A stretch of 61,163 bases of DNA, taken from NCBI GenBank assembly GCA_021325035.1, contig JAJPHW010000058.1:1-61163 (forward strand), in the 5' to 3' direction. Of this stretch, positions 1 through 61,163 are shown piece after piece (position 1 is the stretch's first letter; every line of letters begins with the position of its first letter). The notes beneath the pieces are model-generated. The model did no database searches. It saw only the letters and a list, made by a program, of their open reading frames with translations, and had not been told where the DNA came from. Source of the stretch: Terriglobia bacterium. Lineage in GTDB: Bacteria > Acidobacteriota > Terriglobia > Terriglobales > Acidobacteriaceae. The position numbers and the translations under genes are program-made.

Positions 1-143
1 GCACAAACCATGAGGTTGAAGAAAATACGCTCGATGCTTTTGTTCACCTGCTGCGGAACAAGATTGACCTGCCTGGGCTGACAAAATTGATCCACACCGT
101 GCGCGGAGCCGGCTACTCAATTCGGAAGGATGTTTGCTCATGA
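1..143 (+). CDS. OmpR-family response regulator, C-terminal fragment cut by the window edge
   Basis: Only the last 46 codons are present, read in the frame starting at base 3 and ending at TGA 141-143. The translation contains HTVRGAGYSIR, the end of the winged-helix DNA-binding domain of OmpR/PhoB-type response regulators (the recognition region and C-terminal hairpin). The stop codon overlaps the ATG of the following histidine kinase (ATGA), so the two are translationally coupled and very likely partners. The receiver domain lies outside the window, so the signal and targets cannot be judged. Confidence 0.85.
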   Translation, partial: TNHEVEENTLDAFVHLLRNKIDLPGLTKLIHTVRGAGYSIRKDVCS

Positions 144-1654
144 AGAAACTTTCCATCGGATTGCGGCTCACTTTGCGGTATGTGCTGATCTTTGCCGTGG
201 CGCAAGCGCTCTTCGGCGCTGGCATGTGGCTAATCTTGCGACACAATCTCTATCGAATGGCTAATGCGTCGCTCACCGCGCAGGTTGATGATATGAAGAA
301 TTTTTTGGCCGCGCAAAAAAAGAACGCTACCATCGCCAAACTGCAAGAGGAAGTTTCTGAAGCTTACTTAATCGAGCATTCCGGCGATTATCTGCAGCTA
401 TCCGACGTCGGCGGGGAATCGATCTATCGTTCGCACTTCCTGCAGCAGCACCCCCTGCCGCTGGATGCGGGCCGTCAGCCGCCGGATTCCTTCGAGGACT
501 TAGTTCTGGGCGGGAGGCCGTTCCGCTTCATCTATGAATCGTTCGTCGTCAACGGACGGACTTATAGCTTGCAAACTGGTGTGCCGACCGATGATGTGGT
601 TCGAACGCTTACCGTTATTCGCCGTGCATTGTTAATGTTTGCGCCCATCGTTCTACTAATCGCTGCCGCCATGGGATACGTTCTTAGCCGCCGCGCGCTG
701 TCCCCAGTTGACAGGTTGACAAAGACTGCACAGTCCATTAGCGGCGAGAATTTGCGGGAGCGGTTGGAAACGTTAAGTACCGGGGATGAATTACAGCGCC
801 TTTCCGATACCTTGAATGGAATGCTGGATCGTATTGAGGGCGGAGTACAGCGCATCACTCAATTTACTGCCGATGCTTCCCACGAACTGCGCACTCCCAT
901 TGCCCTGATGCGTACCGAAGCGGAATTGGCTTTGCGCCGTCCGCGGACGGATGCGGAATACCGCGACGCACTACAACATATTCTCCTGGAAGCGGAACGA
1001 TCCACTTTTCTGCTGGAACAGCTTTTATCGCTGGCGCGCGCGGACTCCGGGCGCGAGGCGATTTCCATTCGTCCGATGAATCTAACTGAGACAGTAGCGG
1101 ATGTCGCCGCTGGCTGGCGTCAAGTTGCTACAATCCGCGATATGCAATTCAGCGAACAACTGGAAGGCGCTCCACTCGTTATCCCGGGCGATGAATCGGC
1201 TATTCGCCGGGTCATCAACATTCTGCTCGATAATGCGTTCAAATACACTACGCCTCAGGGCCATGTGCGCTTGTCGTTGCAACGCGCAGACGGCAGAGCA
1301 CGAATCGCGGTTAGCGATAGTGGCATAGGGATCGAAAAAACAGATCAGGAAAAAATTTTCGAACGATTTTATCGTGTGGATAAAGCCAGAAGCCGCGAAA
1401 TGGGCGGTGCCGGGCTGGGCCTGTCAATTGCGCAATGGATTGTCGTCCAGCATCACGGGACAATTTCGCTTGAGAGCGAAGTTGGAAAGGGATCAACCTT
1501 CCGCGTAGAGTTGCCGCTCGACGCCAATTCACCAAACGTTATAGTCGGCCCGGATGGGCTCGAACTTGAGATGGCTGAGGGGTCACGCCAAGTGTGGGCA
1601 ATCGCAAGATCCTACAACCGTGGTCATGAAGATGGCAAAAGTGATGCATCGTGA
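140..1654 (+). CDS. Sensor histidine kinase (HAMP, HisKA, HATPase)
   Basis: Membrane histidine kinase of 504 residues. The ATG at 140 is chosen because it overlaps the upstream regulator's stop; an in-frame TTG at 134 is less likely. Visible parts: a transmembrane segment near residues 12-34, a sensor region of about 130 residues, a second transmembrane segment near 162-184, a HAMP linker (LSPVDRLTKTAQ), the H-box DASHELRTP with the phosphorylated His near residue 248, and ATP-binding boxes (N box LDNAFKYT, G1 DSGIGI, G2 GAGLGLSIA). The architecture resembles CusS-type kinases, but the ligand cannot be inferred. About 40 extra residues after the last ATPase strand are of no recognised type. 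Confidence 0.92.
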   Translation: MKKLSIGLRLTLRYVLIFAVAQALFGAGMWLILRHNLYRMANASLTAQVDDMKNFLAAQKKNATIAKLQEEVSEAYLIEHSGDYLQLSDVGGESIYRSHFLQQHPLPLDAGRQPPDSFEDLVLGGRPFRFIYESFVVNGRTYSLQTGVPTDDVVRTLTVIRRALLMFAPIVLLIAAAMGYVLSRRALSPVDRLTKTAQSISGENLRERLETLSTGDELQRLSDTLNGMLDRIEGGVQRITQFTADASHELRTPIALMRTEAELALRRPRTDAEYRDALQHILLEAERSTFLLEQLLSLARADSGREAISIRPMNLTETVADVAAGWRQVATIRDMQFSEQLEGAPLVIPGDESAIRRVINILLDNAFKYTTPQGHVRLSLQRADGRARIAVSDSGIGIEKTDQEKIFERFYRVDKARSREMGGAGLGLSIAQWIVVQHHGTISLESEVGKGSTFRVELPLDANSPNVIVGPDGLELEMAEGSRQVWAIARSYNRGHEDGKSDAS

Positions 1655-1794
1655 CGCAGGCTTGCTACAACTCCGAACGCTGCATTACTCGAATTTCTCC
1701 GGAGCACGCACAGAGGGGTGACCAGAGGAAATTGAGGTCACGAGTGATGGAACAACCTGCATGAATACAGCTGGCGTGAAACTTGGAATCCATC

Positions 1795-2595
1795 CTACCG
1801 CGGAACCCAAGATGGGTGAGCCGTAAAAAGGCCGTTGACGAAGCCGATCTGATAGACCACAAAGAGGCCAAAGGCCAGACTTAACAGCCCGGAAGCCATT
1901 CCTAATCTCTGGGCAATGAACTGATTCCGACCTACAACCCGTATAGTAGAAGCCAAACTCATCGTGATGACCATCATGCCGGCAATCGTACCGACACCAA
2001 AAAGCAATAAATAAGCAATCGCCCAATACGGGTTACGGATGGTAGTCAGCACAAGCAGAGCAACAGCCGCTGAACCCGCAAGGCCATGCACAATCCCGAC
2101 CGCTAACGGCCGCACGTGTTGATAAAGATTCGATCGTGCCAGTAATCGGTCTAGAAAAGCCACCGGAGTCTGGTTAGGGGTATGCGAATGAGTTTCCGAC
2201 GTGTGCCCGTGGCGATGGTTGTGTACATAGTCGCCGTGTGTGTGCACGTGGGAATGTGTGGCTACTTCCTCATGGTTCGTCAGGGGGCTTGGCACAGATC
2301 GCAAAAACCCTGCCACGTTGATAATTCCCAACACTATCAGCATGATCCCAACGGAAAACTCCATGCTGAGACCGATACGTGGTGGAATCACCAAATTAAA
2401 AAGGATGATTCCAGCACCCACCAGGAAAATCGTTAGGGTGTGGCCCAATCCCCAAAATGCGCCGATAAGCGCTGCGCGGCCAAGCTTCCGCTGTCCGCTA
2501 ACGATCGTCGTTACTGCGATGACATGGTCAGGATCGGTAGCATGCCGCATACCGAGAAAAAATCCAACAGCAATGATAGAAAGCAGTTCAATCAT
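1795..2595 (-). CDS. NicO/HoxN-type nickel-cobalt permease
   Basis: Polytopic membrane protein of 266 residues. The first helix carries RHATDPDH, the HX4DH signature of NiCoT transporters, which in that family contributes to the metal path. About six further hydrophobic segments follow, interrupted near residues 110-145 by a histidine-rich loop (HSHVHTHGDYVHNHRHGH) typical of metal-handling permeases. The protein would bring Ni2+ or Co2+ across the inner membrane. No hydrogenase, urease or cobalamin genes are in the window, so the metal is undecided. It stands alone between two kinase operons, convergent with the first. Confidence 0.85.
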   Translation of the reverse strand: MIELLSIIAVGFFLGMRHATDPDHVIAVTTIVSGQRKLGRAALIGAFWGLGHTLTIFLVGAGIILFNLVIPPRIGLSMEFSVGIMLIVLGIINVAGFLRSVPSPLTNHEEVATHSHVHTHGDYVHNHRHGHTSETHSHTPNQTPVAFLDRLLARSNLYQHVRPLAVGIVHGLAGSAAVALLVLTTIRNPYWAIAYLLLFGVGTIAGMMVITMSLASTIRVVGRNQFIAQRLGMASGLLSLAFGLFVVYQIGFVNGLFTAHPSWVPR

Positions 2596-2733
2596 GATTT
2601 AGATCGACTTTATCAATCGGGCCAGTTGACTTTGTAATCTTACTCGAGGATTGAGTCCGTTTTTCGGGGCTCAGATCCAGGCAGTTTCGCGCGTTTCTGG
2701 TGCCCAATCACCGCCACGTTATATCCTCGGAGC

Positions 2734-4074
2734 GTGCATTTGCCAACTTCAAACCGCTCGCCAGTTCCAGGGTTATTCCTCGGATTGATCGTTACCCTCG
2801 CGGCATTGATTGCATATACGCTCTATATCACCTGGCAAATTTCGGGGCTTCGCGAACTGCAAAATACTACCGCAGCCCGAAATCGCAAAGATTCACTCCA
2901 GCTTTTACGCATTCAGAATGATTTGAATTTGATCGCAGTCGCGATGCGCGACATGCTTGATAACGACGAACCGTACCCTTTGACCGCATGGACGGCCCAA
3001 TTTCAACGTATCCGTTCCGACTTGGACGATGCATTGCGAGTCGAAGGGCAAACGGCTGTAGTTCAGCAAACGCCTGAGCAAAGGCAATTTCTCAGCAACT
3101 CCATCGCGCAGTTTTGGGACGCGTCCGATCGAATTTTTGTGCTGGCGCAAAGCGGCAAGGAGAGCGATGCGCGGGCACAAATACGCTTATCGTTACAGGC
3201 GCGGCAAGCAGGGCTGAGTACTGCTGTCGCCAGAATGCTTGTACAAAACAACGCGAACGAGGAACAAGCCGCTGCCCAAGTCGGACAAATTTACGATCGA
3301 GTGCAAAGACAGGTTTACTGGTTCCTTGCTGCGATCCTTGCGGCCATTCTCTTAACCAGCCTTTCGATGATCCAATCCAATCGCAAACTTTTCGCACAGA
3401 TTGCTGCCTTGTCGGACCAACGCAGCGAGCTGGCGCAGAAGCTCATTTCAACCCAGGAATCTACCTTGCAATATATTTCGCGCGAATTGCATGATGATTT
3501 TGGGCAAATTCTAACGGCAATGGGCGCCATGCTCAGCCGTGCCCGCAATCGTGTGCCCGAAGAATCACCGCTGCGCGCCGAATTGCAGGAAGTTACCGAA
3601 ATTGCACAGACCACGCTTGAAAAAGTGCGCAGCCTTTCGCAGGCGCTGCACCCAGTGATGATTGATGAGCAAAGCCTCGAGAATACAATCGATGCATATA
3701 TTCCAGTAGTCGAACGGCAAACGGGACTTACCATTTCCTATGAAAAATCTGGTGTACCGTTTCCCGTGAATGGAGAAGTGGGAGTTCATATTTACCGAAT
3801 CTTGCAGGAAGCATTAAATAATGTTGTACGCCATTCTGGAACACTCCAGGCTTGGGTGCGATTTCGCTTTCTTCCTAAAGCGCTCGAACTTGAGGTGGAA
3901 GATCATGGCGTAGGGTTCACCGCGAAATCTGCTAAAGGAGGTATTGGGCTGGTGGCTATGCGTGAACGCGCTGAAATACTTGGCGGCAGCATTGAATATG
4001 CTGTCCCGATTGAGGGTGGGTCTCTGATTCGTCTTCATGTACCAATAGAGGCAGCGGAGAAACATGGCCGATAA
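2734..4074 (+). CDS. NarX/DegS-type sensor histidine kinase
   Basis: Histidine kinase of 446 residues starting at GTG 2734. A transmembrane segment near 13-33 and another near 193-213 bracket an extracytoplasmic domain of about 160 residues that looks like a four-helix sensor. The cytoplasmic part has the HisKA_3 dimerisation motif SRELHDDFGQIL with phosphorylated His253, and a HATPase domain (N box EALNNVVRHS, G box DHGVGF, GGIGLVAMRERAE). HisKA_3 kinases pair with NarL/LuxR-type regulators, and the next gene is exactly that, overlapping this one by 11 nt. The signal is unknown. Confidence 0.92.
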   Translation: MHLPTSNRSPVPGLFLGLIVTLAALIAYTLYITWQISGLRELQNTTAARNRKDSLQLLRIQNDLNLIAVAMRDMLDNDEPYPLTAWTAQFQRIRSDLDDALRVEGQTAVVQQTPEQRQFLSNSIAQFWDASDRIFVLAQSGKESDARAQIRLSLQARQAGLSTAVARMLVQNNANEEQAAAQVGQIYDRVQRQVYWFLAAILAAILLTSLSMIQSNRKLFAQIAALSDQRSELAQKLISTQESTLQYISRELHDDFGQILTAMGAMLSRARNRVPEESPLRAELQEVTEIAQTTLEKVRSLSQALHPVMIDEQSLENTIDAYIPVVERQTGLTISYEKSGVPFPVNGEVGVHIYRILQEALNNVVRHSGTLQAWVRFRFLPKALELEVEDHGVGFTAKSAKGGIGLVAMRERAEILGGSIEYAVPIEGGSLIRLHVPIEAAEKHGR

Positions 4075-4693
4075 GATTTCGGTACTGCTGGTTGATGATC
4101 ACAGCCTCGTGCGCCGCGGGTTTCGACGTATTTTGGAGGACGCACCCGATATTGAAGTAGTCGGCGAAGCCAGCAGCGGCGAAGAGGCCTTAAGTTTAGC
4201 AACGGAATTCCACCCGCAACTTATCATGATGGACTGCGCTCTTCAGGGCATGAGCGGGCTCGATGCTACCCGGCGCATTCTTGAAGAGCACCCTGATACA
4301 GCAATTTTAATGTTGAGCATGCACTCCGAAGAAACTTTGGTGCGGCAGGCCTTGGACGCTGGCGCACGCGGGTACATTTTGAAAAGTGCCATGGATATGG
4401 AGCTGGTTAGCGCTATTCGGCGTGCCGTGGCCGGCGAAATCGTACTTGATCCCCAAATTTCTCCGACTTACAGCCTCAGGGGAGAGCGGACTTCCGCACT
4501 CACCCCGCGCGAACTCGAAGTTTTGCGATGGATCGTAGCCGGCAAGTCGAACAAAGAAATTGCCACATTGCTGGAGTTGAGTGCAAATACAGTCGCCGTT
4601 CATCGCGCCAACATCATGGACACACTGGGCATCCATAAAACTGCGGAGTTGGTCGTTTATGCTATTCGCAACGGACTGGTGAACATTCCTTGA
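4064..4693 (+). CDS. NarL/LuxR-family response regulator
   Basis: Response regulator of 209 residues. The receiver domain has acidic residues D11/D12 and phosphoacceptor Asp57 (IMMDCALQG). The C-terminal LuxR-type helix-turn-helix reads TPRELEVLRWIVAGKSNKEIA followed by SANTVAVHRANIM. The start overlaps the end of the upstream kinase, and the stop TGA overlaps the TTG of the next gene (TTGA), so kinase, regulator and exported protein form a coupled operon. A partner-type assignment is secure; the regulon is not visible. Confidence 0.94.
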   Translation: MADKISVLLVDDHSLVRRGFRRILEDAPDIEVVGEASSGEEALSLATEFHPQLIMMDCALQGMSGLDATRRILEEHPDTAILMLSMHSEETLVRQALDAGARGYILKSAMDMELVSAIRRAVAGEIVLDPQISPTYSLRGERTSALTPRELEVLRWIVAGKSNKEIATLLELSANTVAVHRANIMDTLGIHKTAELVVYAIRNGLVNIP

Positions 4694-6393
4694 ATCGCAG
4701 GAAATTCTTGCGTGACACAACAAGCGTGGCATCGGCGCTGATCTTGCCTTGGGAATTACTGGCTCAGCCATTTGCTCAAGCGGCATCTCCAGGATTTCAA
4801 CTTGTGGATGTTACGGGTTCATCCGGCATTCAATTCCAACATAACAGCGGAGCGTACGGTGGAAAGTTGCTCCCGGAAACATTAGGCTCCGGGTGCGCGT
4901 TCCTCGATTACGACGGCGACGGCTGGCAGGACATTCTCCTTATTAATGGCATGGATTGGCCGGGACACAATCATCAAAGATCCACGCTCCAACTCTATCG
5001 AAACAACCGGGATGGCACATTTACCGATGTAACTCATAAAGCGGGTCTCGACATCGAGATGTATGGCATGGGCGTTGCAGTCGGGGACTATAACAACGAT
5101 GGATTTCCTGACATTCTTGTCACCTGCGTTGGGCAAAACCGGCTCTTTAAGAACACGGGTAAAGGAACTTTTATCGATGTGACGCGAAAAAGCGGGTTGG
5201 ATGGCAGGCATGCATTCAGCACATCCGCATTGTGGCTTGATTTTGATCGCGATGGGCTACTCGATCTGTTTATCTGCAATTACGTCAAGTGGTCGTCTGA
5301 GCACGATGTTTTTTGCAGTCTCGATGGGAAACACAAGTCTTATTGCACTCCGGAAGCATACCGCGGTGAGACCTGCTGGCTATTTCGCAATCGAGGCGAT
5401 GGCACGTTTGAGGACGTGACGGCAAAGAGCGGCGTTTTCGACAGCAGCTCGAAATCTTTAGGTGTAGCTATGCTTGACTATGACCAGGACGGATGGCCCG
5501 ATTTACTGGTCGCCAACGATACACAGCCAAATAAGCTTTACCGGAATCTCCGCAACGGCACATTCAAAGAAGTTGCGGTTGAAGCAGGACTCGCGTTTAG
5601 TGCAGACGGCAAAGCTCGCGCGGGCATGGGTGTAGATATCGGCGACTTCGAAAATTCAGGCGCCGCCGGCATAACCATCACTAATTTCGACAATGAAATG
5701 ATTGGACTGTATCGCAATCTTGGAAATGGAAGTTACGAAGACATCGCGGTCCCATCGGGCGTTGGATTGCCTTCGAAAAACACCCTTGGTTTTGGTTGTG
5801 TATTTCTCGATGCCGATCTCGACGGCAATCTAGATCTCGTGGTCGCCAATGGCCATATTGATGAGACGGTACGGAATATCCGCGGGAATGTAGGCTATGC
5901 GCAGCCGCCGCAACTTTTTCTAAACGAGGGAAAAAGGCAATTCCGAGATGTTAGCGCAGACGTTGGCAATGAATTTCATCAAGCCAAAGTTGGACGGGGC
6001 CTTGCATACGGTGACTTTGACCGCGACGGGGATGCCGATATTCTTATCACCACGAATAATGGGCCGGCTTGCCTGTATCGCAACGACCAACATTCAGGAA
6101 ACAAAAGCATCCGGTTCCGACTGATCGGTACGCAATCGAACCGCGACGCCATTGGCGCGATGGTTCGCATCTATCACGAAGGCACGATTCAATCTCGTAT
6201 GGTAAAAAGCGGCTCGAGCTATTTGTCGCAATCTGAACTGCCCGTTACTTTCGGCCTTGGCAAGCGCGACAAAATCGAGCGCGTCGTAATTCAGTGGCCA
6301 AACGGAAAAATTGAAGAATACAAAAATCTCGCCGCCGGAAAATCCTACGAATGTATCGAAGCCAAGGGCATCACACCATCGGCTGGCTTCTGA
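4690..6393 (+). CDS. Exported FG-GAP/VCBS repeat protein with ASPIC/UnbV domain (CRTAC1-like)
   Basis: Protein of 567 residues starting at TTG 4690, overlapping the regulator's stop. The N-terminus MNRRKFLRDTTSVASALILP carries a twin-arginine motif, so Tat export is likely. About seven FG-GAP-like blades follow, with recurrent Ca2+-loop motifs of the type DYDGDGWQD, DYNNDGFPD, DFDRDGLLD and DYDQDGWPD. The C-terminal ~70 residues (VTFGLGKRDKIERVVIQWPNGK) match the ASPIC/UnbV domain. CRTAC1-type propellers are usually secreted or cell-surface proteins of unknown ligand. Coupling to a two-component pair suggests it is part of the sensing module or its direct output. Confidence 0.9.
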   Translation: MNRRKFLRDTTSVASALILPWELLAQPFAQAASPGFQLVDVTGSSGIQFQHNSGAYGGKLLPETLGSGCAFLDYDGDGWQDILLINGMDWPGHNHQRSTLQLYRNNRDGTFTDVTHKAGLDIEMYGMGVAVGDYNNDGFPDILVTCVGQNRLFKNTGKGTFIDVTRKSGLDGRHAFSTSALWLDFDRDGLLDLFICNYVKWSSEHDVFCSLDGKHKSYCTPEAYRGETCWLFRNRGDGTFEDVTAKSGVFDSSSKSLGVAMLDYDQDGWPDLLVANDTQPNKLYRNLRNGTFKEVAVEAGLAFSADGKARAGMGVDIGDFENSGAAGITITNFDNEMIGLYRNLGNGSYEDIAVPSGVGLPSKNTLGFGCVFLDADLDGNLDLVVANGHIDETVRNIRGNVGYAQPPQLFLNEGKRQFRDVSADVGNEFHQAKVGRGLAYGDFDRDGDADILITTNNGPACLYRNDQHSGNKSIRFRLIGTQSNRDAIGAMVRIYHEGTIQSRMVKSGSSYLSQSELPVTFGLGKRDKIERVVIQWPNGKIEEYKNLAAGKSYECIEAKGITPSAGF

Positions 6394-6399
6394 TGCTCA

Positions 6400-9300
6400 T
6401 TAGAACGAGAACTTCAACGCCAGTTGTGTCACCCGCGGCCCTACGTCTGATTGGATTTGTCCAAAATTAGGTGAACTAATATCGCTCACTGGCAACCGAA
6501 AATTTGTATGGTTCAGGAAGTTAAAAAATTCTGCACGGAATTGCAGTTGCTTGGATTCTGCGATCGCAATTTTTTTGAACACGGAAAAGTCCCAGTTTAC
6601 ATAGCCAGGGCCTTCGACCACGTTGCGGCCTTCATCCCCGAAAACCTGGTATCGGCCAAGCGGATCAGGCGCGAGTTTTTGGAAAGCGCTCACGTTAAAC
6701 CACTCCTGTGCGGTGCGTGGGCCGGAGTTGGGATTTCCTATCACATTGGGCCGATTGGCTGAAAAGCCTGTAATCTCAGGCGCGCTTCCTTGAAGAGAAT
6801 TATCCGACGAATCGAAACCCGTAAAAGGCGTGCCTGACATGGCTGTCATGATGCCGTTGACCTGCCAGTTGCCGAAGGCATATTGATACCAAGTTGTAGC
6901 GTGATTCCAGAACGGAATGCTCCACTGATAACTGAGTACAAAACGATGCCGCGCATCGAACATGGACCTACCGCGTTCGGCTGCAAGATCAAATGGGTTC
7001 TGCGCTAAGTCGTTTTCTCCCGCCACTGGTTGTGAAGCAGAACCGGTGATGTTAAAAGAGGAAACGTCGTCAATTGATTTTGACAATGTATAAGAAGCCA
7101 AGAATGACAGGCCATAGCCAAATCGCTTACGCAAACTGGTTTCTAGAGCATTATAGGAAGAACCTGCGGCGCCAGTGATCAAACCTGCTGAAGCATACAC
7201 GCAATTATTCGGCGAAGTCAGAGTACATCCCGAATAAAGCCGGCGTTGATTCACATTATTTTCATTTGAAATCGGATTGCCGCTCGAATCCAGCCCAGGA
7301 ATAAATTCTGTCGGATTTCCTTCGATAAATCGCGGAAGCTTGGTTCCCTTAGTCCCTACGTACCCGATTTGCGCGAGCCAGTTGGCCCCAAATGATTTTT
7401 GGATATTGAGATTCCAGTCCTGCGTATATGGCAAAGGTAAATTGGGCGCAAGCGTAAGCAGCGTCATCGGCTCGGCAAACTGGCCGGTAAAAAGATTTTG
7501 TCCCGCATAAGGGTTCGCGAAGTTCGGAAAATTCACTTGCGGCGTTTGGAGGTATGGCGGTGCGCTAATCGGCGATTGCAAGGGGCCGCCATTGCCAGTG
7601 TAATAAGGCTCATAATAAATGCCGTATGCAGATGTTATGAGCCACTTTCCGCCGCCAGTCGGGTCAAACGCCAAACCAACCCGTGGAGCGAAGGCTTTCT
7701 TGTCCGTCGGAATCAAACCCGCGGGCACGCCAGGATCGCCGGGATAAAGCAATCCGGGTGGTGCGCTGGGCATGACTTTCGATTGCACGCCGGGAATCCA
7801 AAGATTCTGGCGGTTGTGAATTTCGGTATATGGGGAGGGCAGTTCGTAACGCAAACCGAAGTTCAGTGTTAAGCGCGAAGTGGCTTTATAAGTATCCTGG
7901 GCATATAGATTTGAAGCTTTCCCGCGAATACCTCGTGAAAAATCACCGACGCCTTGCAGGAAAAACACCGGGGCGCCCTCTAGAAAACTGGCAAAACCAT
8001 CGCTGAATGGAAATGGTGCGAAAACAAAGAATCCGTTCGTCGCAATGCCCTGCAATGCGTTGATATTTTCGTGGCGATATCCACCCCCGAACTTCATTTC
8101 GTGACGGCCGCGAATCCAGCTTAATGAACCCGAATAATCAAACGTATTCTGATAGGTGTTGCGCGGACCAGTGATGGGATCTCCAACTGAAGCATAACCT
8201 CCGATCTGGATAAAAGGAGGCCCTTCGGCTTCCGTCAGTGTCGGTTGGTACTGAAAACCAAGACTATTGGGCGATGTGTGATTGAGGTGGTCGCCAAAAA
8301 GGAACTTGTTGCGCAGATATGAAAACCGCGCTACAGCAGTCAGCTTGGGCGAAAAAACGTGTGTTTCTTGTGCGACGAAATTCTGCGCGCGATCGTCTTC
8401 GCCAACGGGAAAGCCCGGAACGTTGGCGCCGGCAGGTGAAAGAGGATCGGTCGTTGGCCCCGCACTATACATGTAGCGGAAATTCAGCGTGTCTGATGGC
8501 CTTAGATAGTGGTCAAAACGCAGCCCAAATGCGTCATTATTCTCGCTCTTGCTTTGTGTCGTGATGAAAGTGTTCAACCCGCTGTTGGCGATGGGGAAGA
8601 ATGGCAAAATGTTTTGTGCGATTGGATCAATGGAGGTCAGGATGTTGTTTGGGACCGGTTGGCCCGATTCTTCGTTGACGAGCTGGCCATTCGGATTGTT
8701 ACAAAAGCCGTTGGTGAAACCTTCAGGGCACAACTCTGAGAAATTTCCCTGCCGTTCTAATTGCGATGGCACGGTCGCGGAATCGGTTTCACCCTGCCGA
8801 TTGCGGAAGCCCTCGTAATATCCGAAAAAGAAGGTCTTATCTTTGACAATGGGGCCGCCAAAAGTTCCACCAAATTGATTTTGCTTCAACTGCTGAACGC
8901 TATGAGTGAAATAGTCGGACGCATCCATGGCGTCATTGCGAAAAAATTCCCACAATGCGCCGTGAAATTGGTTTGATCCCGCCCGTGTGATGATGTTCGT
9001 TGTTGAGCCCAAGCTTCTCCCAAATTCTGCATTCGAGTTTTGCGTAAGGATGCGGAACTCGGCAATTGCGTCGATTGGTGGCTTCAGTACATAGCCGGCG
9101 TCCACGGAGTTTACGTTGTCTGCGCCGTCAATCATGAAGTTGTTGGACTCTGGCCGCTGCCCATTCACCGCGTAACCCTGGCTGTCGCGCAAGCCTCCGC
9201 CAGCCTCTATGAGACCGGGCGTTAAAGGAACCACGCCGGGTTGAAGCACCCCGAGCTGGGCAAAGTTGCGGCCATCCAATGGGAGATCGAGGATTTCCTG

Positions 9301-9717
9301 TTCTTCTACAGTTTGCCCCAGACTGCTGACCGTACTTTGAATCAAGGCGGCGTTGGCGTTGACTTGAACCTCTTGCGTTTCAGAGCCTACTTTCAGGTGG
9401 ACATTCACGGTAGCGGTTTCGTTGACATCGAGAGAAATTCCTTGTTGAACATATTTCTCAAATCCTTTTGATTGGATCTCGACTTGGTAATGTCCAACGG
9501 GAAGTTCAACAAGAACATAGGTCCCCTGCCGGCTGGTAGTCGCCGAGCGAGCCAGACCGGTCTCAATTTGTTTGGCCGTTACCGTTGCATTCTGGATGGC
9601 CGCGCCGCTGGGGTCGGTAATCGTGCCATTAATATTGCCGCTAATCTGCTGCGCGGCCACGTTTATAAACGAGCAAATCAAGAACAACGTGTGCCAGCGC
9701 AGCTTGCGTGCAACCAT
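6400..9717 (-). CDS. TonB-dependent receptor, Oar-like, with carboxypeptidase-regulatory-like N-terminal domain
   Basis: Outer-membrane protein of 1105 residues. After a signal peptide (to about residue 22) comes a carboxypeptidase-regulatory-like domain (GNINGTITDPSGAAIQNATVTAKQ). A plug region follows (PLDGRNFAQLGVLQPGVVP and VNGQRPESNNFMIDGADNVNS), then a large beta-barrel ending in LALKFSF with a terminal Phe, as expected for BAM insertion. This is the Oar-like family abundant in Acidobacteriota, generally linked to uptake of oligomers such as glycans or peptides; the substrate is not identifiable. It is convergent with the upstream operon (6-bp gap) and has a good promoter candidate at 9800-9828. 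Confidence 0.93.
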   Translation of the reverse strand: MVARKLRWHTLFLICSFINVAAQQISGNINGTITDPSGAAIQNATVTAKQIETGLARSATTSRQGTYVLVELPVGHYQVEIQSKGFEKYVQQGISLDVNETATVNVHLKVGSETQEVQVNANAALIQSTVSSLGQTVEEQEILDLPLDGRNFAQLGVLQPGVVPLTPGLIEAGGGLRDSQGYAVNGQRPESNNFMIDGADNVNSVDAGYVLKPPIDAIAEFRILTQNSNAEFGRSLGSTTNIITRAGSNQFHGALWEFFRNDAMDASDYFTHSVQQLKQNQFGGTFGGPIVKDKTFFFGYYEGFRNRQGETDSATVPSQLERQGNFSELCPEGFTNGFCNNPNGQLVNEESGQPVPNNILTSIDPIAQNILPFFPIANSGLNTFITTQSKSENNDAFGLRFDHYLRPSDTLNFRYMYSAGPTTDPLSPAGANVPGFPVGEDDRAQNFVAQETHVFSPKLTAVARFSYLRNKFLFGDHLNHTSPNSLGFQYQPTLTEAEGPPFIQIGGYASVGDPITGPRNTYQNTFDYSGSLSWIRGRHEMKFGGGYRHENINALQGIATNGFFVFAPFPFSDGFASFLEGAPVFFLQGVGDFSRGIRGKASNLYAQDTYKATSRLTLNFGLRYELPSPYTEIHNRQNLWIPGVQSKVMPSAPPGLLYPGDPGVPAGLIPTDKKAFAPRVGLAFDPTGGGKWLITSAYGIYYEPYYTGNGGPLQSPISAPPYLQTPQVNFPNFANPYAGQNLFTGQFAEPMTLLTLAPNLPLPYTQDWNLNIQKSFGANWLAQIGYVGTKGTKLPRFIEGNPTEFIPGLDSSGNPISNENNVNQRRLYSGCTLTSPNNCVYASAGLITGAAGSSYNALETSLRKRFGYGLSFLASYTLSKSIDDVSSFNITGSASQPVAGENDLAQNPFDLAAERGRSMFDARHRFVLSYQWSIPFWNHATTWYQYAFGNWQVNGIMTAMSGTPFTGFDSSDNSLQGSAPEITGFSANRPNVIGNPNSGPRTAQEWFNVSAFQKLAPDPLGRYQVFGDEGRNVVEGPGYVNWDFSVFKKIAIAESKQLQFRAEFFNFLNHTNFRLPVSDISSPNFGQIQSDVGPRVTQLALKFSF

Positions 9718-9799
9718 GGATGTCTGCCTCTTATTGAAATGAGTACAACGCTGTAGTTGCGCATATTCAGCGCAAGCAACATATCCGGTGAAGTTGGTG

Positions 9800-9828
9800 A
9801 TTATTTAAAACAGTGAGCGTGCGGTCAA
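9800..9828 (-). promoter_or_regulatory. Putative sigma70 promoter of the Oar-like receptor gene
   Basis: On the minus strand, TTGACC (9823-9828) and AATAAT (9800-9805) are separated by exactly 17 bp, each one base from consensus. The start codon at 9717 lies about 75 nt downstream of the expected transcription start. Visible motif only; not experimentally supported. Confidence 0.5.
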
Positions 9829-9860
9829 TAATGGGAAAGTAGTATTCGAAATTTTGCACG

Positions 9861-9869
9861 TAAACGTTT
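9861..9869. promoter_or_regulatory. Possible LacI-type operator half-palindrome
   Basis: The sequence TAAACGTTT contains the perfect palindrome AAACGTTT with the central CG typical of LacI-family operators. It lies just upstream of the receptor gene's promoter candidate, where an activator or repressor could act. A single short palindrome is weak evidence. Confidence 0.2.
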
Positions 9870-10387
9870 GCTTGTTTTCCCCGCCAAGCGGTAAACACGT
9901 CCCAAAGAACCTAATGCTTATTTTCATTTTGTGCCGACAAGGTACTCAGACTGGATTAACAATGTTTGGCAACTTAAGGCTAACGTCAAAAATCGCTGGT
10001 TCCATCGCAATTACGCTGTTCGTCACTTCCATCAGTGGATCCCGTGGTCATCGCCTGGAGCCTTCGACCTGCAGGGTAGGGTGGGTAGGTTTAAGTTGGA
10101 CAACAGCAACAACTTAAGCTTGATCGCCAGCCCAGACGCGCCACCGGATCGGGCGAATAAACCATCGGCAAGGGACAAACGAGGCGATCGCACACCTAAA
10201 AAGCTGCGGCTGCCGCCCACTAATCAAAAATCCTACAAGCCCACCAATAGAGACTATCTTCCACTGACTAAATACTCTTTGCCTAAGTCTTGAACTATGC
10301 CTAAAATTGGCTCAGGTATTGGTTTTCCCAGTTCTAGATCAAGGTGGCTGCCCCGGGCCACCAACCCATCCAAAGGATACGGACTTC

Positions 10388-13216
10388 ATGAACTCCCGCT
10401 CCAGGTTTGTGACAAAAGAATCTCAATTTCTCGCATATTTTGCCGCAGTGATATTGGTATTGTTCTGCGGATTGCCATTTGCGTCTGCCCAAAACACAAT
10501 CACAACCGCTGCCGGCGGTGGCTCCGTAAATGGATCAGCAACCGGCCCTTACGCTGATATTCCGGGCCCGAGCTCTGTCGCAACTGATACTGCAGGGAAC
10601 ACTTATGTCGCAGTCCCTGCCGCGCAGGAAGTTTTCAAAATAGACGCATCTGGAAATCTAACCGTATTTGCGGGAATCGGTTACCCGACGTTCAATCCCA
10701 AACAGCTCGACAACGGTCCTGCGACCAGCGCCAGCCTTTATTCGCCCACTGGCCTGGCTGTTGATGCAGCGGGCAACGTATATATCGCGGACACGGCGGA
10801 TCAGCTCATTCGTAAGGTGAATACCAGCGGAATCATTACCACCGTTGCGGGAAGCGGAGTAATTTGCGCCAGCTCAACCTCCGCCTGCGGTGATGGCGGC
10901 AAGGCCACCTCGGCACAATTCAACAGTCCTTCTGCTGTCGCAGTGGATACAGCCGGCAATATCTATATCGCCGATAGCGGCGACAACCGTATCCGTGAAG
11001 TCAGCGCGAGTTCAGGAAATATCTCAACCATCGCCGGAAGCGGCGTAGCTTGCCCGAGTCCTACCTCGCCCTGTGGAAACAATGGCGCAGCAACCGCCGC
11101 GGAACTGAACTTTCCCATGGGAGTTGCGGTTGACAAGCTAGGAAACATAGCCATCGCCGACACGGGCGACCGGCGGGTCCGCGCGATATTGGCCGGGAAC
11201 CCAGACCTTTTCAACTATGTAGGTACAGGCAACGTCTGCAACGTACAGGCAGGATGCGGGGATGGCGGAACTGCTGCAAAAGCGACTCTCACCAGCCCCA
11301 CGCAAGTTTATCTCGACGCTTCTGACAACCTGTATATCGCGGATGCGCCAGAAAATCGAATCCGCAAGGTGAGCGCTAACAAAATCATTTCCAGCGTCGT
11401 GGGCACAGGCACCGCTGGATTCGGTGGAGACGGCGGACAGGCAAAGGCTGCTCTTCTTGACGCGCCTCGCGGTGTCGTTACCGATTCTCACGGAAACCTT
11501 TTCATCGCTGACAGTGGCAATCAGCGTATTCGCGAGGTTGTTAGTAATGTCATTAATTCTCTGGCCGGTGGTGGATTGGGTGGGGATGGATCAGCCGCGA
11601 CTGCGGCAATTTTAGGCTCTGATCATGCGGTGGCAGTTGATTCTGTCGGCAATCTCTATATCGCAGACTCGGCCAATAACAGAATTCGCAAAGTGACGCC
11701 AGGCAATCCTCCAGGAAACATTACTACGATCGCCGGCACTGGATCCGCGGGATATTCCGGGGACAGTCAACAGGCTGCCCAAGCAACGCTAAATTATCCC
11801 CTGGGTTTAACGATTGATAACTCCAACAACATCTACATCGCCGACAGTCTTAATGGTCGGGTTCGTTTGATTAATGCATCGGGCGTGATCACAACCATCG
11901 CGGGGAATGGACAAAGCTGCCAGAAGGGATCCAGTTGTGGCGATGGCGGACCGGCAACGCAAGCTTATTTGTCGGAACCAACCGCAATTGCTTTGGATAA
12001 TTCTGGAAACATCTACATTGCCGACTACGCGGCCAATCGCGTTCGCATGGTTAACTCTTCTGGAATCATCAGTACCCTGATAGACGGAAACGGCGCTCTT
12101 TGCACGAGTCCCACTTCGCCATGCGGTGATGGAGCCGCGGCAGTCAACGCACAATTGAATGGCCCGTTCGGATTGGTGGTGGACGGTTCAGGAAATGTTT
12201 ATGTTTCCGACGAGAATGACAACAGGGTTCGCGTGGTTAGCAGTGGCATTATCAATGCCTACGCCTTCACCGGGGCAAACTCCGATACGGGTGATGCGGG
12301 GTCTGCTCTTGCTGCAACTTTCGGCCAGCCGCAATATCTATCGATTGATTCTCGTGGCAATCTGTTTATCAGCAGCGCAGATTTCTTCGTGATTCGCCGC
12401 ATTGATCAGCCGACGCAAAGCGTAGCCACAGTAGCCGGTCATATTGGCGCTCCCAACCAGTATGGATTCGGTGGGGATGGTAATGCCGCCAACGGAGCTT
12501 TCATTAACAACTTCGGCGTCGCGATCGATAGCGCTGACGATTTATACATAGCCGACGGTGGAAATAACCGCGTTCGCCACGTCAGCATCACGGCAGGCGC
12601 AAATCTTTCCGCGCCCAGCACAACCTTCTCCACGCCTGAGCCCATTGGGCAAACCAGCCAGCCGATGAGTTTCACTGACAAGAACACGGGCAGTGATGAC
12701 CTCTATATCAGCAGCGTCACAGTGGACGGTGATTTCGCTCTCGTGAACAATAACCCTTGCACTGACAACCTGATTGCTCCTGGCTTGAAATGCACCTTCA
12801 TGGTGACTTTTACTCCGACAGGTTACGGCACGCGAACCGGCAAAGTGAATATCAATGACAATGCCTACAACTATCCGACCCAGATCATGTATTTGACCGG
12901 CTATGGCCCGGACTTTACATTGACCGCTTCGCCTAATTCGCTCACCATTGCGCGGGGATCGCAGGGCACCTCCACATTGACGATGACTCCAAGCGCGGGA
13001 TTCAATCAACCCATCAACTTGACCTGCGCGGGCGCACCGTCAGGTACGACTTGTGCGGCCGTACCAAGCTCGGTCACCCCTGATGGAACAGATCCCATCA
13101 CTTCCACGTTGACCGTAAAAGTCGGGTCTTCGACGCAGCCTGGCAGTTACACGCTGAAAGTAACCGGCAACAGCGTCACGACACACACTGCAACGGTTGC
13201 ACTAACGGTGCAGTAA
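10388..13216 (+). CDS. Secreted NHL-repeat beta-propeller protein
   Basis: Protein of 942 residues from ATG 10388, chosen over the upstream frame start at 10307 because it gives a clean signal peptide (hydrophobic core AYFAAVILVLFCGLPFASAQ) and an AAAGGA-like ribosome site lies a few bases upstream. More than ten NHL-type repeats follow, each with GNIYIADS..NRIRKV and interspersed GxGG-rich turns, forming one or two propellers. After about residue 760 come a choice-of-anchor-like Ig fold (FTPTGYGTRTGKVNINDNAYN) and a final beta-sandwich (FTLTASPNSLTIARGSQGTS) common in large acidobacterial exported proteins. The role is unknown; probably surface or extracellular binding. Confidence 0.88.
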   Translation: MNSRSRFVTKESQFLAYFAAVILVLFCGLPFASAQNTITTAAGGGSVNGSATGPYADIPGPSSVATDTAGNTYVAVPAAQEVFKIDASGNLTVFAGIGYPTFNPKQLDNGPATSASLYSPTGLAVDAAGNVYIADTADQLIRKVNTSGIITTVAGSGVICASSTSACGDGGKATSAQFNSPSAVAVDTAGNIYIADSGDNRIREVSASSGNISTIAGSGVACPSPTSPCGNNGAATAAELNFPMGVAVDKLGNIAIADTGDRRVRAILAGNPDLFNYVGTGNVCNVQAGCGDGGTAAKATLTSPTQVYLDASDNLYIADAPENRIRKVSANKIISSVVGTGTAGFGGDGGQAKAALLDAPRGVVTDSHGNLFIADSGNQRIREVVSNVINSLAGGGLGGDGSAATAAILGSDHAVAVDSVGNLYIADSANNRIRKVTPGNPPGNITTIAGTGSAGYSGDSQQAAQATLNYPLGLTIDNSNNIYIADSLNGRVRLINASGVITTIAGNGQSCQKGSSCGDGGPATQAYLSEPTAIALDNSGNIYIADYAANRVRMVNSSGIISTLIDGNGALCTSPTSPCGDGAAAVNAQLNGPFGLVVDGSGNVYVSDENDNRVRVVSSGIINAYAFTGANSDTGDAGSALAATFGQPQYLSIDSRGNLFISSADFFVIRRIDQPTQSVATVAGHIGAPNQYGFGGDGNAANGAFINNFGVAIDSADDLYIADGGNNRVRHVSITAGANLSAPSTTFSTPEPIGQTSQPMSFTDKNTGSDDLYISSVTVDGDFALVNNNPCTDNLIAPGLKCTFMVTFTPTGYGTRTGKVNINDNAYNYPTQIMYLTGYGPDFTLTASPNSLTIARGSQGTSTLTMTPSAGFNQPINLTCAGAPSGTTCAAVPSSVTPDGTDPITSTLTVKVGSSTQPGSYTLKVTGNSVTTHTATVALTVQ

Positions 13217-13239
13217 GACAAAAAGAATTAATTGGCTGC

Positions 13240-13269
13240 GCGGCATGCTGAAAAGCATGCCGCTTTTTT
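13240..13269 (+). terminator. Intrinsic terminator after the NHL-repeat gene
   Basis: A 10-bp perfect stem GCGGCATGCT / AGCATGCCGC (13240-13249 and 13254-13263) closes a GAAA tetraloop and is followed by six T residues. It starts 24 bp after the stop codon. Confidence 0.93.
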
Positions 13270-13271
13270 AT

Positions 13272-13621
13272 TCAAAACTTTCTTAACTTATTCTCTTGCG
13301 CCATTAAAGAAATCCCAAAGGCCTGCGATACACAAATAGGTTTCTCTCGGTCCTTGCCTACTTGCTCGGGTGGAATACCAAGCATCTTCGATGCCATCAG
13401 TTCTCCAGCATTTTTACTGCAATAAAGACTGAGCACGCCACACAGTTGGCCAGCAAGACCAACCATCGCAGTGACCTCAACACGCTCTTCACTTCCGGCA
13501 GGTGCAGGCTCAATCCGGAACCCCAACATCAGTTCAAATACTTCCCTCACGCGAGTTCCAGCGTGGAACGCCAACTCTCCATCGTGTTCTGATTCGCTTG
13601 CGATGCGCCAATGGCAGCCAT
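13272..13621 (-). pseudogene. Degraded cheX-like gene (frameshift and 3' truncation)
   Basis: Two minus-strand frames together read as a CheX/CheC-type chemotaxis phosphatase domain. From ATG 13621 the first frame gives MESWRSTLELA and stops at TGA 13547-13549. The +1 frame continues immediately as REVFELMLGFRIEP, so restoring one G near 13550 joins them into LELAVREVFELMLG. The second frame carries the domain core (VGLAGQLCGVLSLYCSKNAGELMASKMLG). After it the expected second helix is eroded (SQAFGISLMAQENK) and the frame stops at 13272, losing about a third of the fold. No other chemotaxis genes are nearby. I read it as a decaying relic. Confidence 0.7.
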
Positions 13622-13734
13622 ATGTAAAGAAGTCTCTTGTTGACTCCCGGGTTTAGCAACTCATTAGGGTAATCGGCACAGTTCGGCAAAGCCTTAATTT
13701 GCTCCGGCAAGCATTTGTCCTGAATTTCTTCGGG

Positions 13735-14346
13735 TTACGGGTCAACAGGGCGGAGACCGGGCATCACAATGTCAAATACCAGACCGGGAAGTTCGCTATT
13801 GAGTTCGGCATGACGCAATAGCAAACGCATATAGAGAGGCCCATAAAGAATGTCCAAAATGGTGTCGGGGTCGAGATTCGAACGGATTTCCCCTGTGCGC
13901 ATGGCCTCGCGAAGGAGTTTGCGTGCTTCCGTACGGCGGGGTTCAACATATTGACGCTGGAAAGCACGCAGCATTTCCGGGTCTGATTGGCCGGCGCCAA
14001 TAACCGTAGCGATAACTTTTCCCAGCGGACTGTTGAAAATCCTCGTCCAACGCTTCATCTGCTCGCGAATGACCTTCTCAGCAGAACCGGAGGTGGGAAT
14101 GCGCAGCTCAGCTTCGACGGCAGTAACAAAAGCTTCCATCACCAATTCTGCTTTGTTCGGCCACCAGCGATAAACGGTGGCCTTCCCCACCCCTGCACGA
14201 GCTGCGATTGCCTCGATGGAAAGATCCGTAAACCCTGTTTTTTGTAGAAGTTGCAGTGTGCTTTCGAGGATGGCTTTTCGCGCTTCCTGGCTGCGCGGAC
14301 GACCCGGGGTCCGAGTTACAGACTCATTTTGCGACACCTTGCTCAT
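13735..14346 (-). CDS. TetR-family transcriptional regulator
   Basis: Protein of 203 residues. The N-terminal helix-turn-helix (LSIEAIAARAGVGKATVYRWWPNKAEL, about residues 41-66) is a standard TetR DNA-binding domain, and the C-terminal half resembles the TetR_C_16-type ligand domain. It is divergent from the RND efflux operon across 138 bp containing nested dyads (14371-14415). By family precedent it would be a ligand-released repressor of that operon and of itself. The inducer is unknown. Confidence 0.93.
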   Translation of the reverse strand: MSKVSQNESVTRTPGRPRSQEARKAILESTLQLLQKTGFTDLSIEAIAARAGVGKATVYRWWPNKAELVMEAFVTAVEAELRIPTSGSAEKVIREQMKRWTRIFNSPLGKVIATVIGAGQSDPEMLRAFQRQYVEPRRTEARKLLREAMRTGEIRSNLDPDTILDILYGPLYMRLLLRHAELNSELPGLVFDIVMPGLRPVDP

Positions 14347-14370
14347 CGCAGCATAATGTAACAGAAATTA

Positions 14371-14415
14371 AATCCGATACGATGCGTATTGCATCTAGAA
14401 TTGAGTATCCGGATT
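14371..14415. promoter_or_regulatory. Nested dyads, candidate TetR operator
   Basis: The outer inverted repeat AATCCGATAC (14371-14380) and GTATCCGGATT (14405-14415) differs by a single inserted base. The inner repeat GATGC (14381-14385) and GCATC (14391-14395) is perfect. The site lies 25 bp from the TetR start and 70 bp before the efflux permease, where a shared operator would be expected. Confidence 0.4.
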
Positions 14416-14484
14416 CGCTTGTCCCGGTGGCCGGCCTCTCCGTCGTTCGTCGAGCGGCCCTGCTGAATAGAAGGAATTCCTTTC

Positions 14485-17400
14485 ATGTGGATTGTTGCTT
14501 TAGCGCTTCGCCGGCCTTATACGTTTATCGTGATGGCGCTGCTGATTTTAATCCTCAGCCCGATCATCATCCTGCGGACTCCTACTGATATCTTCCCGGA
14601 CATCAACATTCCCGTCATCAGTGTTGTCTGGAATTACAACGGTCTACCGCCTCAAGATATGTCCGACCGGATTGTATCGGTGACCGAACGCGCACTGACT
14701 ACACTCGTCAACGACATTGACCATATCGAATCACAATCGCTGAACGGGATTGCAGTTGTAAAGATTTTTTTCCGCCCAAACGCCAATATTCAAACAGCGC
14801 TGGCGCAAGTTACTGCCATCTCCCAAACCCAACTCAAGCAGTTGCCAGCCGGGACTACGCCGCCATTGATTATTCAGTACACGGCATCGAGTGTGCCGAT
14901 TGTTCAAATTGGATTGAGTAGTAAAACTTTGCCGGAGCAGCAACTTTTTGATTACGCCACAAACTTCATCCGCACGCAGCTCATCACAATTCCGGGAGCG
15001 GCAATCCCCTGGCCGTACGGTGGAAAGCAGCGTCAAATCCAGGTGGATATTGACACAGCTGCTCTGCAAGCGAAACACCTCTCGCCGGTGGATGTGGTTA
15101 ACGCTGTCAGCGCGCAAAACTTAATTTTGCCGTCGGGTACCGCCAAGCTTGGCGCTCTGGAATATCAGATTCAGATGAATGCAAGCCCAAAAACCGTTGC
15201 GGAATTGAACGATCTGCCGGTCAAAACGGTAAATGGCGTCACAATTTATATCCGCGATGTGGCTCACGTGCGCGATGGTTTTTCACCGCAGACCAACATC
15301 GTTCGTCAGGATGGCTCTCGTGGCACTCTTATCACGGTCCTGAAAAATGGCGGCGCTTCTACGATCGACATCGTGAAAAACATTAAGACAATGTTGCCGC
15401 AAATTGCAACCACCCTGCCAGAAGAGCTCAAGATGAATTTGCTCTTCGATCAGTCGTTATTTGTTCGGGCGGCAATCGAAGGCGTAATTCGGGAAGCGCT
15501 TACCGCTGCCTGCCTGACGGCTGCGATGATTTTGCTTTTTCTCGGAAATTGGCGCAGCACGCTCATCATCGCGATCTCCATACCTCTTTCGATTCTAGTT
15601 TCCATTCTCTGCCTCAGCGCGCTCGGTGAAACCTTCAACATCATGACCTTGGGCGGGTTGGCGCTCGCGGTCGGGATATTGGTGGACGACGCAACCGTCG
15701 AAATTGAAAATATCGAGCGCAACCTGGGAATGAAAAAGGAACTCAAGCACGCCATTCTCGATGGCGCGCAGCAGATTGCCGTTCCCGCGCTGGTTTCGAC
15801 ACTGGCCATTTGCATCGTGTTTGTACCGATGTTTTTTTTAACCGGGGTCGCCCGCTACCTCTTTGTTCCTCTCGCGGAAGCTGTTGTGTTCGCCATGCTT
15901 GCGTCTTACCTGCTTTCGCGCACCCTAATTCCAACTTTGGTGATGTATCTTCTCCGCGGGCATGAACTGGACACGCACAAACCTGCAACAACTTTCCTCG
16001 GCCGGTTTCAAAAGGGATTCGAACGCCATTTCGAAGATTTACGCCAGGGATATAAATCTGTTCTTGAAGGCGTCATGGGCCACCGGCGCATGTTTGTGAT
16101 TTGCTTCCTCGGGTTCGGTTTATTGTCGGGCGGGTTAGTGTTCTTTCTCGGACGCGACTTCTTCCCCAAAGTGGATGCCGGAGAAATGCGGCTGCATATG
16201 CGCGCCAGGCCCGGCCTTCGTATTGAAGAAACGGCACGACTCGTGGACTTGGTAGAGCAGGAAATTCGCCGTGAGGTGCCGGAACGCGAGGTCAGCACGG
16301 TGCTCGATAACATCGGCCTGCCTTACAGCGGCATCAACACGTCGTATAGCAACTCAGGAACGATAGGCACTTCTGACGCGGAAATTCTTGTGAATCTGAA
16401 TCAAGGCCATCGTCCAACGGAAGAGTACATTCACAAGTTGCGTCACAATCTTCCCCGTGCATTTCCCGGTGTGGAATTTTTCTTCCAACCCGCGGATATC
16501 GTCAGCCAAATTTTGAACTTTGGTTTACCTGCGCCGGTGGATATTCAATTGATCGGAAATAAATATCCGCAGAATTACGAGATTGCACAGCAGATTTCCA
16601 ACGAGCTGCGGCATGTGCCCGGAGCGGTGGATATCCATGTCCAGGAACTCCTTAACAATCCGGCTCTGTATCTCGATGTGGATCGCGTCCGCGCTCAGCA
16701 AGTCGGATTAACCCAGCGTGACGTGGCGAACAATCTTTTGATTTCTTTGAGTGGCAGCTTCCAGACCACGCCAACTTTCTGGCTCAACCCGAATAACGGC
16801 GTCAGCTACAACATCGCTGTAATGACACCGCAGTATCGTTTAGATACTCTCCAGTCGTTGATGAATACCCCGATTTCCGGCAGTACATCGGACCAGCCAC
16901 AGATACTGGCGAACTTGGCCAACGTGAGTCCGATTACAACCCCTGCCGTCGTGAATCACTACAACATCACACCCGTCGTAAACGTGTATGCCAGCGTGGA
17001 CGGCCGCGATTTAGGCGGCGTTGCTGACGACACGCAAAAGATTCTGGATTCGTTCCGGAGCAAATTGCCTCGTGGTACGCAAATGATTGTGCGAGGCCAG
17101 GTTGAGACCATGAAGTCGTCGTTTCAGGGTCTCCTGATTGGCTTGGTCATGTCGATTGTCCTGGTTTATTTGCTAATTGTGATCAATTTTCAGTCGTGGC
17201 TTGACCCTTTCATCATCATTACGGCTCTCCCCGGCGCTTTGGCTGGAATCATCTGGATGCTTTTTTTGACCCACACCACGCTGAGTGTTCCCGCGCTGAC
17301 CGGCGCTGTTATGTGTATGGGCGTTGCCACCGCGAATAGTATTCTGATGATCTCTTTTGCGCGCGAGCGCATGGATGAGGGTCTGCATCCGATTCAAGCT

Positions 17401-17646
17401 GCATTGGAAGCAGGCTACACTCGCATGCGTCCGGTCATCATGACAGCCTTGGCCATGATCATCGGCATGTTGCCCATGGCGATGGGTATGGGTGAAGGTG
17501 GCGAGCAAAACGCGCCGCTCGGTCGAGCGGTAATCGGTGGCTTGTTATTTGCCACGGTTGCCACCCTGTTTTTTGTTCCGGTCGTGTTCAGTATTTTCCA
17601 TGGACGCCGTGTGAATCGTGCCGCTACGGCTCCCGGTCCTAGTTAA
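14485..17646 (+). CDS. RND efflux transporter permease (AcrB/HAE-1 type)
   Basis: Inner-membrane proton/drug antiporter subunit of 1053 residues, the normal length for the family. There is an N-terminal helix, a large periplasmic porter loop, a bundle of helices, and a duplicated second half. The proton-relay motif is visible in helix 4 (GGLALAVGILVDDATVEIENIER, with the paired Asp). The second half carries VMCMGVATANSILMISFARER. The first gene of a three-gene operon (permease, adaptor, outer-membrane factor), reversed relative to the usual adaptor-first order. Substrates cannot be read from the sequence; TetR control suggests toxic organic compounds rather than metals. Confidence 0.94.
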   Translation: MWIVALALRRPYTFIVMALLILILSPIIILRTPTDIFPDINIPVISVVWNYNGLPPQDMSDRIVSVTERALTTLVNDIDHIESQSLNGIAVVKIFFRPNANIQTALAQVTAISQTQLKQLPAGTTPPLIIQYTASSVPIVQIGLSSKTLPEQQLFDYATNFIRTQLITIPGAAIPWPYGGKQRQIQVDIDTAALQAKHLSPVDVVNAVSAQNLILPSGTAKLGALEYQIQMNASPKTVAELNDLPVKTVNGVTIYIRDVAHVRDGFSPQTNIVRQDGSRGTLITVLKNGGASTIDIVKNIKTMLPQIATTLPEELKMNLLFDQSLFVRAAIEGVIREALTAACLTAAMILLFLGNWRSTLIIAISIPLSILVSILCLSALGETFNIMTLGGLALAVGILVDDATVEIENIERNLGMKKELKHAILDGAQQIAVPALVSTLAICIVFVPMFFLTGVARYLFVPLAEAVVFAMLASYLLSRTLIPTLVMYLLRGHELDTHKPATTFLGRFQKGFERHFEDLRQGYKSVLEGVMGHRRMFVICFLGFGLLSGGLVFFLGRDFFPKVDAGEMRLHMRARPGLRIEETARLVDLVEQEIRREVPEREVSTVLDNIGLPYSGINTSYSNSGTIGTSDAEILVNLNQGHRPTEEYIHKLRHNLPRAFPGVEFFFQPADIVSQILNFGLPAPVDIQLIGNKYPQNYEIAQQISNELRHVPGAVDIHVQELLNNPALYLDVDRVRAQQVGLTQRDVANNLLISLSGSFQTTPTFWLNPNNGVSYNIAVMTPQYRLDTLQSLMNTPISGSTSDQPQILANLANVSPITTPAVVNHYNITPVVNVYASVDGRDLGGVADDTQKILDSFRSKLPRGTQMIVRGQVETMKSSFQGLLIGLVMSIVLVYLLIVINFQSWLDPFIIITALPGALAGIIWMLFLTHTTLSVPALTGAVMCMGVATANSILMISFARERMDEGLHPIQAALEAGYTRMRPVIMTALAMIIGMLPMAMGMGEGGEQNAPLGRAVIGGLLFATVATLFFVPVVFSIFHGRRVNRAATAPGPS

Positions 17647-17678
17647 GATTGAGACTTTGGAAGTTCAGGTGATTTGAT

Positions 17679-18872
17679 ATGGATCAGCAAGTACTCGATA
17701 AGCCACAAACGCAAGCCGCGGCCCAGACTCCTCAAAAAAGAGGGGCAGCGATTCTCCTTGTAATCGTCGCGTCACTTCTCATCATTGGCGCGGTGATTTC
17801 TTTTGTTATCCGTGTCGAAGAGAAACGGGCGCTGGCCAAAGAAACTGATGCGTTGGCAACGCCCAGCGTCGCCGTTATTCACCCCAAGCCGGAGGCGCCG
17901 CAACAAGATTTAACACTGCCCTCGACCCTGCAGGCTTATACAGAATCGCCGATTTATGCACGAACCAATGGGTATCTCGCCAAGTGGTACAAGGACATTG
18001 GCAGCCGGGTCAATAAAGGCGAGTTGCTTGCCGACATTGAAACGCCGGAAGTGGATCAGGAATTGATGCAGGCAAAAGCTGCGCGCGATCAGGCCGCGGC
18101 CCAATTGCAGATCGCCAAAACATCCGCTCAGCGCTGGCAGGATTTGCAAAAACAGGACGCCGTCGCCCAGCAAGAAACTGACGAGCGCTCAAATACTTTT
18201 GTCCAGGGCGAAGCGAATCTCGCCGCCGCGACGGCCAATGTCCGCCGCCTGGAACAACTGGAGTCGTTCAAACATATCTATGCGCCTTTTTCCGGCGTCA
18301 TTACTAAACGCCTGGTGGACATTGGTGCGCTTATCAATGCCGGCAATGGTGGCATGAATCAGGAGCTGTTCGATCTGGCCCGTATTGACCCCATCCGCGT
18401 GTACATTGACGTGCCTGAAATCTACGCTCCCTTTGTTCATTACGGCGTCAAGGGATCGATCGAGCTGGCTTCTATCCCGGGAGAAAAATTCATCGGCGAA
18501 GTGGCGAGAAGTGCAGATGCTATTGACCCAACCACACGCACGCTGCGCACGGAAATTGATGTTCCGAATTCTAAAGGCCAGCTCTTCCCGGGCGGCTTCG
18601 CCCAGGTTCATTTTGCGGTAAATGTGACGACGCCTCGCCTGTCTGTGCCTGTAAACGCGCTTTTATTTCGCGCTGACGGAAACCGTGCCGCCGTGGTGGA
18701 CAGCGATGGCAAGGTTCACCTGCAACCTGTCGTCATCGGTCGGGACTATGGAACGGAGGTGGAAATCTTGAGCGGCCTGCAAGCAAACGATTCTCTTGTG
18801 CTGAATCCTCCAGATTCGCTCGAAGAGGGAGAGCAGGTTCAGGTGAACGCCCCTTCAGGTGGACATTCATGA
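17679..18872 (+). CDS. RND efflux periplasmic adaptor (membrane fusion protein)
   Basis: Protein of 397 residues with an N-terminal membrane anchor (AAILLVIVASLLIIGAVISFVI, about residues 24-45). Split lipoyl/barrel-sandwich halves follow (YARTNGYLAKWYKDIGSRVNKGELLADIETPEVDQEL and FKHIYAPFSGVITKRLVDIGALIN), joined by an alpha-helical hairpin of about 70 residues. A beta-barrel and a membrane-proximal domain end the protein. It links the permease to the outer-membrane channel. It begins 33 bp after the permease and overlaps the next gene by 4 nt. Confidence 0.94.
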   Translation: MDQQVLDKPQTQAAAQTPQKRGAAILLVIVASLLIIGAVISFVIRVEEKRALAKETDALATPSVAVIHPKPEAPQQDLTLPSTLQAYTESPIYARTNGYLAKWYKDIGSRVNKGELLADIETPEVDQELMQAKAARDQAAAQLQIAKTSAQRWQDLQKQDAVAQQETDERSNTFVQGEANLAAATANVRRLEQLESFKHIYAPFSGVITKRLVDIGALINAGNGGMNQELFDLARIDPIRVYIDVPEIYAPFVHYGVKGSIELASIPGEKFIGEVARSADAIDPTTRTLRTEIDVPNSKGQLFPGGFAQVHFAVNVTTPRLSVPVNALLFRADGNRAAVVDSDGKVHLQPVVIGRDYGTEVEILSGLQANDSLVLNPPDSLEEGEQVQVNAPSGGHS

Positions 18873-20335
18873 AGAAGTTGGTGGTGATCGGCTTATTTTT
18901 TTTCTCGGGTGTCTGTGTGTTCGCTCGTTCCCCTAAATATAAAAAGCCGGATGTCACCATACCGCAAAGCTGGCAAACGCCCGCTCCCTGGCAAGAATCA
19001 AATCCGACCGATCAGATTCCAAAGGGAACATGGTGGAAAGTCTTCGGAGATGAAGAACTTAATCAATACGAAGATCGCGCCTTAGCGGCCAACCAAACCT
19101 TGCAGGCGGCGATTGCGCGGCTATCGGAAGCGCGAGCTTCTGCACGTGTGACGGCCTCTGGTTTATACCCTGAGTTGGATGCCGCACCATCCGTCAGCCG
19201 TCAGAGAGTTTCCGGAAACCGTCCATTGCTTGGCGCGACTACACCGTTGCGTCCGGACACAGAAAATACTTTCACCATTCCATTCACCTTAAATTACGAA
19301 GTGGATTTGTTTGGACGCGTTCGCAAGAGCGTAGAAGCAGCCAACGCGTCGGTACAAGCCTCGGCTGCCGATCTCGAAAATGTGCGTCTGCTGATAAGCT
19401 CTGAACTCGCTGCCGATTATTTTCAATTGCGGGAGACTGACGCTGAAATGGCGGTGGTTCAAAAAGCCATTGATTTCGAGAAAAGAGGGTTGGATCTAGT
19501 TGACAAGCGACATTCTGGCGGGGCAGTTTCGGGTTTGGACGTCGCACAACAAGAAACCGTACTGGATTCGTCAGTGGCTCAACTCTATCTTTTACAGCAA
19601 CAACGCGCTCAAGACGAGCATGCCATCGCCGTTCTCCAGGGATTGCCCGCTTCCAGCTTTAAAGCTCCGGTTCGCACACTGAACACGCAGCCTCCACCGG
19701 TTCCAATTGGTCTGCCGTCGGAGTTACTGCAACGTCGTCCGGATATTGCAACGGCAGAGCGTACAGTATCCTCAGCCAATTCACAGATTGGAGTTGCGCG
19801 AGCGGCATTTTACCCAAATATTCCTTTAACAGGCGGCGGAGGTGTAGAAAGCCGTGACATCACAACACTGTTTAACGCACCTAGTTTTTTGTGGTCACTT
19901 GGATTGAGCGCGATCGAACCGTTAATCGCAGGTGGTCGGCTCCATGCGCAACTCGATTTCGCGGATAGCGTGTATCAGGAAGACGTCGCAAATTATCGCG
20001 AATCTGTGCTGGTTGCTTTTCAGCAAGTCGAAGACGCACTTTCGGGATTACAAGCTCTGGCATTGGCTTCCAATTCTCAGAAAAAAGCCGTGGACGACGC
20101 TGACCGCTCTCTGCAACTTGCCAACGCGCGCTATAACGGGGGTCTGGTCACTTACCTCGATGTGATTACGGCACAGGAGCAAGTTCTGACCAACGAACGC
20201 CTGGCGACTCAAATCGAGGGACAACGGATGGTGACATCTGTTTATCTCATCAAAGCCCTTGGTGGAGGATGGGACGATTCAAGCCTTGATTCGATTCGCG
20301 TCAAAGCTAGCTTGAAACAAGCCTTAAAACAATAA
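18869..20335 (+). CDS. Outer-membrane efflux channel, NodT/TolC type
   Basis: Protein of 488 residues with a signal sequence (LVVIGLFFFSGVCVFA). Two tandem outer-membrane-efflux domains follow, each with long alpha-barrel helices (DEELNQYEDRALAANQTLQAAIARLSEARA and LPSELLQRRPDIATAERTVSSANSQIGVARAAFYP). The LLQRRPDI motif is characteristic of NodT-type channels. No lipobox cysteine is evident, so it may not be acylated. The ATG overlaps the adaptor's stop (ATGA). It completes the tripartite pump. Confidence 0.93.
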   Translation: MKKLVVIGLFFFSGVCVFARSPKYKKPDVTIPQSWQTPAPWQESNPTDQIPKGTWWKVFGDEELNQYEDRALAANQTLQAAIARLSEARASARVTASGLYPELDAAPSVSRQRVSGNRPLLGATTPLRPDTENTFTIPFTLNYEVDLFGRVRKSVEAANASVQASAADLENVRLLISSELAADYFQLRETDAEMAVVQKAIDFEKRGLDLVDKRHSGGAVSGLDVAQQETVLDSSVAQLYLLQQQRAQDEHAIAVLQGLPASSFKAPVRTLNTQPPPVPIGLPSELLQRRPDIATAERTVSSANSQIGVARAAFYPNIPLTGGGGVESRDITTLFNAPSFLWSLGLSAIEPLIAGGRLHAQLDFADSVYQEDVANYRESVLVAFQQVEDALSGLQALALASNSQKKAVDDADRSLQLANARYNGGLVTYLDVITAQEQVLTNERLATQIEGQRMVTSVYLIKALGGGWDDSSLDSIRVKASLKQALKQ

Positions 20336-20349
20336 GTTCTTTCGTAGAG

Positions 20350-21741
20350 CTAATGCCCGCCGCCCAATTCTTTCACGATATCGCTGACAAATGATTTGGC
20401 ATCGCCGAAAAGCATGAGAGTTTGATCGAGGTAATAAAGAGGATTATCAATTCCCGCGAATCCTGGATTCATGCTTCGCTTGATCACCATCACCGTGCGG
20501 GCCTTATCTACGTCGAGAATCGGCATTCCGAAAATTGGGCTCGATTGATCGGTGCGGGCCGCGGGATTGGTCACGTCGTTGGCTCCAATGACCAATGCGA
20601 CATCCGTCTGCGGGAAGTCGCCATTGATCTCGTCCATTTCCATGAGCCGGTCATATGGAATATCGGCTTCTGCCAGCAACACATTCATGTGGCCAGGCAT
20701 GCGGCCGGCGACAGGATGAATGGCAAAACGAACGTCTACGCCTCGTTTTGTAAGAGCGTCGAACATTTCGCGCACTTTGTGTTGCGCTTGAGCCACGGCC
20801 ATGCCATAGCCGGGAACAACAACGACTTTGTTCGCGGCGGCGAGAATACCGGCAGCTTCTTCCGCGGTAGCGCTGCGCACCGTCTTTTCTTCGGCTTTGC
20901 CCGTTGCCGAAGCTTGCACTTGTCCAAACGCGCCAAATAAAACGTTCGTAAACGACCGGTTCATCGCCTTGGACATGATCACGGAGAGAATGAATCCCGA
21001 TGACCCGTCAAGCGCGCCGGCGATAATGAGCAATTTACTGCCAACGACGAAACCCATGGCCGCAGCGGAAAGTCCGGCATAGGAATTCAAGAGTGAAATC
21101 ACCGTTGGCATGTCGGCGCCGCCGATTGGAATGATCATCAGAACGCCGAAGACCAGCGGAATTCCGACCATGAACGGAAAGACTTGCTTCGCGCCGGGAT
21201 GCATCACGAGGTAAACGGCAATGGCAATCGCAATCGCAAGAAACCCCAGGTTGACGATGTTCTGACCTTTGTATGTGATGGGGCGCTGCGGTAAAACTTC
21301 CTGCAATTTTCCGGCGGCCATCAAACTGCCAGTAAACGTCAGTGCTCCCAGGATCACTTCCATGGAGAGCACGGCCATAGTAAACGCGGGTACATCTGGT
21401 GAGCGCAAATAAAATTCGGCAGTTCCCACCAAAGTTACGCACAGAGCGCCAGCCGCATGGCTGAGTGCAGTCCGCTGCGGAACCGCAGTCATCTGCACCA
21501 TGCCAAGTGGGATTCCGATCAGGGTACCGAGCACGAGCGCGATGGCAATCCAGGTGTAATCAACAATGCCTTCGTGCAGCAGGGTCCCACCAATGGCAAG
21601 AACCATGCCAATTTCGCCGGCCCAAACACCGCGGCGCGCTGTGGCAGGAGAACTCATCCAGCGCAGCGATAAAATGAAAAGCGCGCTGGCGATCAGGTAA
21701 ATAACTTCAATGATGGTCTGTGATCCGGCGAGATTGTTCAT
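20350..21741 (-). CDS. pntB: Proton-translocating NAD(P) transhydrogenase, beta subunit
   Basis: Membrane protein of 463 residues. The first ~260 residues are polytopic (domain II, proton channel). The C-terminal domain III binds NADP(H), with VVVVPGYGMAVAQAQHKVREM and later VIGANDVTNPAARTDQSSPIFGMPILDVDKA, both characteristic of PntB. With the two alpha pieces upstream it drives NADPH formation from NADH using the proton gradient. Last gene of the pnt operon, convergent with the efflux operon at a 14-bp gap. Confidence 0.96.
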   Translation of the reverse strand: MNNLAGSQTIIEVIYLIASALFILSLRWMSSPATARRGVWAGEIGMVLAIGGTLLHEGIVDYTWIAIALVLGTLIGIPLGMVQMTAVPQRTALSHAAGALCVTLVGTAEFYLRSPDVPAFTMAVLSMEVILGALTFTGSLMAAGKLQEVLPQRPITYKGQNIVNLGFLAIAIAIAVYLVMHPGAKQVFPFMVGIPLVFGVLMIIPIGGADMPTVISLLNSYAGLSAAAMGFVVGSKLLIIAGALDGSSGFILSVIMSKAMNRSFTNVLFGAFGQVQASATGKAEEKTVRSATAEEAAGILAAANKVVVVPGYGMAVAQAQHKVREMFDALTKRGVDVRFAIHPVAGRMPGHMNVLLAEADIPYDRLMEMDEINGDFPQTDVALVIGANDVTNPAARTDQSSPIFGMPILDVDKARTVMVIKRSMNPGFAGIDNPLYYLDQTLMLFGDAKSFVSDIVKELGGGH

Positions 21742-22025
21742 GGTTTTGTCGGGCGGCTGGACTTGAACATCTTGAGCATACGATCGGTAATGAGGAATCC
21801 GCCGACGATGTTGCTGGTAGCGGCGATCACAGCGATCACACCGAGTACCGCCGAGAATGTGCTCTTGTGCTCGCCAACGAGCACGATCGCACCGACCACG
21901 GCAATCGCATCGAGCGCGTTAGTGAGAGACATCAGCGGCGTATGCAATAGTGGCGAGACCCGCTTGATGACTTCAAATCCAATGAATCCCGCCAGCATGA
22001 ATATGAACAATCCGTTAATCAGCAT
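21738..22025 (-). CDS. NAD(P) transhydrogenase alpha subunit, membrane part (PntAB)
   Basis: Protein of 95 residues with three transmembrane helices (FIFMLAGFIGFEVI, AIAVVGAIVLVG, LGVIAVIAATSNIVGGFLI). This corresponds to the C-terminal membrane part of E. coli PntA encoded as a separate gene, the arrangement known from Rhodospirillum rubrum. It overlaps pntB by 4 nt and follows the NAD-binding subunit by 15 bp. Confidence 0.93.
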   Translation of the reverse strand: MLINGLFIFMLAGFIGFEVIKRVSPLLHTPLMSLTNALDAIAVVGAIVLVGEHKSTFSAVLGVIAVIAATSNIVGGFLITDRMLKMFKSSRPTKP

Positions 22026-22040
22026 GAATTCCTCTCTAAA

Positions 22041-23210
22041 TCACTTCGCGGCCATTGCCGGCAGCGAATAAAACTCCCGAACACGCGCATTCACGATTTC
22101 CCCGCCAAGCGTGATCATCGTGTCACGAATAATGTCGTCAGCATCATCCAATCTCGCTTTGTCGTCCTTCACCAGATGCGTAAGAAAAGTCGTCAGGTTG
22201 CGCGCGTACATTTGGCTGGCATGGTAAGGAACGCCGCTGGCCAGGTTGATGGGCCCAATCACTGTAACACCATACTTGACGATGGTTTCGCCGGCTTTTG
22301 TCGCCTCACAATTCCCGCCCCGCTCCGCCGCCAGATCAAAAATCACCGACCCCGGCTGCATGCCCTTGATCATCTCTTCCGTCACCAGGATTGGCGCTTT
22401 CTTGCCTGGAATCACCGCTGTCGTAATCACCACATCGCTCTCGGCAACCACGCGACTCAGCAGCTCCCGCTGTTTCTGATAAAAAGATTCATCTTGTGCC
22501 TGCCCGTAACCTCGCGCATCCTGGGCGTTCTTCGCTTCAATGGGAAGCTCCACAAAACGGCCGCCCAAACTTTGCACTTGCTCTTTGACCACTGGTCTCA
22601 TGTCATAGGCGGATACAACTGCGCCCAGACGACGGGCAGTGGCAATCGCCTGTAGTCCGGCAACCCCCACTCCGATAATGAATACTCGTGCTGGAGTGAT
22701 CGTTCCAGCCGCAGTCGTCATCATGGGGAAAATTTTCGGCAGGGCGTCCGCGGCCATCAGCACAGCTTTATATCCCGCAATCGTTGCCATGGAAGAAAGC
22801 GCATCCATGCTTTGCGCGCGTGTAGTACGGGGAACCATCTCAACCGAAAACGCCGTGGCCCCGGTCGCAGCAACTTGCTGGACCGTGTCGGAGGAACCCA
22901 ATGCTCGCAGAAACCCAATCAGAATCTGCCCATTGCGCAGCAACGGCATGTCATCTTTGCCATTAATATCGTTTGCACCGTAGCAAAGAACTTGCGTGAT
23001 GATGTCCGCTGTTCGAAAAACTTCAGCACGATTCGACAAAACTTTCGCGCCTTTTTCCGCATAAGCAGAATCGGGGTATCCAGCGGAAACACCAGCTCCA
23101 GCCTCGATAACAACTTCAAATTTGGCTTTAGTAAGAAGCGGAACGACCGCTGGCGTGAGCGCGACCCGCCGTTCGCCGGGGTAGATTTCTTTCGGAACTC
23201 CAACAATCAC
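22041..23210 (-). CDS. NAD(P) transhydrogenase alpha subunit part 1, NAD-binding (PntAA)
   Basis: Soluble domain I of the transhydrogenase, 389 residues from GTG 23210. This start is preferred over the upstream frame opening at 23276 because translation then begins MIVGVPKEIYPGERRVALTP, the conserved N-terminus of the alanine dehydrogenase/PntA family, with a GGGAAGG ribosome site 7 nt upstream. The Rossmann motif VFIIGVGVAGLQAIATARRLGA is intact. First gene of pntAA-pntAB-pntB. A mobile element sits 81 bp upstream of its start. Confidence 0.94.
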   Translation of the reverse strand: MIVGVPKEIYPGERRVALTPAVVPLLTKAKFEVVIEAGAGVSAGYPDSAYAEKGAKVLSNRAEVFRTADIITQVLCYGANDINGKDDMPLLRNGQILIGFLRALGSSDTVQQVAATGATAFSVEMVPRTTRAQSMDALSSMATIAGYKAVLMAADALPKIFPMMTTAAGTITPARVFIIGVGVAGLQAIATARRLGAVVSAYDMRPVVKEQVQSLGGRFVELPIEAKNAQDARGYGQAQDESFYQKQRELLSRVVAESDVVITTAVIPGKKAPILVTEEMIKGMQPGSVIFDLAAERGGNCEATKAGETIVKYGVTVIGPINLASGVPYHASQMYARNLTTFLTHLVKDDKARLDDADDIIRDTMITLGGEIVNARVREFYSLPAMAAK

Positions 23211-23246
23211 GTGGGAACCTTCCCTTCGTTGCTGTTTGAGCCACAC

Positions 23247-23276
23247 AGTGTAACGGATGAAGCCCTGCAATGTCAC
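23247..23276 (-). promoter_or_regulatory. Possible promoter of the pnt operon
   Basis: On the minus strand GTGACA (23271-23276) and TACACT (23247-23252) are separated by 18 bp, 37 bp before the GTG start. It lies between the gene and the mobile element, so the insertion may have spared the core promoter. Match to consensus is moderate. Confidence 0.3.
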
Positions 23277-23282
23277 AGAATA

Positions 23283-23291
23283 ATTTGGGGC
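23283..23291. repeat. Target-site duplication, left copy
   Basis: The 9-mer atttggggc directly abuts the left terminal inverted repeat and is repeated exactly at 25888-25896 beyond the right end. Nine bases is a usual duplication length for IS1-type insertion. Confidence 0.9.
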
Positions 23292-23310
23292 GGTAGTGGG
23301 CTACTTTGAA
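23292..23310 (+). repeat. Left terminal inverted repeat
   Basis: ggtagtgggctactttgaa, perfect inverse of 25869-25887. The stop codon of the small membrane protein gene (23301-23303, minus strand) lies inside it. Confidence 0.93.
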
Positions 23311-23621
23311 ACATTGGGCAGAATGCCGCCCAAGATAATAGTTCCGAAGATAAAGCACCAGACGCATATCAATTTTCCCAACCGATATTGCCACGCACGA
23401 ACTCTCTGGCGTTCAGGATCGCCACTTAAAGCCTCAAGACCAATGCAACAGGCAATAATGCTTGCACATAGAAACAACAATGCTGCCCGAACATACCAAG
23501 CACTCGCGTGATCGGTGATTCTGAGACCAATGACGAGCACTATAGAACCCGTTGAGAGCGTGGTGATGTGCTTGAGGACATCAATTTCTAATTTTGTGCG
23601 CTCTAAATTAAGGTCTGGCAT
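23301..23621 (-). CDS. Small three-helix membrane protein, transposon passenger
   Basis: Protein of 106 residues; I do not recognise the family. A short charged N-terminus (LERTKLEIDVLKHI) precedes three hydrophobic segments at about residues 23-37, 42-64 and 80-100. Its ATG (23621) follows the transposase stop with no gap (TAAATG), so it is co-transcribed and probably translated by reinitiation. Its stop codon is inside the left terminal repeat, so it belongs to the element. Small helical-bundle membrane proteins can be effectors or immunity proteins in other systems, but nothing here proves such a role. Confidence 0.72.
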   Translation of the reverse strand: MPDLNLERTKLEIDVLKHITTLSTGSIVLVIGLRITDHASAWYVRAALLFLCASIIACCIGLEALSGDPERQRVRAWQYRLGKLICVWCFIFGTIILGGILPNVSK

Positions 23622-24479
23622 TTACGCCGCTCTTTCCGCCCTCCGCTCATACTGCTCCCAGAGGGCTACCAAATCTTCAACGCTCCAAAGCCTATCGCTA
23701 ATGCCAGCGGCCATTGCCGGAGATATGCGAAGTGTACGATGAATCTTGATGAAATTGTAGGCGAAATAATTGAGAGCCGTGGCCGCTGCATGGTTCTCTA
23801 ACTTGCGCGAAAAGCCGTTTGAGAGGCGCGTATATCGCCGCATGTTCGTGCGAACCGTCCAGTTCTGGCGCTCTACAAACGAAGTTGAAACGTGCTTAGG
23901 GTCTGGCCTTCCATTCACTTCTTTCATCTCACAGCCGATGCACTTTGCTGGCGAATAGCGGGTCTCATTCTCATGTGGCGCACCGTAAATCTTGTGCAGT
24001 TGCGCGTAGTCGCACTCGCCCCCAAAAGCATCTTCGATCACATTCAAATAGGTTCGCAGCGCGTCGGTCGTAATCTGGACGCGGCCTTTAACCCGCTTTG
24101 CAATATCTTCAACAAAATCTTTCGCGGTCACCAGATCACGCTGCCCTAGCCGCCACGAAGGAACTAGCTTGGTATCCGCATCAACACACACCCACAGCCA
24201 TACGTCACCAGCATCAGGATGTTTACGAGCAATCTCTTCCGTGCGGTTCTTGTCTTTGCAATAAATCCACGCCCACATCTCATCAAGCTGCAATCGCTTT
24301 GACCGCAGGTTGCGAAATACGCGACTCTGAAAGTCAGCGCAGACTTCACCAACTTCCACGAGAAGGCGCATTACCGTTTTCTTTGAAACGCCCGTCATTC
24401 GCACCGTTGCGCGAATCGAGCATCCTTCAATCAAACAGTTGATAACCTGTGCGCGAGTCTGAGAGTCAAGCCTATTCAT
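23622..24479 (-). CDS. IS1-family-like DDE transposase
   Basis: Protein of 285 residues from ATG 24479 (MNRLDSQTRAQVINCLIEG). A frame extension upstream to 24560 would run through the promoter and is rejected. A helix-turn-helix lies at about 20-41 (SIRATVRMTGVSKKTVMRLL). The catalytic core shows D66 (RLQLDEMWAW), D139 (QITTDALRTY) and E203 (STSFVERQNWTVR), with the downstream ALNYFAYNFIKIHRTL stretch typical of IS1-type enzymes. It is a single uninterrupted frame, unlike IS1 itself, which needs a -1 frameshift. Expression from 24490-24518 would give a nearly leaderless transcript. Confidence 0.9.
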   Translation of the reverse strand: MNRLDSQTRAQVINCLIEGCSIRATVRMTGVSKKTVMRLLVEVGEVCADFQSRVFRNLRSKRLQLDEMWAWIYCKDKNRTEEIARKHPDAGDVWLWVCVDADTKLVPSWRLGQRDLVTAKDFVEDIAKRVKGRVQITTDALRTYLNVIEDAFGGECDYAQLHKIYGAPHENETRYSPAKCIGCEMKEVNGRPDPKHVSTSFVERQNWTVRTNMRRYTRLSNGFSRKLENHAAATALNYFAYNFIKIHRTLRISPAMAAGISDRLWSVEDLVALWEQYERRAERAA

Positions 24480-24489
24480 AATGTGCATT

Positions 24490-24518
24490 ATTATACTAAA
24501 GCGCTTTAGCATTGTCAA
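24490..24518 (-). promoter_or_regulatory. Perfect consensus sigma70 promoter of the transposase, with palindrome in the spacer
   Basis: On the minus strand TTGACA (24513-24518) and TATAAT (24490-24495) are exactly 17 bp apart. The spacer contains the 14-bp perfect palindrome CTAAAGCGCTTTAG (24496-24509), adjacent to the -10 box, where a bound repressor would exclude RNA polymerase. The expected transcription start is about 24483-24484, 4-5 nt before the ATG at 24479. Confidence 0.85.
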
Positions 24519-24633
24519 GATGAAACAAAATGAAACGAGAGCGATTGCCTTCCCTAGCACCTTGTGGAAAAAAGGATAGGAAGTCTATTGCGTTATGTTA
24601 CCTGAGTGTGATACTAAAGGGGTGGTAAGTAGC

Positions 24634-24681
24634 GGGTGGGATTCGAGTTCTGACTTTTCCGAGCGGAAATCGAACCCACCC
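24634..24681. repeat. Imperfect inverted repeat in the transposon leader
   Basis: GGGTGGG plus TTCGA (24634-24640, 24642-24646) pairs with TCGAA plus CCCACCC (24670-24681), leaving one bulged A at 24641. The 23-nt loop contains a smaller TTCC/GGAA hairpin. It superficially resembles a tRNA T-arm but does not fold as a tRNA. Confidence 0.6.
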
Positions 24682-24727
24682 TCTGGAACCGAGGTGGTGA
24701 TAAATATGAGAGTCGCTTGAGCAACAC

Positions 24728-24751
24728 GGGGCGGGCATCGCTCGCCCCTTT
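24728..24751 (+). terminator. Terminator-like hairpin before the DNA-binding passenger gene
   Basis: GGGGCGGGC (24728-24736) pairs with GCTCGCCCC (24740-24748) through nine positions with one G-T wobble, closing a 3-nt loop, then TTT. The T run is short, so it may be a weak terminator or attenuator. It lies 8 bp after the tiny open frame 24706-24720. Confidence 0.4.
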
Positions 24752-24808
24752 ATCGCCATTCTCGTTTTGCAGCATAGCATAGGTGTGTCCAAAAAAGGAG
24801 CAAAATTT

Positions 24809-25588
24809 ATGAGCACGGAATCCCTTGATTACACAGCCATTCTCGCTGACCTAGAGGCGAAGAAAGCCGCCCTAGAGCAGACCATCGCATCTTTCCGGCA
24901 GGCAATGGCTGCCGGAGCACTCGGACAAATGAGTTCCGATGGCACAGTGATTCCCTCGCTCAATGGGCCTTCATTTACGGGCGGCGAAGTACCCGCTGGC
25001 GCATTTTTAGGGAAGAGCATCACTGAGTCCACGAGGCTCTATCTAGAGATCGTTAAGAAGAAACAGACCACCCGCGAAATTGCAGACGCTCTGCGAAAAG
25101 GTGGCATGGAAAGTACATCGAACGACTTTGTCGGCATCGTCAATGCTGGCCTAAATCGCGCCCACAAGTCTCCTAACTCTGGCATCGTTAAAGTCGGTAC
25201 GCAGTGGGGACTGGCTGGTTGGTATCCGAAAGGCATTACATCCGGCGCGGGACAGTCATCTAAAAAATCAAAAAACCGTAAACCCCAAAAAGCTGCAACT
25301 TCTCAAGCGAAAGCCAAAGAACAAGCTGCTGTTGCTGCCAAAGAATCTAAGCCAATGCCTAAGATCGTTACTTCACCAAATGTAAATTCGGCGCAGCGGG
25401 TGCTTGAGATATTGCAAGCGAATCGTGGACTAACCTTCACCGCACAGGAAATAGCAAAAACGCTCGGAATAAACTCGAATACAGCACCGCTGATATTGGC
25501 GAATCTTGTGCGAAGTCGGAAGGCTGAAAAAACGGTTGATGGGAAATATATAGCGGTTATTTCTCACCCGATGAACGCCGCTGTTTAG
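24809..25588 (+). CDS. Two-domain winged-helix DNA-binding protein, transposon passenger
   Basis: Protein of 259 residues from ATG 24809, selected because AAGGAG lies 8 nt upstream. Residues 5-32 are a probable coiled coil. Residues 70-140 (TTREIADALRKGGMESTSNDF then VKVGTQWGLAGWYP) resemble the HARE-HTH winged-helix domain. A lysine/alanine-rich linker (about 150-190) follows, then a second winged helix (194-250, LTFTAQEIAKTLGINSNTAPLILANLV). The domain assignment is by pattern, not by search. It is divergent from the transposase and is the obvious candidate to bind the promoter palindrome or the element's ends. Its 3' end overlaps the converging small gene by 32 bp. Confidence 0.78.
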   Translation: MSTESLDYTAILADLEAKKAALEQTIASFRQAMAAGALGQMSSDGTVIPSLNGPSFTGGEVPAGAFLGKSITESTRLYLEIVKKKQTTREIADALRKGGMESTSNDFVGIVNAGLNRAHKSPNSGIVKVGTQWGLAGWYPKGITSGAGQSSKKSKNRKPQKAATSQAKAKEQAAVAAKESKPMPKIVTSPNVNSAQRVLEILQANRGLTFTAQEIAKTLGINSNTAPLILANLVRSRKAEKTVDGKYIAVISHPMNAAV

Positions 25589-25832
25589 CAGGTTTTTTCT
25601 TGGTTTTGCCCCATCGAGATTGGGCGGCTTTCAATGCTATCTGGCTGCGTTGTTCGGGAGTCATTGTTTCAAGGCGCTTCTTGCCTCCGATCTTTCCGCC
25701 TTTTCTTCCCATCTCCGACATAATGCGGGAAATATCGCTTTTGGCAATTTCAGGCTCAGAGACGGAGCGTTGAACCATTTGGAAGGCGGCCTGATTGATG
25801 TCTGAGGGATTTTTGCTAATACGCTTTGGCAT
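25557..25832 (-). CDS. Small basic conserved-type protein, transposon passenger
   Basis: Protein of 91 residues rich in Lys and Arg. The segment MGRKGGKIGGKKRLETMTPEQRSQIALKAAQSRW follows a pattern common in small bacterial proteins of unknown function (GGKxR, then TPEQRxxIAxKAAxxRW). It could bind nucleic acid by charge. It lies between the winged-helix gene and the right terminal repeat, reading inward, and its 3' end overlaps that gene tail to tail. No strong ribosome-binding site is visible, so the start is less certain. Confidence 0.62.
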   Translation of the reverse strand: MPKRISKNPSDINQAAFQMVQRSVSEPEIAKSDISRIMSEMGRKGGKIGGKKRLETMTPEQRSQIALKAAQSRWGKTKKKPAKQRRSSGEK

Positions 25833-25868
25833 GGTTAAAGTATCCCATGCCTTTCTTATGTTTCAAAA

Positions 25869-25887
25869 TTCAAAGTAGCCCACTACC
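25869..25887 (-). repeat. Right terminal inverted repeat
   Basis: Exact 19-bp inverse complement of 23292-23310. Confidence 0.93.
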
Positions 25888-25896
25888 ATTTGGGGC
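25888..25896. repeat. Target-site duplication, right copy
   Basis: Second copy of atttggggc, directly outside the right terminal repeat; see 23283-23291. Confidence 0.9.
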
Positions 25897-26010
25897 CTTC
25901 ATTTCCGTTAAACTCTGGCCTTTTGCGCTACATGAACGAGAAGCTGAGAGATAAAGAAATTCGCCAGTCAATTCACACTTGGGCGTTCGGATTATTGAAG
26001 AGTCTAAAGA

Positions 26011-26042
26011 AAAAAGCCTCCCGCTCACGCGGAAGGCTTTTT
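26011..26042 (-). terminator. Intrinsic terminator of the OmpA-like gene
   Basis: AGCCT and CCGC (26015-26024) pair with GCGG and AGGCT (26029-26038) with one C-A mismatch and a TCAC loop. The stem is extended by A5/T5, giving T runs on either strand. It lies 39 bp after the OmpA-like stop on the minus strand. Confidence 0.85.
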
Positions 26043-26080
26043 CGGGGGAGGGCGCCGGGTTTTCCCTACGCCAAACTCAT

Positions 26081-26953
26081 TTACTTTGCAGCTTGATCCG
26101 TGGATGCCAGTTGTTCGAGGTCATTCTTCATTAAGCTGACCTCTACACGGCCTCCGCTGTTGCGCTTCGCCTTTGCATCATCCGCGCTGGCTGTCTGCAC
26201 CGGTGCGTTGCCCATGCCGACTACGAAAATCCGGTAAACCGGAATCTCATGATTCAGCACAAGGTAGCGCACAACCGAATCAGCCATTTTCTGCGAAGTC
26301 GCGATGGCTGCTTGTCCTTTTCCCGACGAGAAGCCCTGCACTTCAATGATGTAGCCACGCTGGCTCTTCAGCGGGGTCGCCATCTGATCCAGAGCGGTCT
26401 TGGCGTTCTCGCTCAGAACGGTTTGTCCTGGGCGGAAGCGGATTTCGGTTTGTGCGCCCGCCTTGTACTGGTCAATGTTTCCAACCACCTGCTCAACATT
26501 GGTCAAGCGCGTATTCGCCTGGGTCGCTGTCTGCTGGGCAAGTTGCGCCTTGCTGGCCGCATCGGTTGCATGTTGATCGGCGGCATCGGCCTTCGAGGAT
26601 GCCAGCTGAATGCCCTGCTGCGCGCGCGAATCAACGTCTTTAATCATTTTGCTGTTGGCCGCGGTCAGCTCATCCAACTCGTTAACGCGATCGCGGATCG
26701 GGTCGGTCTGGCGCTGCACATACTTCTTGCGCGCGAAGGGGTTAACTTTGCCCCAGAAACCTTCGTGGGTCTCGGCCTGCAAAGGCTGCTTGCCGCTGGC
26801 GCCTACCGTGGCTGCGGTCTGATCACTTGAAGCTGCCGGAGCGGCCTGCGCGGCGGTTTGATCGCCAGCCGGCGCGGTGCTCGACTGCTGCGCGAATGCC
26901 GGCAGCGCGAGCGACAAAGAAATTAAAGCAATTAGCGTGATGCGATTGTTCAT
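26081..26953 (-). CDS. OmpA-family protein
   Basis: Exported protein of 290 residues: signal peptide (ITLIALISLSLALPAFA), a low-complexity Ala/Gln stretch, and a central alpha-helical coiled coil (about 80-150, QLAQQTATQANTRLTNVEQVV). The C-terminal OmpA-like peptidoglycan-binding domain reads IEVQGFSSGKGQAAIATSQKMADSVVRYL then FVVGMGNA. The coiled coil resembles Lpp/TolA-like spacers. It probably tethers the envelope to peptidoglycan. A monocistronic unit with its own terminator. Confidence 0.88.
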   Translation of the reverse strand: MNNRITLIALISLSLALPAFAQQSSTAPAGDQTAAQAAPAASSDQTAATVGASGKQPLQAETHEGFWGKVNPFARKKYVQRQTDPIRDRVNELDELTAANSKMIKDVDSRAQQGIQLASSKADAADQHATDAASKAQLAQQTATQANTRLTNVEQVVGNIDQYKAGAQTEIRFRPGQTVLSENAKTALDQMATPLKSQRGYIIEVQGFSSGKGQAAIATSQKMADSVVRYLVLNHEIPVYRIFVVGMGNAPVQTASADDAKAKRNSGGRVEVSLMKNDLEQLASTDQAAK

Positions 26954-27289
26954 AATTTACCTTCCTCCAGATGCGAGAGATTTTCGCGGCTTTCCAGCAC
27001 GAGGGCTACTCTACACGCCCTCAATCCAATGACTCAAAACTCTGATGGCAGTGACTAGCCTAATCCTTTTCAAAACGCAATGCCAGTGTTCCGCGCAGCC
27101 TTATCTAGTACAGTTTGGATGCCAAACTACCACCCGCACTAACTTGCTTATTTACAACAATATGGCGGTCGCAACCCTTATAATAAGGCGCGTATATTCT
27201 GCGCAGACGAGGTAATTTTGGCAGACCTGCCGAACACAACCGGACAAGGTTCGGTATTTCGACAATAATGCCTTTTCCAAGGAGCCCTG
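26954..27289. other. 336-bp intergenic region
   Basis: Divergent gap between the OmpA-like gene and the peptidase gene. The only structure seen is a 7-bp perfect hairpin AGTTTGG/CCAAACT with a 3-nt loop at 27112-27128, without a T run. No small gene was recognised. Confidence 0.45.
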
Positions 27290-28735
27290 ATGGCAAAAGT
27301 TCACAAGTTGATGTCTGTATTTTTCATGTTTTGCTGCGTTTTCTCATTTGCCGCTGACAGTGCCCAGCCGAGCCCACTGGCTTCAGCCAGAATTCCGGCA
27401 TCCCGCCTCGATGCGTACTCCGATCTCGCCGTAAAGTGGATGCAAGAATATCTGCGCATTGACACTACCAATCCTCCCGGCAATGAAGTCCGCACTGCCG
27501 CGTGGCTGCACAAAATTCTCGATCAGGAAGGGATTGAAAACCGCACTTTTGAATTTGCACCCGGCCGCGCGGATTTATGGGCGCGGTTGCCGCACACGAC
27601 ATCTTCGCCAAAACGGCCCATCATCATGCTCAGTCACATGGATGTAGTCACCAGTGACCCCAAGCATTGGATGGTTCCGCCGTTTTCTGCTGAGATCGTG
27701 AATGGCTATATTTATGGCCGCGGCGCGCAGGACATGAAAAATGAAGGCTTCGCGCACCTCATGGCAATGATTCTGCTCAAACGCGAAAAGATCGCGTTGG
27801 ACCGCGACATCATTCTGCTTGCTGTCGCCGACGAAGAAGTGAATGGCACAGGCACGGATTGGTTCATCGCCCATCAGCGTGAACTTCTCGGAAATGCCGA
27901 GTTTCTCATCAACGAAGGCGGCGAGAATCTCCTCGATGCGAACGGTCATTTGAAACTTGTTGGAGTGGATGTCGGTGAAAAATCACCTTTGTGGCTTCAC
28001 ATCGTTGCCCACGGACGGCCCGGCCACGGGGCGCTTCCGAATGCAGATTCGGCTCCCGACCGTTTGGTGCATGCGCTTTCCCGCCTTCAGGCTTATCAAA
28101 CTCCGCTGAAGGTTCTGCCCATCGTGGACGAGTTTTTCAAGCAGATGGCGACTTACGAGCCCCCCGAACGTGCGGCGAAGTTTCGCAATTTGACTGAGTC
28201 GCTCAAAGATCCAAGTTTTCGTGAATCCGTCGAAAAAGACGAGTCTCTGAATTACATGCTCCGCGACACGATGCAGCTCACCATGCTGGGCGGATCAGAG
28301 CAGACCAACGTAGTTCCGGCAGAGGCCTGGGCAAATATTGATGTTCGCTTGCTACCGGGAACGAACCCAAAAGAATTTTTAGCGACTATTCGCAATGTAG
28401 TAAATGATTCGAATGTCACAGTAGAGCCACAGGATAACGAATTCCGCGAAGCCAACAGTTCACCGACCGACACTGCGCTCTATGGGGCCATCAGCAAAGT
28501 TTCCGGTCAATACTTCCCAGGCACTCCGGTTGTACCCGAACTCGACAGCGGCTATACCGAAAATCAACGCTATCGGCCTCTAGGCATTCACGCCTATGGT
28601 TTCTGTCCTTACACCGTTACCCAGGAAGTAAGTGACACAGAACACGGCGATAATGAACGAATCAGCGTGGAGGAAGTCCGGCGCGGCTTTCGCGTGTTAT
28701 ACGACGTGATCACTACTGCCGCGGGCATTAATTAA
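27290..28735 (+). CDS. M20-family metallopeptidase, exported
   Basis: Protein of 481 residues with a signal peptide (LMSVFFMFCCVFSFAAD). The dinuclear zinc site of M20 peptidases is recognisable: His and Asp in LSHMDVV, the bridging Asp in GRGAQDMKNEG, the catalytic Glu pair in VADEEVNGTG, Glu in INEGGEN, and the late His in DTEHGDNERI. A dimerisation insert (HIVAHGRPGHGALPN) is present. It would cleave or deacylate small peptides or amino-acid conjugates in the periplasm; the exact substrate is unknown. Its stop is 5 bp from the converging dGTPase gene. Confidence 0.9.
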   Translation: MAKVHKLMSVFFMFCCVFSFAADSAQPSPLASARIPASRLDAYSDLAVKWMQEYLRIDTTNPPGNEVRTAAWLHKILDQEGIENRTFEFAPGRADLWARLPHTTSSPKRPIIMLSHMDVVTSDPKHWMVPPFSAEIVNGYIYGRGAQDMKNEGFAHLMAMILLKREKIALDRDIILLAVADEEVNGTGTDWFIAHQRELLGNAEFLINEGGENLLDANGHLKLVGVDVGEKSPLWLHIVAHGRPGHGALPNADSAPDRLVHALSRLQAYQTPLKVLPIVDEFFKQMATYEPPERAAKFRNLTESLKDPSFRESVEKDESLNYMLRDTMQLTMLGGSEQTNVVPAEAWANIDVRLLPGTNPKEFLATIRNVVNDSNVTVEPQDNEFREANSSPTDTALYGAISKVSGQYFPGTPVVPELDSGYTENQRYRPLGIHAYGFCPYTVTQEVSDTEHGDNERISVEEVRRGFRVLYDVITTAAGIN

Positions 28736-28740
28736 ATCAA

Positions 28741-29853
28741 TTACCTGCAGTATTTATCGAATTGCTCGTAGATATAGTTGTCGGTCATGCCGGCGATGTA
28801 ATCGCAGACTACGCGCGCCAACGGTTCCTGGCCGGCTTTTTCTTGATAGGAGGGCGGGAGCTGCGCCGGTCGTTTCATCCAGAAATTGAATAACTCGCTG
28901 ATCACGTTTTCCGCGTCTTCCTTTTCCTGTGCAAGCGCCGGACTAAAATACAAATTCGCATGCAGAAATTCCTTAGCTTGACTCCGTTCCCGCTCGACTT
29001 CCGGGCTCAATCCAACTAAACGCTCCGGCCATTTTCGAACATCATCTGAACTGCCGATTCCCGCTTCTTGAATTCTTCGTTGCGTATGCCGAATCAATTC
29101 ATCGGCAAAGCGATTGAGCATGCGCTTGATCGCCTCGTTGAATTTCAACTTCTCGATCGCATCGGGATACAGCTTTTCCACTTCCTGATAAAACCGTTCA
29201 AATACCGGGACGCTCTCGCGAATGTTTTCCAAAGTCAATAACCGCGCCTCGTAACCATCATCTAAATCAGCCGTATTGTAGGCAATTTCATCGGCCATAT
29301 CGATCAACTGCGCTTCTAAGGGAGGCCTCTGATCAAGCAAATACTCTCTAAGCTCCGGAAATCGCGCAGCATCATAATCACGCGAATGTTTGATGATTCC
29401 TTCCCTCACTTCAAAAGTGAGATTCAATCCGCGAAATGCCGCATAACGCAATTCGAAATCTTCCACGATTCGCAAGGCATGCAAATTATGATCGAAAAAG
29501 AACCCGCGCTCACGCATGGCCGCATCGAGCACTTTTTCCCCGGAGTGACCGAAGGGTGGATGGCCGATATCGTGAACCAGCGCCAGCGCTTCAACCAAAT
29601 CCACGTTCAGGCCGAGTTGTGCGGCGATCGTGCGCGCAATTTGCGCCACTTCGATGGTGTGCGTCAGCCGGCTGCGAAAATGGTCGGAATACCGGCGGGT
29701 GAAAACCTGTGTTTTGGATTGTAACCGGCGGAAGGCCCGCGCGTGGATAATGCGGTCGCGGTCGCGCTCAAAATCGTTGCGGTAGGGGTGCTTTGGCTCC
29801 GGATAGCGGCGTCCGCGAGATTGTTCCACGCGTACGGCGTAACCTGCGAGCAT
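28741..29853 (-). CDS. dgt: dGTP triphosphohydrolase-like HD-domain protein
   Basis: Protein of 370 residues with HD-superfamily metal ligands: His in RLTHTIEVAQIAR, the HD pair in ALVHDIGHPPFGHSGE, and a distal Asp in IDMADEIAYNTADLDDG. The N-terminal YRNDFERDRDRIIHARAFRRLQSKTQVF is characteristic of the dGTPase family, which hydrolyses dNTPs to nucleosides and triphosphate. The shorter length matches the dGTPase-like type found outside enterobacteria. Housekeeping dNTP balance is the default role; some members limit phage replication. Confidence 0.92.
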   Translation of the reverse strand: MLAGYAVRVEQSRGRRYPEPKHPYRNDFERDRDRIIHARAFRRLQSKTQVFTRRYSDHFRSRLTHTIEVAQIARTIAAQLGLNVDLVEALALVHDIGHPPFGHSGEKVLDAAMRERGFFFDHNLHALRIVEDFELRYAAFRGLNLTFEVREGIIKHSRDYDAARFPELREYLLDQRPPLEAQLIDMADEIAYNTADLDDGYEARLLTLENIRESVPVFERFYQEVEKLYPDAIEKLKFNEAIKRMLNRFADELIRHTQRRIQEAGIGSSDDVRKWPERLVGLSPEVERERSQAKEFLHANLYFSPALAQEKEDAENVISELFNFWMKRPAQLPPSYQEKAGQEPLARVVCDYIAGMTDNYIYEQFDKYCR

Positions 29854-29897
29854 GAGAAAAGTTTAGCAGAGTAAGGGCACAGAGTAAGCGTCTTGCT

Positions 29898-31673
29898 TTA
29901 TTTCTGCGGCTCTTCTTTGGCCAGCTTGACCTTGGCGGATTCCAGCTTCTTCTGCACTTCAGCCAGATCATCGGTGTCCACTTCCGGCGCGATAGTTTTA
30001 TTCCACTCTTCGAGCGCTCGCTCCCAGTGCATGGCCGCGAGTTTGAGGCGCCCGGTTTTTTGATAAAGATCGCCGAGGTGGTCCTGGACAGTCGGATCAG
30101 AAGCCATGTGCTGAACGGCTTTCGTCAGATTGTCTTCCGCGAGATCGTATTTGCCCTGTTTGAAATATGCCCACCCGAGCGAATCCAGATATGCGCCGTT
30201 TGCGGGGTCGAGGCCAACCGCTTTTTTAATCATGGTAACGGCCTCGTCCAAATTAATGCCTCGATCCGCCAGCGTGTAACCGAGATAGTTCAGCACCACT
30301 GCGTTTTGCGGATCGTTCGCCAACACCTTGCGGAATTCTTTTTCCGCTTCGTCGTATTTCTTCTGTCGCTCAAATGTCGATCCCCGGAGGAACTGCACAT
30401 ATTCCTTCTCTTCGGGTTTCGTGGACAATTCTTCCGCTTTATCGAGGGCCGCTTCCGCGTCGGGCCATCTCTTGAGGCGGCTATTCATCTGCGCCAGCGA
30501 AATATAAACTTCGCGGTCTGCTGGTGTTCCATTCAGCAAACTTTTTACTAATTGCAATCCGTCATCGGGCTTGCCCATGTCCGCGAGTTGGGCCGCATAC
30601 ACCATTTTCAAACCACGATCATTGGGCAGCTTGTCCGTGGCCTCTTTGGCGGCGTCAGTCGCTTTTTGCCACTCTTTTGCTTCTCTATATGTGTCAATGA
30701 TTTGCTGGTAGCCGCGCTCGGCATTTTCGTCGCCCAGGGCAAGCATTTTGCGGAATGAGTCAACTGCTGCCGCATCCTGATTGTTGTCGCGATAGGCTGT
30801 GCCTAGGCGCTCCAAAAACAACGCCCGGTTATTTTTCTCGCTCTGGCTGTAGTTGCCGTCGGACTTTTCAGTTTTCTTCAGAAGCTCCATCAATACCTGA
30901 ATGGCATCGTCATAGCGCCCCTGCGCCTGATAAACGGCGGCCATGTTGTACGGAACTTCCATCGAGTCCTGCACCATGGAGCCGGCTTTCTTCAGATTCT
31001 CCAGCGCGAGATCGAATTTGCCGTCCTGCCGGTAAATCTCGGCCATACGCACATAGGTCTGCGCATCTTCCGGATTCGCATCGGCGATGACTTTGTATTG
31101 TTCGAGGGCTGCATCAAGCTGGCCGTCGTCCATTAAACATTCGGCGAGCCCGCGAATCGCATCCAGATTGTCGTGATCAAGTTCTGTCGCTTTGCGGTAG
31201 GCCGTAATCGCCTGCTTGTACTGTTTCAACTGCTCGTACGTGTAACCGAGCGCAGCATATAACTTGGCTGAACGCGAAGCATCCGGCACAGAGCTTAGTG
31301 TCTGCGCAGCCCGGGCGCTGTCACCCTCTTCGTTGTAGAGATAAGCGAGCGTCGTAACCGCTTCCTCGTTGTCCGGCTCCAGTTTGATCGCAATTTTGAA
31401 TTCGGCTTCTGCTTTATCCAATTCATGATTCAAGCGATACAAGCGCCCCAGTAACAAATGGTCGTCAACGCTGTCGGGCTCGAGCTTGATAATTTCCTGA
31501 TATTGCTCAATCGCCAGTCCAAGCACATTTTCCGAGCCGCTGCCGGATTGCAAGTCGCCCAGCGATTTCAAATAAATACGGCCGAGCAACTTGGGCTTCG
31601 AGATTGTTGGGATCTTTCTTGAGAATGTCTTGGGCTTCAACGACTGCATCACGAATACGGCCCGTCTTCGCAT
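29898..31673 (-). pseudogene. TPR-repeat protein, C-terminal frame after a frameshift
   Basis: An open frame of 591 codons whose first ~30 (MRRRAVFVMQ...) are out-of-frame translation. The genuine sequence begins at KLLGRIYLKSLGDLQSGS (about 31595) and carries about 12 tetratricopeptide repeats (for example ALGYTYEQLKQYKQAITAYRKATEL and YLDSLGWAYFKQGKYDLAEDNLTKAV). The upstream frame 31507-31992 supplies the signal peptide and first repeats and runs into this one at EAQDILKKDPNNLEA. As sequenced the protein is split. It may be a true lesion or a one-base sequence error; intact relatives would be single proteins of about 700 residues. Confidence 0.8.
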
Positions 31674-31992
31674 AAAGCTCGGCCAGGCCGGAAGTCAGAT
31701 ATTCCGAAGATGGGTCAGCTTCAATCGCCAGACGATATTCTTCAATCGCCTTCGTCGCCAGATCGCTGCGGGCGTACATCGCCATCTGCTCTTCGTACAT
31801 ATGCGCCAACGCATAGTGATAGTAGGAAGCAGAGCGGTCAGATTTGCGCGCTGTAGCCGCCGCCGGATTCGCGGCTTTTTCAACCGCGGCTTGGGACTCG
31901 CTGGATTTTGCATCAGGCGCAGTTGGTGCCTGCTGGGCAAAACCGAATGCAGTCAACAACATCGCGGATAAAAACAAGAAAATGCTCTTCAT
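31507..31992 (-). pseudogene. TPR-repeat protein, N-terminal fragment before a frameshift
   Basis: Starts at ATG 31992 with GAAGGG just upstream and a signal peptide (MKSIFLFLSAMLLTAFGFAQ). TPR-like helices follow (YYHYALAHMYEEQMAMY, AIEEYRLAIEADPSSEYLTSGLAELYAKTG). At about 31593-31597 the true reading continues in another frame (29898-31673), and this frame runs on only to a meaningless tail ending QRLGKCAWTGD. One extra or two missing bases in the run gaagcccaag account for it. Confidence 0.8.
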
Positions 31993-32226
31993 CGAGACCC
32001 TTCGCCTTGCGGAAATCATATGGGTTTGATGCCCATGCCACACTTGCAGGTGCTCGCTTATTGTAAACCTTGGTAAATAGAAGTGTGTGAAAACAATGGC
32101 CGGAATCCCTATTGCGGCAAGCCGAAAGTACAGGTTCTTCCAGAGAATTCTTGTAAAGCGTGGTTCTTCGCGTAAAAACTCTGGTAAATCCCTTCAAGTC
32201 TTGGATTTACAGGATCGCGCCAGCAT

Positions 32227-33843
32227 TTAGTGCCGGAAGTGCCTAACTCCCGTCAGTATCATCGCCAAACCGAGCCTATCTGCCGCTTCAATCACTTTGG
32301 AGTCATTTACAGAACCACCGGGTTGAATGATCGCCGTCGCTCCGGCCTTGGCAATTTCCTCCACTCCGTCAGGGAACGGGAAAAATGCGTCGGAAGCGGC
32401 CACGGTTCCTTTGAGCGGCAAAACAGCTTTCATCGCGCCGATTTTGCACGAGTCCACGCGGCTCATCTGTCCCGCGCCGACGCCGACCGTCTGCCCATCG
32501 CGCGCATAAAGAATCGCGTTTGATTTCACGTGCTTGCAGACTTTCCACGCAAAAAGCAGAGCGCGTTTCTCTTCCGGCGTAGGCTGCCGCTTGGTGACAA
32601 CTTTCAAATCGCTCTCGGTCAGCGGTCGAATATCGTTGTCCTGCACCAGAATTCCGCCGGAGACATTCTTCAACACCCATTTCTGCGGAACGTCGTGAAT
32701 TTCGACAAGTCGCAAATTCTTCTTCGTCGCAAACTTCGCTTTCGCTGCTTCATCAAATGATGGCGCTGCAATGACTTCGACGAACAATTTCGCCATCTCT
32801 TCCGCGGTATCGGCATCCATCGGCCGATTGACTCCAATCACTCCGCCAAACGCCGAAACCGGATCGCACTCCAGCGCCTTCTTGTAAGCCTCGACTAAAG
32901 TCTTTCCCGTCGCCGTTCCGCAGGGATTCGTGTGCTTGATGATCGCGCATACTGGCTCTTCAAACTCCTGCGCCAAATCCCACGCCGCCTGCAAATCAAC
33001 GATGTTGTTATAAGAAAGCTCTTTGCCCTGCAACTGCCGCGCATTCGCCACGCCCGTGGATGATCCGTCGCTGTACATCGCGGCTTTCTGGTGGGGATTT
33101 TCGCCGTAGCGCAAATCCATGATCTTGCGGAAAGACAGCCGTAGATTTTCAGGGAACGCCGTTTCTGAAGCCTTGCCTTCAGGGCTCAATTTTTCGAGCG
33201 TGGAAGCAATGGCCGAATCATAAGCCGCCGTCGTCGCAAAGGCCTTCTGCGCCAGCTTCCACTTCGTTGCCTGCGAAAGCGCACCGCCAGACTTGGCCAT
33301 CTCTTCCGCAATCGCGTCGTAATCCGACGGCGAAGTCACCACCGCCACATCCTGAAAATTTTTCGCCGCCGAGCGAATCATCGAAGGCCCGCCGATATCA
33401 ATGTTTTCGATAATTTCCTCGAAATGCACTCCGGGCTTCGCCGCAGTTTTTTCAAACGCATAAAGATTCACCACCACCATGTCGATCGGCGGAATGCCAT
33501 GTTCTGCAACCGCTGCCTTATGTGCCGGCAAATCGCGGCGATGCAGAATCCCGCCGTGCACTTTGGGATGCAACGTCTTCACCCGCCCGTCAAGCATCTC
33601 GGGAAAGCCGGTGTGCTCGGAGATGTCCTTCACCGCCAATCCGGAATCGCGTAATAGCTTCGCCGTCCCTCCGGTGGAGATCAATTCCACGCCCGACTGT
33701 GCCAGCTTACGGGCAAACTCCACCAAGCCGGTCTTGTCGGTGACACTGAGGATGGCGCGTTGAATCTTTGCTGTTTGAGAGGCTGGCTTCGACGATGTTT
33801 CCGAGAACGTTTCCAAGCTGGACACTAGGGGCTCCCTATGCAA
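32227..33843 (-). CDS. purH: Bifunctional AICAR transformylase/IMP cyclohydrolase
   Basis: Protein of 538 residues catalysing the last two steps of IMP synthesis in the cytosol. The N-terminal MGS-like cyclohydrolase domain begins at IQRAILSVTDKTGLVEFARKLAQSGVELISTGGTAK and contains DGRVKTLHPKVHGGIL. The C-terminal transformylase domain has IIKHTNPCGTATG and later FFPFPDGVEEIAKAGATAIIQPGGSVND. About 25 N-terminal residues before the conserved region are non-homologous, so translation may start at the inner GTG rather than ATG 33843. The protein ends normally (GVRHFRH). Confidence 0.96.
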   Translation of the reverse strand: MHREPLVSSLETFSETSSKPASQTAKIQRAILSVTDKTGLVEFARKLAQSGVELISTGGTAKLLRDSGLAVKDISEHTGFPEMLDGRVKTLHPKVHGGILHRRDLPAHKAAVAEHGIPPIDMVVVNLYAFEKTAAKPGVHFEEIIENIDIGGPSMIRSAAKNFQDVAVVTSPSDYDAIAEEMAKSGGALSQATKWKLAQKAFATTAAYDSAIASTLEKLSPEGKASETAFPENLRLSFRKIMDLRYGENPHQKAAMYSDGSSTGVANARQLQGKELSYNNIVDLQAAWDLAQEFEEPVCAIIKHTNPCGTATGKTLVEAYKKALECDPVSAFGGVIGVNRPMDADTAEEMAKLFVEVIAAPSFDEAAKAKFATKKNLRLVEIHDVPQKWVLKNVSGGILVQDNDIRPLTESDLKVVTKRQPTPEEKRALLFAWKVCKHVKSNAILYARDGQTVGVGAGQMSRVDSCKIGAMKAVLPLKGTVAASDAFFPFPDGVEEIAKAGATAIIQPGGSVNDSKVIEAADRLGLAMILTGVRHFRH

Positions 33844-33946
33844 CCAAGAAGTGAAGTGGAAGCTTAGATTTTATCAGGATGTAGCCATGTAAGGGCAGAT
33901 GTCCCATCCCGCCCAGTCCGAGCGCAGCTCGTCATCTCCCTCTTCC

Positions 33947-33992
33947 TGTCATCCCGAAGGGCCGCGCTTTCACCAGCGGCCCGAGGGACCTT
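33947..33992 (+). repeat. Dispersed hairpin repeat, copy A
   Basis: Begins TGTCATCCCGA and ends GAGGGACCTTGCG, with an internal inverted pair GGGCCGC/GCGGCCC. Related copies lie at 34019, 55404 and 55474. Confidence 0.6.
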
Positions 33993-34018
33993 GCGCGCAG
34001 CCCCACAATTCTAAATAC

Positions 34019-34056
34019 CTTGTCATTCCGAATCCCGCTTCAGCGGTGAGGAATCT
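34019..34056 (+). repeat. Dispersed hairpin repeat, copy B
   Basis: CTTGTCATTCCGA then CCGCTTCAGCGG (4-bp perfect stem) then GAGGAAT. The outer ATTCC/GGAAT pair closes a second stem. Confidence 0.6.
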
Positions 34057-34111
34057 GCTTTTGTGTTCACAAATCGAACGGTGTAATTTGTCGTTCGTAC
34101 ATACATTTGTG

Positions 34112-34124
34112 TCCCATTTTGGGA
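34112..34124. promoter_or_regulatory. Palindrome TCCCATTTTGGGA, copy 1
   Basis: A 13-bp dyad (TCCCA/TGGGA arms) found on both sides of the propeller gene 34416-35591; the other copy is 35874-35886. Function unknown; operator-like in form. Confidence 0.35.
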
Positions 34125-34415
34125 AACGTACAGGAGGGCACTTTGCAGCCCCGTGGAGCGATTATACGAAAGAGAGAGAAGGCAGTCGCCCGCGAGGGCG
34201 ATCGTCGCCCTGAGGCCATCCTGGGCGCAAGAAACACACATTTACGAGGGCCAGCGAAACGCGTTTGGCGTAGCTCGAAAACGCCGCGAACGAAGAATCA
34301 ACAACTTCCACGAATCTTCAATGACTTAGGGATGTTTCCTGGGACCCAGGTTAGCGCAAAAAAGCGGCGCGGATTGGCAATGCGGGATAAGAAGTCCTCT
34401 GCCTCGGACAATCGC

Positions 34416-35591
34416 CTAGCGCATATTGGGATATGGCGAGAAAGAGAACACCGCTTCTTTCGGGTTCTTGATTGCGGTCGTACTGAGTAAGCTCAGGGAG
34501 CCGTCAGGACTTATAGAGTAAGTTCCAATTTGATTAGGATATTCGCCAATCACCATCGTACTGCCAGTAACAGCGATGGAGCCCACGCGTTGGCTGGCTA
34601 TTGGGGTGGCAATTGTCGGTTGAATGCTCAATGGCTTCTCAGTAAAGCTCGCAGTGATAACACCGCAGTTTCCGCCATTTCCAACAGCGCTGAAATACAG
34701 ATTGCCGGAACCAACGTACGCGCCAGCATCCAAAAATGCGTCTCCATTGTAAACAAGATTGCCGACAATCTTGCCACTGAAATCCCACCGTCGCGGATGC
34801 ACTAGCCCTGTGGGTGCAATCTCTATCGAGATTGCGAAAGGCACAGCGCTCACGCCGTTATAATTTGACGCTGCAACAACTGCAAACTTATTGTCCTTTG
34901 TGATGTCTAGTCCGCCAAGCAAACACGCGTTGCAACCATCAATCTGAGCGTACCCCATATCGGTTAAAGCACCCGTCGTCGGATCAATCGTAAATAGTTC
35001 GACGGCAGGAGTCGCTAAAGAAATCGGCAACACGAGCCCACTACCATTCGGCGTGATCTTGAATTGATGCAGGGGCCAAGGCTGCTGAGAGGCCATCGGA
35101 ATATATGCGCCAATGAAACTAATCGAGCAATCCGTATTAACTACCCACGCCGCAATATTTCCGGTTTCACCATAACTGCTGTAAAGAAATTTACCATTAG
35201 GAGTCAGCCCTAGGCTTCCCCCATAGTTCGAACTCAAAGACGAGTTGGAATAACTACCTACCTTGGCATAGTTGGTAGACTTCGAGAATGTGGCAATATC
35301 GTTTGATCCTCCATCCATAACGAAGATGCAGGACGCGTTAGAAGTGATCGCTTGTTGAATGTCGGTATAGGAGTCGATGCTAGCTAAACTCTGTCCAAGA
35401 CCCATGCCTTGGGTATCAAGTGCTCCGATTTGAGTCAACGCTCCCGAGGTTGTATCTAACTTGTACACGTTAGCTTGGTTTGACAAAGGATTGTTGAGAT
35501 TTGCGATGAGATATTGTGCCGCTCCAAGTGCGGCTGAGTTCACAAACATGAACAACACAACAACAAAACTAATCTTCAAAGTTGTCTTCAT
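34416..35591 (-). CDS. Exported beta-propeller protein (lactonase-like fold)
   Basis: Protein of 391 residues from ATG 35591 (an upstream in-frame start at 35612 is possible but leaves extra residues before the signal peptide). A signal peptide (ISFVVVLFMFVNSAALGA) is followed by propeller blades with the recurrent pattern TxDPTTGALTxxG and SPDGSLSLLS seen in YVTN/lactonase-like seven-bladed propellers. Catalytic residues of true lactonases were not identified, so a binding role is as likely. It stands alone, flanked by two copies of the TCCCATTTTGGGA palindrome. Confidence 0.75.
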   Translation of the reverse strand: MKTTLKISFVVVLFMFVNSAALGAAQYLIANLNNPLSNQANVYKLDTTSGALTQIGALDTQGMGLGQSLASIDSYTDIQQAITSNASCIFVMDGGSNDIATFSKSTNYAKVGSYSNSSLSSNYGGSLGLTPNGKFLYSSYGETGNIAAWVVNTDCSISFIGAYIPMASQQPWPLHQFKITPNGSGLVLPISLATPAVELFTIDPTTGALTDMGYAQIDGCNACLLGGLDITKDNKFAVVAASNYNGVSAVPFAISIEIAPTGLVHPRRWDFSGKIVGNLVYNGDAFLDAGAYVGSGNLYFSAVGNGGNCGVITASFTEKPLSIQPTIATPIASQRVGSIAVTGSTMVIGEYPNQIGTYSISPDGSLSLLSTTAIKNPKEAVFSFSPYPNMR

Positions 35592-35817
35592 CGAAACTTC
35601 TCTTGCTGGCAAGAATATGAACGTAGTGCAGGGGAGATTTCAAGCGACGTCATTTTGAACTGCAATTTTAGACGATACCATTAAAACACCTGTCAAAATC
35701 CACGGAATAGCTGCTTTTACGAAGATTTTGGAAGCAGCATTTCCAACATGCTTGCCCTAACCTGACCGGCAAAACGTAAAATTAATGCGCCTTCGTCAAG
35801 TCCACTTTCGTGGCTAG

Positions 35818-35842
35818 GCGGACGCCCGCGTCCGCACTTTTT
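35818..35842 (+). terminator. Terminator-like hairpin
   Basis: GCGGACG pairs with CGTCCGC around a short C-rich loop, followed by AC and TTTTT. On the plus strand no gene ends here, so it may instead be one of the GCGGACG-type intergenic repeats (compare 58158-58178). Confidence 0.4.
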
Positions 35843-35873
35843 CATCCCATTAACCCCAATCAAATGTGTAGTT

Positions 35874-35886
35874 TCCCATTTTGGGA
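35874..35886. promoter_or_regulatory. Palindrome TCCCATTTTGGGA, copy 2
   Basis: Exact repeat of 34112-34124, about 280 bp upstream of the propeller gene's start on its coding strand. Confidence 0.35.
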
Positions 35887-35950
35887 TGTTCCTTTAGGAA
35901 CACTAGACGCATTTTCGCCGAATGTTCGCAAGGAACACTCGGCCGAAACC

Positions 35951-36568
35951 CTAGACTTTTGCTTTGGCTTTGAGGCGGACCTGGCCATCTTGCAGTTCGA
36001 CGGAATATTCGACGCTGTGGCAGCCATACTGCTTGCGGATTTGCGCGGTCTTCTTCTCAACAAACGACGAGAAACTTTCGATGTTGCCTGAGACGTTTTC
36101 CCCAGCTTTTTTCTTGGCTTCAGTGAGGACGTTGTAAAGGCGCTCGATGTTTACCTGCTCTGCGCTCGCGTCAGAGCACTCGATCGTAAACGGCTTGGCT
36201 TCCGCGGCTGCGGCCGCGTGCCCCACTCCATAGGCTTTGTGGGCTGGTTCATGGGCGGCCGAAGCATCCCGAACGCCCTGGACCGAGAGCAATGCGTCCT
36301 GCGGGCGACGGTAGCCTTCTTCGCGGATGCGGCTCTTCTTGCGCCACAAATCACTGAAGGCCGCGTAACGCTGGGCCATTTCGTTGTAGCGAAAACGCTG
36401 GGAAAAGTTCATGCGGCCGCCATCGCTGAACTTGCGGATCAAGCTCAACACTTTCCACTCGACGTCGGTGGGTGGCCGCTTGGAGGGGTTATTGAAATAG
36501 GCTTCGTACTCGATCTTCAGCCGCCGCAACTGCGTCTCGAGTAAATTTAATTCCTCGTCAATGGTCAC
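35951..36568 (-). CDS. Conserved hypothetical protein, MXAN_5187-like
   Basis: Soluble protein of 205 residues. The N-terminal half is strongly helical (LNLLETQLRRLKIEYEAYFNNPSKRPP) and continues through FRYNEMAQRYAAFSDLWRKKSRIREEG, which recalls a domain first named from a myxobacterial protein (MXAN_5187 C-terminal). An Ala/His-rich linker (about 105-125) precedes a C-terminal domain (VNIERLYNVLTEAKKKAGENVSG...SVEYSVELQDGQVRLKAKAKV). No membrane segment or signal peptide. The function is unknown and the family name is from memory. Confidence 0.72.
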   Translation of the reverse strand: MTIDEELNLLETQLRRLKIEYEAYFNNPSKRPPTDVEWKVLSLIRKFSDGGRMNFSQRFRYNEMAQRYAAFSDLWRKKSRIREEGYRRPQDALLSVQGVRDASAAHEPAHKAYGVGHAAAAAEAKPFTIECSDASAEQVNIERLYNVLTEAKKKAGENVSGNIESFSSFVEKKTAQIRKQYGCHSVEYSVELQDGQVRLKAKAKV

Positions 36569-36676
36569 CCGAAATATCTCCGGCCCCCAGTTTATGCATT
36601 GGAGACGTGCCGGGCGAGGTATCGGGCGGACACGGCGGGAGTAGAACGAAAGTACTGAAAGTCAGCCCAGTCTGGC

Positions 36677-37042
36677 CTAGCGGGCGGAGTTGGTGGCCAT
36701 TTTCTTGACCATGGCCAGCACCAGCTTGCGGTCACTATCGTTCAGGCTGACCGAGTAGCGGCGAATTTGGCTCAAGAAGCGGACCTCGTCATCGGAAAGC
36801 TGCGGTAATCCTTTGGCGCCGTTGCTGTGCCCGGATTCCGAGAAAAACTGCGAGAGCGGGAGTTCCATCGCCCCGGCGATTTTTGAAAGCGTGTCCAGCG
36901 AAGGAATCGTGTGGCCGTTTTCCACGCGCGACAAATAGCAGCGCAGCAGGCCGGTGCGTTTTTCAATGTCGCCCTGCGACATGCCTTTTTGCAGGCGGTA
37001 GTTGCGAATGGTTTCGCCGATGTTCATGGAGAATGTGGCCAA
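36677..37042 (-). CDS. XRE-family helix-turn-helix regulator
   Basis: Protein of 121 residues. Residues 7-66 form a Cro/C1-type helix-turn-helix (IGETIRNYRLQKGMSQGDIEKRTGLLRCYLSRVENGHTIPSLDTLSKIAGAM). The C-terminal ~50 residues are charged and helical with no recognised ligand domain. It probably regulates a small local regulon; the targets are not evident. Confidence 0.9.
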   Translation of the reverse strand: MATFSMNIGETIRNYRLQKGMSQGDIEKRTGLLRCYLSRVENGHTIPSLDTLSKIAGAMELPLSQFFSESGHSNGAKGLPQLSDDEVRFLSQIRRYSVSLNDSDRKLVLAMVKKMATNSAR

Positions 37043-37155
37043 TTGTTCGCTCGAGGGACGAACTGCATGTTAACCAGAGAAGTAACTTCTGGCAAGTGAA
37101 AATTATGTGCAACAAATTCAGGGCAGAGCATCCCTCACCACGGCTGCCAAAAAAA

Positions 37156-37737
37156 CTATTGCTTCACACCTTCGACGGCAAGATCGATCTTTACATCGTC
37201 GCTAATTAACACGCCGCCGCCATCGAGAGTTTTGTTCCAGGACACACCGTAATCCTGGCGGTTGATGGTGAGAGCAGCATGCGCGCCCAGTCTCATGTTC
37301 CCCCCCGGATCTTTTTGCGTTCCGCCAATCGTGAAGGGAAGGTCAATGTCTTTGGAGACGCCCTTGATCGTCAACGTGCCGTGGGCAATATAACCGTCTG
37401 CATTCTTTTCGATACGCGCACTCTTGAAGGTGATTTCAGGAAATTTATCGGCGTTGAAAAGATGTTCGCTGCGCAGGTCCGCATCGCGGTTGGGGTTGCG
37501 CGTATCCACGCTCGCGGCTTTGATATGGACATCCACCGAACACTTCGACGGATCTTTATCGTCATAGACGATCACTCCATTGAAGTCCGTGAAGTTGCCG
37601 TTCACATGGCTGATCATCATGTGCTGCACGGTAAAGCCCACCACACTGTGCACGGGGTCGATCTTATAAGTATCAGCGGCAAAAGCTGCCGCAGAGAGAG
37701 CCAAGACCGCTACGCTTGAGAAAAACTTGCGATTCAT
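37156..37737 (-). CDS. YceI-family periplasmic protein
   Basis: Protein of 193 residues: signal peptide (FFSSVAVLALSAAAFA), then the YceI lipocalin-like barrel (YKIDPVHSVVGFTVQHMMISHVNGNFTDFNGVI; ASVDTRNPNRDADLRSEHLFNADKFPEITFKS; GTLTIKGVSKDIDLPF). YceI proteins bind isoprenoid-type lipids in structural studies; the physiological role is unclear. Encoded alone. Confidence 0.92.
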   Translation of the reverse strand: MNRKFFSSVAVLALSAAAFAADTYKIDPVHSVVGFTVQHMMISHVNGNFTDFNGVIVYDDKDPSKCSVDVHIKAASVDTRNPNRDADLRSEHLFNADKFPEITFKSARIEKNADGYIAHGTLTIKGVSKDIDLPFTIGGTQKDPGGNMRLGAHAALTINRQDYGVSWNKTLDGGGVLISDDVKIDLAVEGVKQ

Positions 37738-37766
37738 AAACCGTCCTCTTAAATCTTCTTTTTCAT

Positions 37767-38231
37767 TTAAAACCGTAACTCCATGTACATTGCGCCTTCG
37801 ACTGGATTGGAGCAGTAGGGCTCAATCTCCTGAAACCCTAATCTGCGATATAGCCCAACCGCGTCTTTCATCATGGGCTCGACCGTATCCAACCGAATGC
37901 ATTTGTATCCCGCTTCTTTCGCTTCGCGGCAAATCGCTTCGGCCAATATCCGACCGATTCCTTTTCCACGATACGCAGGACGCACATAGAGCCGCTTCAT
38001 TTCACAAATTTCAGGTTCCAGCTTGCGCAGCGCTACGCACCCTGCAACTCCGTCCTCACATTCCGCCAGCAATAACCGGCCGGTGGGAGGCGCATATTTA
38101 CCCGGGAGTTCCGCGAGTTCGGCGTCGAATGATTGAAAGCACAAACTGAAACCGAGCGATTCTGCGTATTCGACGAAGAGCTGGCGCACTTGAACGATTT
38201 GTTCCTCCGATTGTGCCGGAACAACCGTCAT
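37767..38231 (-). CDS. GNAT-family N-acetyltransferase
   Basis: Protein of 154 residues with the acetyl-CoA-binding signature of GNAT enzymes (MKRLYVRPAYRGKGIGRILAEAICREAKEAGYK, with the R/Q-x-x-G-x-G/A loop) and the later VGLYRRLGFQEIEPYC. The acceptor is unknown. It ends near the YceI gene and starts 5 bp after the reductase gene's stop. Confidence 0.9.
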   Translation of the reverse strand: MTVVPAQSEEQIVQVRQLFVEYAESLGFSLCFQSFDAELAELPGKYAPPTGRLLLAECEDGVAGCVALRKLEPEICEMKRLYVRPAYRGKGIGRILAEAICREAKEAGYKCIRLDTVEPMMKDAVGLYRRLGFQEIEPYCSNPVEGAMYMELRF

Positions 38232-38236
38232 GACAG

Positions 38237-38995
38237 CTACCCCATCAACATGCCGCCGTTCACGTTCAACACGTGACCCGTAATGTAAGAGGACTCGTCG
38301 GAGGCAAGAAATGCCACGGCGCTGGCAATTTCTTCGGGCGTGCCGACACGGCCGAGTGGGATCATCTTGAGCGCGTCCTGCTTAAGGGCGTCGCCCAGAT
38401 TGGCGGTCATCGCTGTTTCGATAAATCCCGGTGCCACTGCATTGCAAGTGATATTGCGTGAGGCCAACTCGCGAGCCATCGCCATGGTCAGGCCGATCAA
38501 TCCAGCTTTGGAGGCGGCGTAATTCGCCTGCCCCGCCTGGCCCATCTGCCCGAAGACTGAGGTGATGTTGATGATGCGTCCCCAACGCTGCCTGAGCATG
38601 GAACCAATGACCTGCTGCGTGCAAAGATGCGCGGACGTCAGGTTCGTGTTGATGACCGCGTCCCAGTCTGCCCGCTTCATGCGCATCGCGAGCTGATCGC
38701 GGGTGATGCCGGCGTTGTTCACCAAAATATCTACTTTGCCGAATTGGCTGATGGCCGCTTTGAAAGCGGTTTTGATCTGTTCTTCTTCGGCAACATCCAG
38801 GACAAACTTGGCGGCTTGGCCGCCTGCGACCGTGATTTGCTGGACCAACTCTTCCAGCTTGGATTCATTGCGGGCCGCGACAGCGACAGCGGCTCCATCG
38901 CGCGCCAAACGCAAAGCACAGGCATGCCCGATTCCCTGCGAGGCCCCGGTGACAAAAGCTACACGGCCTGAAAGTGATTTTGCTTCTGAAGTCAT
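38237..38995 (-). CDS. fabG: 3-oxoacyl-ACP reductase-like short-chain dehydrogenase
   Basis: Protein of 252 residues, the standard FabG length. Cofactor motif TGASQGIGHACALRLA, NNAGI motif, catalytic Ser (INITSVFGQMG) and YxxxK (NYAASKAGL), and the C-terminal YITGHVLNVNGGMLMG typical of FabG. It reduces 3-oxoacyl-ACP with NADPH in fatty-acid elongation. No other fab genes are adjacent, so a different short-chain substrate is possible. Confidence 0.88.
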   Translation of the reverse strand: MTSEAKSLSGRVAFVTGASQGIGHACALRLARDGAAVAVAARNESKLEELVQQITVAGGQAAKFVLDVAEEEQIKTAFKAAISQFGKVDILVNNAGITRDQLAMRMKRADWDAVINTNLTSAHLCTQQVIGSMLRQRWGRIINITSVFGQMGQAGQANYAASKAGLIGLTMAMARELASRNITCNAVAPGFIETAMTANLGDALKQDALKMIPLGRVGTPEEIASAVAFLASDESSYITGHVLNVNGGMLMG

Positions 38996-39101
38996 GAGGC
39001 TTGATTATAAATGGAACTATGCAGTTGACCGAATTCCAGCGATTGCGCGGAAGCAATCACCACAATTAAGATTCGAGTTCCTTCTTTTTTCGAGGTTTTT
39101 A

Positions 39102-40679
39102 ATGGCTGAAGTGCGTGAAGTGTCCAATTCCAACGGGAACCATCCCTCCGCAAAACCAGCGGTGGAAGTCTTTGCCGTCTATGGCGTCGAGCCGGAAGTT
39201 CAGGCATACGCGATGGCGAAATATTCGCGCTCGGCACTCTCGATGAAAGAGTCGTTGAAAGAAATCAGCTCGCAGAAAGCCGAGAAATTTCTCAACACTT
39301 TTTATTTTCAGTATGGTCACCGGTCCATTGCCGACCTGGCGCACATCGCTATGGCCGTCGAGAAGCTTTCCATCTTGGCCGCAATTGCGGTAGCTGACGA
39401 AACCCGCTGGGATGGCCAGGAACGCTCGACCCGCTATCAGGATTTCAAGAAGAGCGGGTATTACACGCCCGAATTTGGCGGGGATACAGAGGCTCAGAAG
39501 CTCTATCGTGAAACGATTTCTGGATTATTCGCAGAATACGAAGCGCTTTCGGAAAAGATGTTTGTGTATCTGGCCAGCATCACTCCGAAGCCGGAGGAAA
39601 TGAAGCAGGACGCCTACGAGCGCACACTGCGGGCGCGGGCCTTTGATTTTTCGCGCTATCTGCTGCCTTTGTCGGCGAATACCTCCCTGGGGCAGATCGT
39701 CAATGCGCGAACTTTGGAAACGCAGATTGCGCGATTGCTTTCGCACACCCATAAAGAAGTCCGGCACCTCGGAGAGTTGCTCAAAGCGGCAGCACTCGAT
39801 CCCGCATACAACGTGAATCGCGAGTCGCTGACGAAGTTGGTGGGAGAGATTCGCGCGATTTCGCCGGAATTGGCCGTGCGAGCAGAACAGGAATTGCTTC
39901 GCGAAGTCCGGGTTGCACCAACCCTGGTGAAATATGCCGACCCGAATGGCTATGAAATCGAAACGCGGCGCGAGTTGCGGCAGGCAGCTGCCGAATTCAT
40001 GAAAAACGCGGCGATAGATTCTGCTCCGGCTGTTGATCTGCTTGATCAAGACGATTTGGAAGTTGAACTTGCGACGACGTTGATCTATCAGCATTCGCAT
40101 TATTCCTATCGGCAAATTCGAGAGACGATGCGCGCAGCAGGAGACGCGCTCCGCCGCGAAATTATTGATCTCGGCCTGCGCCATCGCGGCAAACATGACG
40201 AACTGTTGCGAGCGTTTCATGCGGGCCAGCAATTCCGCTTCGACATCCTCATGGATATTGGCGGCTTCCGCGACATGCACCGTCATCGCCGCTGCGTACA
40301 GATTGAGCAGGAATTCACTACCAAGCACGGCTATGACGTTCCCGAAGAGCTCGAAGCCGCTGGTGCGCGTACAAATTATGAAAGCACGATGCAGCGCACC
40401 GCGAATGCCGTAGAGCGATTGGGGAAATCTGGGGGTGTTGAAGCCGAAGAAGAGGCGCATTACGCCATTCCCCTTGGCTTTCGCAAGAGAACGCTCTTCA
40501 AAATGGACTTCGCCGAGGCGCTTTACATCTCCGAACTACGCAGCGGGCCCGCGGGGCACTTTTCTTATCGCAATGTTGCGTATGCGATGTATGAGGCTGT
40601 GGCAAAGAAATATCCTGTGATCGCGAAGTATTTCCGGGTGACGGATGTGAGAGAGCCAGTAGATTTGCTAAAGAGGTAG
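39102..40679 (+). CDS. FAD-dependent thymidylate synthase-like protein with two ThyX-type halves
   Basis: Protein of 525 residues from ATG 39102. The longer frame from 38703 overlaps fabG and adds unrelated residues, so it is rejected. It is about twice the usual ThyX length (roughly 220-270). The first half carries YGHRSIADLAHIAMAVEKL (71-89) and QERSTRY (106-112), resembling the second part of the ThyX signature RHRxxSxNExSxRY. The second half carries HSHYSYRQIRETM and DMHRHRRCVQIEQEF with RHR at 394-396, resembling the first part. This suggests a duplicated fold with one composite active site. Family precedent is flavin-dependent dTMP synthesis; activity cannot be assumed. Confidence 0.82.
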   Translation: MAEVREVSNSNGNHPSAKPAVEVFAVYGVEPEVQAYAMAKYSRSALSMKESLKEISSQKAEKFLNTFYFQYGHRSIADLAHIAMAVEKLSILAAIAVADETRWDGQERSTRYQDFKKSGYYTPEFGGDTEAQKLYRETISGLFAEYEALSEKMFVYLASITPKPEEMKQDAYERTLRARAFDFSRYLLPLSANTSLGQIVNARTLETQIARLLSHTHKEVRHLGELLKAAALDPAYNVNRESLTKLVGEIRAISPELAVRAEQELLREVRVAPTLVKYADPNGYEIETRRELRQAAAEFMKNAAIDSAPAVDLLDQDDLEVELATTLIYQHSHYSYRQIRETMRAAGDALRREIIDLGLRHRGKHDELLRAFHAGQQFRFDILMDIGGFRDMHRHRRCVQIEQEFTTKHGYDVPEELEAAGARTNYESTMQRTANAVERLGKSGGVEAEEEAHYAIPLGFRKRTLFKMDFAEALYISELRSGPAGHFSYRNVAYAMYEAVAKKYPVIAKYFRVTDVREPVDLLKR

Positions 40680-40754
40680 CGAATTCACCCGGCCACCAAA
40701 CTCAGAAGTCTATAATCTGAAAGCTCACGATTTATTTTACTTATTCGTACTTGG

Positions 40755-41180
40755 ATGAGAGATCTTCCGCTAACTCGCAAGGATTTTCAGCGTTTAGCTG
40801 AATTGCGATCCAAAGAAGCGGGTGCCTTGGTAAGAAGCAGAAACCAAATTGGTGCATATTATCTCGGCGGATATGCAGTCGAGTGTGCCCTTAAGGCATG
40901 TATCGCAAAGCAAACAAGGCGACACGAATTCCCTCCAAAGGTCAAGTACGTGCAGAAGTTATACGAGCACAACTTGACCAATCTGCTTCAAATTGCAGAA
41001 CTCGACACAAAGCTCGAGAATGATATGCAAACTAATACTAGGCTAGCGGCAAATTGGGGCGTTGTTAAGGGTTGGACCGAGCAAGCTAGATATAGAACTT
41101 CCGGCCTGAGAGGTAAAGACCTGCATGCGGCTATTACAGGTCAGGATGGAGTGCTGACGTGGATAAGGCAACACTGGTAA
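40755..41180 (+). CDS. HEPN-domain protein
   Basis: All-helical protein of 141 residues with the HEPN core AYYLGGYAVECALKACIAK (34-52). Near the C-terminus LRGKDLH gives an R-x4-H arrangement (R119, H124), the RNase motif of many HEPN toxins. Its 3' end overlaps the next gene by 22 nt. HEPN proteins are often paired with a nucleotidyltransferase-type antitoxin; none is recognisable here, so the downstream protein may be a different partner. Confidence 0.78.
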   Translation: MRDLPLTRKDFQRLAELRSKEAGALVRSRNQIGAYYLGGYAVECALKACIAKQTRRHEFPPKVKYVQKLYEHNLTNLLQIAELDTKLENDMQTNTRLAANWGVVKGWTEQARYRTSGLRGKDLHAAITGQDGVLTWIRQHW

Positions 41181-41734
41181 AAAGCGATCTTGAAATGGAA
41201 GGTTCAGTACTATCGGCTCTTAGCCTGGCAAAAGTCCCAGTGACTCTGTGTCAGTTGAACTACGTCCCTCAACTTGATGAGTGGCAGTTGGTAATAGCAA
41301 CTCCTTGGTACGACACCAAGGGTCCACGTCAGGCCTACGCACGAGTCATCGAAGTACTGCAGGAAGCTGGTATCTATCAAGATGTTCCAATCCGTCGCGT
41401 TTTTCTCAAGAGCCCCGAAGATCCGAGCGTCAAAGCTCTCGAGAGAGACTTAAGAGGTATTACTGAAGGTGCGGTCCATATTGTTCAGTACAGCAAAGCT
41501 CCCAGTAACAGTCGCTATTCGGTGATCTTCGCACCATACACGGGAACTGGGGGAGCAGTTCCTTCCAGACGTTTCACAAACCCGGAACAGCTGCGGCATT
41601 TTCTAGAAAACGACTTGTATATTTCGCGAAGCTCGGTCGACGAAGCCCTTTCCGAGCTGAACCGAAAAGCCAGTGCTTCGATACTTAGCGTTCAGTTAAC
41701 TAGAAAAGACGCAAGAAGATTAGGAATAGCTTAG
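41159..41734 (+). CDS. Hypothetical protein, partner of the HEPN gene
   Basis: Protein of 191 residues from GTG 41159, with GGATGGAG 7-8 nt upstream (an internal ATG at 41195 is the alternative). Sequence features: an alpha/beta N-terminal half (LCQLNYVPQLDEWQLVIATPWYDTKGPRQAYARVIEVLQEAGI) and a C-terminal helical tail (SRSSVDEALSELNRKASASILSVQLTRKDARRLGIA). No signal peptide, no metal-binding cluster, no nucleotidyltransferase GS-x-D motif. I do not recognise the family. The 22-nt overlap implies co-translation with the HEPN protein. Confidence 0.68.
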   Translation: MDKATLVKSDLEMEGSVLSALSLAKVPVTLCQLNYVPQLDEWQLVIATPWYDTKGPRQAYARVIEVLQEAGIYQDVPIRRVFLKSPEDPSVKALERDLRGITEGAVHIVQYSKAPSNSRYSVIFAPYTGTGGAVPSRRFTNPEQLRHFLENDLYISRSSVDEALSELNRKASASILSVQLTRKDARRLGIA

Positions 41735-41762
41735 ATAAGGCGGATGCTTTGCTGTATTCGCT

Positions 41763-42824
41763 CTATGTGTACATCACTTTTCTGTCGCCCTTCACGATTC
41801 TGCCGACAGTGAAGGATTTTTCTCCGGCGCGATCCAAGAGCGTCTGAGCTTTTTTGAACTTCTCGGTGGGAACCACGAGCAACATGCCGATGCCCATGTT
41901 GAAAGTTCGCAGCATTTCATCCTGAGGAACATTCCCCAGTTGCTGTAAGTGCTCAAAAATCGGCTGCACTGGCCATGTGCCCAATTCGATGGAAGCCGCC
42001 ACGCCCTTTGGCAGAACGCGGGGTAAATTCTCGGTGATACCGCCGCCGGTGATATGGGCGAGGGCGGACACGCAGTCTGCATCCACCAGCCGCTTGATGG
42101 CCGGCCAATAGCTCTTGTGTGTACGCATCAACTCATTGCCAACTTTGCCCTTCAACTCGTTCACATACGAATCCGGCGTGTAACCGGCAACTTCAAATAA
42201 TAGTTTGCGGGCCAGTGAATATCCGTTGGTGTGGAGGCCGTTGGACGCAAGCCCCAGAATCACGTCGCCAATCTGGACATTTTTCCCGGTAATGATCTTT
42301 TCGCGTTCGACCACGCCGAGAATAAAGCCCGCCAGGTCGTACTCGCCTTCAGGATAAAACCCCGGCATCTCGGCGGTTTCGCCGCCAATCAGGGCGCATC
42401 CATTGTGCTTGCAGGCGTCGGCAAGGCCTTCGACGATCTGTTCGGCAACGGCCGGTTCGAGCTTGCCCGTGGCCAGATAATCCATAAAGAACATGGGCGC
42501 GGCACCTTGTACCGCGATGTCGTTGACGCAGTGGTTCACCAGATCGGCGCCGATGGTGGAATGCAGCTTCATCTCAAACGCGACTTTGAGTTTGGTGCCC
42601 ACACCATCCACGCTGGAGACCAGCACAGGATCCTGATACTTGGTTTTGTCGATGGCAAATAGGCCGCCGAACCCGCCGATTTCGCTCAGCACACCCTTGG
42701 TAAAGGTCTTGTGCGCAAGATATTTAATGCGCTTCTTGGTCTTGTTGCCGCGGTCAATATCCACCCCGGCGTCGGCGTAGGTGATGCTCGGATTCTTTGA
42801 AGATTTTTGCGGCAATGGTTTCAA
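41763..42824 (-). CDS. purM: Phosphoribosylformylglycinamidine cyclo-ligase (AIR synthetase)
   Basis: Fifth enzyme of purine synthesis. The start is placed at TTG 42824, giving 353 residues, the family length, shortly before the conserved NPSITYADAGVDIDRGN. The open frame continues to 43142, but those ~106 residues have no family resemblance and overlap the next gene's start region. Motifs: VSSVDGVGTKLKVAFE, GADLVNHCVNDIAVQGAAPMFFMDYLATG, ALIGGETAEMPGFY and HITGGGITENLPRVLP. Convergent with the HEPN cassette. Confidence 0.93.
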   Translation of the reverse strand: MKPLPQKSSKNPSITYADAGVDIDRGNKTKKRIKYLAHKTFTKGVLSEIGGFGGLFAIDKTKYQDPVLVSSVDGVGTKLKVAFEMKLHSTIGADLVNHCVNDIAVQGAAPMFFMDYLATGKLEPAVAEQIVEGLADACKHNGCALIGGETAEMPGFYPEGEYDLAGFILGVVEREKIITGKNVQIGDVILGLASNGLHTNGYSLARKLLFEVAGYTPDSYVNELKGKVGNELMRTHKSYWPAIKRLVDADCVSALAHITGGGITENLPRVLPKGVAASIELGTWPVQPIFEHLQQLGNVPQDEMLRTFNMGIGMLLVVPTEKFKKAQTLLDRAGEKSFTVGRIVKGDRKVMYT

Positions 42825-43112
42825 CCCGTTCTTAGTTTGCGTGGAAAATCGCAGGACGTTTCGCGATTCAATAGCACTACGAGTGCCTGATTTTACCACG
42901 GGTGGAATTTTGGGAGGCGGCGGCCACTCGTAGACCCAGACCTTCCCCGAAAACAATGCTCCTGGAATCCCCGTACGGCCGGAAAATATTGCCTCCGTGA
43001 CGGTTTTCCCTTCGTATTTACGCAATGTGATATAGCGGGGCCTTCGCGATTCCCGGCTTAGTTTTCGCTTTGTTGGTGTTGCGCGATCAATTTCAGGCGG
43101 TTGGAGAAAACC

Positions 43113-45092
43113 ATGCGAAACAGTTGCTGCGGCAGAGGGCAAGTTGAAGGCCTGGTTGTGATACTCGTACTCATCGTCGGCGCTTTTCCCTCAGCCGCCA
43201 ACGCGCAGAGCGTTTGGGACAAAATCAAGGCGCAGGCGCAAAAGGCCCAACAGCAGAGCCAGCCCCAGCAGAAGTCCGCGCCGCAGGTAGCGCAGAAGCC
43301 GGGCCAGAAGCCCTCACAGGGCAACGCTCAAGGCGACGACACCGGCCCGTTCACTCCCCCGGCTGGGACAAAGATTGATCCAGTCGTCATGGCCCCGTTC
43401 GAACAAGGCGCTGCCGTCGCGGTCAGCCCGAACGGCATCCACGTGGCAACGGTGTCGCATGCCGGCAGCCGCGCCGTAATTATCTATGACGGTGTTGCGG
43501 GGCCGAAGTTTGACCAGTTATTCATGGAAGGCGGAGGAGGACATCCGGTGGTTTTCAGCCCAGATGGAACCCGCTACGCCTATTGCGGCCAACAAGGAAA
43601 TCAATGGGTTGTCATGGTTGACGGCAAAGAGCTTGTGCGCAGCTCCGAGACTGTCAACGGATTTATGAACGGAGACAGCTGCCGCCTCGGATTTACCCCG
43701 AACAGCCAGCATGTGTTCTACACCAGCAGCGTAAGCGTTGACGCAAGCCATACCAGCAATCGTTTCGTCTTTGATGGAAAGGCAACTCCGCTTGGGGCCG
43801 ACGGCGACCTCCGCAATTATGCCTTCAGCCCAGACGGAAATCATGTTGCCTATTTCGTCAGCAATCCCGATCCCCGTAATGCTGAGCCTGGAAAATTGTG
43901 GATTGACGGCAAGCCGGCCCCTTATGACTCCGGATCGCCGCAATGGAGTGCAGACAGCCAACACCTATACACGATGAGAACGGTACGAGTTCCCGATCCA
44001 AGAATCGGCTCAGTGCAGGAATTCTTGCTCGATGGCAAGCCCTTCATGCGTGTGGACTATGCGCGGCTGTTTATCCCGCCCGTAGGCAATATGGTCGTTG
44101 CTGTGGTGTCGCGGCTACACGTCAACCCGCCGGTGCAGTTTCTTGTGGTTGGTGGCAAAGAAGTGCCCGGTAGCGAGGTCGCCGGCAACATCAGCGGCGT
44201 CACTATCAGTCCCGACGGCAAGCATTATGCTGCGCATTATCAAAACGCGAATCACCGGGAATATGTCATTTCGGATGGCAAGAAAGGTCTGGAGTATCCC
44301 ACGGTGACGAGTCTGGCTTACACGGCGGACTCTTCCAAGCTTTTCTATCAGTCCTATGACACGAGCACCGGGGCCAGGTATCTTGTCTTCGGCGGGCAGG
44401 AATCGGAACGACTTCCGGGGTGGACCGAAACTATATTTGCTCCCATCGGCGGCCACGTCGCGACCACTGGAATGGCATTCGTCACCATGGACGGTCAAAT
44501 TCTTAAATTTCCCAATGTGGATCCCCGCGCAGGTCAAGCAACCACTTTAAGCTTCAGTCCTGACGCCTCGCATTATGCCTTTGTAATGCGCGATCGCAAC
44601 GGTCCGGTCCTTTATGTGGACGGTGTTGCCCAGACTGCCTACTCGCCAATCAATAACGGAACCCTGACAAACCTCAACACGCGCCCTTATATCTGGAGCG
44701 CTGACAGCAAACACATTGCTTATCTATGCCGCTCGACAAATCCGGCGGCAGGGAATGACCTCTATGTTTGTCTGGATGACAAGGCAGTTCGCCTCGGGCC
44801 GTCGGGTTACTATGCCAATCTGACTTTTTCGAGCGATGGCAACCATCTCTTTTGGACCAGAAACATGAATCAGGGGATGGTGCGGGTCTTTGCCGATGGG
44901 AAAGCGGTTATTGAAGGCTTCCCCATGAGTACGTCCGGTTTCACCAAAGAAACCTGGCAACCCGGCACCGATAACAACCTTTTGGTTCTATTGCAAGACG
45001 ACAGCGCGCTCAAACGCGTGAGCATTACGCCTACGAATACAAGAACGGCGACATTGTTTGGAGGCACGGCGGGGCTATCCGCCCAGAAATAG
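43113..45092 (+). CDS. Exported WD40/PD40-type propeller protein
   Basis: Protein of 659 residues from ATG 43113, with GGAG at 43103-43106 (the frame could also open at TTG 43101). Signal peptide (LVVILVLIVGAFPSAANA), then a glutamine/alanine-rich segment (QSVWDKIKAQAQKAQQQSQPQQK). The rest is a long run of PD40-like blades (VFSPDGTRYAYCG, AFSPDGNHVAYFV, WSADSQHLYTM, TFSSDGNHLFWTR). Such propellers bind ligands or partners in the periplasm, as in TolB, but this is not TolB: no TolB N-terminal domain is visible. The role is unknown. Confidence 0.82.
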   Translation: MRNSCCGRGQVEGLVVILVLIVGAFPSAANAQSVWDKIKAQAQKAQQQSQPQQKSAPQVAQKPGQKPSQGNAQGDDTGPFTPPAGTKIDPVVMAPFEQGAAVAVSPNGIHVATVSHAGSRAVIIYDGVAGPKFDQLFMEGGGGHPVVFSPDGTRYAYCGQQGNQWVVMVDGKELVRSSETVNGFMNGDSCRLGFTPNSQHVFYTSSVSVDASHTSNRFVFDGKATPLGADGDLRNYAFSPDGNHVAYFVSNPDPRNAEPGKLWIDGKPAPYDSGSPQWSADSQHLYTMRTVRVPDPRIGSVQEFLLDGKPFMRVDYARLFIPPVGNMVVAVVSRLHVNPPVQFLVVGGKEVPGSEVAGNISGVTISPDGKHYAAHYQNANHREYVISDGKKGLEYPTVTSLAYTADSSKLFYQSYDTSTGARYLVFGGQESERLPGWTETIFAPIGGHVATTGMAFVTMDGQILKFPNVDPRAGQATTLSFSPDASHYAFVMRDRNGPVLYVDGVAQTAYSPINNGTLTNLNTRPYIWSADSKHIAYLCRSTNPAAGNDLYVCLDDKAVRLGPSGYYANLTFSSDGNHLFWTRNMNQGMVRVFADGKAVIEGFPMSTSGFTKETWQPGTDNNLLVLLQDDSALKRVSITPTNTRTATLFGGTAGLSAQK

Positions 45093-45171
45093 GAGACACG
45101 CGATCAGGGCCGGGCCATCGTTTCTGCCATTGCGGTCGCGGCAATGCTATATTTCGGTTAAGGAAGTTCGC

Positions 45172-45420
45172 ATGCGTCCGCCTTCGGCCTCCGCGCAGAT
45201 TTTGCTTTCGCTGTTGATAGCCGCTTTTATTGCCCCTGGCTCACCCGGCCAGCAACCGCTCTGGACACAAATGCAAAATCAGGCCCAGCGGCAACAACAG
45301 GCACAGCAAAAGCAGGATGCGGAGAAATCTGCAACAAAGCCGAAGCCGAAGAAAGTCAAGAAACAGAAGAAGAAAGATTCCCGTAGCTCGAAGGGCAAGA
45401 CCGAAAGCGCGAAAGAATAA
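45172..45420 (+). CDS. Small secreted Gln/Ala- then Lys-rich protein
   Basis: Protein of 82 residues from ATG 45172, with AAGGAAG about 6 nt upstream. A signal peptide (ILLSLLIAAFIAPGSPG) is followed by QQPLWTQMQNQAQRQQQAQQKQ and a strongly basic tail (KPKPKKVKKQKKKDSRSSK). The mature N-terminus closely resembles the corresponding segment of the propeller protein just upstream (QSVWDKIKAQAQKAQQQ), so the two may share an origin or a common partner. The basic tail could contact anionic envelope polymers or nucleic acid. Confidence 0.6.
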   Translation: MRPPSASAQILLSLLIAAFIAPGSPGQQPLWTQMQNQAQRQQQAQQKQDAEKSATKPKPKKVKKQKKKDSRSSKGKTESAKE

Positions 45421-45544
45421 AACGCCGCCGACATCTGATTTATACGCGACACACAGCCCGAATGCGCCAATTCTCAGTAATTCTCTGTAGATAACGTTTT
45501 GCGTTTTTACGCATCCAATCGTCATTCTTTTAGGACGGAAAGTC

Positions 45545-45775
45545 ATGCCCACACACGAGGAGTTCGTACTCAAACTGTGTCATGAAGCAATCGAGGCTGA
45601 AGATAGCGCATCGTGGAAGAGAATCCTGCGGGAGTTGCGAATGACAATCCGCAAAGATGTACTTCGGATGCGCAAATTGGTGATGGTCAGCTATCCCAAA
45701 AATGAGAGGAGAAGCGATTCTGATGAACGAAAAATCCGATGCATCCGGCAAGGCTGCAGTAACATTGCCGGGTAA
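45545..45775 (+). CDS. Small hypothetical protein
   Basis: Frame of 76 codons with a GGACGG site before the ATG. The first ~50 residues form a plausible amphipathic helical protein (HEEFVLKLCHEAIEAEDSASWKRILRELRMTIRKDVLRMRKLVMVSYPK). The last ~25 residues overlap the next gene and look like out-of-frame sequence. It may be real with a short dispensable tail, or fortuitous. Confidence 0.42.
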   Translation: MPTHEEFVLKLCHEAIEAEDSASWKRILRELRMTIRKDVLRMRKLVMVSYPKNERRSDSDERKIRCIRQGCSNIAG

Positions 45776-46019
45776 AGTCGAGAAGCTCATCAAGAGCCCC
45801 TATCCGGGTGAACCCGAAAAGGCGCAGGTTTCAGTGGAACGTGCGGACAATCTCTACCGGGAAATCCGGATCGAAAATACTTTGCATGATGAAAATGGCA
45901 AAGAGGTCGCACTCAAAGCAGGCGCAGAAGTGGATGTGGTTGTCCAAGCCGACTCGGAATCGACGACCGAGAAGCCACGAATCGAACGCCGAAAAAAACC
46001 GCGCTTGCCCAGCAAGTAA
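45723..46019 (+). CDS. Small conserved-type hypothetical protein
   Basis: Protein of 98 residues from ATG 45723, with AGGAG about 10 nt upstream. Soluble and charged: VTLPGKVEKLIKSPYPGEPEKAQVSVERADNLYREIRIENTLHDENGKEVALKAGAEVDVVV, probably a small beta-rich fold, with a basic tail (ERRKKPRLPSK). No known family recognised. It overlaps the preceding small frame by 53 nt. Confidence 0.6.
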   Translation: MNEKSDASGKAAVTLPGKVEKLIKSPYPGEPEKAQVSVERADNLYREIRIENTLHDENGKEVALKAGAEVDVVVQADSESTTEKPRIERRKKPRLPSK

Positions 46020-46078
46020 AGGCAGTTCAATCGCCCATTGGAACTGCAGTGATACATTCGTCTCGGCAATGAGTGTGT

Positions 46079-47323
46079 TCAGCGGCTAATCGTGAAGACA
46101 ACGCCTTGCCCGGGCCCCCCGCCCGAAGCTGTAATTCCATAAAGTGTCGAAGTGCTTGGATCCAAAGTTAAACCTGCATAAGGATATGCCCCGTCAGTCA
46201 AGCGGAACTTATGCAGTATGGTTTCCTTTCCGGTCGAATCAATTTTAAATACAGTACCGCATCCATTGGGGATAACACCCTGGCAAGCGTTCGACCCTCC
46301 TCCCAGGTAAGTAGTGCCGTACAAATTGCCCGCCTCGTCCTGGACTAACTGACCGTAAGGGTATGCTCCATCATTTCCGGGAAAGCCCGTGAAGCGGTAA
46401 AGGACAGTTTCGGTCCAACTTCCATTTGAATTTGGACTCAGTTTGAAGACCGTTCCGCAGCCTGCGCCGTTGTAGCAAGAAGATCCTCCGCCTACATTGG
46501 TTGCACCGTACAAATTACCCGCCGCATCACGAATCAGCGCTTCCGGAAGTTCTCCGTCATTTCCACCCTGAAAACTGTAAAGAATAGTCTCTTTCCAACC
46601 ATTGCCGCTGGGCGACAATTCAAATACCGTGCCACAACCGTCAGCGCCACAACCGGCTCCAGATCCTCCGAATGCGGTCGTCCCGTAAAGATTCCCGCTG
46701 GAGTCTCGCACCATCCCCGCCTCGGGATAGCTTCCATCCGGCGCGCCCCCGAATTGATAGATCACACTCTCGGCGCCAGTCGTGGAATTCACTGCGAATA
46801 TGAGGCCATTCGGGCCATAGCCAAACCCGCTGCTGGTCGTGCCGTAAAGATTGCCGGAAGGATCAAGGACGAGGGTGGAAAGAGGGAATTGACCATCATT
46901 CTGCGCTTCGAAATTATGCAGAACCGTTTCATTGCCGCTCGGGTCCACTTTAAATACCGTGCCACACCCTTCGCCGCCTTCACATGAAAGATCCCCGCCG
47001 TACCAGGTGGTGCCGTAGAAATTGCCAGCGGCATCCTTAATCAAACTTCCGAGATACGGGTAAGCCCCATCCTTACCCGAAAAATTATGTAGAACTGTTT
47101 CGTGTCCGGTCGTCGTGAGTCTAAATATTGTTCCGTTATTAGCCGCAACCCCGCCATGGCTCGTCATGCCCATGAATGTACCCGCGGCGGAATAGGTCAA
47201 GCTTCCCTGGGCATAAGAGCCGTTGGCATGATCGAACTGATGAATGATCTTGAAAGTCTGGGCTTGTGCCCACGACGCGAGGCCAATTAAGACAAGAACT
47301 TGCACAAATTTCTTTCCCGACAT
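46079..47323 (-). CDS. Exported GloVer-type tandem-repeat protein, copy 1
   Basis: Protein of 414 residues with a signal peptide (FVQVLVLIGLASWAQA). About eight tandem repeats of ~40 residues follow, each containing the pattern GNLYGTTxxGG...GTVFKL...ETVLYxF. This is the choice-of-anchor tandem-repeat GloVer architecture, frequent in Acidobacteriota and presumed propeller-like. Surface or extracellular location likely; the function is unknown. A paralogue lies 27 bp upstream on the same strand. Confidence 0.85.
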   Translation of the reverse strand: MSGKKFVQVLVLIGLASWAQAQTFKIIHQFDHANGSYAQGSLTYSAAGTFMGMTSHGGVAANNGTIFRLTTTGHETVLHNFSGKDGAYPYLGSLIKDAAGNFYGTTWYGGDLSCEGGEGCGTVFKVDPSGNETVLHNFEAQNDGQFPLSTLVLDPSGNLYGTTSSGFGYGPNGLIFAVNSTTGAESVIYQFGGAPDGSYPEAGMVRDSSGNLYGTTAFGGSGAGCGADGCGTVFELSPSGNGWKETILYSFQGGNDGELPEALIRDAAGNLYGATNVGGGSSCYNGAGCGTVFKLSPNSNGSWTETVLYRFTGFPGNDGAYPYGQLVQDEAGNLYGTTYLGGGSNACQGVIPNGCGTVFKIDSTGKETILHKFRLTDGAYPYAGLTLDPSTSTLYGITASGGGPGQGVVFTISR

Positions 47324-47350
47324 ACTTGCTCCTGAAAAATCTTATAAATC

Positions 47351-48586
47351 TTACGGTGTAATCTCGAAGACCGTTCCACTCGCGTTCGGCCCCCCGCTAG
47401 CGGCAGTTCCATACAGATTTCCAGCTGAATCCATGATGAGTCCGCCGATCGGATTCGACCCGTCTGTCCCGCCCGTAAAACTATGCAGAATTGTTTCGAC
47501 ATATCCGCCAGAACCATTGGGCGAGAGCTCGAACACCACGCCGCAGGAAGAGCCCTGGCAATTATTGTTTTGAATGCCGCCTTGCGAAGCAGTTCCGTAG
47601 AGATTGCCGGCGTTGTCCTGGATGAGAGTTCCGTAGGCCGGGTTCCCGCCGTCACTTCCGCCGCTGAACGAATACAAGGGAGTTAGGGCACCACCGATGG
47701 TTACGCGATAAACGGTTCCGGCTCGGTTCTTTCCGCCGGAGTATGTGGTGCCGATCGCGCTTTTCTTTTGCGCATTCAGTGACAAGCCTGACCAGGGATT
47801 CTCTCCATCAGACAAGTTCTTGAAGCTATAAAGGATGTGCTCTGATCCTTTTGAGTCAATTCGGAAGATGATTCCGAAGCCGTCGCCGCCAGCGCTATCG
47901 GTCCCATATAAATCTCCGGCAGCGTCGCGCGACAGCTGACCGAGTGGCTGGCTACCGTCATCATAGAACCCTGTCATGGTGTAAAGCACCGTTAAATTTC
48001 CTGCAGTATCGAGCTTGAATACGTTCCCGCATCCGCAACCAGACCCGCCGATTCCCGAAGTTGTGCCGTACAGATTGCCGCTCGAATCGCGAATCAGCGG
48101 CCCGATTGGGTATTGGCCTTGGTTGCCGTTGCTCTGGAAGTTATAAAGAACACTGTAATTCCCGGCGGCATCAATCTTAAAAATCGTTCCCGCTTGTCCA
48201 GTGCCGCCGTAGTTCGTGGTCCCGTATAGATTTCCCGAGCTATCCAGAATCATTCCTGATACGGGGCCGCCGCCATCAGGAGTGTTTGTAAACGTGTGCA
48301 GGATAGTCTCTTTGCCGCTGGATGAAACCCTAAAAATGGTGCCGCACCCGTATATGAACTCATTGAAACAGGAAGAATTCCCTCCACCTTGCGTGGTCCC
48401 GTAAAGATTTCCGCTGTTGTCGCGGACCAAGGTTCCCGTGGGATACGAGCCATCTGGAACACCGGTAAAGGTGTATAGCGTTGTAAAGGTTTGTGCTTGC
48501 GCTGAAAATCCGCAAAAGACCGGCATAAAGAGAATCATTGAAATGAAAGTGGCGAGGATTTTCCGATTCATTGAATTGGAGCTCAT
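47351..48586 (-). CDS. Exported GloVer-type tandem-repeat protein, copy 2
   Basis: Protein of 411 residues. The start is taken at ATG 48586; ATG 48571 (MNRKILATF) is equally possible and the frame extends further to 48652. Signal peptide (ILATFISMILFMPVFCGFSAQAQ), then the same GNLYGTT/GTVF repeats as the downstream gene, ending NLYGTAASGGPNASGTVFEITP. The two genes look like a tandem duplication and are probably co-transcribed. Confidence 0.84.
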   Translation of the reverse strand: MSSNSMNRKILATFISMILFMPVFCGFSAQAQTFTTLYTFTGVPDGSYPTGTLVRDNSGNLYGTTQGGGNSSCFNEFIYGCGTIFRVSSSGKETILHTFTNTPDGGGPVSGMILDSSGNLYGTTNYGGTGQAGTIFKIDAAGNYSVLYNFQSNGNQGQYPIGPLIRDSSGNLYGTTSGIGGSGCGCGNVFKLDTAGNLTVLYTMTGFYDDGSQPLGQLSRDAAGDLYGTDSAGGDGFGIIFRIDSKGSEHILYSFKNLSDGENPWSGLSLNAQKKSAIGTTYSGGKNRAGTVYRVTIGGALTPLYSFSGGSDGGNPAYGTLIQDNAGNLYGTASQGGIQNNNCQGSSCGVVFELSPNGSGGYVETILHSFTGGTDGSNPIGGLIMDSAGNLYGTAASGGPNASGTVFEITP

Positions 48587-48782
48587 TGGTGACTTATTTG
48601 CTGCGTATGGCTTTGAGTATCGAAAACACGATTCCGTTGCCTGTTGGGGCACAGGCTTCTAAGGGATTGACATACACATTGTCCCGAGGATCTTCAGCGC
48701 TACGTTTCCCATTTCGGCACTTTTCCCACAAATATTTTGTAGTTCTCGGGTAATTCGCCTTTTCTTCGCTCATCAATCTATG

Positions 48783-48788
48783 TATAAT
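48783..48788 (+). promoter_or_regulatory. Possible -10 element upstream of recA
   Basis: TATAAT lies 45 bp before the recA start, with only a weak -35 match (TTTTCT) 17 bp upstream. No convincing LexA-type dyad was seen between 48653 and 48832. Confidence 0.35.
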
Positions 48789-48832
48789 CCGCATCAATCA
48801 GGAAATTATTAATTTTCACGGAGAAAAGACTT

Positions 48833-49936
48833 ATGGCGGACGAGCGCAGCAAAGCGATTGATTTGGCATTTGCCCAGATTGAAAAACAGTTCGGCAAGGG
48901 CTCCATCATGCGGCTGGGCTCGAAAGAAGCCATTGTCCCCATTGCCGTGATTCCCACGGGCGCGATTTCTTTCGATGCGGCGCTGGGTGTGGGCGGATTT
49001 CCCCGCGGCCGAGTGATTGAAGTCTTCGGGCCCGAGTCCTCCGGCAAAACCACCATCACACTGCAAGTTATCGCCGAAGCCCAGAAAATGGGCGGCATGG
49101 CTGCGTTCGTTGACGCAGAACACGCGCTCGATCCCGGCTACGCCAAGAAGCTTGGCGTGGATGTGGACAATCTTCTCGTTTCCCAACCCGATTATGGCGA
49201 GCAGGCCCTCGAAATTACGGAAGCGCTGGTGCGTTCCGGCGCGATTGACGTTTTGGTGGTGGACTCCGTGGCCGCTCTTGTCCCCAAAGCCGAACTCGAT
49301 GGTGAAATGGGCGACAGCCACATGGGATTGCAGGCGCGTCTTATGTCGCAGGCCCTGCGTAAATTAACGGGAACAGTTTCCAAATCCCGCACCTGTCTCA
49401 TCTTCATTAACCAGATTCGCGAAAAAATCGGAGTCATGTTCGGCAACCCGGAAACCACCACCGGTGGCCGCGCGTTGAAGTTCTATTCTTCAGTTCGTGT
49501 GGATATTCGCCGGATTGCTGCGATAAAAGAAGGCGATGCCGTTATCGGTTCGCGCACGAAAGTGAAAGTGGTCAAAAACAAGGTCGCAGCGCCGTTCCGC
49601 GAAGCCGAATTCGACATTCTTTATGGCGAGGGCATTTCTCGCGAAGGCGATTTGCTCGATATCGCTGTGGCTAACAACATCGTGGAAAAGTCTGGCGCAT
49701 GGTACAGCTATGAAGGTGAACGCATTGGCCAGGGCCGCGAGAATGCCCGCCAGTTCATGAAAGAGAATAAAGACATTCTGGCCAAGCTCGATGCCAGAGT
49801 TCGCAAGCAATTGGGGCTAACACAAGGCCCTGCGCCAGCAGTCGCACAACCTGTTCCTATGCCCGCCCCGAATTCCGCTCCTCGCGTGGCCACTATGCCG
49901 ACTGGAACCGACGCAAAGAGTGCAGTGAAACGCTAG
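48833..49936 (+). CDS. recA: Recombinase RecA
   Basis: Protein of 367 residues. Conserved N-terminus ([23 protein letters not shown]), Walker [10 protein letters not shown], the MAW-equivalent [18 protein letters not shown], Walker [11 protein letters not shown], and loops L1/L2 ([53 protein letters not shown]). It catalyses strand exchange and, in the SOS response, LexA cleavage. The C-terminal tail is Pro/Ala-rich rather than the usual acidic tail. Ribosome site GGAG lies before the ATG. Confidence 0.98.
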
Positions 49937-49939
49937 AAA

Positions 49940-50680
49940 TCAGTGGGAATTTTGCGGCACAATCAAACGCGCTTGCACGTCTTTCCGATGGCGCCGGCTT
50001 AAGGGTAGCTTGGCGCCATTATTCAATACGACTTCATTTTCTCCATCTGCATTGAGCGCAAGCGCCTGAACGCGCTCGAGATTCACAATGGCCGACCGAT
50101 GAATGCGGCAAAAGATGTTCGCATCGAATTCCTGCTCCAATTCCGCCATGCTCCTACGCAATAAGTAAGATTTTTGGCCCACATGCAGACAGGCGTAATA
50201 GTCCGCCGCCTCAATCCAATCAATATCCGCGATATCCAGAAAGAGAATCTGCCCCTTATCTTTAATGGCGATGCGGTTCGCACCTCGCGGCGCAATCCTC
50301 CTTTGTGCAATCCGATCTTTTGCGCGCGCTAATGCCGTTTCGAAGCGCGCATTGTCAAATGGCTTTAGAAGATAATCGAGCGCTCCCGCCTCAAAAGCGC
50401 GCACCGCATAGTCGTCGTATGCCGTCACGAACACCACAACCGCGGGCAAATCCTTGCCCAGCGCCTCTAAGACATCGAATCCATCGAACTCCGGCATCTG
50501 CACATCGAGAAAAACTAATTCGGGTTTCAACGTCCGAATTTCCGCTACGGCTTCTTTGCCAGAGCCACACTCACTCACAATCTCGACTACTGGATCTTTG
50601 CGGAGCATCACCGCGACATTGCTGCGAGCCAGCGGTTCATCATCCACAATGACCGTTCGGATTTTGTGCGCCTCACTCAC
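49940..50680 (-). CDS. LytTR-family response regulator
   Basis: Protein of 246 residues. N-terminal receiver domain with phosphoacceptor Asp in VFLDVQMPEFDGFDVLE and the Lys switch LLKPFDNARFE. The C-terminal LytTR DNA-binding domain reads IDWIEAADYYACLHVGQKSYLLRRSMAELEQEFDANIFCRIHRSAIVN. The start overlaps the kinase's stop by 4 nt. LytS/LytTR pairs often govern envelope or extracellular functions. Convergent with recA, 3 bp apart. Confidence 0.94.
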   Translation of the reverse strand: MSEAHKIRTVIVDDEPLARSNVAVMLRKDPVVEIVSECGSGKEAVAEIRTLKPELVFLDVQMPEFDGFDVLEALGKDLPAVVVFVTAYDDYAVRAFEAGALDYLLKPFDNARFETALARAKDRIAQRRIAPRGANRIAIKDKGQILFLDIADIDWIEAADYYACLHVGQKSYLLRRSMAELEQEFDANIFCRIHRSAIVNLERVQALALNADGENEVVLNNGAKLPLSRRHRKDVQARLIVPQNSH

Positions 50681-51795
50681 GACTGCCCTTTGCTTTTCGT
50701 TGCGATGTACGGCAGCGCAATCACTGCTTCCACGCCACTGGGTTGATGATTTCGCATCTCAAACTGAAACTCGTTGCCGTATAAACTTTGCAATCGCGTT
50801 CGCAGATTGGAAATTCCAATTCCCTGTGATGCTTCCGCCCAATCCGGTGGCAAACCCGGCCCATCGTTATAGACGCCGATGCGCAGTGTGCCATTCAGAC
50901 GATGCGCCGAAATGAGAATCTCCCCGCCTTGTGCCCGCTTGCCGATGCCATGTTTCACGGCATTTTCTACAATGGGCTGCAACAACAAGCTCGGCACTTG
51001 CGCCGGAAATAACTCCTCGGGAACATCCATACTCACTTCAAGCCTTTCGGCAAATCGTACTTTCTGAATGTCGAGATACTCGCGCAAAAATTCCATCTCC
51101 TCGCCCAGCGTGACTTCATGCCTGCCAGAATCCTGCATGACCCGGCGTAGAAAATTGCTCAGCCCTGCAATCATGTTTATGGCAGTATCGTTGCGCTGCT
51201 CGCGGACCAGCCCTGCAATCGCGTTCAGCGTATTGAATAAAAAATGCGGCTCAATCTGCTGGCGCAACGCATGCAGCCGTGCTTTCGACAGCTGCTCATT
51301 GAGTTGCGCCGATTCCATTTCCTTCCGCACCAACCGCTCCCGCGAGGCAATGCCGTAACCGATCGCTAGAATGGATGAGTAAAGAACGAAATAGGCAAGC
51401 AGATTATTCTCGAATTTCGTCTGCCACAAACGAAAGAATTCACCAGCGTTGTAATCCGGCGCCCAGGGATTAAGCCATTTCTCAAGGCCAGAGTTCCACG
51501 CTGTCGCGAGCCAGCAGATGCCCAGACATGCGGGCAGATGAACCAGCCAGAACAAACTCGTCTTCCACTGCGTCGGCGGATGGAGTCTTTCCAAATGCAA
51601 CGCCGCGGGCGTGAAGAACATGAGGGGCAGCCATCCCATCAGCAAGGCGAAAAACAATCGCGTCCACGCGTGGTGCATGCCAATGGAACGCATGGTGAAG
51701 ACTGTCTGCGTGGCCGCGAACAGGCCGACTGCAAACCAGATGCCAGCGATCCACAGCCATCGTCGCCAATTAGGCTTCCCCATGATCAACGCCAT
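50677..51795 (-). CDS. LytS/YehU-type sensor histidine kinase
   Basis: Protein of 372 residues. Four hydrophobic segments in the first ~160 residues form the membrane sensor. The His_kinase domain has QQIEPHFLFNTLNAIAGLVREQ with the phosphorylated His, and the HATPase domain has LLLQPIVENAVKHGIGKR and GIGISNLRTRLQSLYG. No periplasmic domain of size, so it may sense within the membrane. Operon with the LytTR regulator downstream. Confidence 0.92.
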   Translation of the reverse strand: MALIMGKPNWRRWLWIAGIWFAVGLFAATQTVFTMRSIGMHHAWTRLFFALLMGWLPLMFFTPAALHLERLHPPTQWKTSLFWLVHLPACLGICWLATAWNSGLEKWLNPWAPDYNAGEFFRLWQTKFENNLLAYFVLYSSILAIGYGIASRERLVRKEMESAQLNEQLSKARLHALRQQIEPHFLFNTLNAIAGLVREQRNDTAINMIAGLSNFLRRVMQDSGRHEVTLGEEMEFLREYLDIQKVRFAERLEVSMDVPEELFPAQVPSLLLQPIVENAVKHGIGKRAQGGEILISAHRLNGTLRIGVYNDGPGLPPDWAEASQGIGISNLRTRLQSLYGNEFQFEMRNHQPSGVEAVIALPYIATKSKGQS

Positions 51796-51905
51796 GAAGA
51801 AATCCTAGCCCACGAGCAGCTTAAAAAACCAAAAAAGCAGCGAATCGACGGCTCCTTGCAGCCAGCGGCCTCGCCTTTACTTCCACATCGTCCGATACTG
51901 CCTGC

Positions 51906-52505
51906 ATGCTGACGCACACAAAAATCTTCCTGCTTTTTCTCGTGACGCTATTTTCCTTCGTACCGTTTCCCACTCCCGCGCCATCTTCCGGCCCTGAGTA
52001 CACCGCCAATGGGCAACTGAAATTGCCGGAGAACTATCGCGAATGGGTTTACCTCAGCACCGGATTTGACATGAGCTACAGCCCAGCGATGCAAGGCATG
52101 GACCATCACATGTTCGACAATGTCTTCGTCAATCCGGAGTCGTACAAGTATTTCGTCGAAAACGGCACATGGCCCGATAAAACCATGCTCGTCCTCGAAG
52201 TCCGCGGCGCGGAAGGCAAAGGCTCGATCAATCAGAAAGGCAACTATCAGGGGACGGAGCGCATGGGCCTCGAAGTCCATGTAAAAGATGAAGCTCGATT
52301 TCCCGGCAAATGGGCGTTTTTCGGTTTCGACGACAACAAAACTGCCGAAATGGTCCCGGTGAAGGCGCAGTGCTACAGCTGTCACTCGGCAAACGGCGCA
52401 GTAGATACAACTTTCGTTCAGTTCTATCCGACCATGCTGCCGATCGCAAAATCCAAGGGCACGCTTTCCAGCTCATATCAAAAAGAGGCCGCTGGATCCA
52501 AATAA
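51906..52505 (+). CDS. Cytochrome P460-family protein
   Basis: Protein of 199 residues with a signal peptide (IFLLFLVTLFSFVPF). The P460 domain runs from about residue 41 (LPENYREWVYLSTGFDMSY) to 172, with the haem-attachment motif CYSCH at 156-160. Family precedent is periplasmic hydroxylamine or NO-related redox chemistry, with the haem cross-linked to a Lys in well-studied members; that Lys could not be assigned here. Divergent from the LytS/LytTR pair. Confidence 0.85.
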   Translation: MLTHTKIFLLFLVTLFSFVPFPTPAPSSGPEYTANGQLKLPENYREWVYLSTGFDMSYSPAMQGMDHHMFDNVFVNPESYKYFVENGTWPDKTMLVLEVRGAEGKGSINQKGNYQGTERMGLEVHVKDEARFPGKWAFFGFDDNKTAEMVPVKAQCYSCHSANGAVDTTFVQFYPTMLPIAKSKGTLSSSYQKEAAGSK

Positions 52506-52585
52506 ATTTCTCACCAGCGGATGGCGCTGTTGCCATCCGCTTTCTAACCTCATAAAATCAGGGTTTCTCAATCTCTCGAGGCCCT

Positions 52586-53152
52586 TTGAAAAGAATTGTC
52601 GCCATTTATCCCGGTTCGTTCGACCCTCCAACCAACGGGCATTTGGACTTAATCGAGCGCGGCGCAAATATTTTTGACGAACTTATTGTCGCGATTCTGC
52701 GAAATCCCGAGAAGCATCCTCTGTTCAGTCTCGCCGAACGTAAATTGATGCTCGAATCCATGACTGCCGATTTTCCTAACGTTCGCGTCGAAACCTTTGA
52801 TGGCCTAACCGTTGACTATGCTCTCACTGTTAAAGCGACTGCGATTTTGCGCGGGATACGCGCCATCAGCGACTACGAATATGAACTGCAAATGGCGCTT
52901 ATGAACCGCAAAATGCATCCTGAATTGGAAACTGTTTTCATGATGCCCGCGGAGCGGTATTCTTATCTCAGTTCCCGGCTGGTGCGCGAAGTCGCCCAGC
53001 TCGGTGGATCGATTCAGGGATTGGTTCCCCCCATGGTGGAGCAGCGCCTTAAGGAAAAGCTTGACCCTGCAATTAAATTGAGAAACGCCAGATCCCCTCG
53101 CACGGGCAAGAACGCGAGCAAGTACGAAAAAAGAACAGGAAAAAGAAAATGA
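52586..53152 (+). CDS. coaD: Pantetheine-phosphate adenylyltransferase
   Basis: Protein of 188 residues from TTG 52586 (MKRIVAIYPGSFDPPTNGHLDL). The nucleotidyltransferase motif TNGH (His19), RGIRAISDYEYELQMALMNRKM and the second motif YSYLSSRLVREVAQLGG (equivalent to ISSTxVR) identify CoaD, which makes dephospho-CoA from phosphopantetheine and ATP. About 20 extra basic residues at the C-terminus exceed the usual length. It overlaps the aminotransferase gene by 4 nt. Confidence 0.96.
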   Translation: MKRIVAIYPGSFDPPTNGHLDLIERGANIFDELIVAILRNPEKHPLFSLAERKLMLESMTADFPNVRVETFDGLTVDYALTVKATAILRGIRAISDYEYELQMALMNRKMHPELETVFMMPAERYSYLSSRLVREVAQLGGSIQGLVPPMVEQRLKEKLDPAIKLRNARSPRTGKNASKYEKRTGKRK

Positions 53153-54351
53153 CTCCAGTGACCGAAGCCATTCCCGCCGTCAAACTTACCGACCGCATCA
53201 ACCGTATTGAGCCCAGCGCGACCATGGCCGTTGTGGCCGAGGCTGACAAGCTGCGCCAGCAGGGGATTGACGTTGTGGACTTCGGCGCGGGTGAGCCCCA
53301 CTTCTCCACACCCCAGCACATCAAAGACGCGGCCATCGCGGCGATTAACGCCAATTTTACGAAGTACACGGCAGTCGGCGGAACGATGGAGTTGCGCGAC
53401 GCCATCGCCAAACGGCACGCCGAAGATTTCGGCTCTACTTACCGCCGCGAAGAAGTCATTGCATCGGTCGGCGGGAAGCACGCACTTTTCAATGCGGTTC
53501 AAGTTTTGGTGGACCACGGCGATGAAGTCATCCTGCCCGTTCCCTACTGGGTGTCGTTCAAAGACATCGTGCGCTATGCGGGTGGAAACTGCGTTCTGCT
53601 TGAAACTGAGGAATCTCAAGATTTCCGCATCACGGCTTCCATGATCGAACGCTTGATCACGCCGCGGACGAAAGTGATCATTCTCAATTCGCCTTCGAAT
53701 CCTTCCGGTGCAGTGATGACGCCTGCTGATCTCAACGCTGTCGTCAAACTGGCTGCCCAGCGCGGCATTTGGGTGCTGTCCGACGAGTGTTATGTCTATC
53801 TCAATTACACCGGCCAGCAATTTTCCGTCGGCTCGCTTAACGAATATCGAGAGCACATGGTGATTTTGGGTTCGCTCTCGAAGACCTACGCGATGACGGG
53901 ATGGCGTCTCGGCTACGCGCTCGCTCCGGCTGCGGTCACTAGTGCGATGCAGAAGTTGCAAAGCCAATCCACGTCAAACCCGACTTCGATCGTGCAAAAA
54001 GCCGCAGTCGCGGCGCTAAGTGGTCCGCAGCAATGCGTCGCGGACATGCGAAAGGAATACATTCAGCTCCGCGATCACGTCGTCACCGGCCTGCGCGCGA
54101 TTCCCGATGTGAAATGCACACTGCCCGAAGGCGCGTTCTACGCCTATCCCAATATCTCCGCTTTTCTCGGTCGCGGCGGTGTGAAAACGGCCTCTGACCT
54201 CGCTGGAAAATTGCTGCGCGAAGCCCACGTCGCAACCGTCCCCGGTGAGGGCTTCGGAACGCACGAGCACATCCGCGTCTCGTATGCGACTTCAATCAAA
54301 GAACTCGACCGTGGTCTGGAGCGGATGAAGAAATTTCTGACGAGCTTGTAA
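53149..54351 (+). CDS. Class I PLP-dependent aminotransferase (aspartate aminotransferase-like)
   Basis: Protein of 400 residues. PLP-binding Lys245 in LGSLSKTYAMTGWRLGY, the NSPSNPSGA and LSDECYVYL cofactor motifs, and the substrate Arg near the C-terminus (HIRVSYAT). It resembles aspartate/prephenate aminotransferases of the AspC-Ib type; exact specificity is uncertain. Translationally coupled to coaD. Confidence 0.9.
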   Translation: MTPVTEAIPAVKLTDRINRIEPSATMAVVAEADKLRQQGIDVVDFGAGEPHFSTPQHIKDAAIAAINANFTKYTAVGGTMELRDAIAKRHAEDFGSTYRREEVIASVGGKHALFNAVQVLVDHGDEVILPVPYWVSFKDIVRYAGGNCVLLETEESQDFRITASMIERLITPRTKVIILNSPSNPSGAVMTPADLNAVVKLAAQRGIWVLSDECYVYLNYTGQQFSVGSLNEYREHMVILGSLSKTYAMTGWRLGYALAPAAVTSAMQKLQSQSTSNPTSIVQKAAVAALSGPQQCVADMRKEYIQLRDHVVTGLRAIPDVKCTLPEGAFYAYPNISAFLGRGGVKTASDLAGKLLREAHVATVPGEGFGTHEHIRVSYATSIKELDRGLERMKKFLTSL

Positions 54352-54365
54352 GTTAAACCTGCTTG

Positions 54366-54392
54366 TGTGGGGACAGCTGCCCTTGGCTGTCC
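54366..54392 (+). repeat. Dispersed hairpin repeat TGTGGGGACAGC-type, copy 1
   Basis: GGACAGC (54371-54377) pairs perfectly with GCTGTCC (54386-54392). A related copy begins at 59971. It sits between the aminotransferase and isomerase genes, 7 bp before the isomerase start. Confidence 0.5.
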
Positions 54393-54398
54393 AGCAAA

Positions 54399-55394
54399 AT
54401 GCCTAAACTTTATCCGTTGCTCATGTCGCCGATGTTCGATCCCCGCCCTTGGGGGACGACAGACCTCGCGCCCATTTATCCCAATCATCATTTCGATCAG
54501 AAAATCGGCGAATCCTGGCTGACCGGGGACAACAGCAGAGTTGCAAATGGCGCGCTCAAAGGCCGTTCGCTCGCAGAACTAAGCAAAGAGTTGGGTCCGG
54601 AGCTTGTTGGCAATGCTCCAGCTGATCCCCATCGTTTTCCTTTGCTACTCAAGTTTCTCTTTCCTGCTGAGAAGTTGTCTGTCCAGGTGCATCCCGATGA
54701 TGCTGGCGCGAAAGCTGTAGGTGAGCCTTGCGGCAAAACCGAGTGTTGGTATGTAGCTCATGCCAAGCCGGGCGCGCAGATTGGCCTTGGACTCAAAGCG
54801 GGCGTCACTCGCGAGCAATTTGCGCAATCCATCAAAGAAAATCGTGCTGAAGAATTGCTCAACTGGATTAACGTCTTTCAAGGTGAAATGATTTACGTAG
54901 CCGGCGGTACGGTACACACGCTTGGCCCTGGTTCGGTCATCGTCGAGACTCAGCAACAATCAGACACAACTTACCGTCTCTATGACTATGGCCGCCCCCG
55001 CGAGCTTCATTTGGAAAAGGGCATTGCCGCCATCAAAGAAAAAGTCGCTTCGGGCAAAGTGCTTCGCCCTGCGCCAAAAGAAGACGGCCGCAATCGTCGT
55101 TCTGTACTCATTGTCGCGCCGTATTTTGCAGTAGATATGTTCGAGATGAAGGATTCGCAGCGGTTTAATACGCACGACGATTCCGGCAAATCGTCTGCAC
55201 AAATTCTCGTCGCCGTTGAAGGCTGTGCTCTCATCGAATCTCCCGATGCCGAGCCAGTCACTTTGACCAAGGGCGACGCCGTCGTCATTCCTGCGTCGTT
55301 AAAAGAATTTTCAGTTCGCCCGCAGTGGATCGTAGAAGTTTTGAAAGCCTACGTTCCAGGCATACCGCTTACCGAACCCGCGACCCGCATGTAG
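54399..55394 (+). CDS. manA: Type I mannose-6-phosphate isomerase
   Basis: Protein of 331 residues from ATG 54399 (an earlier in-frame start at 54363 would run through a repeat). A cupin-type phosphomannose isomerase with zinc ligands in LFPAEKLSVQVHPDD and the later GGTVHTLGPGSVIVETQQQSDTTYRLYDYGR, characteristic of the short, Bacillus ManA-like form. It interconverts fructose-6-P and mannose-6-P. With the next two genes it supplies GDP-mannose for surface polysaccharide. Confidence 0.9.
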   Translation: MPKLYPLLMSPMFDPRPWGTTDLAPIYPNHHFDQKIGESWLTGDNSRVANGALKGRSLAELSKELGPELVGNAPADPHRFPLLLKFLFPAEKLSVQVHPDDAGAKAVGEPCGKTECWYVAHAKPGAQIGLGLKAGVTREQFAQSIKENRAEELLNWINVFQGEMIYVAGGTVHTLGPGSVIVETQQQSDTTYRLYDYGRPRELHLEKGIAAIKEKVASGKVLRPAPKEDGRNRRSVLIVAPYFAVDMFEMKDSQRFNTHDDSGKSSAQILVAVEGCALIESPDAEPVTLTKGDAVVIPASLKEFSVRPQWIVEVLKAYVPGIPLTEPATRM

Positions 55395-55403
55395 CCCTGC
55401 AAC

Positions 55404-55440
55404 CTTGCCATTCCGAACCTGCTTTAGCGGTGAGGACCAC
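55404..55440 (+). repeat. Dispersed hairpin repeat, copy C
   Basis: CTTGCCATTCCGA then GCTTTAGC and GGTGAGGAC, a diverged relative of copy B (34019-34056). Confidence 0.5.
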
Positions 55441-55473
55441 TTTCGACGTTGACCAGCATCAATAGAAGTTGCT

Positions 55474-55526
55474 CTTGTCATTCCGAGTCCCGCGTTTTCC
55501 CAGCGGGGCGAGGAACCTTGCGAGGA
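55474..55526 (+). repeat. Dispersed hairpin repeat, copy D
   Basis: CTTGTCATTCCGAGTCCCGC followed by GCGGGGCGAGGAACCTTGCGAGG. CCCGC pairs with GCGGG, and the ends match copy A (33947-33992). Confidence 0.6.
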
Positions 55527-55602
55527 GCGGCGGCCGATCACCTGAATTTGAATGGTATAGGGATCTGCTTTAATGGGAAGCCGCGTGATTTAATAGAAAT
55601 CA

Positions 55603-56712
55603 ATGTCCAAACCCGAATTCCATCCTGTCATTCTCGCCGGAGGCCGTGGCACGCGCTTCTGGCCGCTCAGCCGCAAGAAGCGCGCCAAGCAGCTTCTCGC
55701 CCTCGACGGCAAGCACACGATGATGCAGCAAACCGTCGCTCGCCTGCTGCCACTCGCGCCTGCGAAGAATTTCATGGTCATCACCAACGAGCACCTTCAT
55801 GCCGAAATTGTTCGGCAAGTCCCGAAGCTCGATAAAAAGAAAATTCTGGCAGAACCAGCTGCGCGCAACACCGCTCCTGCCATCGGTCTCGCAGCATTCT
55901 TGCTCGAAGGCACTCACCCGAACGCCGTCATTGGATTATTCCCCTCCGACCACGTTATTGCCGACGCCAAACATTATCGCGTAACGCTGCTCAAAGGCAT
56001 TGCCATCGCCGCCGCTGGTGAAAATATCGTTGTCCTCGGCATACAGCCCAATCGCCCGGAAACCGGCTATGGCTATATCGAAGTCGAACCGGGAAGCAAC
56101 TCTGGTGAAGCTTTTTCAGTCCGCCGCTTCACCGAGAAGCCTGATGCCGAGCGAGCTGCCGCTTTTCTTCGGGCGGGAAATTATTTTTGGAATAGCGGCA
56201 TGTTTTTGTGGAGCGCGAAGACGCTGGCCAATGCCCTCCGCGAGCATCTGCCCAACACTGCCGTCATTCTGGAAAAAATCGCGGCCAGCTTCGGCACAAA
56301 GAAATTTGCGGCGACCTTTAAGAAGCTCTATCCCAAGTGCGAAAACATCAGTGTGGACTACGCTGTGCTCGAGCCTCGTTCCGCTAAAGGCATAGGCAAA
56401 TCGAACCTGTATTGTCTGCCCGCCGATTTCGGCTGGAACGATCTCGGCTCCTGGACTGCGTTGCATGAGCATCACACCGCCAAGACTCGCCCGATGCACG
56501 ACAACGTCATCGCCAGTGACGCCACCTTCACCTTGAACGCTCAGGGCAACTACATTCACGCACCCGGAAAGTTCGTTGCCGCGGTTGGGGTGAATGATCT
56601 GGTCGTCGTAGAAACCGGCGACGCATTGCTCATCACCACCCGCGCCCATGCGCAGGACGTAGGGAAAATCGTGAAGTATCTTGACGAGAAAAAACTGCAC
56701 AAGCTCGTATAA
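55603..56712 (+). CDS. manC: Mannose-1-phosphate guanylyltransferase
   Basis: Protein of 369 residues. Nucleotide-binding signature ILAGGRGTRFWPLSRKKRAKQLL, then EPAARNTAPAIGLA, the metal-binding FPSDHVI, FTEKPDAE and WNSGMFLW, all typical of GDP-mannose pyrophosphorylases. It makes GDP-mannose from mannose-1-P and GTP. It lacks a C-terminal isomerase domain, consistent with the separate manA upstream. Eleven bp precede the next gene. Confidence 0.94.
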   Translation: MSKPEFHPVILAGGRGTRFWPLSRKKRAKQLLALDGKHTMMQQTVARLLPLAPAKNFMVITNEHLHAEIVRQVPKLDKKKILAEPAARNTAPAIGLAAFLLEGTHPNAVIGLFPSDHVIADAKHYRVTLLKGIAIAAAGENIVVLGIQPNRPETGYGYIEVEPGSNSGEAFSVRRFTEKPDAERAAAFLRAGNYFWNSGMFLWSAKTLANALREHLPNTAVILEKIAASFGTKKFAATFKKLYPKCENISVDYAVLEPRSAKGIGKSNLYCLPADFGWNDLGSWTALHEHHTAKTRPMHDNVIASDATFTLNAQGNYIHAPGKFVAAVGVNDLVVVETGDALLITTRAHAQDVGKIVKYLDEKKLHKLV

Positions 56713-56723
56713 CAAAATTCATC

Positions 56724-58145
56724 ATGGCCCAACCCATAAAATTCGGCACCGACGGATGGCGAGCGATCATCGCTGAAGACTTCACTTTTGACAACGTGCG
56801 CCGCGTCTCGGCCGCGATCGCCGGATACGTCAACAAGCATGAGAACCCCCAACACGGCGTCATCGTCGGCTACGACACGCGCTTTGCCTCCGGACGCGCC
56901 GCTCTCATGGCCGCGGAAGTCCTGGCTGCCAGCGGCATTCCCGTCAAGCTGACGAATGATACTACGCCCACGCCGGCCATTTCTTACGCGGTCAAGAGTC
57001 AGGGCGCAGCGGGCGGAATAGTTATCACCTCCAGCCATAATCCCTGGAACTGGAATGGCGTAAAGTTCAAGGGAAAATTCGGCGGATCGGCCACGCCCGC
57101 CATCATGAAAGCTATCGAAGCCGAACTCAAAGATGATCCCCCCGTAAAATCGGCTGGCAATTCTGCACCCATCGAAGAAGTTGATCTGAAGCAGGCTTAC
57201 ATCAAAGCGATTTGCAGCTTTGCGGATCTCGATCTCATCGCCAAAGCCAATTTCAAGTTCGCCATTGATTGCATGTATGGTGCAGGCCGTGGCGTGCTCA
57301 CGCAGATTTTTCGCGATCACAATATTCAGCACGTCGCCATACGTCAGGAGATGAATCCCTTATTCCCCGGCATCAATCCTGAGCCGATTCAGCCGCACAT
57401 TGCACTGCTGCAAGAAACTGTCGTCAAAGAAAAATGCCAGGCCGGTTTCGCCACCGACGGTGACGCTGACCGCATTGGCGCAGTCACCGAAGATGGCGCT
57501 TTCGTTGATTCCCACAAAATTATTTCCATTCTTCTGCGCTGGGTGGTCGAACGCAAGAAGTGGCCGGGCGCAGTCGTCCGCGCTTTCAATACCACCGGCA
57601 TGATTGATCGCATCGCAGCAAAAAACGGGCGCAAGTTGTATGAGTGCCCCATCGGCTTCAAATACATCGCTGACCTCATGATGGAACACGAAATCGTCCT
57701 CGGCGGAGAGGAATCCGGCGGCCTCGGCTATGGGAGATTCCTCCCCGAACGTGACGGCATTCTGAATTCGCTTCTCCTCGCCAATGTCATGGCCGAAGAG
57801 AAAAAGCCGTTAGGGCAGCTCGTTGCCGATTTGCAACGCGACTTTGGCCCGCACTATTACGGTCGTAGCGATCTTCATATCTCCGACGATATTAAGCAGA
57901 ACGCGATTCGTCGCGCCGCCGCAGAGTCCACCACGCAATTCGGCAAATATGCCGTGAAAAAGAAATTCAATCTCGATGGAATTAAGTTCTATCTTGACGC
58001 ACCGCAACCGAACAACGGCGCCGAACCATGGGTTCTTTTACGCGCCTCTGGAACTGAGCCGCTGTTGCGTATCTACGTCGAAGCCGCTTCGCCAGAATTA
58101 GTCAGCGAGATTCTCGCCAGCGCAGAAAAATTCGTGAAAGCTTAA
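56724..58145 (+). CDS. Phosphoglucomutase/phosphomannomutase
   Basis: Alpha-D-phosphohexomutase of 473 residues. Catalytic Ser in ITSSHNPWNWNGVKFKG, metal loop TDGDADRIG, sugar-binding GGEESGGLGYGRFLPERDG, and the C-terminal phosphate-binding RASGTEPLLRIYVE. It interconverts hexose-6-P and hexose-1-P; the neighbours manA and manC favour mannose-6-P to mannose-1-P, although glucose specificity is also possible. Confidence 0.93.
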   Translation: MAQPIKFGTDGWRAIIAEDFTFDNVRRVSAAIAGYVNKHENPQHGVIVGYDTRFASGRAALMAAEVLAASGIPVKLTNDTTPTPAISYAVKSQGAAGGIVITSSHNPWNWNGVKFKGKFGGSATPAIMKAIEAELKDDPPVKSAGNSAPIEEVDLKQAYIKAICSFADLDLIAKANFKFAIDCMYGAGRGVLTQIFRDHNIQHVAIRQEMNPLFPGINPEPIQPHIALLQETVVKEKCQAGFATDGDADRIGAVTEDGAFVDSHKIISILLRWVVERKKWPGAVVRAFNTTGMIDRIAAKNGRKLYECPIGFKYIADLMMEHEIVLGGEESGGLGYGRFLPERDGILNSLLLANVMAEEKKPLGQLVADLQRDFGPHYYGRSDLHISDDIKQNAIRRAAAESTTQFGKYAVKKKFNLDGIKFYLDAPQPNNGAEPWVLLRASGTEPLLRIYVEAASPELVSEILASAEKFVKA

Positions 58146-58157
58146 CAACACTCGTAG

Positions 58158-58178
58158 GGGCGGACGCCTCGTCCGCCC
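58158..58178 (+). repeat. Hairpin repeat GGGCGGACG-type
   Basis: GGGCGGACG (58158-58166) pairs perfectly with CGTCCGCCC (58170-58178) around CCT. A related GCGGACG hairpin lies at 35818-35835. No T run, so a dispersed repeat rather than an intrinsic terminator, though it lies between two converging genes. Confidence 0.5.
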
Positions 58179-58201
58179 GGTCGAGCGCAGCTAACTAGCA
58201 G

Positions 58202-58756
58202 CTAAATTTCTTTTGCCATCCTCACAATCGGCAACTCCTCGCCTTCGCCCAGCGGTACAGCCAGCTTCTCCAACTCGGCATACCCTCTCATCCGGTAAAA
58301 CGGAACACCCGTCAGCGTCGCGCCCATCTCTAGTCTCCGGAAGCCCGCCTCAATCGCTGCTTTCTCGCACGCGTCCAGAATCATTCCGCCGATCCCCCGC
58401 CTTACCCACTCCGGATGCACAAAAAACGCCCGAATCTTCGCTGCGTCTTTCTTCGGATCCAGCAAGGAGTCTTCCCGCCCAGCCCAAACATCTCCGCCGT
58501 ACAAAGTTTTACGCTTGCTCCAGCCTCCGCAGCCCACAATCAAACGCTCTGACTCCACCACAAAATAGCTCCCATCCTCAATCAATTGGCTGTCCACGCC
58601 ATAAACCTTAAGCAGCGCCAACTCAAGTTGCAGAGGCGTGTAATCCCCAGCTTGCAACTCACGCACGCTCATTTCAATCAATGCCCGAAGTGCGGGCACA
58701 TCGGCGGCAACTGCTTGACGTATAGTAAGTTGCGGGTTCATTCGGGAAATTGCCAC
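58202..58756 (-). CDS. GNAT-family N-acetyltransferase
   Basis: Protein of 184 residues. The acetyl-CoA loop is VHPEWVRRGIGGMILDACEKAAIEAGFR, followed by MGATLTGVPFYRMRGYAE, a common GNAT ending. The acceptor is unknown. Convergent with the hexomutase gene and divergent from the M48 gene. Confidence 0.9.
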   Translation of the reverse strand: MAISRMNPQLTIRQAVAADVPALRALIEMSVRELQAGDYTPLQLELALLKVYGVDSQLIEDGSYFVVESERLIVGCGGWSKRKTLYGGDVWAGREDSLLDPKKDAAKIRAFFVHPEWVRRGIGGMILDACEKAAIEAGFRRLEMGATLTGVPFYRMRGYAELEKLAVPLGEGEELPIVRMAKEI

Positions 58757-58816
58757 TCGCTGGATACACCTCTGATTTTGTCACAATCTCCCGTTTTTGC
58801 TGCCCCTTAGGTCATA

Positions 58817-59962
58817 ATGAAAGCAACCATGGGAACTCCCCCCACTCCCGCGGATTCACCGGGCGCAGCCCGTTATAACCGCATCCAGCGCTGGCTGGGC
58901 ATTCTGGACTTCGTCCTGGGCCTCGCCCTGCTCGTCGTCTTGCTCGCCACGGGATGGACCAGCTCCCTGCGTGACCTTTCCTATCGCGCCGCTTTCCAAA
59001 ACTACTCGCTGGCCGTTTTCTTTTATCTGGTCATGCTTTTGCTGGTAGGTAAAATCCTGGGCTTTGGTCTCGACTTTTACGGATTCCGTCTCGAACACAA
59101 ATTCCAGCTTTCCAATCAGAAATTACGTTCCTGGCTCCTCGACGAGGTAAAAGGATTTCTTGTCGGAGTGCTCCTTGGCGGCGTCGCCGTCGAAGTGCTC
59201 TACTTTATTCTTCGCCAGTTTCCTGAGCATTGGTGGCTCATCGCCTGGGCCGCCTTCATGGGATTATTTGTGCTCATGGCGCAAATCGCCCCAGTAGTTC
59301 TATTCCCTATCTTCTACAAATTCGAACCGCTCGATGATGAGGAGCTTAAGCGCCGGCTTATAGTTCTGGGCGAGCGCGCTGGAACCCGCGTCCGCGGTGT
59401 CTATCGCTGGCGGCTCTCCGAAAAAACCAAGAAGGCCAACGCCGCCCTCACCGGGCTCGGCAGCACTCGCCGCATCATTCTCGCCGATACGCTGCTCGAT
59501 AATTATTCACCCGACGAAATTGAAGCCGTACTCGCCCACGAACTCGGCCATCACGTCCACAAGCACATTCTGAAGAGCATCGGCGTTCAGGCCCTAACTT
59601 CCTTCATTGGTTTCTGGGCCGCTAACTGGGCTCTGCACTATGCCGTGGATCGCCTGCACATGTTTGAAACGCTCTCCGACTTCGCCAACCTGCCCCTGCT
59701 CGCGCTCGTGGCGACAGTTCTCGGCTTCCTGCTCATGCCCGCGCTCAACGCCTACTCGCGCTACAACGAGCGCCAAGCCGACCGCTACGCCTTCTCTTCC
59801 ATCAACAGCATCGAGCCGTTTATTTCTTCGATGAACAAGCTGGCAGGACAAAACCTCGCCGAGCGGACGCCCTCACGCCTGGTCGAACTTCTCTTTCACT
59901 CGCATCCATCAATTTCGCGCCGCGTCGAAGCCGCTTTGGCCTGGGAAGGAAAAACTGTATAG
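58817..59962 (+). CDS. M48-family membrane metallopeptidase (Ste24-like)
   Basis: Protein of 381 residues with several transmembrane segments (about 27-47, 60-80, 120-138 and 145-165, plus two after the catalytic helix). The zinc motif HELGH lies at about 241-245 in LAHELGHHVHKH. The third ligand Glu is expected in SRYNERQADRYAF. It resembles CAAX prenyl protease 1/Ste24 and is probably an inner-membrane quality-control protease in this bacterium. An ATG four codons later is an alternative start. Confidence 0.92.
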   Translation: MKATMGTPPTPADSPGAARYNRIQRWLGILDFVLGLALLVVLLATGWTSSLRDLSYRAAFQNYSLAVFFYLVMLLLVGKILGFGLDFYGFRLEHKFQLSNQKLRSWLLDEVKGFLVGVLLGGVAVEVLYFILRQFPEHWWLIAWAAFMGLFVLMAQIAPVVLFPIFYKFEPLDDEELKRRLIVLGERAGTRVRGVYRWRLSEKTKKANAALTGLGSTRRIILADTLLDNYSPDEIEAVLAHELGHHVHKHILKSIGVQALTSFIGFWAANWALHYAVDRLHMFETLSDFANLPLLALVATVLGFLLMPALNAYSRYNERQADRYAFSSINSIEPFISSMNKLAGQNLAERTPSRLVELLFHSHPSISRRVEAALAWEGKTV

Positions 59963-59970
59963 ATAAACCA

Positions 59971-60013
59971 TGTGGGGACAGCCGCGGGCAGCCGTCCGGT
60001 CGAGCGAAGCGGG
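59971..60013 (+). repeat. Dispersed hairpin repeat TGTGGGGACAGC-type, copy 2
   Basis: Starts TGTGGGGACAGCCGC and folds on AGCCGTCC; it then runs into GGTCGAGCGAAGCGGGG. Related to 54366-54392 but more diverged in the loop. It lies between two converging genes. Confidence 0.45.
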
Positions 60014-60019
60014 GCTTTT

Positions 60020-60742
60020 TCACGAACTTTGCCGCAAAATTTTTTCCACCCTTCTAACATCCTCTTCTGTATCCACGCCGACCGTATCAAACGGTGTCTC
60101 ACCTACATCAATCGCAACCCCGTTTTCCAGAAACCGCAACTGCTCTAGTCTCTCGCTGCGCTCCAGCGCCGACTCGGGCCATGCGCAAAATCTTTCGAGC
60201 GCAGCTTTGCGATATCCATAAAATCCCAAGTGCTTCATGTACCGTGGCTTCGTTCCATCCCGATCATGCGGAATCGTCGCCCGCGAAAAATACAGAGCCT
60301 TCCCCGCTAGATCAGTCACGACCTTGACCGCGCTCGGATTATTCACATCCTCCTCCGCCGCCTTCGTCATCAGCGTGCCTACTTGCACATTCGGCTTGCT
60401 CATCACCTCCAGCAATGCTGCAATGTGCTCCGGCCTCGTCAGAGGCTCATCTCCCTGAATATTCAGATACACATCCGCGGTTTCGCTCTGCGCAATCTCA
60501 TTCACTCTTTCCGTCCCACTGCGATGCGAAGAGGAAGTCATTCGCGCATGAAATCCCTCCGCCTTGCAAACTTGCATGATTTCATCCGAATCCGTCGCGA
60601 TAATCACATCGGCTAAATGCGGCGACGACCGCACGGCGCGATACACGCGCGAGATCAACATCTCGCCGCCAATCTCGCGCAACATTTTTCGGGGCAGCCG
60701 CGTCGAAGCCAGTCGCGCCGGAATCACGGCAATCGTTTTCAT
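60020..60742 (-). CDS. kdsB: 3-deoxy-manno-octulosonate cytidylyltransferase
   Basis: Protein of 240 residues. N-terminal nucleotide-binding IPARLASTRLPRKMLREIGGEML, DSDEIMQVC, NIQGDEPLTRPEHI and the later KHLGFYGYRKAALERFCAWPESALE are KdsB signatures. It activates Kdo as CMP-Kdo for lipid A core synthesis, which fits a diderm envelope. Other LPS genes are not in the window. Confidence 0.95.
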   Translation of the reverse strand: MKTIAVIPARLASTRLPRKMLREIGGEMLISRVYRAVRSSPHLADVIIATDSDEIMQVCKAEGFHARMTSSSHRSGTERVNEIAQSETADVYLNIQGDEPLTRPEHIAALLEVMSKPNVQVGTLMTKAAEEDVNNPSAVKVVTDLAGKALYFSRATIPHDRDGTKPRYMKHLGFYGYRKAALERFCAWPESALERSERLEQLRFLENGVAIDVGETPFDTVGVDTEEDVRRVEKILRQSS

Positions 60743-60748
60743 GTGTGG

Positions 60749-60961
60749 TTAGGCCCGCACCGGAGGCGCTTCATTCCGCACCGCCATCACCAGTGCGACA
60801 ACCCACCCAATCAAGCTCCAGCCCAAAAAGAAATTGATCAGAAAAATCGTCAGTGTGTTGGGCTTGCTCTTGGCCAGAGCAATAATCGAAGGAATGAAGT
60901 ACATCACGAACCCGAAACCGAAGAATGGCAGAAAAAATACGCCGAGGATCTCCATAGTCAT
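60749..60961 (-). CDS. Small membrane protein, superinfection-immunity-like
   Basis: Protein of 70 residues with two transmembrane helices (FFLPFFGFGFVMYFIPSIIAL and FLINFFLGWSLIGWVVALVMAV). The NFFLGWSLIGWVVAL stretch matches the pattern of the Imm_superinfect family (T4 Imm-like). Chromosomal members are widespread and mostly uncharacterised, so phage immunity is not implied. Six bp upstream of kdsB on the same strand, probably co-transcribed. Confidence 0.75.
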   Translation of the reverse strand: MTMEILGVFFLPFFGFGFVMYFIPSIIALAKSKPNTLTIFLINFFLGWSLIGWVVALVMAVRNEAPPVRA

Positions 60962-61088
60962 GCCTCCAGGCTGTCAGATTAAATCAATTCCCGGCAGTTT
61001 GCAGCTTCCGATGCGCGAGAGATCATCGGAGAAGTATGAGCCAGACAAGCACTTCTCGTCTGATAAAATAATGGTTTGTCTCTACTAT

Positions 61089-61163
61089 GGCGGCGTAGCT
61101 CAGGTGGCTAGAGCGACGGTCTCATAATCCGTAGGTCCGTGGTTCGAGTCCACGCGCCGCCAC
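61089..61163 (+). tRNA. tRNA-Met (anticodon CAT), truncated at the window edge
   Basis: Acceptor GGCGGCG pairs with CGCCGCC, the D-arm is GCTC...GAGC, the anticodon loop CTCATAA carries CAT, the variable loop is AGGTC, and the T-arm CGTGG-TTCGAGT-CCACG is perfect. The discriminator A is at 61162; the window ends within CCA. The sequence closely follows elongator tRNA-Met; a tRNA-Ile with lysidine-modified CAT cannot be fully excluded. Confidence 0.96.

Follow-up and report, generated by a model that had tools for sequence, protein, structure and literature searches.

The transposase gene of an IS1-like transposon from a soil-dwelling Terriglobia bacterium is preceded by an exact consensus promoter with a palindrome in its spacer. 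The conservation and covariation of this palindrome suggest that the promoter is turned off by a small, previously unnamed protein, here called KGG, and not by the passenger protein that was first suspected. KGG most likely binds two sites, O1 in the transposase promoter and O2 at its own gene, and would repress both genes, giving a burst of expression from near-leaderless mRNAs and then a shut-off; we put the probability of this reading at roughly two in three. The window referred to below is the whole stretch of positions 1 to 61,163 of contig JAJPHW010000058.1 (assembly GCA_021325035.1). Computation supports the promoter, the palindrome with its conservation and covariation, the second site and the link to KGG.

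The element and its genes

The element is intact, 2,596 bp long and present in a single copy in the genome. It is bounded by perfect 19-bp terminal inverted repeats (TIRs; 19/19 inverted match), GGTAGTGGGCTACTTTGAA at 23292-23310 on the plus strand and its partner at 25869-25887 on the minus strand. Direct reading and a TIR/TSD script place a 9-bp target-site duplication (TSD), ATTTGGGGC, at 23283-23291 on the left and 25888-25896 on the right. The 9-bp TSD and a TIR that begins GGTAGTG agree with the IS1 family, whose target duplications are 8-9 bp and whose TIRs start with GG. The TIR class GGTAGTGnnnCAnTTTGAA is common to about 40 related elements.

The DDE transposase (285 aa, 23622-24479, minus strand) starts at an ATG close to where the predicted mRNA begins. 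Its matches to IS1 profiles are below the cut-offs: NCBIfam transpos_IS1 gives 60.4 bits (E 2.2e-16) against a cut-off of 100, and Pfam DDE_Tnp_IS1 gives 20.7 against a threshold of 24.1, with rve/DDE also sub-threshold. Named relatives of the transposase carry the annotation IS1 family transposase. The canonical IS1 arrangement, an N-terminal zinc finger plus helix-turn-helix (HTH) with the InsA frameshift, was not found in the transposase; there is a single ORF from the ATG at 24479, and the promoter occupies the place where the zinc-finger part would be. Since IS1 groups with a single ORF are known, the element is called IS1-like. In the distant homologues L030, L075, L076, L077 and L082, a zinc-ribbon-like CxxC motif stands just upstream of the HTH, like canonical IS1; in the clade of the window, the promoter and operator take up that place.

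A 106-aa ORF (23301-23621, minus strand) also lies within the element; it matches no family and is almost without homologues in related elements. The whole is best explained as an IS1-like transposon whose core consists of two genes, for the transposase and KGG, with optional cargo in addition. Of 396 genomes from the phylum, 57 contain relatives; 34 related loci are on acidobacterial MAG contigs, and further relatives are on alphaproteobacterial plasmids. Delimited elements of the family measure 1.8-4.8 kb, of which the transposase gene takes only about 0.85 kb, and most hold space for other, varied ORFs. Thus members of the family appear to act as small transposons and not as bare insertion sequences.

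Promoter and palindrome of the transposase gene

The minus-strand sequence 24518-24490, TTGACAATGCTAAAGCGCTTTAGTATAAT, is an exact sigma-70 consensus, with the −35 at 24518-24513, the −10 at 24495-24490 and a spacer of 17 bp, and promoters of this kind are also found upstream of homologues. It is the sole TTGACA-N16..18-TATAAT in the window, no such pattern appeared in 100 dinucleotide shuffles of the window, and the exact consensus promoter has 2 matches in the whole 3.86-Mb assembly. The palindrome CTAAAGCGCTTTAG lies inside the spacer at 24496-24509 and is a single copy both in the window and in the 3.86-Mb genome. These searches bear out the first-pass annotation, which had read an exact TTGACA-17 bp-TATAAT promoter at 24490-24518 with a 14-bp palindrome in the spacer and had assigned it to the transposase. 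The promoter is directed towards the transposase ORF, and the start that fits is the ATG at 24479, 10 nt past the −10; the longest version of the ORF, from a GTG at 24560, starts upstream of the promoter. The putative operator O1, ATGCTAAAGCGCTTTAGTAT (24493-24512, minus strand), has the 14 bp of 24496-24509 as its perfect core, and its outer bases enter the −10.

Examination of the upstream DNA of 120 homologous transposase genes gave 100 distinct promoters. An exact TTGACA is present in 69 of these and a 17-bp spacing in 76, values in which hexamer quality is partly built in since hexamers were picked by best match; this does not apply to the distance to the ATG or to the palindrome. In 65/100, no more than 6 or 7 nt separate the −10 from the ATG (10 nt in the window), and the transposase mRNAs are predicted to be leaderless or nearly so.

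The inverted symmetry of the promoter spacers is above that of shuffles (z = 12). A repeat anchored at the −10, with at least 5 of 7 pairs, is found in 32 of 92 promoters in the even (14-bp) form and in 17 of 92 in the odd (15-bp) form, compared with at most 4 and 2, respectively, in shifted registers of the same promoters; a 14/15-bp inverted repeat therefore abuts the −10 in about half. The core AGCG is mostly constant. The arms vary among elements (CTAAA, CTTGA, CATGA, CGTGA, CGCGA) with compensating changes opposite, which is the pattern expected of an operator whose reader has changed. Conservation in related elements had been proposed as the check on the palindrome as a likely repressor site; the check was run and the palindrome passed it, behaving as a probable operator kept across relatives. 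In L100, L119, L134, L135 and L150 there is a leader of 23-24 nt and the palindrome is still in the spacer; it is therefore part of the promoter and not of the start codon. It should be noted that a clear palindrome is absent from about half of the related promoters despite KGG (47/90), and from four alphaproteobacterial relatives. No operator-like sequence was seen in the TIRs, and TIR and operator vary independently.

A putative second operator at the start of KGG

The KGG gene (25557-25832, minus strand) encodes a small basic companion protein of 91 aa, the predicted repressor on the grounds of its occurrence in relatives and its covariation with the operator. Its promoter, TTGAAA-16-GATACT with a TG extension (25839-25866, minus strand), ends 6 nt before the KGG ATG, and the −35 sits just inside the TIR. 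Each element was scanned with its own operator, and the best second match falls at the KGG gene, on its start codon or in its promoter. In the window element this match is the putative operator O2, ATGCCAAAGCGTATTAGCAA (25813-25832, minus strand), which starts at the KGG start codon and is identical to O1 at 15 of 20 positions. In 35 of 39 training elements and 10 of 12 held-out ones the best second match is close to the KGG start, and when operators are swapped between elements the match falls from 0.73 to 0.59 (z = 9.2). The same operator is thus present at the transposase gene and at that of the predicted repressor, a trait of transposon-encoded autorepressors. In 55 of 80 cases the −10 of the KGG gene, often TG-extended, is separated from the ATG by 6 nt; the KGG mRNA is therefore predicted to be leaderless too, with O2 over the first codons. 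The second site is in the promoter rather than in the codons in L090, L039, L019 and the L119/L134 group.

The first-pass annotation had also pointed to a recurrence of the 9-mer ATACTAAAG at 24611-24619. The 9-mer is present there, at chance level by our estimate of about 0.4 matches per 2.6-kb element for 9-mers of the promoter region, and it has no support among relatives. It was rejected as a second site; the site that matters is at 25832-25813.

Other arrangements are seen in some relatives. The KGG of L119, L134, L135 and L150 is a short form of about 55-65 aa whose gene diverges from that of the transposase, and the KGG promoter spacer holds more half-sites (GACCGCTCACGTATA in L119 and L134), so several operators may lie between the two divergent genes. 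In L233, a near-perfect (20/21) second operator copy overlaps the transposase start codon.

Distribution and identity of KGG

Sixty-five related loci have at least 2.5 kb of upstream sequence, and 33 of them are palindromic. The KGG gene is found in 60 of the 65 and in 32 of the 33, and the palindrome is found in only 1 of 14 elements without KGG (Fisher P 0.0036). Related transposases without KGG (L217, L219, L225, L228, L208) have a leader of about 18-21 nt, and their spacers lack a clear palindrome; the three traits of KGG, palindrome and leaderless start thus seem to be missing together.

The KGG family has no match in Pfam, NCBIfam or PDB sequences, and there is a weak match to phrog_2384, a family of unknown function. 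The predicted structure has three helices and no wing, and the model did not match any PDB fold, including those of known DNA-binding proteins. Thus a MerR-like DNA-binding domain was not found in KGG, given the wingless model and the lack of a Pfam match. A KGG relative in a Mesorhizobium plasmid element (L171 2075-2284, CP050295.1) is annotated as 'histone H1', and the start MPKR is common. The chances are even that proteins with the motif GGxxGG..R...LTPExRxxIAxKAAxxRW are sequence-specific DNA-binding repressors of a new class that matches no known fold, that their operator overlies the opening codons of their own leaderless gene, and that their C-terminal residues form a specificity code in which RL goes with CTAAA arms and RA with other arms.

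Covariation of operator and protein

Operator similarity regressed on identity of the KGG C-terminal half gave R2 0.364 (n = 38), or 0.353 in the pooled set (n = 49), compared with 0.09 for the HTH and 0.10 for the catalytic part of the transposase. In joint models with all elements, the KGG C-terminal half is the sole significant term, and in a non-redundant subset (n = 12) only the KGG term is kept (P about 0.01). Outside the CTAA class, R2 is 0.11 both for the transposase HTH and for KGG, and in the joint model the HTH is the significant term. CTAA-type operators pair with GGK(R/K)R(L/M) in KGG, and other operators with GGxARA. L133, L016 and L039 break with the transposase tree, and in these the operator and the KGG residue class switch together; 3.6-4.0 of 4 well-supported independent pairs agree and 0 oppose, a number of switches with which a sign test cannot reach 0.05.

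The rules were fixed beforehand and applied to 56 new transposase loci. The pairing of a CTAA operator with KGG ..R(L/M) held in 10/10, versus 0/28 for the others, in a hold-out that is partly dependent, several of its CTAA elements being closely related to training elements. The LGA rule gave one match and one miss (L203). For L007, the KGG type was predicted before retrieval; the LGA form was found, essentially as predicted.

Alternative readers of the palindrome

The passenger (24809-25588, plus strand) had been named as the natural candidate for the repressor. Its gene adjoins the promoter, and the structure model (mean pLDDT 68) has two helix-helix-helix-hairpin regions, consistent with the winged-helix-like character ascribed to it; Pfam HTH_11 is sub-threshold. 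In L133, a distant transposase is accompanied by an identical operator core and also by a passenger homologue. However, homologues are present in only 10 of the 65 related loci and 6 of the 33 palindromic ones, 15 TIR-delimited palindromic elements have none, and L039 has one despite a different operator. The role as repressor is thus most improbable, and the gene is best seen as optional cargo. A host protein as reader is very improbable. Host factors do control some transposons, but in this genome only the element has the exact palindrome, and the arms differ among elements yet match the second site within each element.

Self-repression by the transposase, with its N-terminal HTH on the palindrome, is rather unlikely, although the transposase is encoded by the element and always present, and the N-terminal part of the IS1 transposase, InsA, represses in this way at the TIR (PMC12428005). 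The correlation of the operator with HTH identity, at least equal to that with KGG in the non-CTAA group, means that self-repression is possible there, but the HTH term is non-significant in the full joint model. The window and L090 have the same TIR and different operators, which argues against a TIR-binding transposase as the reader. The operator is absent when KGG is missing, though the transposase remains, and self-repression alone would leave O2 on the KGG start unexplained. Also improbable is a general role for KGG in DNA binding or as an accessory to transposition, as the histone H1 annotation could imply; the operator-like first codons would then merely follow from the conserved start MPKRSS. 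The start of KGG resembles its own element's operator more closely than those of others (the swap above), and in the elements with a second site in the promoter that site is outside the codons.

Proposed mechanism and known systems

In the preferred reading, repression by KGG, the promoter of maximal strength would fire in a naive cell without KGG, and transposase and KGG would be made. KGG would then occupy O1 and O2, the latter at its own start. The outer bases of O1 reach into the −10; a dimer on this site would therefore block RNA polymerase, and transposition would stop once KGG sits on the operators. Both mRNAs would begin at the AUG or a few nt from it. The transposase message would have no ribosome-binding site upstream, and therefore host read-through transcripts would be poorly translated. 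Binding, repression, the dimer, burst and shut-off, and this insulation are what we infer from the computed features.

Tn3-type TnpR is a resolvase that acts at res and controls the divergent tnpA and tnpR genes. A single element-encoded repressor of transposase and itself, as predicted here, is similar; KGG differs in being no recombinase by sequence and in being divergent from the transposase only in the L119/L134/L135/L150 group. The closest parallel appears to be CvkR, the MerR-type repressor of type V-K CRISPR-associated transposons, which has a solved structure, tested binding to a palindromic 15-nt site in promoters of transposition genes, and leaderless mRNAs (PMC9938897). A small transposon-encoded repressor and leaderless mRNAs, both predicted here, and a palindromic promoter site are shared. 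Unlike CvkR with its MerR fold, KGG is an unnamed protein known from sequence alone, it accompanies an IS1-like transposase, and a second site lies on its own start codon. InsA, with zinc finger and HTH, is made without the frameshift and represses a weak IS1 promoter that overlaps the TIR (PMC12428005). As in IS1, a DNA-binding repressor (predicted here) would limit transposase expression in an IS1-type element; unlike InsA, it is an unclassified protein from a separate gene, the promoter is internal, strong and of exact consensus, and no zinc finger or frameshift is seen. No report of an IS1-like element with such a repressor was found among open-access papers.

The findings give a testable function to an unnamed family of small proteins annotated as hypothetical or histone H1. 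Repression by KGG would explain why so nearly perfect a promoter is tolerable for a transposon, and leaderless mRNA may serve as a shield against read-through transcription. Across the family, the predicted repressors and their operators are matched in pairs, a natural series that could reveal a specificity code.

Follow-up and report, generated by a model that had tools for sequence, protein, structure and literature searches.

The stretch of DNA analyzed here (the window; 61,163 nucleotides) carries a gene for a double-length ThyX protein (Table 1). Reading the start region, we found GAGG about 6 bases 5' of the ATG at 39102. Upstream of this ATG the frame is still open, with a GTG at 38703, and double-length relatives begin to align at about residue 1 to 20 of the window protein. 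Promoter and terminator scans gave nothing that clearly exceeded shuffles.

Table 1. Positions in the window of the double-length ThyX gene, its halves, and its putative active-site residues. A, B, and C are the subunit roles in ThyX; counts refer to double-length proteins.
Feature	Positions	Strand	Description
Double-length ThyX gene	39102..40679	+	525 aa; translation and PF02511 profile matches
Half 1	39102..39887	+	Residues 1-262; PF02511, 62.9 bits; predicted-fold match Z 12.3, 206 residues aligned
Half 2	39888..40676	+	Residues 263-525; PF02511, 52.6 bits; residues 282-525 modeled alone, Z 14.6, 192 residues aligned
His73-Arg74-Ser75 (HxS)	39318..39326	+	Ser75 aligns with the FAD-contacting Ser of the neighboring subunit (B role)
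QERSTRY, residues 106-112	39417..39437	+	dUMP side (C role); Ser109 and Arg111 in 170/170
Asn201-Ala-Arg203	39702..39710	+	Arg203 lies close to the B-role arginine in the alignment; conservation weak
Asp391	40272..40274	+	Three residues before RHR, where canonical ThyX has Gln; D in 126 and Q in 44 of 170
Arg394-His395-Arg396 (RHR)	40281..40289	+	FAD side (A role); RHR in 170/179, RHN in 9/179
Arg480	40539..40541	+	A role; 170/170; aligns with Arg174 of T. maritima ThyX and Arg199 of M. tuberculosis ThyX
His486	40557..40559	+	GH where the canonical protein has AQ; strictly covaries with Asp391

Two Thy1 domains in one chain

We found that the whole 525-residue protein scores 113.2 bits against the Pfam Thy1 profile (PF02511; cut-off, 24.8). 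A six-frame search returned two separate PF02511 matches in one open frame, each above this cut-off (Table 1). The boundary between the halves (residues 262/263) was our choice. The NCBIfam ThyX equivalog model TIGR02170 gave 37.7 bits, and its curated cut-off of 87.9 was not reached. The ThyA profile (PF00303) had no match in the window protein. By these profile scores, the window protein is a member of the Thy1 superfamily that lies outside the TIGR02170 equivalog as defined. Since the score falls under the ThyX equivalog cut-off, genome surveys could label such organisms thymidylate synthase negative.

We modeled the protein with AlphaFold2 (50 sequences), both as a whole chain (pLDDT, 86.9; pTM, 0.85) and as residues 282 to 525 alone (pLDDT, 91.5; pTM, 0.83). 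Both halves matched ThyX crystal structures in these models, with the highest Z scores given in Table 1 (rmsd, 3.9 for half 1 and 4.4 for half 2), and unrelated chains in the same comparisons gave a Z of 2.6. When the whole model was searched with Foldseek, matches to one chain were modest (best E, 3.1e-4; TMt, 0.5 to 0.63). Among viral proteins, its best match was a thymidylate synthase of 491 residues from Microcystis phage LMM01 (TM, 0.74 over 512 columns). Because this predicted structure aligns over both halves of the window protein, the two predictions agree on the arrangement of the halves. A phmmer search of PDB sequences with the window protein found no true match, and the family profile found marginal matches only. 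In the predicted models, both halves have the ThyX fold. The profile matches and the predicted fold bear out the sequence-only reading that this is a double-length ThyX-like protein with two Thy1 domains in a single chain.

Thymidylate synthesis in the source genome and its phylum

DNA cannot be made without thymidylate, and ThyX, which people lack, is studied as a drug target. ThyA produces dihydrofolate and requires dihydrofolate reductase (DHFR); ThyX does not. The source genome (3.86 Mb, 98% complete) encodes a single Thy1 protein, and profile searches of it found no ThyA (PF00303), no DHFR, and no thymidine kinase (PF00265). A separate complete thymidylate synthase had been named as part of what would speak against a hybrid active site in the double-length protein. 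We found neither a second Thy1 protein nor ThyA in the genome and therefore rejected such a synthase elsewhere in it, and thymidine salvage through thymidine kinase was rejected on the lack of a PF00265 match. A thyA gene in the missing part of the genome is possible but unlikely, given the phylum-wide pattern described below. With no other Thy1 protein, ThyA, DHFR, or thymidine kinase found, the gene very probably encodes the working thymidylate synthase of the source cell.

The genome also encodes thymidylate kinase and dCTP deaminase, and no PF00692 dUTPase was found in it. The supply of dUMP is not fully accounted for without a dUTPase; a bifunctional deaminase-dUTPase is possible.

We then counted these proteins in 199 Acidobacteriota genomes, which are related, so that the counts are not independent events. 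Thy1 was found in 146 genomes and full ThyA (>300 bits) in 44; no genome had both, and nine had neither. The double form is present in 102 of the 199, none of which has full ThyA. Sixty of these doubles were read as sequence, and 42 were counted from two Thy1 matches. The count started from 103 genomes with two Thy1 matches; taken out were G097 and G190, whose canonical ThyX carries a large intein-like insert, G125, whose ThyX is permuted, and G045, whose matches lie, by coordinates, on two contig ends. Three genomes with one listed match were put in (G026, and G039 and G098, in which the gene is cut at contig ends).

DHFR (>100 bits) was found in 43 of the 44 ThyA genomes, in 1 of the 102 genomes with doubles, and in 12 of the 44 other Thy1 genomes. 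The tally had been run on 100 doubles (1/100) and 46 single-ThyX genomes (12/46), and the figures for 102 and 44 were recounted by hand. The DHFR figures leave out weak matches (25 to 27 bits) in G051 and G063. The mutual exclusion of Thy1 and ThyA, together with the rarity of DHFR, indicates that the double behaves genetically like a working ThyX: it replaces ThyA, often without DHFR.

Six Thy1-less genomes (G037, G085, G113, G122, and G180, all of genus g40, and G187) have PF00303 matches of only 28 to 46 bits and no DHFR. These genomes are 93 to 99% complete.

Active-site residues in the two halves

As described in the available text of PMC6514825, ThyX of M. tuberculosis and H. pylori has four active sites, and three subunits form each of them. 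FAD is seated on the RHR of subunit A plus Ser71 and Arg190 of subunit B. For dUMP binding, subunit A contributes the leading Arg of RHR and the C-terminal Arg199, and subunit C contributes Arg87, Ser105, Arg107, and Tyr108 (the Tyr lid) (PMC6514825). In T. maritima ThyX, Ser88, Arg90, and Tyr91 are catalytically important, according to the available text of PMC8316439. We took the A, B, and C roles from PMC6514825, as far as its available text gives them, and assigned the positions in the window protein by alignment.

The sequence-only reading placed QERSTRY at residues 106 to 112 and RHR at residues 394 to 396, and both stand exactly so in the translation of 39102-40679. We found that half 1 lacks RHR and that half 2, which has RHR and Arg480, lacks SxRY. 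The contiguous signature of canonical ThyX, RHR...SxRY within one domain, is absent, and the motif is divided between the halves. By alignment, the FAD- and dUMP-binding set is present across the polypeptide (RHR, Arg480, Ser109, Arg111, Tyr112, and Ser75), with Ser109, Arg111, and Tyr112 corresponding to Ser88, Arg90, and Tyr91 of T. maritima ThyX. The Arg87 position of the C set is Ile91 in the window protein, and Ile is also found there in 22 of 30 canonical singles of the phylum. On this alignment, the division between half 1 and half 2 equals the published split of residues between ThyX subunits.

Doubles were gathered from a phylum sample, a family sample, named genomes (80 loci), viral contigs, phage records, and plasmid records. 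The residue-column alignment consists of 170 doubles (162 distinct), the rows of which are related to each other. It includes 10 of the 36 viral-contig loci; the remainder were mostly near-copies or partial. Ser109, Arg111, Arg185, Arg394, His395, and Arg480 are invariant in this alignment. The column for Arg396 shows 170/170 as well, as an alignment effect, since seven of those rows are RHN. Tyr112 is conserved in 169 doubles and replaced by F in 1. Position 75 has S in 146 doubles and T in the other 24, and position 73 has H in 154 and D in the other 16. The Arg203 position is R in 132 of 170 doubles and 9 of 30 canonical singles. For comparison with singles, we used a table of 74 doubles and 30 canonical singles. 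L069, which has an insert, L081, and L094 were left out of it; L081 and L094, which the single-ThyX profile had missed, are included in the 170-row alignment.

A pattern search covered 179 doubles, namely, the 170 aligned and nine more phage or plasmid proteins. All 179 have xSxR[YF] in half 1, and all 179 have RHR or RHN in half 2. The reverse motifs are rare and lie off the motif sites: three rows carry RHR in half 1, and one carries [EQ]xSxR[YF] in half 2. When the pattern is loosened to SxR[YF], 13 of the 179 doubles have it somewhere in half 2; the aligned motif columns of that half lack the set. Among 12 aligned proteins from Acidobacteriota, Bacteroidota, Bacillota, Actinomycetota, and phages (17 to 49% identical to the row of phage Tunturi_5), few residues are invariant, and these include the half-1 Ser and Arg and the half-2 RH and Arg. 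Because the division is the same in every one of the 179 doubles, the divided motif is, by this comparison, not decay; recent gene decay is ruled out by the conserved architecture among relatives.

We also found that residues 391 and 486 covary. The pair is Asp/His in 126 of 170 doubles and Gln/Gln in the other 44, with no other combination, and all 30 canonical singles have Gln at each of the equivalent positions. Residue 391 adjoins RHR, and residue 486 follows the C-terminal Arg. By these residues, the Asp/His and Gln/Gln proteins are two subtypes of doubles, and the pair may tune the active site.

The Asp391/His486 pair could instead mark a changed reaction, such as hydroxymethylation or methylation of another nucleotide. 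In favor of this, Asp/His strictly replaces Gln/Gln as a pair in the larger subtype, and PolB, a UMP/dUMP methylase by the titles of 4p5a and 4p5b, has the same fold. However, a genome that lacks ThyA still needs a source of dTMP, and no candidate other than the double was found. Doubles of both subtypes also occur in the same phylum, and neither is accompanied by full ThyA in the genomes sampled. We consider a changed reaction quite unlikely.

A second alternative is that the double is a pseudo-enzyme, no longer catalytic and acting in regulation or as a structural protein, with dTMP made by some other, unfamiliar enzyme. It would account for a complete canonical motif being found in neither half and for the score under the ThyX equivalog cut-off. 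Yet the catalytic residues are among the best conserved in doubles, the source genome yielded no ThyA, DHFR, or thymidine kinase, and Thy1 and full ThyA occur together in 0 of 199 genomes. This makes loss of catalysis very improbable.

We give hardly any weight to the reading in which each half has its own complete site built with unfamiliar residues, so that two chains would have four working sites. Allowing a one-residue gap brings Arg212 of half 1 into line with Arg174, but the aligned motif columns hold no RHR in half 1 and no SxRY set in half 2. A sequencing or assembly artefact, or two genes joined through a lost stop codon, is refuted by the same architecture in 28 of 31 family-sample genomes (27 besides that of the window), in 80 named records, and in phages and plasmids, and its probability is negligible.

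Proposed assembly, spread, and known relatives

We strongly favor the explanation that the window protein is a thymidylate synthase of the ThyX superfamily that arose by duplication and fusion of the ThyX subunit gene, after which the active-site residues would have been divided between the two halves. According to this model, two chains would form a pseudo-tetramer resembling the ThyX homotetramer. Half 2 would take the place of subunit A, with RHR (residues 394 to 396) and Arg480 holding FAD and one side of dUMP. One copy of half 1 would act as subunit C, with Ser109, Arg111, and Tyr112 over dUMP, and the other copy would act as subunit B, with Ser75 on FAD. A complete site would then consist of half 2 of one chain and half 1 from both chains. 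Because subunit A is served by two different neighbors in a 222 tetramer, no site could be completed from a single chain. Of the four sites, two would be complete and two dead, with one FAD per 525-residue chain. Ordinary ThyX chemistry would be expected, in which CH2-THF methylates dUMP, NADPH is the reductant, and THF rather than DHF is released. The release of THF rather than DHF would fit the absence of DHFR.

A fused pseudo-dimer with complementary losses and one hybrid site had been proposed from the sequence. It is supported by the two domains, by the predicted fold, and by the conserved division, which matches the published split. We infer that "one hybrid site" means one per chain and two per two-chain pseudo-tetramer.

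The double form is widespread and not peculiar to the source genome, occurring in Acidobacteriota, phages, and plasmids. Jumbo phage Tunturi_5 of an acidobacterium encodes a double annotated as "thymidylate synthase" (XOB77493.1; 47% identical over 96% of the query), which sits near genes annotated as dCMP deaminase and dUTPase. More distant doubles are found in Microcystis and Vibrio phages and on large plasmids of Bacillus, Paenibacillus, Parabacteroides, Euzebya, and Miltoncostaea. Three scans of viral contigs returned no relative. In a tree of halves, the half-2 rows fall on one side of a branch with support of 91/92 (90/89 without long rows). The half-1 rows need two changes, and the test does not reject a single origin for them (p-AU, 0.489). 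The tree is compatible with one origin or two, and a fusion that happened once, long ago, is plausible. We see an even chance that the doubles form a large separate class of thymidylate synthase that probably goes back to a single ancient round of duplication, fusion, and division of labor and has spread among bacteria and phages. In this scenario, half of the ancestral sites would work, each assembled from both chains, and the two dead sites would be available for something else, such as allosteric nucleotide or folate binding.

Other arrangements of ThyX were seen among the genomes sampled. G125 (L262/L248) has a circularly permuted ThyX in a 471-residue frame, in which Thy1 profile positions 59 to 190 come before positions 8 to 79 and a THRMFSRNASSSR-like motif lies near the start. 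In L075 (G190) and L076 (G097), intein-like inserts of about 400 residues interrupt a canonical single ThyX gene shortly past KHR, by a few residues; these inserts carry a CLTGD...VVHN pattern. In L069 (G009), an 882-residue frame, the half-1 HxS site of a double ThyX is interrupted by an intein-like insert of about 375 residues.

A major form of ThyX, carried by roughly half of the Acidobacteriota genomes sampled and by several phages, apparently divides one active site between fused domains. Nature here provides a test case for how an active site made by several subunits can be shared out, and for the number of the four sites that ThyX truly requires. Full-text searches of open-access literature, outside which most subscription journals lie, found no account of a divided active site. 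Domain duplication of ThyX is already in print (PMC3224940, available text); the split active site is what appears to be new. Valas and Bourne (2009) described a Chloroflexi ThyX with "a domain duplication" that had "not been characterized," and the duplicated protein is the only thymidylate synthase in most Chloroflexi (PMC3224940, available text). By that description, it resembles the window protein in having two ThyX domains per chain. The available text of the Chloroflexi account contains no sequence or residue analysis, unlike the work presented here (PMC3224940).

Canonical ThyX (T. maritima TM0449 and M. tuberculosis ThyX) shares with the window protein its Thy1 domains, its predicted fold, and its FAD and dUMP residue set. 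Like the double, it is the sole thymidylate synthase, with ThyA absent and DHFR mostly absent. In contrast, canonical ThyX has about 220 to 270 residues, compared with 525 in the window protein, and carries in one domain the residues that are divided here between two fused domains. It has four sites per assembly, whereas two are predicted for the double. Canonical ThyX has Gln before RHR, where the window protein, which also falls below the TIGR02170 cut-off, has Asp.

PHROG 36506, "thymidylate synthase" (491 positions, Microcystis phages), is also double-length, matches the window protein over residues 33 to 507, and has Ser and Arg in half 1 and RHR and Arg in half 2, as the window protein does; it is phage-borne and about 28% identical to the window protein. 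The Tunturi_5 double has motifs near-identical to those of the window protein but is a jumbo phage gene.
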